Below, piece after piece: positions 1-33,805 of a stretch of 33,805 nucleotides of DNA. Source of the stretch: Opitutales bacterium (GTDB lineage: Bacteria > Verrucomicrobiota > Verrucomicrobiia > Opitutales > JAJFLR01). Within the stretch, counting starts at the first letter, position 1. Every line of letters starts with the position of its first letter. Below the pieces are notes generated by a model. That model was given only the letters and a program-made list of their open reading frames with translations, was not told the origin of the DNA and searched no databases. Location of the stretch: positions 1 through 33,805 of the forward strand of contig JAJFLR010000040.1 of NCBI GenBank assembly GCA_021772565.1, in the 5' to 3' direction. The position numbers were made by a program, and so were the translations under genes.

Positions 1-23
1 CTGTCTGTATCGAGGCTAAAAAA

Positions 24-123
24 GTCATGGATCGCCACGTCGCGCTGCTCCTCGCGATGACAAAGTAAAAACCTAATTGTCATTGCGAGCTCTGCAAAAG
101 CAGAGTGTGGCAATCTATCTGAC
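24..123 (+). repeat. Paired REP-like palindromes (unit A + unit B)
   Basis: Two adjacent imperfect palindromes. Unit A (24-61) begins GTCATGGATCGCC and ends GCGATGAC. Unit B (78-123) begins TGTCATTGCGAG, has the perfect inner hairpin CTCTGC-aaaa-GCAGAG, and ends GCAATCTATCTGAC. The same A-B pair recurs inverted at 4235-4324 and in direct orientation at 30922-31019. This copy and the inverted one bracket the decayed DGR block. Confidence 0.75.
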
Positions 124-126
124 TAA

Positions 127-207
127 CGTCTATTGATTGCAAACACTGACTTATTTCGGTACCAAGTTGAAAACGACATCTTCCAATTTATTATGGCAGA
201 TGCTATA
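127..207 (+). repeat. Dispersed repeat, core ACCAAGTTGAAAACGACATC, copy 1
   Basis: An 81-bp sequence ending ATGGCAGATGCTATA. It recurs inverted at 6086-6166 over nearly its full length, and its right part recurs at 30684-30740. Its right end abuts the remnant of the HRDC gene, so it marks the truncation point of the DGR cassette in this window. No coding capacity is evident. Confidence 0.75.
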
Positions 208-388
208 AACACTGCACCGTAATGTTTCGGGAATGTAACGGTCAAGAGGACTCAGGTAATAATTGGCAAATACTGCGATGTCAGGTGGCTGATCCTCTTC
301 ATTTACCTTATTTACTTTTGAAAAAACATTCAGTATTTCAGCAGTCTATTTACCTGCTTTCAATATCTCCGATACCTTCTACTTTTGT

Positions 389-675
389 AACTACCTACCT
401 CATTGAGGTTATTGTATTTCATCTCGATTTGTAAGAGTATTTTAAGCCACAGATCAAACACAGATTGAACACAGATTAAATTATTACGAGAAAGAGACTT
501 GTTCCCTAATCCTCTGTCTATTGACGAAATCATACCATCGAAACGGAGGACTAGGGACAGTCCTCTTAAAAAAAATCTGTGTTCAATCTGTGTTTCATCT
601 GTGGCTAAAATATTATGGGTTAATGTTAAGAACTTTTTACTGCCATTAGTCTCTTGGACGTAGGTAGTTACCTGT
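389..675. mobile_element. Miniature inverted-repeat element (element A) inserted in the HRDC gene
   Basis: A non-coding element of about 287 bp. Its ends carry the inverted repeat AACTACCTAC (389-398) / GTAGGTAGTT (660-669). It is flanked by a direct repeat TTTTGT (383-388 and 676-681), taken as the target-site duplication. Excising the element and one duplicate rejoins the HRDC reading frame exactly. Inside is a second long inverted repeat (about 441-473 and 574-606) of the AGCCACAGAT/ATCTGTGGCT type. No transposase is encoded, so any mobilisation would be in trans. The exact ends could shift by a few bases because the duplication overlaps the terminal bases. Confidence 0.7.
441..606. repeat. 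Long inverted repeat (CACAGATT family)
   Basis: The left arm at about 441-473 contains GCCACAGATCAAACACAGAT. The right arm at about 574-606 is its near-perfect reverse complement, with about 100 bp between. It is nested inside element A and would form a long hairpin. The loop contains a smaller hairpin, GGACTAGGGACAGTCC, resembling one inside the element at 30506-30740. Confidence 0.75.
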
Positions 676-1081
676 TTTTGTTAAATCAGTTGCAGTAGTT
701 ATTTTTTCCCGAGTAATAGATGCCAACTGTTCGTTGGTAAATATGGCATAGACAGGTACTCCTTCTTTTTCTGCTATCATTTTTCGCCATTCGCGCAGTT
801 GGTTGAACAACTCAAATTCTTCTTCAGTCAATAATTCACGATAATCAACTCTTTTGCGCTTACTATCAGCCACTGATGAAACAGTGTCATCTTTATAATG
901 CTCAACGCAAATTGCCCAAAATGCTTCATCGTTTAATACAGTAAATTCCTTGCTGACGTTGAGTACTCTATGCGCACGCAAAAATCGGTTGAGGGTTTCA
1001 GATGCAACGCCTGCATCGTTTATTGAGATTTTAAAAAACTGAAATTGTAGCATTTTAATTTATGTTATTGATTACGACGTA

Positions 1082-1120
1082 CCCGAGACTCCGCGAAAGC
1101 ATTCCGGCTCAGTCTCCGGG
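1082..1120 (-). other. GC-rich inverted repeat just after the DGR target gene
   Basis: CCCGAGACT (1082-1090) pairs with AGTCTCCGGG (1111-1120), allowing a one-base bulge, around a loop of about 20 nt. It lies 4 nt beyond the target gene stop. Some DGRs have a hairpin shortly after the variable region that promotes retrohoming. This one has a longer loop than the well-studied example, so that role is a guess. It could equally be a terminator-like hairpin. Confidence 0.35.
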
Positions 1121-1123
1121 CGG

Positions 1124-4100
1124 CTAACGCGCGCCCTCCACCTCTATCCGGACTGTTTCGCTCCGCTGTTCCTGATCTTTTAAAACTGAACTGGGGGCAA
1201 GAACAACACGAAAACCCATATCCTGGCAGCGGAACGACGGGTGAAACCCGCCCCGAAGCGCCGATCGGCAGTAGATGCCGCCATCGCCCCAGCTGCCGCC
1301 GCGTAAGACGCGGGAGGTACCCGACTGAGACCCTTGAGGATTATTCTTCGGACTTTGTTTATAGTAGTCTTTGCCATACCAATCATGACACCACTCCCAA
1401 ACATTTCCATGCACATCATAGAGTCCCCACGGATTTGGTTTTTTGCTTCCCACTACTCCTGTCTTACCTTTGCTGTTTTCATCATACCACCCATAGTCTT
1501 TTAAATCTTTCTCATCATCACCAAAACTGAATCGTGTTTTTGTCGCTGCCCGACAGGCATATTCCCATTCCGCTTCGGTCGGCAATCGGCAATTTGCCCA
1601 TTGACAAAAATTTTGCGCTTCTTCCCAGGAAATACCGACCACCGGTTGACGCGGTTGATTGAATTGCTTGTTGTTCCAGTATTCTGGAATTGTCGCGTTG
1701 GGATTTGCCTGCAAAAAGCGTTCATACTCTTCGTTGGTGACGGAATATTTTCCAATCATAAAAGGAGAAACCTCAACTGAGTGAATCGGCTTTTCATCAT
1801 CATACTCTTCCGACCCCATTTCAAATTTGCCTCCCGGTATAGATATAAAAGCCATGCCGGTGCGTTCGTCGATGTACTGTGCCAGCGGTTTTACTAACTC
1901 ATGAATTGTCGCCTTACTTTCCCCCTCTGTTATTTTTGCTTCATTACGTTGTAATATTTCACGTGCGTATGTTGCTACTTCTGAATCTGTGCCATCATCA
2001 AGAGAACGACAGCATTCAATAATTTCAGGGAGATCGGTTTTGCGAAGCAGCCGCAACAGAAAAACTTTACGTTCAGGATTGATATCAGTTTGTGTTAATT
2101 GCTCAACAAATGGCTCCGGTGGTAATTGCAATGTCTCATCCAGGCACTGACCAAACATTTTCTCCTCTGTCTCCAAGTTATTAATTTTTAAAAGATGGTG
2201 ATATATCTTTTTGGCAAACGATTGCGGAGCTTGTCCCAGTACCAGTAAAATGGTTTCGTGCCACCAACTGTAACTGAAATTTTTTGCAGGTACTTCGTCT
2301 AATCTTTCTTCGAGTATGTAAACTGCCGCAAGGTATTCCTGAAAAGTCAAATGCAGAAAGGCACAATGCCCGGGTGACGAGATACAAATTATGCCGCTTT
2401 CATCCATCATGCGTCTGATAAAATTTTTGCCATCTTTCTCAAATCCGGAACGCGCTGCTATTCCCTGTAGTGCTTTTTCCGCCCGCGTTTCGAATTCACT
2501 AATTTCCATCGACGCCGATTCCTCGCCCTCGAGTAACGTGTGAAGTTGCCAGGCTAATCGACCCAGAACTCTCTCGGCGGCAACCGGGTCGTAGGGTTTA
2601 ACATTTTGTTTTTCCAAAATTTTTCTTCTCCATGATTCCAACAAAACCCGCACACATTTTTTGTAAAGTTCAGCTCTGCCTCGTGGCAGATTATGATCCT
2701 GATGATAGACAATACAAAGAATGGTCAATAGCAGCGGATTAGTACTCAGTTCCCGTAAACGCCCAATCTGAAAATCCGGTTTCTCCAATATCTCCAATAG
2801 TTCCAAACTGTCTTTATCCGCTTTCTCGTTAGCGGTATCGAGTTTATTGATAAAGATTATCCTGTATGCGGTTTGAAACCATTGTTCGACAAATTTCCGT
2901 ATTTGATCCGGTGCCAGCGGCTGGACATTGAACTGCATAAATTTTGACCCCAAATCAACCTTGCCCTGATATCCTTGATAACGGCTGGTTACTAAAAAAT
3001 AATCATCCGTACGATGGCGCAAGGTTTCCTTTATCCATTTACACACTTTAACGCGCATCGCTTCATCGACGACTTCATCCAGTCCATCCAGTACCCAAAG
3101 TAGTGATGAATGATTACAAAGCTCATCACCGGGATTTGACGAGGCATCAGGAGCATTAGTCGCCCGGCTCTCGTTTTTTAAAAAATCTTTTAAAGACGAT
3201 TCATCAGTAAGATTGCGTAAGCGCAAATAGACTGGAATAGTATCTGGTTTTAAATCAAACATCTCTGGTCGATCCGTGGAACTGGAAAGTCGCCAGCAAA
3301 ATTGCAGAGCGCCAGTGGTCTTGCCCGATCCCGGTTCACCGAGCAAAAGAACTCCCCGCTTTTTTAATTTAGCGGCATTGTTAAACACCTTGCTAAGATG
3401 CACATCTTTTTCCAAAAACTCATCCTGCTTTTTTAATTTCTTAGCAAATCTCCCCCATTTGTTTTCTGCAAGGGCATGATTAACCAACGTCTTTAAAGGC
3501 ACATAAGCTTCATCGATTGGCAGATCAATCTGCATCCCCTGCCCCAATCCGATCAAGTGTAGATATTGCGTCTCCTCTTGTAATCGTTTGAGGTATGCTT
3601 TGATGCAGGGAGTTATATTTGTTTTGGGTGGAGGTATTGAAATGTTTTCAGTATTAACAATATTTTGTGGTTCTACGGGGTTAGTATGTTCCGGCAGCAG
3701 GTTATGTAGATATCCGGCTAATTCAGAGTATTCAGTCCCATAGGAAAGAACAAATATTCTTTCTTCGGCTGAATGTTTTTCCTGTAGTGCTTCAACATCT
3801 TTTTCCAAAGCCAAACGATAATGCCTGTCTTCGTTGGATTCATTCACTTTTTTTAACCAACTGAGAAAGTTTTCGAAATTAGGATCCGACAAACCTTCAC
3901 CACAGCCAACGAACAAAAGACTCTTTGTCATTGCCAATGCCTTCATCACCGATTGTGTATGCTCGCCTGTTTAAAACTTTCTGATAGGAACGAATACCAA
4001 GAATAACCGAATCGGGATCATCCCATTTTCCGTGGAGATGAAGAACACTTTTATCACCATCTCGAAGTAAATGGGAAACCTTATGTTTTTCTTTCCATGT

Positions 4101-4234
4101 AATACCGGATAACTCTTTATTTGAAACTTCTTCAATTAGTAAATCGTAATTGGTTGTAACAATTGGGATTTCAAGAGTTAAAAGAGCTTGATATATTGTC
4201 TGAAAGTTGTATGCAATAATTGAGCAATTTAATT
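1124..4234 (-). pseudogene. DGR-type variable protein: SIR2 (truncated) - NACHT - FGE/C-type lectin
   Basis: The main frame reads 941 codons from 3949. It starts inside the SIR2-like domain (LLFVGCGEGLSDPNF). The preceding SIR2 segment, IVTTNYDLLIEE to VLHLHGKWDDPDSVILGIRSYQKVLN, lies in another frame up to about 4234. The shift is at about 3968: reading on in the downstream frame gives EHTQSVMKALAMTKSLLFVG, so one extra base or two missing bases explain it. The N-terminal SIR2 part with the nucleotide-binding glycines is missing, cut at a REP-like repeat. A NACHT-type STAND NTPase follows: Walker A GEPGSGKT (residues 204-211 of the 941) and Walker B LLWVLDGLDE (283-291). From about 698 comes an FGE-sulfatase/C-type-lectin fold ending RVLRGGSW...GFRVVL, the usual DGR target C-terminus. 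Base composition is less AT-rich than in the core genes. The NACHT-lectin part is intact and could still be translated; the full protein is broken. Confidence 0.8.
1217..1288 (-). other. Putative DGR variable region (VR) of the target gene
   Basis: Between the invariant frames RVLRGGSW and MGFRVVL (residues 888-911), many residues are encoded by NNY codons: GGC, GAT, ATC, TAC, CTT, GGC, TTT, CAC, TTC, TGC, GAT. This pattern is expected when adenines of AAC/AAT codons in a template repeat are randomised by the retroelement. Unchanged islands such as TGC CGG TCG GCG (CRSA) sit where DGR lectin proteins usually keep CRSA. The template repeat itself is not in this window, so adenine-specific change is inferred from codon pattern and family knowledge. 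Confidence 0.7.
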
Positions 4235-4324
4235 CAGATAGATTGCCGCGCCCTGTATTCACAGGGCTCGCAATGACAACCATTTTGTCATCACGAGGAA
4301 TGAAATAACGCGGTGATCCATGAT
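4235..4324 (-). repeat. Paired REP-like palindromes (inverted copy of 24-123)
   Basis: Unit B inverted (4235-4278; inner hairpin CCCTGT-gaat-ACAGGG as read on the minus strand) is followed by unit A inverted (4287-4324). The stem bases differ from the copy at 78-123 but remain fully paired. The left edge marks the point where the SIR2 coding sequence is lost. Confidence 0.75.
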
Positions 4325-4592
4325 TATTTTTTTATAAATGAAATGATTTATGGCAATTGCTATAATTCTGAATGGATACCGATAGGTTTATCGAAGTGAA
4401 ATCTCATTGAACTATACCATTTATTACTGGATGGCATGTAAAAAATAGAAGTCATGGATCGCCTTGTCCAGCCGTCGTAGCCGTAGGCTACTATGGCGGA
4501 GTCGGCTCATTTCATTCCTGGCGATGACAAAGGTTACTTCTAAAGTTATTACGAATGCTGATGTAAATTCGGGATTTAGCAATCTATGTGGA
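4325..4592. other. Non-coding spacer with repeat fragments
   Basis: No gene is seen. The segment TTTATGGCAATTGCTATA (4347-4364) resembles the end of the dispersed repeat that finishes ATGGCAGATGCTATA. A long unit A palindrome occupies 4451-4528. Confidence 0.5.
4451..4528 (+). repeat. Long unit-A palindromic repeat, left copy
   Basis: It starts GTCATGGATCGCCTTGTCC and ends GGCGATGAC, with an inner palindrome around GCCGTAGGCTACTATGGC. A near-identical inverted copy lies at 5461-5535, so the pair brackets the metallophosphoesterase gene. Confidence 0.8.
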
Positions 4593-5351
4593 TTATATTT
4601 GAATAACCGTTATTTCAGGAGGACAAAAAAAGCGGACAGGAATAAAAAATGTTCCCACACCAACGTTCACATACAATGGGCCAATATTAGATTGATAAAG
4701 TCCCTTAACATATCTGCCAACTGCCGGTGGAAGTACGGGTGCCCCGATAAATGGAAATCTAACTTGACCGCCATGAGAATGACCGCACAGAACTAAATCA
4801 TATGGTTGCTCGATTTTTTTATTTCCGACAATAGGATAATGACACAATAAAATCTTCGGCTTATTTTCGATATCATCAAACGCTTTTATATTATATGCTC
4901 CATGTAAAACAAAACTGCCCAAATCTATTTTTTCATTAATAAAAAAATCTCCACCTGTACTTTTAAAAGCCTGTTTGAATTTCTGTATTGATTTATAATT
5001 TTTTGGATCATGATTTCCAAAAATACCAAATGTTGGATATTTTATTTGAGTAATATATTCAAGAGCTTCAGGTAAATACTTCTTATTTTTATTCTCAACG
5101 ATATCGCCGGTAAAAACAACTATGTCAGGTTGATACTTATTAATTTTATTAATGACACGATCGGCAAAAAATCTATTTCCTTTAAAATGAAAATCACTGA
5201 AGTGAATAATTTTTTTTTTGGCACCAATATGCCTAAAATCTAAATGCGTTAGCCTTATCCAGTTAGGTTCGATTGCCAGTGCGTCCGCAATAATACCACC
5301 AGTAAATAATAATGGTGCCAGCTTTAAAAAATTTCTCCGATTTAATTTCAT
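4593..5351 (-). CDS. Metallophosphoesterase, YaeI/LpxG-like, Tat-type signal
   Basis: A calcineurin-like phosphoesterase of 252 residues from the chosen start. The start MKLNRRNFLKLAP is preferred over one 18 bases upstream because it puts a twin-arginine motif (NRRNFLK) right at the N-terminus, followed by a hydrophobic stretch ending ADALA; export or membrane anchoring is likely. The metal-binding blocks occur in family order: DFHFKGN, GDIVEN, GNHD, CHYP and GHSHGGQ. The family hydrolyses phosphodiesters. Close members include E. coli YaeI and the chlamydial LpxG UDP-diacylglucosamine pyrophosphatase of lipid A synthesis. I cannot choose between these substrates from sequence alone. The gene stands alone between two inverted 75-bp repeats. 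Confidence 0.85.
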   Translation of the reverse strand: MKLNRRNFLKLAPLLFTGGIIADALAIEPNWIRLTHLDFRHIGAKKKIIHFSDFHFKGNRFFADRVINKINKYQPDIVVFTGDIVENKNKKYLPEALEYITQIKYPTFGIFGNHDPKNYKSIQKFKQAFKSTGGDFFINEKIDLGSFVLHGAYNIKAFDDIENKPKILLCHYPIVGNKKIEQPYDLVLCGHSHGGQVRFPFIGAPVLPPAVGRYVKGLYQSNIGPLYVNVGVGTFFIPVRFFCPPEITVIQI

Positions 5352-5460
5352 TTTAAAATCCTGGCACAATTCAATTAAAGTAAAACAATTCTGCTCAGAT
5401 TTAGTACCTCAATTCTAAAGCCCTGACATATTTAGCAAGGAAATTTTAATTATTTTTGGC

Positions 5461-5535
5461 ATCGCGATGAATAAAATGAGCCGACTCCGCCATAGTAGCC
5501 TACGGCTATGACGGCTGGACAAGGCAATCTATGAC
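5461..5535 (-). repeat. Long unit-A palindromic repeat, right inverted copy
   Basis: It is close to the reverse complement of 4451-4528; the shared stretch runs from the GGCGATGA-like end through GAGTCGGCTCAT to GTCAT. It sits about 110 bp upstream of the metallophosphoesterase start. Confidence 0.8.
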
Positions 5536-5551
5536 TTTTCTTTTTTCTACC

Positions 5552-5588
5552 TGGATTACCACGCTCACATTCACGAGCTCGTAATGAC
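5552..5588 (-). repeat. Divergent unit-B palindrome
   Basis: On the minus strand it reads TGTCATTACGAGCTCG, a gaat loop, then GAGCGTGGTAATCC. This is the unit B plan with a different stem whose pairing is kept, partly through G-T pairs. Together with 5461-5535 it forms another inverted A/B pair. Confidence 0.6.
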
Positions 5589-5635
5589 AATAATTCTTAA
5601 ACTTTTTGATTCCGACTTCAGCGGGCAAGGAATAT

Positions 5636-5968
5636 TTAAACAGCACAGTTGATGCAGAGTTCAGCATCGGGCTTAAATTCAAGTCTTTCTTCAGAGATAT
5701 CTTTGCGACAGACTGCACATTTCCCAAATGTGCCTATAACAATTCTTTTTTTAGCGTCTTCCAATTGTTTCAGCTCAGCTTTTTGACGCCGCAACGTATT
5801 TAATGACATCTGCTGCATCTGCATCGAGTCCATTCTGGAAAGCCTACCAATTGAGACATCCGGTGAAACGGGATCTCGTTCAGGATCATCCGTATTTATT
5901 TTTTCAGTGAGTTCTTCAATTTTAGAATCAATAATCTTATTAAATTTTTCTGTCTTATTATTATCCAT
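5636..5968 (-). CDS. DksA/TraR-type zinc-finger protein
   Basis: A protein of 110 residues with a helical N-terminal part and a C-terminal C4 zinc finger: C84-x2-C87 in GKCAVCRKD and C105-x2-C108 in LCINC. The linker ISEERLEFKPDAE is typical of the DksA/TraR family, whose members bind RNA polymerase through the secondary channel and tune transcription in stress. Residues 40-75 (RLSRMDSMQMQQ...RQKAELKQLEDA) would form the coiled coil. It is shorter than E. coli DksA (about 150 residues) and lacks the DxxDxA tip motif in recognisable form, so a true DksA role is not certain. The gene is monocistronic. Confidence 0.85.
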   Translation of the reverse strand: MDNNKTEKFNKIIDSKIEELTEKINTDDPERDPVSPDVSIGRLSRMDSMQMQQMSLNTLRRQKAELKQLEDAKKRIVIGTFGKCAVCRKDISEERLEFKPDAELCINCAV

Positions 5969-6068
5969 ACTTTAATGGTGTAAACAGAATCGAGATAGAT
6001 TAAAATCCAATAATATAACTTTTTATTAAAAAATCTTGGGGGTGCAATTCTACAAACTATATTTTCAC

Positions 6069-6438
6069 GTAACTACTTGGCATGTGATAGCAGATGCCAA
6101 AAGAAATTGGCAGATGTCGTTTTCAACTTGGTAGCGAAATAAATCAGTGTATGCAATCAATAGACGTATAACAATTGCCATAAGTAATTTCGTATAATTA
6201 TTAAACCGATTTTGGAATTTATATAAATAATTACATATTCTGTGAATCATTTGTAGGGCCTTTGCTTGCAAAGAGCCTTGATAGTTCAGCACCTAAATTT
6301 CGTCACTTGGCATCGAGCAAGCTTTTTTAAATAATCTTGACCAAAATTTTAATATGAATATGCTTCGATCTCAAATTTGTGCGCTGTGATTAGAGCATAA
6401 CAGATTACTTATTTTATGTTAACCAAATAAGTAGTTAC
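6069..6438. mobile_element. Probable miniature element (element B)
   Basis: A non-coding stretch of about 370 bp bounded by GTAACTACTT (6069-6078) and AAGTAGTTAC (6429-6438). These are the same kind of ends as element A in the HRDC gene (GTAACTACCTAC / GTAGGTAGTTAC). It contains the inverted copy of the dispersed ACCAAGTTGAAAACGACATC repeat (6086-6166). A clear target duplication was not found. It ends 28 bp before the next gene, so it may carry that gene's promoter. Confidence 0.45.
6086..6166 (-). repeat. Dispersed repeat, core ACCAAGTTGAAAACGACATC, copy 2 (inverted)
   Basis: The reverse complement aligns along its length with 127-207, from CGTCTATTGATTGCA to the GCAGATGCTATA-like end, with scattered mismatches (for example TTTCGCTACC for TTTCGGTACC). 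It is nested in element B. Confidence 0.7.
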
Positions 6439-6466
6439 CAAAAATATAAATTACTAATCCTTTAAA

Positions 6467-8311
6467 ATGAGTAAAATAAATCGTATAATATGTGTATTTG
6501 TGTCTTCATGCTTATGCTTAAGCACTGCTTCAGCTCAATTAGTTGATAGCACACAAGTTACCCCTACAGTTCCCGGTGGTACCATTACAAAGTCACTGCA
6601 AGATCAAATTGGCGCAGGCCGCGGAGATGATGTTACTGCCAACTCTTCTATTTACTTAATTAATCGAGACCCTGCACGTTCGATACGTAGAGGTCGTCAA
6701 CTATTTCAACGTAAATTTACAGCTAATCAAGGGTTAGGGCCACGTGTCAACCCTGATAGCACTGGCAATATTATGACAAATCCAGCATTGGGAGCTGGAA
6801 TTTCTGACAGTTGCGCCGGATGTCATGGACGTCCTAGAGGCGCAGCCGGATTTGGAGGAGTTGTCCCGACCCGGCCTGACAGTAGAGACTCGCCACATTT
6901 ATTTGGTCTGGGTCTTCAGGAAATGTTAGCTGACGAAATGACGACCGATTTACGAGCAATTCGCGACAGTGCACTATCTCAAGCTGTAAATACGACGCAA
7001 ACTGTTACATTAGATTTAGTATCCAAAGGAATTTCATTTGGTAAAATAACTGCCCATTCAGATAGTACATTAGATTTTTCAGATATTGAAGGGATTGATG
7101 AGGATTTGCGTGTAAAACCATTTTTTGCTCATGGGGGTGCCTTCTCAATTAGACAGTTCATAGTCGGTGCATTCAAAGATGAAATGGGGATGGAATCAAA
7201 CGATCCAGATCTAACAAATGTAGCTGCAGGACAAACTGTTGTCACACCATCAGGCATGGTTTTAAATGGAGCTGTTGACACATTATCAGCCCCACCAGTT
7301 GCAAGTGCAGATGAGGACAATGACAATGATGGAGTGAAAAATGAAATCGATACGGCAGTTGTTGATCATCTGGAATTTTATTTGCTGAACTATTTTAAAC
7401 CTGCTATCGGAAAAACCACAACAAGAACAACTGAAGGAAAAAACCTGATGAGTCAGGTTGGTTGCATACAATGTCACGTCCCGGATTTGACTATTAACAG
7501 TGATCGAAGAGTTGCAGATGTTGAAACAAATTTTGATGCGGTTAAAGGAATATTTAATCGCTTATTTGCAGAAGCCACAACTTTGTATGATGCAGTAGAT
7601 GACGGCGAATCATATAAAAAGTTGGTGCCACAAAAAAATTCATTTGTAGTTAAAAATATTTATACTGATTTTAAGCGCCATGACCTTGGAACTGCATTTC
7701 ATGAGAGACAGTATGATGGATCAATAACCACAGAAACTATTACCGAACCACTTTGGGGTGTCGGTACAACAGCACCGTATGGTCATGATGGCAGAAGTAT
7801 TAATCTCGAAGAAGTTATAGTTAGGCATGGCGGCGATGCTGAGTCGTCAAAAAATCAATTTGTCGCACTTGCAGATGACGACCAAAGAAAAATTATAGAA
7901 TTTCTGCAAACATTGGTTCTATTTCCACCGGATGATACAGCATCAAATTTAAATGCTGGTGATAAAAATGGTAACCCTCAAGATCCGGCAAATCATGGAA
8001 GCATTAATCTTGGAGCTTTATTTACAACACCGGATCCTGCAGCGCTAGTAGTGTCACAGGCTGAAAAAAGTCCTATAAATTTATCAATTGAGGAAGAGGG
8101 AAATAATCTGGTGATTGAATTTCAGGATATTTTGCCAGGGACAAAAGTAGATTATAGACTACAATCGACGACCGATATTGAGAAAAACCAATGGCAACCT
8201 GAACCTGAGAATGCAGAGGGTCCTGATCAAGAGGGAGAATATAAATTTAAAATCAACAAATCCACTAACGAGAAGTCATTTTACAGAGTCACTGTTGAAT
8301 CGGGTGAATGA
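6467..8311 (+). CDS. Secreted di-haem oxidoreductase, DUF1111 family
   Basis: A protein of 614 residues with a Sec signal peptide (cleavage likely after ASA, residue 23). Two c-type haem sites are present: CAGCH (116-120) and CIQCH (333-337). The C-terminal haem-domain signature LWGVGTTAPYGHDGRS is followed by a helix with IVRHGGDAE. This is the layout of the DUF1111 'thiol oxidoreductase' family, distantly related to MauG and cytochrome c peroxidases; substrates are mostly unknown. After about residue 540 an extra domain of beta character ends in SFYRVTVESGE, a C-terminal module common in Verrucomicrobiota secreted proteins. The protein acts in the periplasm or outside. The gene is monocistronic, with no Shine-Dalgarno sequence and element B directly upstream. 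Confidence 0.85.
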   Translation: MSKINRIICVFVSSCLCLSTASAQLVDSTQVTPTVPGGTITKSLQDQIGAGRGDDVTANSSIYLINRDPARSIRRGRQLFQRKFTANQGLGPRVNPDSTGNIMTNPALGAGISDSCAGCHGRPRGAAGFGGVVPTRPDSRDSPHLFGLGLQEMLADEMTTDLRAIRDSALSQAVNTTQTVTLDLVSKGISFGKITAHSDSTLDFSDIEGIDEDLRVKPFFAHGGAFSIRQFIVGAFKDEMGMESNDPDLTNVAAGQTVVTPSGMVLNGAVDTLSAPPVASADEDNDNDGVKNEIDTAVVDHLEFYLLNYFKPAIGKTTTRTTEGKNLMSQVGCIQCHVPDLTINSDRRVADVETNFDAVKGIFNRLFAEATTLYDAVDDGESYKKLVPQKNSFVVKNIYTDFKRHDLGTAFHERQYDGSITTETITEPLWGVGTTAPYGHDGRSINLEEVIVRHGGDAESSKNQFVALADDDQRKIIEFLQTLVLFPPDDTASNLNAGDKNGNPQDPANHGSINLGALFTTPDPAALVVSQAEKSPINLSIEEEGNNLVIEFQDILPGTKVDYRLQSTTDIEKNQWQPEPENAEGPDQEGEYKFKINKSTNEKSFYRVTVESGE

Positions 8312-8377
8312 CGTTCAAACCGATAGTTTTAATTTGTCAGGTTTGTCTTTATTGTTTAAAATCAAACGCTGTAAATA

Positions 8378-8481
8378 GATAGCCGATAGCCGATAGCCGA
8401 TAGCCGATAGCCGATAGCCGATAGCCGATAGCCGATAGCCGATAGCCGATAGCCGATAGCCGATAGCCGATAGCCGATAGC
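8378..8481. repeat. Heptamer tandem array, GATAGCC x ~15
   Basis: 104 bases of perfect 7-bp repeat (14.9 units), beginning 66 bp after the di-haem gene stop. No variant units are seen. It is not inside a gene. The perfection suggests recent or ongoing slippage expansion, though an assembly effect on copy number is possible. Confidence 0.95.
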
Positions 8482-8623
8482 AAATTGCTGATTAATGTTG
8501 AGAGTTGAAATTATAGCCTAGTATTATTACTGCTATAATTTGAGCTTATACAGGCTAAAAAAAATTCAATCGTATTAGAATTAAATTTTCAAAATGATAC
8601 TATACGTTTTAAATGTACAAAAA

Positions 8624-9175
8624 TTAATAACGATAGTTAATTCCGATTTCAATTATACTACTGTCAAGCTCAGCAGCAACTAATCCATTATCATTATAAC
8701 CATCTAATTCAATATATCGATAACCGGCAATTAATTTAAGTCTTTTACTAAGTCTAACACTTGCACCTATAAGTAATTGGTAAGTGAAGACTGTATCATC
8801 GAGTTCAATACGAGGGGCGGGACCTTCAATTTCTATTTCATAGTCGGTAATTCCAAGACCAGCACCGAGATATAAACCAAGTGTTTTGCTAATTTGACAT
8901 TTGAGTTTGTAGTTCAGCATATACGACGTAAGATCATTATTAGTATTTACCGCACCTACCGAATTATCTAACTCAGCCTTTATGAGCTCAATTTCAATAT
9001 AGTTATCTTCAACTACGCGAAATCCAGCTTTACCGCTAACCCCGGTATCTTCACCAATATTATTGTCAAAAAAATAGAGGAGGGATGCACCTAAATAAGA
9101 TTGTGAATGTAGTTGACTTGTGAACAGGGAAATAAAAAAAATTGTAATTACTAATACTGACTTACTTGTTTTCAT
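8624..9175 (-). CDS. Outer-membrane beta-barrel protein
   Basis: A protein of 183 residues with a signal peptide (MKTSKSVLVITIFFISLFTS, cleavage near LHSQS). The mature part alternates polar and hydrophobic residues in strand-length pieces separated by acidic loops (NNIGEDTG, EGPAPRIELDD, ELDGYNDNG). It ends in EIGINYRY, an aromatic-terminated strand of the kind read by the BAM machinery. The size fits an eight-stranded OmpA/OmpW-like barrel. Its function is unknown; such small barrels are adhesins, porins or structural proteins. The gene is convergent with the di-haem gene across the heptamer array. Confidence 0.75.
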   Translation of the reverse strand: MKTSKSVLVITIFFISLFTSQLHSQSYLGASLLYFFDNNIGEDTGVSGKAGFRVVEDNYIEIELIKAELDNSVGAVNTNNDLTSYMLNYKLKCQISKTLGLYLGAGLGITDYEIEIEGPAPRIELDDTVFTYQLLIGASVRLSKRLKLIAGYRYIELDGYNDNGLVAAELDSSIIEIGINYRY

Positions 9176-9644
9176 ACTAAGGTTTCAAGAATTATAACAA
9201 ATTCAAGTCAAGATAAATTAATTGAATCATAAGTTAATCCTGTATTTAAATCCTGTATTTGGGAATTTTGAGGTGAATAGAATAATTTATATTGTTGAAT
9301 ATTCTCAATATTTTTTGTTCATTACCAATGATTAAATAAAAAGTAAATTTTTTTTACACTAAATTAAAATGTTGAAAAAATTTCTATATCTCTCACTTTT
9401 ACTAACTATTCCTAAATAATACTCTAAGAATCTATCTGTAATATTCGTTATGAGGTCAAAATCGGCAATTTTAATATTCGTTGAAAAAATTGTAATTTCT
9501 AAACTAATGGTATGTATTCGTTAATCAACATACTAAAAATCATTAACCTGTAACAACAGGCAATTATAAAAAACTGCTACTTATAGCAACAAGTTAAGTT
9601 TAATTTTTAAATTACTGACAGTGTAAAATAATCACAATTAAGTT
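9176..9644. other. 469-bp non-coding spacer between divergent genes
   Basis: Very AT-rich. Only small hairpins are visible, for example CCTGTAACAACAGG. It must hold the promoters of the barrel gene (leftward) and the membrane pair (rightward), but no promoter was convincing. Confidence 0.4.
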
Positions 9645-10337
9645 ATGTCACAAATCAATAGCCAAATTATTGAAAACTACCAAAATGCGATAAAAAATCG
9701 CAAAATCGCTAAAAGTACTATCACGTTAACCATAATCCTGATAGTGGTAGCTTATCTTTACTTAATCTGGAAAACGGTTACCGATTTCAGAGAATATCAA
9801 TTACCTGAATTCAGTGCAACGTTGAGTGCCGAGGCAGCGGACTTCATGCCAATCGTTGTTGATAAGGTAAAAGTAATGACTGATCGTCTGATACCCGTAT
9901 ATGTCAGTTCATTTGCCAAAACTTATGCAAGAGATGAGGAAAAATACTCTCAAATTTTAGTTGAAGAATTTGATGCTTTGGAAAAGAAATCTACTGAGAG
10001 TTGGGAAAAAATGGAAGAAGCGATAGCTCAGATGACGCTTGATCAAGAAATTGCAGCAAGTGAAGCCTTAGAGTCGATAATTGGATCTAGAAATATATCA
10101 CTCATTAGCGAGTCTTATAGGCAAGCATTGCAAAATAAATTGGAAAAAACATTTTCTGAACATTTTGAGGGACATATTAAATCGAGTGAACAGCTATTTA
10201 AAAAACTGCAGTTAATTGCTGAATCAGAGCCTGATTTACAACCGAATGACTCTCAATATTTCTTCGGCATGTTAATGGAATTACTAGGTCTGCAAATGCA
10301 GAATTATGAAAATGATGCTGAAAATATACTAGAGTAA
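9645..10337 (+). CDS. Single-pass membrane protein, unknown (pair member 1)
   Basis: A protein of 230 residues. The first 21 are basic and polar, then one strong membrane helix at about 22-43 (ITLTIILIVVAYLYLIWKTV). The rest is almost all helix, rich in Glu, Lys and Gln, with heptad-like spacing around 105-160, ending in an acidic tail. By the positive-inside rule the large C-terminal part lies outside the cytoplasm. I recognise no family. The next gene, 28 bp downstream, encodes a protein of similar size and layout, so the two are probably co-transcribed and may be diverged paralogues forming a complex. There is no Shine-Dalgarno sequence before the ATG. Confidence 0.7.
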   Translation: MSQINSQIIENYQNAIKNRKIAKSTITLTIILIVVAYLYLIWKTVTDFREYQLPEFSATLSAEAADFMPIVVDKVKVMTDRLIPVYVSSFAKTYARDEEKYSQILVEEFDALEKKSTESWEKMEEAIAQMTLDQEIAASEALESIIGSRNISLISESYRQALQNKLEKTFSEHFEGHIKSSEQLFKKLQLIAESEPDLQPNDSQYFFGMLMELLGLQMQNYENDAENILE

Positions 10338-10365
10338 ATCTTATTAAAATTTAACTGAATTAAAA

Positions 10366-11082
10366 ATGAGTGATAACAATGACATAGCAAATTTTCTGGA
10401 TGATGAAATAATTAGAATCCAAAAAACAACTAGAAAGACTTGGATTGCCGGTGTGTTAATTGGAATTTTCATGATACTTTACATGAATTTTATTCTGACG
10501 ATGACCCGCACTTTTTTTGATGCAGAAAATGCAGCTTTATTAATATCTTCTTATGTTCAAGAATCAGCACCTGAGTTTTTAGATGAAACAGAAAAAGCAT
10601 TAAAAATTAAAGCACCTGTCGTTGCTAACCAGCTAAGTCAGACATTTTTAAAAATAATCCCTGAACTCAGGGAGACAGCTGAGTTTCATCTAGACTATGC
10701 CGCAAATGAAATGATTCCTTATATAAGTTGGGAATTTCAAAATATAATTACAGAGTATATTGAAAGCAATAGTGAATCATTAAAGTTGCTAGCTGAAAAT
10801 ACAGATAGCAAATTATTCACTGAAACTTTTATCAGTGAAGTATTAGACTTATTTGCTCAAAGATTAGAGGTAACAATGAAAGACCAATATGACGGCCGTG
10901 ATTATATTTTTGTAAAAGACAATAGTGTTTTAGCTGTACAAGCTATGAATGAATACCTTGAAGATTTAATTGACACAAATATTGATAAATTAGATCGGAA
11001 ATCTAGATTAGAACGCAAAATATTGGCAACTTTAACAAATAAAATGATAACGAGAAACTCGGAATTATTCAGCACTAAATAA
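10366..11082 (+). CDS. Single-pass membrane protein, unknown (pair member 2)
   Basis: A protein of 238 residues. A short N-terminal tail is followed by a membrane helix at about 27-47 (TWIAGVLIGIFMILYMNFIL) and a long helical domain. Like its upstream neighbour it has a segment soon after the membrane helix containing acidic residues and prolines (QESAPEFLDETEKALKIKAP), and long amphipathic helices around 85-125. The C-terminus is basic (DRKSRLERKIL...NKMITR), unlike the acidic end of the first protein. No catalytic motif or known domain is recognised. Conserved synteny would be needed to support joint function. Convergent with the dUTPase gene, with a 29-bp gap. Confidence 0.7.
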   Translation: MSDNNDIANFLDDEIIRIQKTTRKTWIAGVLIGIFMILYMNFILTMTRTFFDAENAALLISSYVQESAPEFLDETEKALKIKAPVVANQLSQTFLKIIPELRETAEFHLDYAANEMIPYISWEFQNIITEYIESNSESLKLLAENTDSKLFTETFISEVLDLFAQRLEVTMKDQYDGRDYIFVKDNSVLAVQAMNEYLEDLIDTNIDKLDRKSRLERKILATLTNKMITRNSELFSTK

Positions 11083-11111
11083 TTTTAGAATTAAGCAAAT
11101 AATGCATAAAC

Positions 11112-11486
11112 TCAAATATGGCGCGAGTCATCATGGTCTTTAGTTTTATAGCCTGAATCTTGTCGTTGATGATTTATTTTATTTTTTTCTAAATAAGCAT
11201 TATAAACATCTTCAGCAGTCATATCAAAAACCTGTGCTAGCGAAACTAAAAAGTGAAAAAGGTCAATAACCTCAACTTTAGCATTTTGTAAGTCTAATGT
11301 TTGATATTTAGCCCACCATTTCCAAGGAACTGAATCAGTTAATTCAGCCAACTCCTGTTGCATAGCACGAATATAATTCAATGACCATTCGATTTTGGCA
11401 TTATCATCCAATCCATCAAGTGAAACACCTATTCTTGTATTCAAATCATTTTGTAATTTAAAAATCTCCTCTAATTTATCACTCAT
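11112..11486 (-). CDS. Dimeric (all-alpha) dUTPase-like pyrophosphatase
   Basis: A protein of 124 residues of the all-alpha NTP pyrophosphatase superfamily, closest in pattern to dimeric dUTPases. The first metal-binding helix has E45-x2-E48 (QQELAELTDSVPWKWW). The second has E72-x2-D75 (KVEVIDLFHFLVSLA). The WKWW stretch between them is typical of the dUTPase branch. The likely reaction is dUTP to dUMP plus pyrophosphate, keeping uracil out of DNA and supplying dUMP for thymidylate synthesis. It is shorter than many members of the family, and dCTP or another NTP as substrate cannot be excluded. Confidence 0.75.
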   Translation of the reverse strand: MSDKLEEIFKLQNDLNTRIGVSLDGLDDNAKIEWSLNYIRAMQQELAELTDSVPWKWWAKYQTLDLQNAKVEVIDLFHFLVSLAQVFDMTAEDVYNAYLEKNKINHQRQDSGYKTKDHDDSRHI

Positions 11487-11606
11487 TTTATTTAACTATA
11501 ATGTTATTGAATCATATTCAGTTTTGAACTTAGTATTATTAATAAGCTTAATATCAAATAAATGTTATTCACAATATTGATACAAAAAAATTAAAATTTA
11601 CAGAAA

Positions 11607-12248
11607 ATGCCGACTTTCGAATATCAGAATATCATAAAATCAAACAATGATCAAAAGCAGGAGAATTTTGATTTAGATAACAATTCTCAAAATCTGATTA
11701 TTGAATATTCACCACCAAGAAACAAACCAAACGGAAGTTCGACAAATACAACACTTAATGCACATGACAAAAGAGGAAATATAACATCATTTTATGACGC
11801 AGATAAATCTACAATGAATAAGTCAAGTAGCATTAATACTTTTACTAACTCAATCTACAAAACTGAGTTTCAATATTATCTAAGTCGAATTACCACTCAT
11901 TTAGAATCGTTAAAAAAACAAATTATCTATATTTTTAAATCAGTTTTAACTAAACCTGCGAAAAAGAAAAAAATTAGTATTATAAAAAAAAGAACCGATA
12001 ATTCTAATATACAAAAAAATGGTATTGAAACTGAAAAACTTCATAAAGTTCGAACTTCAAAATCAAACAACAGGTATTCCAAAAGTAGCAGACCGGAAGA
12101 TCGGGTAAGGCCAGCCAATAAATCTAATCGATCAGCCAATAGAAAATTTAAAAACAATACTTCTCATAAAGTTAACAATGGAAAACCTTCGTCCAGTAGT
12201 TTAAAAAAACATAAAATAATCAAGCAAACAAAACCAATTAATAAATAA
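11607..12248 (+). CDS. Lys/Asn/Ser-rich protein of unknown function
   Basis: A protein of 213 residues, mostly low complexity and probably disordered. The N-terminal 80 residues are rich in Asn, Ser and Thr. A short helical segment at about 88-112 (FQYYLSRITTHLESLKKQI) is the only part likely to fold. From about 113 the protein is strongly basic (KPAKKKKISIIKKR and many later Lys/Arg/Ser) up to KQTKPINK. Such tails bind nucleic acid or membrane phosphates, but that is inference. It has no signal peptide. It is divergent from the dUTPase gene and upstream of trkH on the same strand. A real but fast-evolving gene seems more likely than a chance frame, because 213 codons without a stop in such AT-rich DNA is unusual. 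Confidence 0.55.
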   Translation: MPTFEYQNIIKSNNDQKQENFDLDNNSQNLIIEYSPPRNKPNGSSTNTTLNAHDKRGNITSFYDADKSTMNKSSSINTFTNSIYKTEFQYYLSRITTHLESLKKQIIYIFKSVLTKPAKKKKISIIKKRTDNSNIQKNGIETEKLHKVRTSKSNNRYSKSSRPEDRVRPANKSNRSANRKFKNNTSHKVNNGKPSSSSLKKHKIIKQTKPINK

Positions 12249-12363
12249 TAATCTGTTGTCTGAAATTAAATATGAGAATATTTATTAAATTTATAAAAAT
12301 GCTATTAACCAATATTAGCAGCTAACTAATTTATTAAAAAATAAATTAGTATTCAATTTATCG

Positions 12364-13839
12364 ATGAATTATTTCATCATACTTAAATTATTGAGTGTCA
12401 TTCTTTCTGCAATAGGATCAGCGTTCCTGTTAAGTTTGGGTATCTCAGTAATTTTCCAAAATGATCCACGTGAAAACAACGTAATATTTGGATTTATTGT
12501 CTGCGTTATTATAGCATTCTCATTAGCATTCCTTTTTTATATCAACAGTCGTAATTGCAGCAAAAATTTATTTAGAAAGGAAGCTTTAGCTGTAATTGGA
12601 TTGGGTTGGATACTGGCCAGCATAATAGGTGCACTCCCCTATTATCTTATTATTCCAAATTGCTCTATCAGCAATGCGATTTTCGAATCTACATCAGGAC
12701 TAACAACAACTGGCGCAACAGTGCTATCAAACCTGGAGAGTTTACCGCGAAGTCTATTATTTTGGCGAGCTATTAGTCAATGGATTGGGGGCTTGGGAGT
12801 CATTGTATTTTTTGTGGCTATTTTGACGTCATTGGGCGCAGGTGCTAAAATATTATTCTCACGCGAATCATCAGCTGAGTCAGCTGAATTAGATTATAGC
12901 AGGGTTCAAAGTGGTGTGCTGAGAATATTACTTTTATATTTGGGTCTATCACTGATCTATTGTATTTCCTATAAAATTTGTGGAATGAACTGGTTTGATG
13001 CGGTAACTCATATGTTTACAACCATTGCCACAGGAGGATTCAGTAATTATTCTGATAGTATTTCTGCGTTCAACAGTCCATTGATAGAGTGGGTATCTAT
13101 CATATTTATGATAATAAGTGGGACAAGTTTTCTGGTTCTTCTCCGAGTAATTAGAGGTGACTGGAAGGAAGTCAAAAAAAGCAGTGAAACTCTTGTTTTT
13201 TTTGGTTTAATTATCGGTGCAATAACTTTGTTAACAATAATCCTGCTACTGAGTAATACTTACGACAACACTGCTACTGCAATCAGGTATGCAGCTTTCC
13301 AGGCAGTTTCCATAATTACTTCAACCGGATATGCAACTGATGATTTTAATAAATGGTTACCGATAACACATGTTTTATTAATTGGATTTATGATTGTGGG
13401 TGGTTGCTCCGGATCAACGGCCGGAGGACTAAAAATAATCAGACTGATAATTGCGATAAAAGTATGCATATTACACACAGAAAAAGCTTTTCGTTCAAAA
13501 GTTGTTAGATCAGTAAAATTAAATGGAAGAACTTTAGATCAATTTGCCTTGGAAAACGTAGTAACATACATTGTTTTAATAGCATTAATTGGGCATTTTA
13601 GTCTCATTATATTTTCACTGATGGAAACACAAATGTCTCTTGAAGGTACATTATCAACGATAATTACTTGTCTATATAATGTTGGCCCTGGTTTTATGGA
13701 AATTGGACCGACACAAACATTTGATTTTTTACATAGTCATACAAAAATATTTCTGTCACTTATTATGATTATGGGCAGACTTGAATTATATGCTGTAATC
13801 GTTTTATTTTCACCCTCTTTATGGAAAAATTTCTCCTGA
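12364..13839 (+). CDS. trkH: TrkH/KtrB-family potassium uptake channel subunit
   Basis: An integral membrane protein of 491 residues with four repeated membrane-pore-membrane units. The four filter regions are visible: GLTTTGAT (first pore), IATGGFSNY (second), STGYATDDF (third) and NVGPGF (fourth). The end, MGRLELYAVIVLFSPSLW, is the usual TrkH terminus. These proteins take up K+ and are normally gated by a cytosolic RCK protein (TrkA/KtrA). No trkA is next to it here; instead a single cyclic-nucleotide-binding-domain protein follows 90 bp downstream. No Shine-Dalgarno sequence. Confidence 0.9.
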   Translation: MNYFIILKLLSVILSAIGSAFLLSLGISVIFQNDPRENNVIFGFIVCVIIAFSLAFLFYINSRNCSKNLFRKEALAVIGLGWILASIIGALPYYLIIPNCSISNAIFESTSGLTTTGATVLSNLESLPRSLLFWRAISQWIGGLGVIVFFVAILTSLGAGAKILFSRESSAESAELDYSRVQSGVLRILLLYLGLSLIYCISYKICGMNWFDAVTHMFTTIATGGFSNYSDSISAFNSPLIEWVSIIFMIISGTSFLVLLRVIRGDWKEVKKSSETLVFFGLIIGAITLLTIILLLSNTYDNTATAIRYAAFQAVSIITSTGYATDDFNKWLPITHVLLIGFMIVGGCSGSTAGGLKIIRLIIAIKVCILHTEKAFRSKVVRSVKLNGRTLDQFALENVVTYIVLIALIGHFSLIIFSLMETQMSLEGTLSTIITCLYNVGPGFMEIGPTQTFDFLHSHTKIFLSLIMIMGRLELYAVIVLFSPSLWKNFS

Positions 13840-13929
13840 TAAAATGATTTTCAGCAAATAAATAAATATTTTTAAAATCTTTATGATGAATATCTTGATT
13901 TAATTATAAAAATAAATTTGTATTTAAAA

Positions 13930-14313
13930 ATGAGTGGCGCAGTTGATTTTGAAGCTGGAGATATAGTTATTAATGAAGGTGAGCCTGGCAAAGGTTTATT
14001 TATCTTAAGAAGTGGAACATTAGAAGTTTTCAAGGGTGATGTAAAAATAGCCCAACTTGATACACCCACAACTGTATTTGGTGAAATGAGTGACATTTTA
14101 GGGAAGCCACGATCCTGCAAAGTTGTAGCTAAAACGGAATGTAAAGTTATCTACATGGATCAGGGTATTGATCAAATCATACAGACACGCCCAAGATTAA
14201 CAAAAAGATTAATTTTTGATTTAGCCAATCGTCTTGAGCAAACCACTGCAAAACTGGCTGACTCTGACGACAGCTTAATATGGTTTGACGAACCACAGGA
14301 TGAAAAAGAATAA
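13930..14313 (+). CDS. Single-domain cyclic-nucleotide-binding (Crp-like) protein
   Basis: A protein of 127 residues. It consists of one cNMP-binding beta-roll: GDIVINEGEPGKGLFILRSG, then FGEMSDILGKPRSCKVVA (the phosphate-binding cassette, with Cys where Ala is usual), then a C-terminal helix and an acidic tail. There is no DNA-binding domain, so it is not a Crp/Fnr regulator. The ATG at 13930 is preferred over an in-frame TTG 12 bases earlier because it is the first ATG and leaves the domain whole. Lying directly after trkH and with no catalytic part, it could regulate the transporter, but that is inferred from position only. Confidence 0.8.
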   Translation: MSGAVDFEAGDIVINEGEPGKGLFILRSGTLEVFKGDVKIAQLDTPTTVFGEMSDILGKPRSCKVVAKTECKVIYMDQGIDQIIQTRPRLTKRLIFDLANRLEQTTAKLADSDDSLIWFDEPQDEKE

Positions 14314-14425
14314 TCATTAAATAAAAATAGCTAAACTTTCTATATTTGTTAAAAATTATTATTGAGAGAATTTAGTTAAGAATTGAATCCACAATTTAAA
14401 ATTGTGTGATAGCGGAATATAGGCT

Positions 14426-14872
14426 GTGAAATTTGTTATTGTATTAATTTGTGGCTGTCTAATACTATTGTATTTAATTGTATCAGACTTGCGTAGAGTA
14501 AAAAAATTTACGCTACTCTCTAGCAATCGAGAAAAGTTAGATAATAAAGATTTCCAGGAAAAATATTTTCCAAACGAATCTTTAGAAACTATCACAATTT
14601 TCAGAAATGCTTTGTCTGTATTACTAAATACAGAAATTAATTGGATAATTCCGGAAGATAGATTAAATAAAGAACTTGAGGGAGAAAAAATTACTAATAT
14701 GAAAAAACTATTTTTTATAAATACTTTGGAAAAGGAATTTAAGATTGAAATGCCATCGTTAAATAAATGCTTTGAAATGAATATTGGAGAACTATTAAGT
14801 ATTATCTGTCATAAGTTGTCTGAAAAAAATAACGAACATATAAATTCAGCATTTCGTAACACAATTAATTAA
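14426..14872 (+). CDS. Membrane-anchored protein with degenerate acyl-carrier-like domain
   Basis: A protein of 148 residues starting at GTG. An N-terminal membrane helix (residues 2-19) is followed by a basic stretch and a linker. From about 75 the pattern IPEDRLNKELEGEKITNMKK, then INTLEKEFKIEMP, then a final helix resembles an acyl carrier protein: LEKEFKIEMP matches the LEEEFxxEIP helix of ACPs. The DSL motif with the phosphopantetheine serine is replaced by TNM, so the domain should not carry a prosthetic group. This fold assignment is by eye and moderate. The gene is followed 63 bp later by a membrane TPR gene. Confidence 0.6.
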   Translation: MKFVIVLICGCLILLYLIVSDLRRVKKFTLLSSNREKLDNKDFQEKYFPNESLETITIFRNALSVLLNTEINWIIPEDRLNKELEGEKITNMKKLFFINTLEKEFKIEMPSLNKCFEMNIGELLSIICHKLSEKNNEHINSAFRNTIN

Positions 14873-14935
14873 GAAATGTTAAATCAAAATTTATGTTACA
14901 AAATTAATTCAAATTCATCCACAGTAAATCTATAG

Positions 14936-16810
14936 ATGAAGATAAATTTTGCGTATAGAGATAAAGATTATGATAATGACGGTGAGCATCATAAATTATT
15001 TATCCATTACAGAGATTCATTTGATTCTTTTACATTAGTAATCAATCTACGTTTAATAATTCCAATATTACTTATACTTTTTTTAATCACATATATAACT
15101 GGTACAATAGTTATCTATTTCAAAAGTTATCAAAAAAACAATACATCAATAACTTATTTTGATGTTATTAATCCTCTAAAATGGAGGGATCTCGAGAAAA
15201 AAAAAGCACTTGATCAAATTCAATATGGATTGGATTTAATTTCAATAGGGAATTCGACTGAAGGCGTAAACAATATTCGCGACGGATTACTAATAGCGCC
15301 TAATAATGCTCAAGTGCGTCTCTACCTGTCTAAATATTATGTAGGAAACGACGACATTAAATTAGCAATTGAATTACTGAAAGATGGGTTCAACTACAAC
15401 ATAAATGATATTGAATATTATGATAAATTTTTTAAATTAGCAGTTTTGTGTGAGTGTTATGATTCGATTTTAGAAGTTACAGCTAAAGCCATAAAGAATA
15501 ATAAATTATCGAGTAAGATTGAATTTCAAAATAGTGTTTTTTTTAATCACGCTAAAGCTTTGTATAAAAAAAATAAATTCAAATCCCTTCTTATATTTCT
15601 AGATGAATTTGAATTTAAATCAGATTTTGAAATTGAACTGATTCACTACAGGGTTAATGCATTTATTAAACTAAATAGATTTGATAGTGCTATAGAATAT
15701 GTCCTTAAATTTAAAAATAAATATATTAACTCTCCAAAATATCTCGAATTAATTGCTGATACATATAGGCTTAGCGGGAGGGATCTGGCATTTAAAACCG
15801 CATTAAATGAATTAGTAAAACTAAATCCAGAACGAATAAACACTTACCTTTATCAAATAAAATCACTACATAACAATGGTGAAGTAGAAAAATTGAATGA
15901 TTTATTTGAGAGCACATTAACTATCTTTAAAAGTAATAATAAAGATTTATTAAAAATAACTAAACTTGCGGCTCAATTACCATCCAGCAAGTTAACAAAA
16001 CTATGTTTAGATTCGGTTGATTATAGATCATCAGTTTATTTACCCGTATATTTTTCGTATATAACAGCAATAATGTTAGAATCTAAATGGGACTTAGGAT
16101 TAAAAGAATTTACAAAATTTAAAAATAGTATCAACAGATCAACGAACTATTTGGATACCCTCTATTATTATAAATTATTTAATATACTTTTTTATTTGGA
16201 TGAATATGGAATTTCATCTGCCGAATTAAAGTTAAATGAATTTACCAACGATAATAATTTACCTATTGATTTTTACTTGGAGTCATGTGAAATTTTAAGA
16301 TTAAATAATAAAATTGATGTTGCATTGTATTTAATTAATGGCGCTTTAAAGAAATATGATGAAAGTCCAAGAATAAAAAACGAGCATAATTTAGTCAAAA
16401 ATTTATTGAATAATAGAAATAAAACTGCAAACTATGATGAGCTTATTGCAGTATCCTATTTAGCTATTGATCACATAGACAAATTAATTGAGAAAAAAGA
16501 TTATGTCAGTGCAATTGATTTTTTAAAAACTCTTGAATCTAAAAATCCAAGTTGGGTTGAGGAAAACAAAAATATAATTGCCAAAAAACATTTGATAATA
16601 GATTTAGATTCATCCGATTTAGCTTATGCAAAAATTGCAATTAGAAATTATTTAGCAGTAAACCGTATGCGAGGTATTGAATTAATTTCATTAGCTCAAG
16701 AATATAAAGCAAAAGGTAGGGGTGATATAGCTAGAATCATAGTTGAAGAGATAGCAATACAAACGCCAAATGCCAAAGGCATCAGGGGGTTATTAAACAA
16801 TATTTATTAG
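14936..16810 (+). CDS. Membrane-anchored TPR-repeat protein
   Basis: A protein of 624 residues. A hydrophilic start of about 37 residues precedes one membrane helix at about 38-61 (LRLIIPILLILFLITYITGT). The remainder is all helix with TPR-like units: ALDQIQYGLDLISIGNSTEGVNNIRDGL and VRLYLSKYYVGNDDIKLAIELLKDG near the start, SPKYLELIADTYRLSGRDLAFKTAL in the middle, and a last unit with AQEYKAKGRGDIARIIVEEI. TPR arrays bind other proteins; no enzyme domain is present. It is very rich in Asn, Lys and Ile, like its neighbours, so it looks native. It probably forms an operon with the preceding ACP-like gene, but its role is unknown. Confidence 0.75.
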   Translation: MKINFAYRDKDYDNDGEHHKLFIHYRDSFDSFTLVINLRLIIPILLILFLITYITGTIVIYFKSYQKNNTSITYFDVINPLKWRDLEKKKALDQIQYGLDLISIGNSTEGVNNIRDGLLIAPNNAQVRLYLSKYYVGNDDIKLAIELLKDGFNYNINDIEYYDKFFKLAVLCECYDSILEVTAKAIKNNKLSSKIEFQNSVFFNHAKALYKKNKFKSLLIFLDEFEFKSDFEIELIHYRVNAFIKLNRFDSAIEYVLKFKNKYINSPKYLELIADTYRLSGRDLAFKTALNELVKLNPERINTYLYQIKSLHNNGEVEKLNDLFESTLTIFKSNNKDLLKITKLAAQLPSSKLTKLCLDSVDYRSSVYLPVYFSYITAIMLESKWDLGLKEFTKFKNSINRSTNYLDTLYYYKLFNILFYLDEYGISSAELKLNEFTNDNNLPIDFYLESCEILRLNNKIDVALYLINGALKKYDESPRIKNEHNLVKNLLNNRNKTANYDELIAVSYLAIDHIDKLIEKKDYVSAIDFLKTLESKNPSWVEENKNIIAKKHLIIDLDSSDLAYAKIAIRNYLAVNRMRGIELISLAQEYKAKGRGDIARIIVEEIAIQTPNAKGIRGLLNNIY

Positions 16811-16831
16811 ATATAATTATAATTTAAGAGT

Positions 16832-19663
16832 TTATTGATCACTGCCAGCTTTTATACTAATTTTTTCAAATGCACGATTCAACAGTTTGATAATATCCTT
16901 TTTTAAAATAGGTTTACTGATGTAATCTGACATTCCGGCTTCGAGACAACGTTCGCGGTCGCCAGCCATTGCATATGCTGTTGATGCAGCAATATAAATA
17001 TCTTTATTGTTGTTACCACAATTCCCGCATCTTATCTCTTTTGTAGCAGTTAGACCATCCATAACAGGCATTTGAAGATCCATTAATATTAAATTATAAT
17101 TTTTTAATGATAGTTTATCAAGAGCCTCTTTACCATTATTTGCAAGATCAGCATTATAACCTAATCTAGTTAAAATATTATTGAGCAACTTTTGATTATT
17201 ATACTCATCTTCAACCAAAAGTATTTTCATGGGACATGAGTCAGATAAAATAATAAATGGATATTTCGATTCATTTTTTTTATTTTCATGAAGTATATTT
17301 TCATCAACAGCTTCAGCCATAATATAAAAATAAAAAGTTGATCCCAATCCAATTTTACTTTCAACCCAAATATCACCAGACATTAAATTACATAATTTTT
17401 TACAAATTGCCAAACCCAATCCAGTCCCACCATAACGCTTCTCCATTGAATGACTTACTTGCGAATACAATTCAAATAACGTATTTGTCTTTTCTAAAGG
17501 AATACCAATTCCAGTATCCGCCACTGAAAAATTTAAGCGTAATTCATTACCAACAATTTCTCTTTTTGCTGAAACAGAAATTTTAACCTCACCACTATCA
17601 GTAAATTTAATGGCATTACTTACGAGATTTATTAATATTTGTCTTAATTCAACTATATCAATTTTTATAGTTTTGGGAGTACTTGGATCTATCTCAAACG
17701 TTAAATTAACTCCTTTACTCTGTGCAGAAATCCAAAATGTATCTACAACCTGTGCGATCAAATTTTCAATTTCTTCAACATTTTTAATAATCGCTAACCT
17801 ACCTGACTCAATCTTTGATATATCAAGTATATTATTCAATAACTCTAAAAGCTGACGACTATTATTCTTCACAATTTGCATACAGTCTTGTTGATATGGA
17901 TTTAGGTCTTCGTCTAACAACAAATCAGAAAAACCAATTATTGAATTCATTGGCGTTCTAATCTCATGACTCATTATTGCTAAAAAGTTACTTTTGGCTT
18001 GGTTATCTGCTATAGCAGATTCCATTGAATCACGTAAAGCCTGATCATTCTTTGTTTTTAATGTAATGTCCTGACCAATTGTAGAATAGCCGATAAGTTC
18101 CCCATTTGGATCATGTAAAGGAGTAGAATACCAATTACAAATAATGTTCGTACCATTATTCGTTATACTGTTTGTTTGAAAACTTTTTGAACTCGCTAAT
18201 TTTTCAACAAAGCTAATTGTATTTTCATTATTAAAAAGTTTTGTGAACTTACTCCCAATTGAATCTGCATCTAAATAACCAAACAAGCTTCTAGCTGAAG
18301 GATTCCAGTTAACAATTTCTATATTAGAATTATATTCTATAATTGGCAGCTGAGTATGATTAAAATGATATGAATTATTAGTTAACTTGCTGTTAGCATC
18401 AAACTTTGACAGCATAGGATTTAAACCACTAGTAATTACTAATGAAATACTGACAATATTTCCAAAATAATTCTTGTTAGGATATTGTTTAATATTTAAT
18501 TTTAACTTTTCTCCAATTTTTGGTTTTAATTTTATATCATAACTGATAACTTTTGCATTAGTAGCAGTCTCGAGCAATGAGTTATTTAATAAACCAAGCT
18601 GATCATCATCACAAAAGGCTGATAGCATTTGTCCAGATAATTCATGTTTTGAAAACTTCAGTAATTTTTCTGCAAATGAATTTACATTTAAAATTTTTCC
18701 ATTTTTATCAGAAAAAATAACCGCCTGGTCTAATTGATCAATAATATTAGCTTGGTTTTCCAGCTCTTTTTTTTCTATCAGGTTTTCTATTTCAATACTA
18801 ACTAACGGAACTATTCCTTTAACTACAGACTCAATTTCATTATAATTATTAAAAGATTCACTATGCAGAATCGCAATTACTCCAATTACTATATTTTGAG
18901 AATTTGTTAGTGGTACTCCAACAAAAACTTGGGAATTAAAATCAATTGACATTATATCGTTTGGAAATTTTTTTCTTAGATCCTCAATACAAACCAAACA
19001 CCCCTGTGATATTGATTTCTTAATCGGTGATCCTTCAAGATTCCAGGTAAAATTGTGTAGATTATTACCATAAGCGTTTATAGATAATGTATGAGCTTTA
19101 AGATATTGATCATCATTCAACACTGCAACTAAAGCCACATCAACTTGAAGAATCTTGGTAAGCTCATTCGTTAAAGTAGAATAAAATGCGTCGCCACGAG
19201 TTGTGGTTAATTTTTCTACAATTACTGATAATAAATTAATATTACTTACGCCTTTATATCTAGACCTGACACGAGTATTCGTATTTTTAATAACGTATGG
19301 CAAGTATCGCAAGTAATCATTATTTGAATCTATTATAACAATTTCTTCCACATTAGTTCTCAAAGATTGTAACGAGGCTTCTTCAGATGTAGAATCAATT
19401 AATAATATAACTGGTGCTCTTAAATCTTTACCTATTGAAATTATTTTAAAAATTTCGGCATTAGAGGATTTATAGCTAACAAGTAATATATCAAACTCAG
19501 TCTGCTTTTTGTTTAACAATTCAATTGCAGATTCAATAGATTGGGACCACTGAATTTGCATCTGAAATACAAATTGAGACAATGATTCATTTATCCTCTC
19601 AACGACAGATGTATCATCTTCAACTAGAAGTATTCTAATATTATCCTGTGGCTTTATTCCCAT
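16832..19663 (-). CDS. Hybrid sensor histidine kinase / response regulator
   Basis: A protein of 943 residues. Order: a receiver-like domain (8-130) starting IRILLVEDD, in which the phospho-acceptor position reads DILLVSYKS with Ser in place of Asp; a GAF-like domain (about 145-300); two PAS domains (LDQAVIFSDKNGKILNVN, and LPIIEYNSNIEIVNWNPSA); HisKA with the phospho-His in SHEIRTP (H566); HATPase boxes NLVSNAIKFT, DTGIGI and GGTGLGLAI; and a complete C-terminal receiver with Asp in LILMDLQMP (D862). No membrane segment is present, so it is a cytoplasmic sensor. No DNA-binding partner is adjacent; output may go through an Hpt protein elsewhere. It is convergent with the TPR gene, with a 21-bp gap. 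Confidence 0.9.
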   Translation of the reverse strand: MGIKPQDNIRILLVEDDTSVVERINESLSQFVFQMQIQWSQSIESAIELLNKKQTEFDILLVSYKSSNAEIFKIISIGKDLRAPVILLIDSTSEEASLQSLRTNVEEIVIIDSNNDYLRYLPYVIKNTNTRVRSRYKGVSNINLLSVIVEKLTTTRGDAFYSTLTNELTKILQVDVALVAVLNDDQYLKAHTLSINAYGNNLHNFTWNLEGSPIKKSISQGCLVCIEDLRKKFPNDIMSIDFNSQVFVGVPLTNSQNIVIGVIAILHSESFNNYNEIESVVKGIVPLVSIEIENLIEKKELENQANIIDQLDQAVIFSDKNGKILNVNSFAEKLLKFSKHELSGQMLSAFCDDDQLGLLNNSLLETATNAKVISYDIKLKPKIGEKLKLNIKQYPNKNYFGNIVSISLVITSGLNPMLSKFDANSKLTNNSYHFNHTQLPIIEYNSNIEIVNWNPSARSLFGYLDADSIGSKFTKLFNNENTISFVEKLASSKSFQTNSITNNGTNIICNWYSTPLHDPNGELIGYSTIGQDITLKTKNDQALRDSMESAIADNQAKSNFLAIMSHEIRTPMNSIIGFSDLLLDEDLNPYQQDCMQIVKNNSRQLLELLNNILDISKIESGRLAIIKNVEEIENLIAQVVDTFWISAQSKGVNLTFEIDPSTPKTIKIDIVELRQILINLVSNAIKFTDSGEVKISVSAKREIVGNELRLNFSVADTGIGIPLEKTNTLFELYSQVSHSMEKRYGGTGLGLAICKKLCNLMSGDIWVESKIGLGSTFYFYIMAEAVDENILHENKKNESKYPFIILSDSCPMKILLVEDEYNNQKLLNNILTRLGYNADLANNGKEALDKLSLKNYNLILMDLQMPVMDGLTATKEIRCGNCGNNNKDIYIAASTAYAMAGDRERCLEAGMSDYISKPILKKDIIKLLNRAFEKISIKAGSDQ

Positions 19664-20060
19664 TAAATAGTTGATATTTTAATTGATAAAATTTTAGCTA
19701 TAGGCATTGGCCTGCCATTGATTAAGGCATTGTTCCCGTGTTTCTAGGGTATAATATGCATCAATTAACGAATAAGTATATCTATAATATACATTAGTTG
19801 ATAAATTTAAAAAATATTAACAAAATATATAATTAAATATTAAAAGTAGTTTTAGTATTTACACTTTTTTATAGTCAGAAAATCTCCGTTACAACCAATA
19901 GTAGTTCACAATTAATAACCTTTTATAGAATTTCATAATAAAAATTTTACATTATATCGATACAATTACAAATTATTAGAGAGCATCAAATATTGAATAT
20001 TAATCACTATGTTGGTTTTAAATATCGCATTAGCGACAAGGATAATATTTCAATTAAAGA
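19664..20060. other. 397-bp non-coding spacer between divergent genes
   Basis: AT-rich, no gene. A TATAAT at about 19751 could be a -10 box for rightward transcription, but no -35 element is well spaced, so no promoter is called. Confidence 0.4.
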
Positions 20061-21098
20061 ATGAAATTTTCAACAGTCTGCCTGGAATCACTTGAATATA
20101 TAGAACCACCCGAAATATGGTCTACTGATAATATTGAGCAACAACTAGCACCTTTATACAAAAGACTCAAACTTCCATATGGCCGATTGGAATTGATGAC
20201 AGGTATACAAGAAAGAAAATTTTGGCATAAAAATATCAATCCTTCTGATGCAAGCGCACTAGCTGGAAAAAAAGCATTAATAAATTCTAATTTTAAAACA
20301 AAAGAAATAGATCTACTTGTACATTGTAGCGTTTGTCGTGATAGATTGGAGCCTGCTACAGCATCCTATGTTCACCATAAATTAAAACTTTCAAATGAAT
20401 GTATGACTTTTGATATTTCAAATGCCTGTCTTGGATTTTTAAATGCTATGTCAGTAGCTAGTGGAATGATTGAAAGTGGTAACATAAAACGCGCGTTAAT
20501 AGTTTCAGGAGAAAATGGGAAACCATTGTTGGAAAATACAATAAAAAAGCTAACAAATTCAACATTTACCAGAAATGAGATCAAACCCTACATTGCTAAC
20601 CTTACAATTGGTGCAGGGGCTGTGGCATGCATACTCTGTCATCAATCATTGGCAGATTGTGATACTCCCAAATTGATTGGAGGTTCATATGAAACAGACT
20701 CAAGCTATTGTAATTTATGTGAGGGGGATACATCTTCTGGAGGAACCGGTTTAGAAATGCAAACTGATTCTGAAAAGTTGCTCAATGCAGGTGTAAAAGT
20801 CGCTAAACAAACATGGTTAAAATTCAAGGAAACGACAGATTGGAAAGAATCAACAATTGATCGCTCAATCTGTCATCAAGTTGGTAATACCCATAGAAAA
20901 AAATTATATGAGACACTAAATCTGGATTTAGGAAAAGATTATTCGACTTTTAAAAATTGGGGCAATACAGGATCAGCCTCATTACCAATAACTTTAGCAA
21001 AAGCGATCAAAGAAAAAAAAATTAATAATAATGATAAAGTAGTCCTTCTAGGAATCGGCAGTGGCCTAACGTGCATGATGTTAGGTATAAGATACTAG
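20061..21098 (+). CDS. OleA-like 3-oxoacyl-ACP synthase III family thiolase
   Basis: A protein of 345 residues of the FabH/OleA group. The nucleophile Cys123 lies in DISNACLGFLNAM. His272 (ICHQVGNTH) and Asn302 (WGNTGSAS) complete the triad. Closeness to OleA is suggested by the N-terminal ESLEYIEPPEIWST with LAPLYKRL, the segment SVCRDRLEPATAS whose Glu97 matches the catalytic base unique to OleA, MTFDISNACLGF, and the end LGIGSGLTCMM. OleA condenses two long-chain acyl thioesters head to head, the first step of long-chain olefin formation. The partners oleB, oleC and oleD are not adjacent here, so the product is uncertain. It is convergent with the sugar kinase gene (6-bp gap). Confidence 0.8.
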   Translation: MKFSTVCLESLEYIEPPEIWSTDNIEQQLAPLYKRLKLPYGRLELMTGIQERKFWHKNINPSDASALAGKKALINSNFKTKEIDLLVHCSVCRDRLEPATASYVHHKLKLSNECMTFDISNACLGFLNAMSVASGMIESGNIKRALIVSGENGKPLLENTIKKLTNSTFTRNEIKPYIANLTIGAGAVACILCHQSLADCDTPKLIGGSYETDSSYCNLCEGDTSSGGTGLEMQTDSEKLLNAGVKVAKQTWLKFKETTDWKESTIDRSICHQVGNTHRKKLYETLNLDLGKDYSTFKNWGNTGSASLPITLAKAIKEKKINNNDKVVLLGIGSGLTCMMLGIRY

Positions 21099-21104
21099 CT
21101 ATTC

Positions 21105-22082
21105 TTATTGAGTAACTATTTCCAAATTATTATATTTAACAAAACTTTTTTTTGGATAAAAATTTGTTGGAATATATTTATTAGTTTTAACAGAGTACTC
21201 ACTTTCGTCCATTTTTAAAATATCTCTGATATCATAGTTTGGTGATGCACACTCTTGGGTTGCTACAAATGCACCCAGTCGACAACATCTATTTATAAAT
21301 GTATTGTTAATGGTATCTCCATATATCAAAGACTTCACAAACATTGCTGTAAACGCATCACCGGCACCAACAACATTTTTTACTTCTACGGGTTTTGATT
21401 CACCATATACAAATTTTGATCCGTCGAAATAGACTGCTCCTTTTTCTCCTCGTGTTACACAAATCTTTTTTACCTGTGTTAAATTTGATAATTCAATAAT
21501 CGCTTTTTCAAGTCCACTTCCATTAACAATGCATCCTGTAATTTGAACTAGCTCATTTTGATTTAGTTTAACCACATCAGATTTATTTGCTAATTGAATA
21601 ACGAGATCAATATTATCATATGGCTGCCGTAAGTTTACATCAAAAACTTTAAGAAAACCTGGGATTTGAAGAATTTTAAATAGCCTGTTTCTATTTTTTT
21701 GATTTCTTGCTGATAGAGATCCATAGACGAATGCATCAACTTCTTGAAGAAAGTTGTATAGATTAATTCCAACATGAATATCATCCCACGCTACATTTTC
21801 TCTAATATTGTATCTCGGCTCACCTTTGTAGTTAAATCTAACTTTAGCAGTTCCTGTTAACATTTCACGAGTATGAGTAATAAAACGAGTATGCACACCT
21901 CTTGTAGCCATCCGTTCGAGTGCCTCAATTCCTAACTGGTCATGTCCAACTGCAGAAACTAGGTATGAATTTAACCCTAACTGGGACATGTGTGTCGCAA
22001 CGTTATGAGGTGCACCGCCCAGAAATAATCCTAAAGGCATTACATCCCATAATACTTCGCCAAAACTGATCACATTCTTCAT
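21105..22082 (-). CDS. PfkB-family carbohydrate kinase (fructokinase-like)
   Basis: A ribokinase/PfkB-family kinase of 325 residues. The first signature region contains FLGGAPHNVATHMSQLG, the sugar-binding GG. The second signature is VVGAGDAFTAMFV, with the catalytic base Asp242. FDVNLRQPY and KLNQNEL are typical of fructokinases and related ketohexose kinases. The expected reaction is ATP-dependent phosphorylation of a sugar, perhaps fructose. No transporter or other sugar gene is nearby to narrow the substrate. The gene appears monocistronic. Confidence 0.85.
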   Translation of the reverse strand: MKNVISFGEVLWDVMPLGLFLGGAPHNVATHMSQLGLNSYLVSAVGHDQLGIEALERMATRGVHTRFITHTREMLTGTAKVRFNYKGEPRYNIRENVAWDDIHVGINLYNFLQEVDAFVYGSLSARNQKNRNRLFKILQIPGFLKVFDVNLRQPYDNIDLVIQLANKSDVVKLNQNELVQITGCIVNGSGLEKAIIELSNLTQVKKICVTRGEKGAVYFDGSKFVYGESKPVEVKNVVGAGDAFTAMFVKSLIYGDTINNTFINRCCRLGAFVATQECASPNYDIRDILKMDESEYSVKTNKYIPTNFYPKKSFVKYNNLEIVTQ

Positions 22083-22317
22083 AATAAGGTGTTTAATTTA
22101 TATATAGTGTCATAAATAAAGTAAAAAAGCAAAAATAATTATGTAAATAACCTATGAAAAATCTTAATGATATGAAATAATTTTTACACTTAAAAATTAT
22201 TATTTACAGCAATATTTTTATTTTTGCATATACTAATATCAGAGAATCAGGTGATTAATTCTACATATCTGATACAATCTATTATCTATTTAATAGTACC
22301 GCAAATTTTCATAATAG

Positions 22318-23163
22318 CTACTTGGCAGTTTTCTGACGTAACCATTGTCCATCATCTTTAATTGGAATTTTAAAAGATTCAGGATTAATCTGAACATTAA
22401 TATCTATAGAATCATAAATGACATTTTTAAAAACTTTACCATTTACAACATGTTGCATTTCCATATCCACAACAACATTTCCTACTTTTTTCTTCTTTGT
22501 AATAAAATAATCAGCATCAACTAATTCACCTGCAAACATTTCCTGATAACCAACTCTTCGAATTAAAAAGTTTTTCTTGTCAATATAGTACCACATAATA
22601 GGGCCATCTTTCAATTTTGCTTTGAGTAAGTACATTGGCTGTCCAAAAACTTTTTTCTCTCCCTGATATGCAAAATTATGCCCTTTTACTTCCCAATCGA
22701 CAAATGGACCATGCACATCTGATAATACATCATACTCGACGTTCTTCTCTTTTCCAAGCGCTACAGGATATTTCAATTCAGGTTCAGTCTCATGCAACCA
22801 GGCCACTTCACCATCGTAAGCTCTTAAATTTTTATAACTCCTTCCCATTTTACGGTATGAGGTCTGCTCCCAATAAAAATGGGGGAATTTAATATACCAA
22901 ATTTTTTTAAACTCATCATGATTTTTAATTTCACGTCCAATAATCTTTACAGAGTTGATTTTCTTTATTAATTGCACACCACCTCTAGCCCGTAGATTTA
23001 ATGTTATAATTTTCCTTGATGTTACATCTGTTGATGTAGGCCCTTTATCAACTTCACTTTCTTCACTCTCCTCAATATCTTGACCGTCTACTGTTGCTAT
23101 GAAAAACAAACCAACATTAAATAAAACTAAAGTGAGTAAAAGTTTATAAGAATATTTAGTCAT
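22318..23163 (-). CDS. Periplasmic LolA-like (outer-membrane lipoprotein-sorting) protein
   Basis: About 281 residues from the chosen start MTKYSYKLLLTLVLF, which begins a clear signal peptide ending near VDGQ. A longer frame from 23211 would put 16 non-signal residues ahead of it and overlap the upstream gene. After an acidic linker (EESEESEVDK) the protein has alternating strands with LRARGGVQLIKKINSVKIIG, YDGEVAWL, and WYYIDKKNFLIRRV. This is the concave beta-sheet pattern of the LolA/LolB-like 'lipoprotein-sorting' family. Members of this type are often predicted in this phylum, with ligands unproven. The gene lies just after the RecO-like gene on the same strand and probably shares its transcript. 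Confidence 0.75.
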   Translation of the reverse strand: MTKYSYKLLLTLVLFNVGLFFIATVDGQDIEESEESEVDKGPTSTDVTSRKIITLNLRARGGVQLIKKINSVKIIGREIKNHDEFKKIWYIKFPHFYWEQTSYRKMGRSYKNLRAYDGEVAWLHETEPELKYPVALGKEKNVEYDVLSDVHGPFVDWEVKGHNFAYQGEKKVFGQPMYLLKAKLKDGPIMWYYIDKKNFLIRRVGYQEMFAGELVDADYFITKKKKVGNVVVDMEMQHVVNGKVFKNVIYDSIDINVQINPESFKIPIKDDGQWLRQKTAK

Positions 23164-23210
23164 AATGATTACTTCAGATAAAATTATATTTTTGGCAATT
23201 TCAATATCCA

Positions 23211-23825
23211 TTATTTAACTAAAAAATCAGTGTTATATTTGAGCCAATTTTTAATACTTTGAAGTAGTGAAATAAGATTACTCTCATCCAAATTATGATC
23301 ATTAATTCTATTGAAAATAATATCATTAGCTAAAATTTTATTTCTACGATTGAGCGAATTAATCCAGTCTTGCTTTACTGGATATCCTTCATCACGAGCT
23401 AATAAATAAATTGTTTTAATAAATACAGATTCCGGCTGTGCACCATTTGACCAAAAGTATATTGCCTTCAATGTCAGTTCATAAAATCTCTCAAATGATT
23501 CAATATATTTTAAATTATTAATTAAAAAATTTGAATATTCAGCAGCATAAACAAATGATTTATAATAATTACTAATTGAAGAATTACTTTTGATTAGTCT
23601 ATAATCTCGAATAAACCATATCTCAGAAGTTTTAATTCTATCGAGATCAAGTATCGCAATATCAAATAAGTCAGGGTTCAACTTTGAAATCTTTTTTTTT
23701 GGTATTCTTTTTATACACAATAAAATTCCAAATTTTTTAGTGAAAATATAAAAGTGAAGATTCGACCCACTCTTCTCAATTTTTTTGAGAACAATACCTT
23801 CTACTGATATTTGCTGAGTCGACAT
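23211..23825 (-). CDS. RecO-like DNA repair protein
   Basis: A protein of 204 residues. The N-terminal 80 residues look like the RecO OB-fold: VEGIVLKKIEKSGSNLHFYIFTKKFGILLCI, then KLNPDLFDIAILDLDRIKTSEIWFIRDYRLI. The helical remainder fits the RecO C-terminal domain (YAAEYSNFLINNL, then FYELTLKAIYFWSNG). RecO anneals single strands and loads RecA with RecR. The zinc-binding cysteines of some RecO proteins are absent and the protein is shorter than the E. coli form (about 240), so the assignment is tentative. It is divergent from the small Cys-rich gene. Confidence 0.6.
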   Translation of the reverse strand: MSTQQISVEGIVLKKIEKSGSNLHFYIFTKKFGILLCIKRIPKKKISKLNPDLFDIAILDLDRIKTSEIWFIRDYRLIKSNSSISNYYKSFVYAAEYSNFLINNLKYIESFERFYELTLKAIYFWSNGAQPESVFIKTIYLLARDEGYPVKQDWINSLNRRNKILANDIIFNRINDHNLDESNLISLLQSIKNWLKYNTDFLVK

Positions 23826-23928
23826 ACTAACTTACATTCTAACTTAATCATTGAATAATAGATTTATAATTAATTTATTTAAACTTGATATAACTTATCA
23901 AATTATAAATTATATCTTTAACATAAAT

Positions 23929-24129
23929 ATGATGATGAATTCAGATTGGCAGAGCATTACAGTAAAATTGATTTTTGGAATCACATGTTTCATTATGATT
24001 TGGAGAATATTGCGCAGAAAAAATAAATCTACCGGATGCGGAGATGATTGTACATGCAATTCGTCTTCCAAACAGAACTTTAAGTATAATAAAGCAATAG
24101 AAAATATTTTGAGCAAAAAAACTGATTAG
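23929..24129 (+). CDS. Small Cys-rich single-pass membrane protein
   Basis: 66 residues starting MMMNSDWQS. One membrane helix (VKLIFGITCFIMIWRIL) is followed by a basic stop-transfer sequence (RRKNK) and a Cys cluster, STGCGDDCTCNSSSK, then a charged tail. This plan resembles the short FeoB-associated Cys-rich membrane proteins, but no feoA or feoB is present. The cluster could bind a metal. An in-frame TTG at 23851 would add 26 residues of doubtful hydrophobic sequence and is not preferred. Confidence 0.6.
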   Translation: MMMNSDWQSITVKLIFGITCFIMIWRILRRKNKSTGCGDDCTCNSSSKQNFKYNKAIENILSKKTD

Positions 24130-24580
24130 CCGCTTTAATAATTTGTTCTCATAATAATTTTATTTTTCTAATCAATTATTTTTCATCTCAGTCATATTAT
24201 TAACTAATTTTTATTTTAATCTTTGTAAAAATTGCCTCCAATTGAATTAACTCTATAGTGTGTAAGGATTTAGTATAATAACTGAATCCTAACTCTTTAT
24301 ACATTTATAATTTAAATTAGCCAAATACTAATTTGTACTTGATTAAACGATTAATTAATTACTACTCTGTTTTAGTTTTTCATGGGGATGAATAGTAGTG
24401 AGCCCCTAGCCATTTGTCAGTAAGCGCTAATTTTGATGCGATAAACAGCGAGTGGGTAGGGGCATTTTTATGGACAAATAACACTCATTAAAATATATCC
24501 TGAAACTACAAATCCTAAAAATTGTCCTGATTTAATTTTATCGTTAAGGTAAAAATTTAAAGTATAGTTTTCTTCTTAAC
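24130..24580. other. 451-bp non-coding spacer
   Basis: No gene is seen. It contains the structured candidate at 24402-24470 and otherwise AT-rich DNA. Confidence 0.5.
24402..24470 (+). ncRNA. Candidate structured RNA or terminator-like hairpin
   Basis: GCCCCTAGCC (24402-24411) pairs with GGGTAGGGGC (24454-24463), 9 of 10 positions, around a 42-nt interior that can form a smaller CGCT/AGCG hairpin. The closing stem is followed at once by ATTTTTAT, as in intrinsic terminators. It stands out as a G/C-rich island in very AT-rich DNA and lies about 110 bp upstream of the phosphodiesterase-TPR gene. It matches no riboswitch class I know. A terminator of an unseen transcript, a leader attenuator, or a small mobile repeat are all possible. 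Confidence 0.4.
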
Positions 24581-26590
24581 ATGAAAAATAAAGTAATTCT
24601 AATAGGTTGGGACGCTGCAGATTGGCATTTTATTAATCCTCTGTTAAAAGAAAATAAAATGCCTTGCCTGGAAAAATTTATCAGCGAGGGCATCCATGGA
24701 AATATCGCAAGTATACAACCGATGCTCTCACCGATGCTCTGGACATCAATAGCCACAGGCAAACGAGGAGATAGCCATGGAATCCACGGATTTGTAGAGC
24801 CATCAGATGATGGTCAATCAATAAGACCTGCAACCAGTTCATCTCGAAAATGCAAAGCTATATGGAATATCTTAAATCAAAATAAATTACGTTGTAATAT
24901 TGTAAATTGGTTTGCCAGTCATCCTGCTGAAAATATCAATGGTTATATCGTTAGTAACTTATATCCTGATTGGGATAGTTCGGGTAAATTCCCCAGTCTA
25001 CAAACAAGTGGTATAATTAATTCTTCATTACTTGAATCAGAATTATCTGAACTTAGATTACTTCCATCAGATATCAATTCTGAAGAAATTCAAATGTTTA
25101 TCCCAAATTTAGCATCCATTGATTTATCAATTGATAAGCGTCCCTATCAATTACAACAACTGCTAGCAAAAACGGCTTCTATCCATAATGCCGCAACTTA
25201 TTTGCTGAGTAAAAAAGATTGGGATTTTACAGCAATTTATTATGGAGCTATAGACCAATTTGGCCATGAGTTTATGCAGTATCACCCACCAAAGCTAAAT
25301 GAGGTCAACAATCAAGACTTCGAAAATTATAAATATGTTATGGAAAATATTTATCGCTATCACGATATGATGTTACATGGATTATTACAAAATATCGATA
25401 GCTCTACAAATATTATAATCGTTAGTGACCATGGTTACATTTCTAACGAATTAAGACCAAAAATGGAGTCTGCAAGAAAACTTCCGGAATCATGCCATCG
25501 TTATTTTGGAATTGCCTGTGCTAACGGACCTGATTTCAAAAAAGGAGAAAAACTATATGGTGCAACTATTCTGGATGTGACACCTACAATATTGTCGCTT
25601 TTTGATCTTCCTGTTGGAGATGATATGGAGGGTCGAATTTGGCAAGAGACTTTTGATAATCCTAATAATATTAAAAGAACATTAAGCTGGGAACTAGTCC
25701 CGGGCAAAGATGGGATGCATTCAGAAAATTTGAAGAATGATCCGATTGAAATGCAGTCATTATTACAACAATTCATTGATCTCGGATATATTGATGAGCC
25801 TTCGAAAGATATTAAAGATACAATAGATAATGTTATTCGTGATCAAAAAACTAACCTGGCAAGATCTTTAATTGATAGCGGGAAAATTGATCAAGCCATA
25901 CCATTACTAGAATTTTTGTATCAATCATATTCAAATGAAATTTATTATATTACAAAATTAGTTGAATGTTATATCCAGACAGACGATCTCAACAATGCCA
26001 GAAAATACTTAAATATACTAAAACAAAAAGGAAACAATTCCAACGCTTATGTATATTTATTGGAAGGTAGCTTAGCCATGGCTCAAAACAAAGCTGACCA
26101 AGCGGTTAAAAGCTTTAATACCGCACTCGCAGAATCCGATAGTAATGCAATTCTGTTAAATAATCTGATTGGCCGAGCCTATTTAATTCTTAATAAATTT
26201 GAGCTGGCTAAAAAAGCTTACACTAAAGTTTTGCAAATAGAACCGGAAAATCCGTTTGCACATAATGGATTGGCACAATCTTACATTGCTACTAAAAATT
26301 ACAAAAAAGCTGTGGAGCATTCTCTTGATGCCGTTGGATTACTCCATTTTTTTCCGGCTGCACATTATCACCTCGGTGTCGCTCTTGCAGAAATTGGAAA
26401 ACCAATCGATGCTATTAGTGCATTTGAAGTTTGTTTACCAATGGCCAAACAAAAATCCCAAGTACATTATTGGTTAAGTAAACTTTATCAAATAAATGAT
26501 CTTGATCACGAAAAATCAAAAATTCACAAGCGATTAGCCGCTTCAGAAAATAAGAAAAATAAATTCTTCTTTATCAATAAAGATAGTTGA
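24581..26590 (+). CDS. Alkaline-phosphatase-superfamily phosphodiesterase fused to TPR repeats
   Basis: A protein of 669 residues. The N-terminal catalytic domain is of the nucleotide pyrophosphatase/phosphodiesterase branch: GWDAADW (metal Asp11), SPMLWTSIATG (nucleophile probably Ser50), DSHGIHGF, YGAIDQFGHEFM, VSDHGY, and TILDVTPTILSLFDLP. From about residue 420 come TPR units: ARSLIDSGKIDQAIPLLEFL, VYLLEGSLAMAQNKADQAVKSF, IGRAYLILNKFELAKKAY and GLAQSYIATKNYKKAVEHS. There is no signal peptide, so the protein appears cytoplasmic. This fusion is frequent in the PVC group; its substrate is not known. The TPR part probably recruits a protein partner. It ends 3 bp from the convergent PEP-CTERM gene. 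Confidence 0.85.
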   Translation: MKNKVILIGWDAADWHFINPLLKENKMPCLEKFISEGIHGNIASIQPMLSPMLWTSIATGKRGDSHGIHGFVEPSDDGQSIRPATSSSRKCKAIWNILNQNKLRCNIVNWFASHPAENINGYIVSNLYPDWDSSGKFPSLQTSGIINSSLLESELSELRLLPSDINSEEIQMFIPNLASIDLSIDKRPYQLQQLLAKTASIHNAATYLLSKKDWDFTAIYYGAIDQFGHEFMQYHPPKLNEVNNQDFENYKYVMENIYRYHDMMLHGLLQNIDSSTNIIIVSDHGYISNELRPKMESARKLPESCHRYFGIACANGPDFKKGEKLYGATILDVTPTILSLFDLPVGDDMEGRIWQETFDNPNNIKRTLSWELVPGKDGMHSENLKNDPIEMQSLLQQFIDLGYIDEPSKDIKDTIDNVIRDQKTNLARSLIDSGKIDQAIPLLEFLYQSYSNEIYYITKLVECYIQTDDLNNARKYLNILKQKGNNSNAYVYLLEGSLAMAQNKADQAVKSFNTALAESDSNAILLNNLIGRAYLILNKFELAKKAYTKVLQIEPENPFAHNGLAQSYIATKNYKKAVEHSLDAVGLLHFFPAAHYHLGVALAEIGKPIDAISAFEVCLPMAKQKSQVHYWLSKLYQINDLDHEKSKIHKRLAASENKKNKFFFINKDS

Positions 26591-26593
26591 AAT

Positions 26594-27283
26594 TTATTTT
26601 TTTGAAATCGACTTGCGCGCTTTTAATCCTGCAGCGCCTAGTGCTAACAGCCCTAATCCTATTGAATAAGTCGAAGGCTCAGGTATCTGTCCCGCATTTA
26701 TAGTACCTCCTGAAGTTTCATATCCATAATTAGAAACAGTCACTGTCCAATTATTATCGGTAGTACTATCAATTAAAATCTCAATCCATCCTAAAAGACC
26801 ACCACTGGTTTTTATTCCAAGATAACGTTGAGCTATATTAAAAGAATTTGTAGATTCAGTGGCTAAGAACGGCCCATCTTCAAGAGGATTAGTATTTGAA
26901 GATTCAAATGCAGTCCGACCTACAAGTTCACTTTTTATTAAACTACCATTTGTAAATGATGTCATTGGATTAGCAACATAACCTATGTTCCCTGCATAAA
27001 CACTACTAAATAATTTAGCCCCATTAAGTTGCTGCATTCTAAAACTGTCTACAGCCACAGCAGAAGAATATAAAGTAAAATCAAAATCATCATTACTATC
27101 ACCATCAATATCAATCGCATTTGCATTAGTTACAGTCCCACCAGGTCCAAAACTAAGACTAGCATCCCCGATTGATATGTTAGCTACAGTTGCATTACCC
27201 AAAGTAAAAGCACCTAAACTGGCAGCCGTTGAATATTTTAATACACGATTATTTATTTTTGCAGAAAGACTAATTTTTTTCAT
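26594..27283 (-). CDS. PEP-CTERM sorting-signal protein
   Basis: 229 residues from the start MKKISLSAKI, preferred over an ATG 18 bases upstream because it begins a normal signal peptide. The mature part is rich in Ser, Thr, Asn and Gly, with strand-like segments and an Asp-rich stretch (DIDGDSNDDFDF). The C-terminus is a PEP-CTERM anchor: IPEPSTY, a hydrophobic helix (SIGLGLLALGAAGL), then a basic cluster (KARKSISKK). Such proteins are cleaved by an exosortase and delivered to the surface or exopolysaccharide matrix. No exosortase gene is in the window. Function of the mature protein is unknown. Confidence 0.85.
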   Translation of the reverse strand: MKKISLSAKINNRVLKYSTAASLGAFTLGNATVANISIGDASLSFGPGGTVTNANAIDIDGDSNDDFDFTLYSSAVAVDSFRMQQLNGAKLFSSVYAGNIGYVANPMTSFTNGSLIKSELVGRTAFESSNTNPLEDGPFLATESTNSFNIAQRYLGIKTSGGLLGWIEILIDSTTDNNWTVTVSNYGYETSGGTINAGQIPEPSTYSIGLGLLALGAAGLKARKSISKK

Positions 27284-27413
27284 AGTTAGAAATATAATCA
27301 TAAATTAATGATACAGTCAAGCGGAAGGTAATGTTAATAAGTCTATAAGGTATTAAATACCTTAAATATAACAACTGCAAATTGGTTAATAACTGAAAAA
27401 ACCTATGTTTTTA

Positions 27414-27563
27414 TCACTCCTTTTCATCAGGAGTCTCCAACTCAAATCCATGCAATTTTTCTGACTCTTCAGGCGTTGTAAATACTTTAAAAAGACACCA
27501 GCCAAACAATAGAGTTACAGATCCAACTGACATTATCATAACTATCCATCCTCCTATCGACAT
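27414..27563 (-). CDS. Small single-pass partner of NSS transporter (MetS-like)
   Basis: 49 residues starting MSIGGWIVMIMS. One membrane helix at about 5-27 (GWIVMIMSVGSVTLLFGWCLF) is followed by an acidic cytosolic tail (TPEESEKLHGFELETPDEKE). It begins 8 bases after the stop of the NSS transporter gene on the same strand, so the two are surely co-transcribed. Some bacterial NSS transporters, such as the methionine/alanine importer MetP, need a tiny single-helix subunit (MetS) encoded immediately downstream; this gene fits that position and shape. Its length and acidic tail differ from the shortest MetS forms. Confidence 0.7.
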   Translation of the reverse strand: MSIGGWIVMIMSVGSVTLLFGWCLFKVFTTPEESEKLHGFELETPDEKE

Positions 27564-27571
27564 ATCACAAA

Positions 27572-29296
27572 TTAATTAATTTTTTTAAATCTTTTGGCAA
27601 TTGAAACAACCAAGACCAGAAATACCGCTATTATAACTATCAAACCGACACTCATCTGTGCAACTTGATTGGATGATTCACCAATTAAATCTTTAACGTA
27701 CCCACTCACTTCACCTTTTTTTCCTGTCTCTAAATCATACCCAAAAACATTGGTTAAAACCCAAAAACCAAATATCGTTAGCAAAAATACAGGACAAATA
27801 TATTTCATAATAATTTTGAAAAATTCTGGAATTTTAATTACAGAACCTTTATGTGCTTCCGCATATCCTTTTTCGATGCCAAATACCCACGCAAAAATAA
27901 TAATTTGGATAGTCGCTAAAACAAAAATTAAAAATGTCCCAACCCAGAAATCCAATGTATTTAACGCTTTAACATCCTTACTGAAATAAACTACAAAAAA
28001 ACAACCCAGCCCTGTTATCAATCCAAGAAATGCAACCGATTGTTTTCTGTTAATTTCAAGTGCTTCTTCCAGGAATGCTATTCCAGGTTGCAGCATTGAA
28101 AGAGAGCTAGTTACAGCTGCCAAAAACAGTAAAAAGAAAAAAAGAAAGCCAAATAGCATTCCAATCGGCATCACAGAAAAAACCATAGGTAAAACATTAA
28201 ACCCAAAACCAAATGTGCCCATACCGGCAACTCCGGCTACACCAAGAAATGCAAAACCTGCCGGCACAGTTATTAATCCTCCAAGTGCGACTTCACAAAA
28301 TTCATTTGTACTGGTTGCAGCCAATCCACTAAGAACAACATCATCATTTTCCTTTAAGTAACTTGCATAAGTAATAATTACACCAAAACCTATTGATAGA
28401 GAGAAAAAGATTTGCCCGGCAGCCTCCAACCATAGTTCTGGATTTTTTAATTGTGACCATATAGTTTTCTTATGTATCCGGAAATTTGAATTATTTTTTA
28501 TCTCAGTACGCTTTGCTTCAATGACTGCAGTCCCAACTAGTTCGCTTCCTTTACTCCACTCAAAACCCTCTTCACTTTCTATTTTTTCCTGAAGTAAAGT
28601 TTTATTGGGATTCCACATAAAACCAAGACCATTAACTACGTTGTTTTCTGGATTTTCTGCAACTGGTGATCCTAATGTAAGCACCCTGACCAGAATCACT
28701 ACGGCTAACATAAGTAGTGTCGGCATTGCATACTTACAAAATAATTCTATGCCTTTTGAAATTCCTCGATAAATCAGGAAAAAATTTAGAATAAAAACAA
28801 TTAACAAATAGCCGCCAACTTGCGACGTACCAAAACCGATTGCTGATCCATTTTCTGAATATCCGATAAACTTTTGCCAAAAACTGCCAGATGCATCAAC
28901 CGTTTTAAAATCCATATTGCCCAACAAAAAATTCACTGAGTATCCTAGACACCAAGCTTCTATATATACATAATACATGTAGATCACAACTGGAATTATG
29001 ACCCCAATTATTCCGCAATATTTAGCGACTGGGTGTTTCCAAATGACATTAAAAATTCCGGGACTGGAATTAAACCCCCTTTGTCCACCATAGCGACCCA
29101 TTGCCCATTCAGCCCAACAGATGGGTAACCCTATTATTAACAGTGAAAGGAAATAGGCCAACATAAATGCCCCGCCTCCAAACTCTGCTGCTTTACCTGG
29201 AAAACGCAAAAAATTCCCCAGACCCACTGCACTTCCAGCAACAGCTAAAATTACACCAATTCTTGAATTCCAGGCCTCATTTTGTTTGCTCGACAT
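27572..29296 (-). CDS. Sodium:neurotransmitter symporter (NSS/SNF) family transporter
   Basis: A polytopic membrane protein of 574 residues. The first helix has the family signature AVAGSAVGLGNFLRFPGKAAEFGGGAF (residues 17-43), including the unwound Na+/substrate site (split here for reading). PICWAEWAMGRYGG and the later IGFGVIITYASYLKEND (helix 6 region) also match. The usual 12-helix count seems complete. Substrates in bacteria are amino acids with Na+; which one cannot be told. A 60-80 residue insert rich in charge (about 215-285) separates helices 5 and 6, longer than in LeuT. The downstream 49-residue gene suggests a MetP/MetS-like pair. Confidence 0.9.
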   Translation of the reverse strand: MSSKQNEAWNSRIGVILAVAGSAVGLGNFLRFPGKAAEFGGGAFMLAYFLSLLIIGLPICWAEWAMGRYGGQRGFNSSPGIFNVIWKHPVAKYCGIIGVIIPVVIYMYYVYIEAWCLGYSVNFLLGNMDFKTVDASGSFWQKFIGYSENGSAIGFGTSQVGGYLLIVFILNFFLIYRGISKGIELFCKYAMPTLLMLAVVILVRVLTLGSPVAENPENNVVNGLGFMWNPNKTLLQEKIESEEGFEWSKGSELVGTAVIEAKRTEIKNNSNFRIHKKTIWSQLKNPELWLEAAGQIFFSLSIGFGVIITYASYLKENDDVVLSGLAATSTNEFCEVALGGLITVPAGFAFLGVAGVAGMGTFGFGFNVLPMVFSVMPIGMLFGFLFFFLLFLAAVTSSLSMLQPGIAFLEEALEINRKQSVAFLGLITGLGCFFVVYFSKDVKALNTLDFWVGTFLIFVLATIQIIIFAWVFGIEKGYAEAHKGSVIKIPEFFKIIMKYICPVFLLTIFGFWVLTNVFGYDLETGKKGEVSGYVKDLIGESSNQVAQMSVGLIVIIAVFLVLVVSIAKRFKKIN

Positions 29297-29392
29297 ATTA
29301 AGGGGCTATTCAAATTGTAAATTGCTACTTTGCCAGAAAAAAAACAATCTAGTGCAATATAAATGAAAAAATGATTTATCAAATGAAATCAA

Positions 29393-30505
29393 GTGACAAG
29401 AATTGATCGACATATTTTTACTGAGTGGCTCGTTGCATTTTCAATAACAATTGGTGCAACACTCAGTATTTTAATACTGGAAGACATTCAGGATAATATG
29501 CAAGATCTACGAGGGTACGGTGCCAGTTCACAAAGTATAATTTATTATTATATTATATTGACCCCAAGTCTACTCTCTAGCGTCATCCCGATTTCTCTAA
29601 TAATATCAATATTATTTAGCCTTGGTAATCTCCATCGAAATAATGAAATTATAGCTATGCGTGCTGCAGGCATGAGTTTGTGGCGTATCTCAAGAACTCT
29701 TTGGCTGGTTGGGGCTATTTTTAGTTTTCTACTTTTATACTTAAACTCATTTCTAATACCATGGTCGGTCGAAAAATCGAATCTGCTACTTGAAAATTAT
29801 TCATATGCTAACGAACTTAAAGACAACGAGGAGGAACAGGTTGGACTGCATTATAATCTGGCTTTTTATAACCACAAAGATCATCGCATGTGGTTTTTCA
29901 ATCGATTCAGCAACTTTAACTACAGAGGGTATGGAGTAACGGTTTCTACTCTCGATTCTGAAAATCGAGAAATATCAAGAATTTTAGCCAAAGAGGCTTA
30001 TTTTGATGACATTGATGGGTATTGGGTTTTTAATTGGGGTCGTGAAGTAACGTTTAATCCTGAAGAAGGTGATGCCATTAAATCGCTCCCATTTGAAGAA
30101 ATAAAAATGACTGCATTTATTGAGGATCCCAAACTGATGAAGACCCTCGAAAAGCGTCCAAAAGATTTATCACTTTTTGAGCTCTCGAATATCCTCGAAA
30201 AAGTAAAAGAAGAAGACAACAGCCAAATTCGCGCATACGCAGTGCGTTATCACGCAATTTGGGCAAGTCCACTGAGTTGTTTAATTGTAGTCGGATTGGC
30301 CGTTCCTTTTGCTGTAGCAGGTGTCAGAGTTAATCCGATAATTGGAGTATCAAAATCGATGATCCTGTTTCTGCTTTATTTCTTAATGGCAAATATAAGT
30401 TCAGTTCTAGGAGAACGTGCCGTTATTGATCCAATATTAGCAGCTTGGTTACCTAACGCATTAATACTATTGGTCGGATTAATTTACCATAGAAATATGA
30501 AATAA
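29393..30505 (+). CDS. LptF/LptG-family lipopolysaccharide export permease
   Basis: A protein of 370 residues beginning at GTG (MTRIDRHIFTEWLVAF); nearby upstream ATGs are out of frame or run into a stop. It has the YjgP/YjgQ layout: two or three N-terminal membrane helices with IIAMRAAGMSLWRI in the coupling region (about 87-100), a periplasmic beta-jellyroll (about 140-270), then three C-terminal helices (GLAVPFAVAG... and ILAAWLPNALILLVGLIY). LptF and LptG with LptB2 extract LPS from the inner membrane. Only one of the two permeases is here and I cannot decide which. It is divergent from the NSS gene (96-bp gap) and is followed immediately by a miniature element. Confidence 0.85.
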   Translation: MTRIDRHIFTEWLVAFSITIGATLSILILEDIQDNMQDLRGYGASSQSIIYYYIILTPSLLSSVIPISLIISILFSLGNLHRNNEIIAMRAAGMSLWRISRTLWLVGAIFSFLLLYLNSFLIPWSVEKSNLLLENYSYANELKDNEEEQVGLHYNLAFYNHKDHRMWFFNRFSNFNYRGYGVTVSTLDSENREISRILAKEAYFDDIDGYWVFNWGREVTFNPEEGDAIKSLPFEEIKMTAFIEDPKLMKTLEKRPKDLSLFELSNILEKVKEEDNSQIRAYAVRYHAIWASPLSCLIVVGLAVPFAVAGVRVNPIIGVSKSMILFLLYFLMANISSVLGERAVIDPILAAWLPNALILLVGLIYHRNMK

Positions 30506-30740
30506 TATAGCATCTGCCATAATAAATTTGGTAGGGATGCATCTCCGAGGCATCCGCGGCTTAATTGAGGTTACTGATATAGATGTGAAATCACGGACGA
30601 CTGGGGACAGTCGTCCCTACCCAATCTACTGTAATCGAGTTGTTATTGGATTTGCCAAATTAATTTAAAAAAAGATTTTTCCGTTATTTCGGTACCAAGT
30701 TGAAAACGACATCTTCCAATTTCTAATGGCAGATGCTATA
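30506..30740. mobile_element. 235-bp miniature element with TATAGCATCTGCC inverted ends
   Basis: It begins TATAGCATCTGCCATAATAA and ends TTCTAATGGCAGATGCTATA, terminal inverted repeats of about 24 bp with few mismatches. The interior has hairpins (GGACGACTGGGGACAGTCGTCC at 30596-30617) and the dispersed ACCAAGTTGAAAACGACATC core (30684-30740). It starts at the base right after the lptG stop codon, so its hairpins could serve as that gene's 3' end. The terminal TA may be a TA target duplication, but this is not proven. Confidence 0.6.
30684..30740 (+). repeat. Dispersed repeat, core ACCAAGTTGAAAACGACATC, copy 3
   Basis: The same sequence as 151-207 with few differences (CTAATGG for TTATGG). 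Here it forms the right end of the 235-bp element, which suggests that the copies at 127-207 and 6086-6166 are ends or fragments of the same element family. Confidence 0.75.
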
Positions 30741-30921
30741 ATACATAATTTATATATAACATGATAAGTAAAAATTACGATAAAATTATCGCTCGGCGGC
30801 ATCGTAATCGAGGTAGCAAATTGTATTGTATAATATTGTTCAATCTAACGATGTCGGCCAGGTTGCTTTCTTAGTCCCAGGTGTATAGCAATTTGCAAAA
30901 ATTTTTGACCAAAAAAAAGTA

Positions 30922-31019
30922 GTCGTAGATCACCACAGCACTTTGTGCTTCGAGATGACATTGGGTAATATGTTGTCATTGCGAGTGCTGCGCAAGCAGT
31001 GTGCGGCAATCCATCTGAC
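30922..31019 (+). repeat. Paired REP-like palindromes (unit A + unit B)
   Basis: Unit A (30922-30959) reads GTCGTAGATCACC to GAGATGAC. Unit B (30974-31019) reads TGTCATTGCGAG, inner stem TGCTGC-gcaa-GCAGTG, then GCAATCCATCTGAC. It has the same order and spacing plan as 24-123. The IS21 element begins 4 bp after its end. Confidence 0.7.
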
Positions 31020-31110
31020 TTATGTTAGCGACGGCGTGAAAACGGAGTAAAACTACCGGTTTGAAAATCTGACGTAAAAATAGCGGTTTCAAATTGGAGA
31101 TTATTTTTAT

Positions 31111-31848
31111 TTAATCGTTTATTCGCTTTTTCATTCTGTAGCTTTTACCTTCGATTAAAACTGTTTCGGCATGGTGCAGGATGCGGTCCAGGACTGCTGA
31201 GGTGATGGTGCTGTCATTGTTGAATATTGTTGGCCAATCTTTGAACGCTTTGTTTGTCGTTAGTATTATTGAGCCTTGTTCATAGCGTTGACTGATTACC
31301 TGAAAGAGGTAATTGGCGCCTCTTTGGTCGATTGGCAGATAACCGAGTTCATCGAGTATGAGCAATTGCGGCTTTTGGTATTTTTTTAATTCTTCTTTTA
31401 GTCTGCCTTGTTTTTGTGCTGTATTGAGGGTGTTGATTACGTCTATGGCATTGGCAAATAGGACGTGGTAACCTTTGAGGCAGGCTTTATATCCTATTGC
31501 GGTTGCCAGGTGAGTTTTGCCCAGTCCGACCGTTCCGAGGAATATGACATTGGCGTGTTCCGGTATAAAGCGCAGATGCATTAGGTATTCGATTTGTTCG
31601 CGGTTGATTTTTTCGGGCCAGTCCCATTTGAATTGGGTGTCTGTTTTTATGACGGGGAAGTGTGCTGCTTTAATTTTTCGTTGTATGCTTCGTTGTTGTT
31701 TTTCTTCCCATTCGCCGCGCACGAGTTCGTGCAGGTATTCCAGATGGCTTGTTTTTTTGTGTATCGCTTCTTTGGCTAACGCTTCGTAGTGTTTTAATAG
31801 GTAGCCGAGTTTGAGGCCGGTTAATTGTGTTTCCAGTTTTTTATGCAT
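31111..31848 (-). CDS. istB: IS21 helper ATPase IstB
   Basis: A DnaA/DnaC-like AAA+ ATPase of 245 residues from the start MHKKLETQL, whose ATG overlaps the istA stop by 8 bases; an in-frame ATG at 31872 would add 8 residues. Walker A is GTVGLGKTH and Walker B is LLILDELGYLP, with the typical IstB stretch RGANYLFQVISQRYEQGSIILTTNKAF. The ATPase assembles on target DNA and activates the IstA transposase. Size and motifs are normal, so it is probably functional. Confidence 0.9.
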   Translation of the reverse strand: MHKKLETQLTGLKLGYLLKHYEALAKEAIHKKTSHLEYLHELVRGEWEEKQQRSIQRKIKAAHFPVIKTDTQFKWDWPEKINREQIEYLMHLRFIPEHANVIFLGTVGLGKTHLATAIGYKACLKGYHVLFANAIDVINTLNTAQKQGRLKEELKKYQKPQLLILDELGYLPIDQRGANYLFQVISQRYEQGSIILTTNKAFKDWPTIFNNDSTITSAVLDRILHHAETVLIEGKSYRMKKRIND

Positions 31849-33319
31849 TTTCGTTTTCTGTTTTATTTTCATATATGGATAAGTCGTTTTGCGGGATTTG
31901 TATTTCGAGTAGGTCGCTTTTGCGGGTTAGGTGTAAGGGTCCGGGTTTTTCTAGCGGGTGGGCTCTTTGTTCGAGGATGTTGGCGATGTATTCGCTGCTG
32001 TAGGCTGCCAGTTCACAGGCGTCTTCGATGGCTTGCGCGACTTTTTGCGGGGTGTATATTTCGGTTAGAGCTATGATTTTGCGTAGGTGGTGCATGGGGT
32101 TGAGTCTGCGGTTTTTCATTTCTGCATAGAACTTTTCCGATTGGCAACTGAGGGTGATGAATCGTTGCAGCAGTTTTTGATCTTTGGCTTTTCGGCGTTG
32201 GCATAGGAGTGCTCTAACGTGATCGGGGTTTTCGATATCCATATGGCGTTGATAACTGCGTATGTGTTCGGCGATCAAATTACTTTGGTTATAGATCAAT
32301 AGTTTTTCGGGATATATTCTCATTTGCAGGCGTTGCGATGCGTATTCGGCGGGAATTGAATAACGGTTGGTATCGAGTGTGATGCGAAAGGAGGCGTTGG
32401 CTTTTACTAACACGTGTCTGCTGACATCGTAGTCATGCAGGGCTAACGGCTGTAGACTTGCCTTTTCGGTCTGGAACAGGTCGATCGGTTTTTTCTGGGT
32501 TTCTCTATGCACTCGTACGTTGGCGGTTTGTTCGAGCCAGCGTTTGGCTTGTTCGCACAGGATGTTAAAGTTGGTGGGGTTGAGGCCTTTTAACAGATTG
32601 TTTTTTACATAACCGACGGCTTTTTCTACTCGGCCTTTTTCATTGGCCTTGCGCACGTTGCAGGCAACCGGTTGAAAGCCGTAGTGCCGGGCAAAGTCCA
32701 GATAACGCGGGTTGTATTGCACCGCTTCCCCGGCTTTGTGGGTGATGACGCCGGTTTTGAGATTATCGATCATGATCTTTTCGGCAATGCCGCCAAAATA
32801 TTTGAAGGCGTTGAGGTGGCACTGAAGAAAGTGTTCCATTTTTTCTGAAAGGGTAAATTCGACATACATCATTCTCGACCAGGCTAATACCATGATAAAA
32901 AAACTGAGCCGCCTTCGGGTGTTTCCCACAGTTATTGATTTATAACTGCCCCAATCGACTTGAGCACATTCTCCCGGCGCAAAGGATAATTTCAAAAAAG
33001 CACCTTTGTACGATGGACGAACTTTGCCGACATATTCGCACAAAATTGAGTAGCCTCCCGCATAGCCTAACGTATGTATGCGGCTGAGGAGTTGTTGTGT
33101 GCTGTAAGCATGTTTTTCCAGCAAACGCTTTATCTCCGTTTTATACGGATCGAGTTTACTGCTGAACTTTCTGCCTTGTCGTGCCTGATAATTTTTGCAC
33201 TGCAGCCACTTCAATACCGTCTTTTCGTTCAGTCGTAATTCCCGGGCTATTTGACTCGGTTTTAAATGCTCGTGTTTGTAAAGATGATGGATCTGATTAT
33301 AGATGTGAAAACTAATCAT
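31841..33319 (-). CDS. istA: IS21 transposase IstA
   Basis: A protein of 492 residues. The N-terminal helix-turn-helix (LKPSQIARELRLNEKTVLKWL) is followed by a DDE catalytic core: Asp in CAQVDWGS, Asp in IMIDNLKTGV, Glu in KGRVEKAVGYV. A C-terminal beta domain then contains RITLDTNRYSIPAEYASQRL. Unlike the native genes, the start is preceded by a strong Shine-Dalgarno sequence, AAGGAGG, 5 bases before the ATG. The start overlaps the end of the small upstream frame by 8 bases (ATGATTAG). Confidence 0.9.
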   Translation of the reverse strand: MISFHIYNQIHHLYKHEHLKPSQIARELRLNEKTVLKWLQCKNYQARQGRKFSSKLDPYKTEIKRLLEKHAYSTQQLLSRIHTLGYAGGYSILCEYVGKVRPSYKGAFLKLSFAPGECAQVDWGSYKSITVGNTRRRLSFFIMVLAWSRMMYVEFTLSEKMEHFLQCHLNAFKYFGGIAEKIMIDNLKTGVITHKAGEAVQYNPRYLDFARHYGFQPVACNVRKANEKGRVEKAVGYVKNNLLKGLNPTNFNILCEQAKRWLEQTANVRVHRETQKKPIDLFQTEKASLQPLALHDYDVSRHVLVKANASFRITLDTNRYSIPAEYASQRLQMRIYPEKLLIYNQSNLIAEHIRSYQRHMDIENPDHVRALLCQRRKAKDQKLLQRFITLSCQSEKFYAEMKNRRLNPMHHLRKIIALTEIYTPQKVAQAIEDACELAAYSSEYIANILEQRAHPLEKPGPLHLTRKSDLLEIQIPQNDLSIYENKTENENA

Positions 33320-33497
33320 CGCTGCCTCCTTGCATTATTTGAGAAAATATTTCGCTCGCACTCATTGTTTTGGCAAAACGCTTTGTTTCCTCAATTTGAC
33401 GGCTCAACGCCAACACCTGATAAAAAGGATGTTCGTAAGCGATGAGATCGCGGCGTTGCAGATTCTCTCTTGCCTGTTGCAGCGCCTGAAAATCCAT
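33312..33497 (-). CDS. Small IS21-associated protein, unknown
   Basis: 61 residues from ATG (MDFQALQQARENLQ). Predicted helical and charged: RRDLIAYEHPFYQVLALSRQIEETKRF, then ASEIFSQIMQGGSDD. It ends in an 8-base overlap with istA, the same overlap as between istA and istB, which suggests translational coupling and a real gene of the element. It is not a standard IS21 component that I recognise. A TTG two codons upstream is an alternative start. Confidence 0.5.
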   Translation of the reverse strand: MDFQALQQARENLQRRDLIAYEHPFYQVLALSRQIEETKRFAKTMSASEIFSQIMQGGSDD

Positions 33498-33518
33498 CGG
33501 CAAATGAAAGGTGATTGA

Positions 33519-33805
33519 GTTATCCGAGCGTTAACGCATCCTCAAATTCTGGATTTACTGAAAGCCAAACAGATAGAAGCGCAACTGTTTGACGAAAAAA
33601 ACATAGCCGAAATCAGAGACCCAAATAATCCTCAACGCCGCCTAATGCTATGCCGCAATGAAGGCTCGGCAAAACGCGAAGGCAAAACCCGAGAACACCT
33701 GCTCGAAAAAACCGATCAAGCCTTGAAACAAATAGCGACCGGCACAAGCAAACGAGTAGCAACGGAAAAGCAAATAGGCATACGAATCGGAAAAGTATTC
33801 AAGCA
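33519..33805 (+). pseudogene. IS1634-type transposase fragment (partial, runs off window)
   Basis: The open frame reads HPQILDLLKAKQIEAQLFDE, then RRLMLCRNEGSAKREGKTRE and IGIRIGKVFK. This is the middle of an IS1634-family (IS4 superfamily) DDE transposase: the LFDE..IAEI..PQRRLMLCRN block and the KREGKTREHLLEKT helix are typical. Upstream coding sequence is absent because the IS21 right end lies here (an in-frame stop is at 33516). The IS21 left flank is a REP-like repeat rather than the rest of this transposase, so this is a pre-existing remnant or was rearranged after insertion. Confidence 0.7.

What the first reader, a model, noticed from the sequence alone, without database searches (positions are those of the whole stretch)
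1124..4234. Decayed DGR target with a SIR2-NACHT-lectin architecture
Seen: SIR2-like segments, NACHT Walker motifs and an FGE/C-type-lectin C-terminus ending RVLRGGSW...GFRVVL, with NNY-rich codons at the positions DGRs diversify. Known: DGRs mutate adenines in lectin-fold targets, SIR2 domains serve as NAD-depleting effectors in phage defence, and NACHT STAND proteins sense invaders. Inference: the ancestral protein was a defence-type switch whose sensor tip could be rewritten by reverse transcription, joining a diversifiable receptor to an NADase-type effector.
Basis: partly seen in the sequence, partly recalled or inferred. Interest (0 to 1): 0.82.

Follow-up and report, generated by a model that had tools for sequence, protein, structure and literature searches.

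The report
Broken self-diversifying SIR2-NACHT immune receptor locus
A bacterium carries the ruins of a gene cassette that once rewrote the binding tip of a defence-type switch protein by error-prone reverse transcription; the cassette type is known, but the fused NAD-destroying (SIR2) part is a new variant, and an intact cousin with another NAD-destroying part exists.

Summary
Window 1124-3949(-) is one open frame: the second half of a SIR2-like domain, NACHT and FGE (C-type-lectin fold). The first half of SIR2 lies in another frame (3897-4283), and its N-terminus is replaced by a dispersed repeat. The tip, 1199-1324, is a genuine DGR variable region. In the same genome a second copy differs from it at 16/39 columns where DGR templates have A and at 4/87 others. 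Next downstream is an HRDC gene, cut inside its domain. The 'missing' reverse transcriptase was found: its middle is at 208-341(-), and a 319-bp MITE splits it across the contig end onto contig C110. The template site there holds a variable-region-like copy, so no template is left. The order target-HRDC-RT-TR matches intact relatives. One of these (G646:C164) has a DGR whose single TR matches three targets, including DUF4062-NACHT-FGE; DUF4062 is a reported NADase. Closest sequence homologues are NACHT-FGE genes in G646 (49-50%). STAND/NACHT-lectin DGR targets, some with TIR, are already published; SIR2 is a new variant. Antiphage function is inferred, not shown. The locus is dead as a diversifier.

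The parts
1199..1324 (-). DGR variable region (VR): C-type-lectin tip coding GTSRVLRGGSWGDGGIYCRSALRGGFHPSFRCQDMGFRVVL
   Evidence: Same register as AAY-rich TRs of C114, G054, G646; A sites changed 25/31 vs non-A 27/95 against C114 TR; vs C110 copy 16/39 vs 4/87 (coordinates)
1124..3949 (-). Target gene, open frame of 941 codons: SIR2 second half, linker, NACHT, helical region, FGE/CLec
   Evidence: closest homologue G646:C152, 50% identity over residues 115-921
1202..1852 (-). FGE-sulfatase / C-type-lectin domain
   Evidence: PF03781 E=1e-61; AlphaFold2 model pLDDT 94, best structural match TvpA 2y3c Z 32.1, rmsd 2.1 over 222 residues
2870..3352 (-). NACHT NTPase domain (GEPGSGKTT; LLWVLDGLDEV)
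   Evidence: PF05729 E=3e-10, residues 200-360
3779..3946 (-). SIR2_2 domain, second half, in frame with NACHT
   Evidence: PF13289 residues 2-57
3897..4283 (-). SIR2_2 domain, first half, in another frame; keeps TTNYD and LHGKW
   Evidence: PF13289 E=3.5e-11; 40% identity to Azotobacter SIR2-NACHT
4234..4531 (.). Dispersed repeat sequence that replaces the N-terminal part of the SIR2 domain
   Evidence: 46-nt inverted copy of window 77-122; inverted arms 4284-4306/4509-4531; no SIR2 homology upstream
646..1053 (-). HRDC accessory gene, cut inside the HRDC domain
   Evidence: PF00570 positions 2-48 of 68; aligns to HRDC proteins of five DGRs, homology ends at about 676
387..671 (.). Palindromic repeat element between HRDC and the RT fragment
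   Evidence: inverted arms 387-414/644-671 (75%) and 441-477/574-610 (95%)
208..341 (-). DGR reverse transcriptase, middle fragment (FANYYLSPLDRYIPETLRCSV), continues on C110 as YVRYMDDF...
   Evidence: tblastn on the MITE-free junction gives one continuous frame, 34-41% identity to intact DGR RTs
1..207 (.). Right part of a 319-bp MITE (TIR TATAGCATCTGCCATAA, TA duplication) inserted in the RT gene; the rest lies at C110:65175-65405
   Evidence: 119-nt exact overlap with C110 end; long-TIR variant pairs C110 with C58

Best explanation
This is a dead diversity-generating retroelement whose target was a STAND-type switch: SIR2 (NADase-type effector), NACHT (oligomerising NTPase), FGE/C-type lectin (sensor with a variable tip). 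When intact, the RT with the HRDC protein would have copied an adenine-rich TR with random bases at A and pasted the cDNA into the VR, changing about 13 residues of the lectin tip and hence its ligand. Ligand binding would have released NACHT to oligomerise and switched on SIR2 to destroy NAD. The cassette was inactivated by repeat and MITE insertions (SIR2 N-terminus, HRDC, RT), a frameshift in SIR2, and loss of the TR, whose site now carries a VR-like copy plus target 3' flank (TR-VR recombination). Shown here: architecture, VR with adenine-specific variation, gene order, decay. Inferred from families: NADase activity, NACHT switching, sensing, antiphage role.
For: Domains. VR adenine bias within the genome and against three TRs. 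RT, MITE, TR-site reconstruction across C58/C110. Same order target-HRDC-RT-TR in G054 (L036, VR/TR 19/35 A vs 1/91 non-A), with TR and VRs also located in G102 and G261. Intact G646:C164 DGR with DUF4062-NACHT-FGE, KAP-FGE and nSTAND3-FGE targets, each changed at 15-18/30 A and 2-4/96 non-A sites. Fold and sequence closest to the DGR protein TvpA. DUF4062 as TIR-like NADase: PMC13174449.
Against: No template with low non-A mismatch to this VR survives in the assembly (C114 TR 27/95 non-A mismatches). No intact SIR2-NACHT-FGE gene next to a DGR was found. The SIR2 N-terminal NAD-binding segment is absent, so activity of the ancestral protein cannot be judged. Lectin-STAND sensors have not been characterised experimentally (PMC10907252).
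Confidence: 0.82

Rival explanations
1. An ordinary SUMF1/FGE-type or lectin protein fused to NACHT, never a DGR target; tip variation is ordinary divergence under diversifying selection.
For: Many FGE proteins share the RGGSW...GFR C-terminus without a DGR seen nearby; SIR2-NACHT proteins with other sensors (HEAT) exist.
Against: HRDC and DGR RT remnants in the canonical order in the same locus; differences from C110 sit on TR-A columns, and within AAY codons 14 of 16 are at positions 1-2.
Confidence: 0.05
2. The target is still diversified in trans by the full-length RT and TR on contig C114.
For: C114 has an open RT frame with an AAY-rich TR; TRs elsewhere in the genome are reported for DGR conflict systems (PMC7159879).
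Against: 27/95 non-A mismatches between the window VR and the C114 TR against 1/91 to 4/96 in the intact VR/TR pairs tested here; the only HRDC match in the genome is the broken one.
Confidence: 0.05
3. The decay is an artefact of metagenome assembly at repeats.
For: The genome is in 124 contigs and the MITE family has about 40 copies; contig ends lie in it.
Against: Frameshift and SIR2 truncation lie inside a contig, not at its end; two TIR variants pair the four contig ends uniquely; joining flanks restores a continuous RT frame.
Confidence: 0.05
4. Sub-question: the VR-like copy at the TR site arose by mutagenic homing or gene conversion into the TR, rather than by deletion between TR and the VR of a downstream target.
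For: C110 keeps 3 AAY codons and has A at 11 of 20 differing sites against 2 in the window, as if closer to a template.
Against: The intact G646:C164 locus has a target downstream of its TR, so a simple deletion between direct repeats explains RT-VR-target 3' flank; the 3' flank homology (14/96 mismatches) is target-type.
Confidence: 0.3

Closest known systems
STAND/NACHT-CLec DGR targets (DGR 3 and 6 of Thiohalocapsa PB-PSB1, clade 5D; Dore et al. 2024, PMC10907252)
   Same: C-terminal DGR-diversified lectin (FGE subtype) fused to a NACHT/STAND NTPase; proposed antigen sensors; some clade 5D members have N-terminal peptidase or TIR effectors
   Different: SIR2-type N-terminus here (SIR2 is not mentioned in the main text); HRDC gene beside the RT; locus inactivated
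Treponema denticola TvpA DGR (PDB 2y3c; PMC4891356)
   Same: FGE-type C-type lectin VR (best structural match) and an HRDC accessory gene next to the RT
   Different: TvpA chain is the lectin protein without NACHT or SIR2; in T. denticola HRDC lies between TR and RT
SIR2-NACHT-HEAT proteins (Azotobacter WP_233094047, Agrobacterium WP_173993517)
   Same: SIR2_2 plus NACHT, 27% identity over residues 1-587
   Different: C-terminus not FGE (HEAT repeats in the Azotobacter protein); no DGR annotated in the stretches read
G646:C164 DGR (same phylum)
   Same: HRDC-RT-TR with NACHT-FGE target, intact, adenine-specific
   Different: Effector domain is DUF4062, not SIR2; three targets

Membership tests
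Diversity-generating retroelement (DGR) | VR with adenine-specific differences from a template | tested here: met
   16/39 vs 4/87 between two VR copies; own TR is lost, so shown between copies and against related TRs
Diversity-generating retroelement (DGR) | DGR-type reverse transcriptase in the locus | tested here: met
   MITE-split RT across C58/C110, 34-41% to intact DGR RTs
Diversity-generating retroelement (DGR) | Adenine-rich TR next to RT | tested here: not met
   The TR site on C110 holds a VR-like copy with 3 AAY codons: so this is filed as a DGR remnant, not a working DGR
Diversity-generating retroelement (DGR) | Accessory protein (Avd or HRDC) | tested here: met
   HRDC gene, truncated
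STAND (NACHT) defence proteins | N-terminal effector, central NACHT, C-terminal sensor | tested here: met
   SIR2 / NACHT / FGE; SIR2 broken
STAND (NACHT) defence proteins | Ligand-triggered oligomerisation and phage protection | not testable with these tools
   needs expression of an intact relative
SIR2 NADase effectors | Conserved catalytic Asn and His with the N-terminal NAD-binding segment | tested here: inconclusive
   TTNYD and LHGKW are present; N-terminal segment lost; which residues are catalytic is from general knowledge
Formylglycine-generating enzyme (enzyme) | Catalytic activity on sulfatases | not tested
   fold shared only

The most novel reading that the evidence does not exclude
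Anticipatory, DGR-diversified NLR-like receptors with NAD-destroying effectors (SIR2 here, DUF4062 in an intact relative) form a modular group in this phylum, and they can die by recombination that overwrites the template with a variable region. Effector lesions in both the window gene and G646:C152, with NACHT-FGE left open, would suggest that the NADase part is lost first because it is costly.
Probability: 0.4. Interest if true: 0.68.

Novelty: new variant of a known kind. Interest (0 to 1): 0.48.

Why it matters
It links DGR diversification to NAD-depleting effectors through a NACHT switch. It also points to an intact locus (G646:C164, DUF4062-NACHT-FGE with its own TR, RT and HRDC) on which the open question, whether DGR-diversified lectin STAND proteins are adaptive antiphage sensors, can be tested. 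The dead locus also shows which parts of such a system break and how.

Tried and rejected
The viral contig scan with the full protein found nothing. The single genome-contig scan returned mostly FGE-only relatives; three NACHT-FGE proteins and no SIR2-NACHT-FGE among them. RTs on C96 and C98 look like group II intron type (no DGR SQ motif, no TR) and were set aside. C114 as the TR of this VR was rejected on non-A mismatches. At first the 119-nt contig overlap alone was taken as adjacency; it is shared by four contig ends, so adjacency rests on TIR variants and the RT frame instead. PADLOC gave only weak matches to single SIR2/NACHT components, no defence system.

Full report
What is there. On the minus strand of the window, 4283 to 1124 encodes a protein with the order SIR2 - NACHT - FGE. 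Pfam places NACHT at residues 200-360 and FGE at 700-916 of the 941-codon frame 1124-3949, and splits SIR2_2 between the start of that frame and the separate frame 3897-4283. Aligned to intact SIR2-NACHT proteins from Azotobacter and Agrobacterium plasmids, the two pieces are nearly contiguous (azo 25-99, then 108 onward), so one frame change separates them; the N-terminal SIR2 segment is missing and repeat sequence lies there instead. The motifs TTNYD and LHGKW survive.

The tip is a DGR variable region. RTs and TRs found in relatives gave a family of TRs reading roughly G(S/T)NRV.RGGSWNNNAQNCRSANRNNN.P.NRNNN.GFR. At the 13 codons that are AAY in at least two of three TRs the window has no Asn, and 11 of 13 are NNY, against 47% gene-wide; 18 of 21 constant codons keep the amino acid. 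In control pairs in intact loci A sites changed 19/35 and non-A 1/91 (G054), and 15-18/30 against 2-4/96 (G646:C164, three VRs). Against the C114 TR of its own genome the window has 25/31 A and 27/95 non-A changes, so the bias is strong but that TR is too diverged to be the parent. The second copy of this VR in the genome, on C110, is the best internal test: 16/39 differences at TR-A columns, 4/87 elsewhere (p=1e-6); of the 16 differences inside AAY codons 14 are at codon positions 1 and 2. The 3' flank differs at 14/96. One could object that selection on surface residues gives the same picture; the machinery below argues otherwise.

The machinery. Downstream of the target lies an HRDC gene whose homology stops inside the domain. 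In intact relatives the order is target-HRDC-RT-TR (L036 of G054 with all four; also L037, L039, L040, L179, L180 in whole or part). The window ends at base 1, but bases 1-119 are identical to the last 119 of contig C110. That 119-mer is shared by four contig ends, C110 and C29 leaving, C58 and C94 entering. The element is a MITE with two kinds of terminal repeat: C110 and C58 carry the long form, C29 and C94 the short one, which pairs C110 with C58. Taking out the 319-bp MITE with a TA duplication gives a continuous RT frame FANYYLSPLDRYIPETLRCSV-YVRYMDDF..., 34-41% identical to DGR RTs over about 140 residues. So the RT middle fragment is at 208-341(-); the RT N-terminal part and the HRDC C-terminal part are missing around a palindromic repeat at 387-671.

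The template is gone. In C114 and G054 the TR begins at the RT C-terminus. At that very place C110 has GTNRVIRGGRWGSVGIYCRSAFRNWGHPSNRCRDMGFRVVL, poor in AAY, followed by target-type 3' flank. The simplest account is recombination between TR and the VR of a target lying downstream, an arrangement that exists in G646:C164. Conversion or homing into the TR is not excluded; C110 has A at 11 of 20 differing sites against 2 in the window.

Relatives and mechanism. The closest sequences are G646:C152 and C21 (50% and 49% over NACHT-FGE). C152 carries a DUF4062-like segment in place of SIR2, with an in-frame stop in it. The C164 locus of the same genome is intact: DUF4062-NACHT-FGE, KAP-FGE, HRDC, RT, TR, nSTAND3-FGE, and the one TR fits all three VRs. 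DUF4062 has been reported as a TIR-like NADase in antiphage defence (PMC13174449). AlphaFold2 gives the FGE domain at pLDDT 94, and the best structural match is the DGR protein TvpA (Z 32.1, rmsd 2.1 over 222 residues; PvdO at 31.8 is tied and FGE enzymes follow at about 30). TvpA is also the best sequence match in the PDB. From this I infer a switch: variable lectin senses, NACHT oligomerises, the N-terminal domain destroys NAD. The sensing, the NAD loss and the antiphage role are not shown here.

Known and new. STAND/NACHT proteins with DGR-diversified lectin tips, some with TIR or peptidase effectors, were described by Dore et al. 2024 (PMC10907252), and DGR-linked conflict systems by Kaur et al. 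2020 (PMC7159879). HRDC as DGR accessory is known from Treponema (PMC4891356), and DGR RT genes cut by transposons from Schillinger et al. 2012 (PMC3521204). A SIR2 effector in such a target was not in the texts I searched. I therefore file it as a new variant of a known kind, present here only as a wreck.

Noticed in passing
L186:7883-10096 (G000:C53): A second STAND-type/FGE gene with a DGR-like VR (GSDRVLRGGSWYDGAEGCRSANRSGATPVIRSFNIGFRLVF) and no RT within the 17 kb read; closest TR is that of G646:C164 (18/30 A, 17/96 non-A changes): an orphan DGR target.
   Followed up: partly
L049:1762-2905 (G000:C114): Full-length DGR RT with an AAY-rich TR on a 3-kb contig, with no HRDC partner in the assembly and no matching VR found.
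   Followed up: partly
window:1-207 and about 40 places in G000: A 319-bp MITE family (TIR TATAGCATCTGCCATAA, TA duplication) in about 40 copies that breaks the assembly; two TIR variants.
   Followed up: partly
L151:5128-5160: In-frame stop in the DUF4062 part of the closest homologue, while NACHT-FGE stays open, as in the window: effector-domain lesions in two of two cases.
   Followed up: partly
L179:1321-12629 (G646:C164): One DGR with three targets on three different NTPases (NACHT, KAP, nSTAND3); this genome holds several DGR-type RTs.
   Followed up: partly
L103:582-3047: Mrr nuclease-NACHT-FGE protein (UBA9088) with an RGGSW...GFR tip, another effector on the same sensor; no TR seen in the 3.3-kb contig.
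   Followed up: no
window:31111-33319: IS21-type transposase pair (IstA-like, IstB).
   Followed up: no
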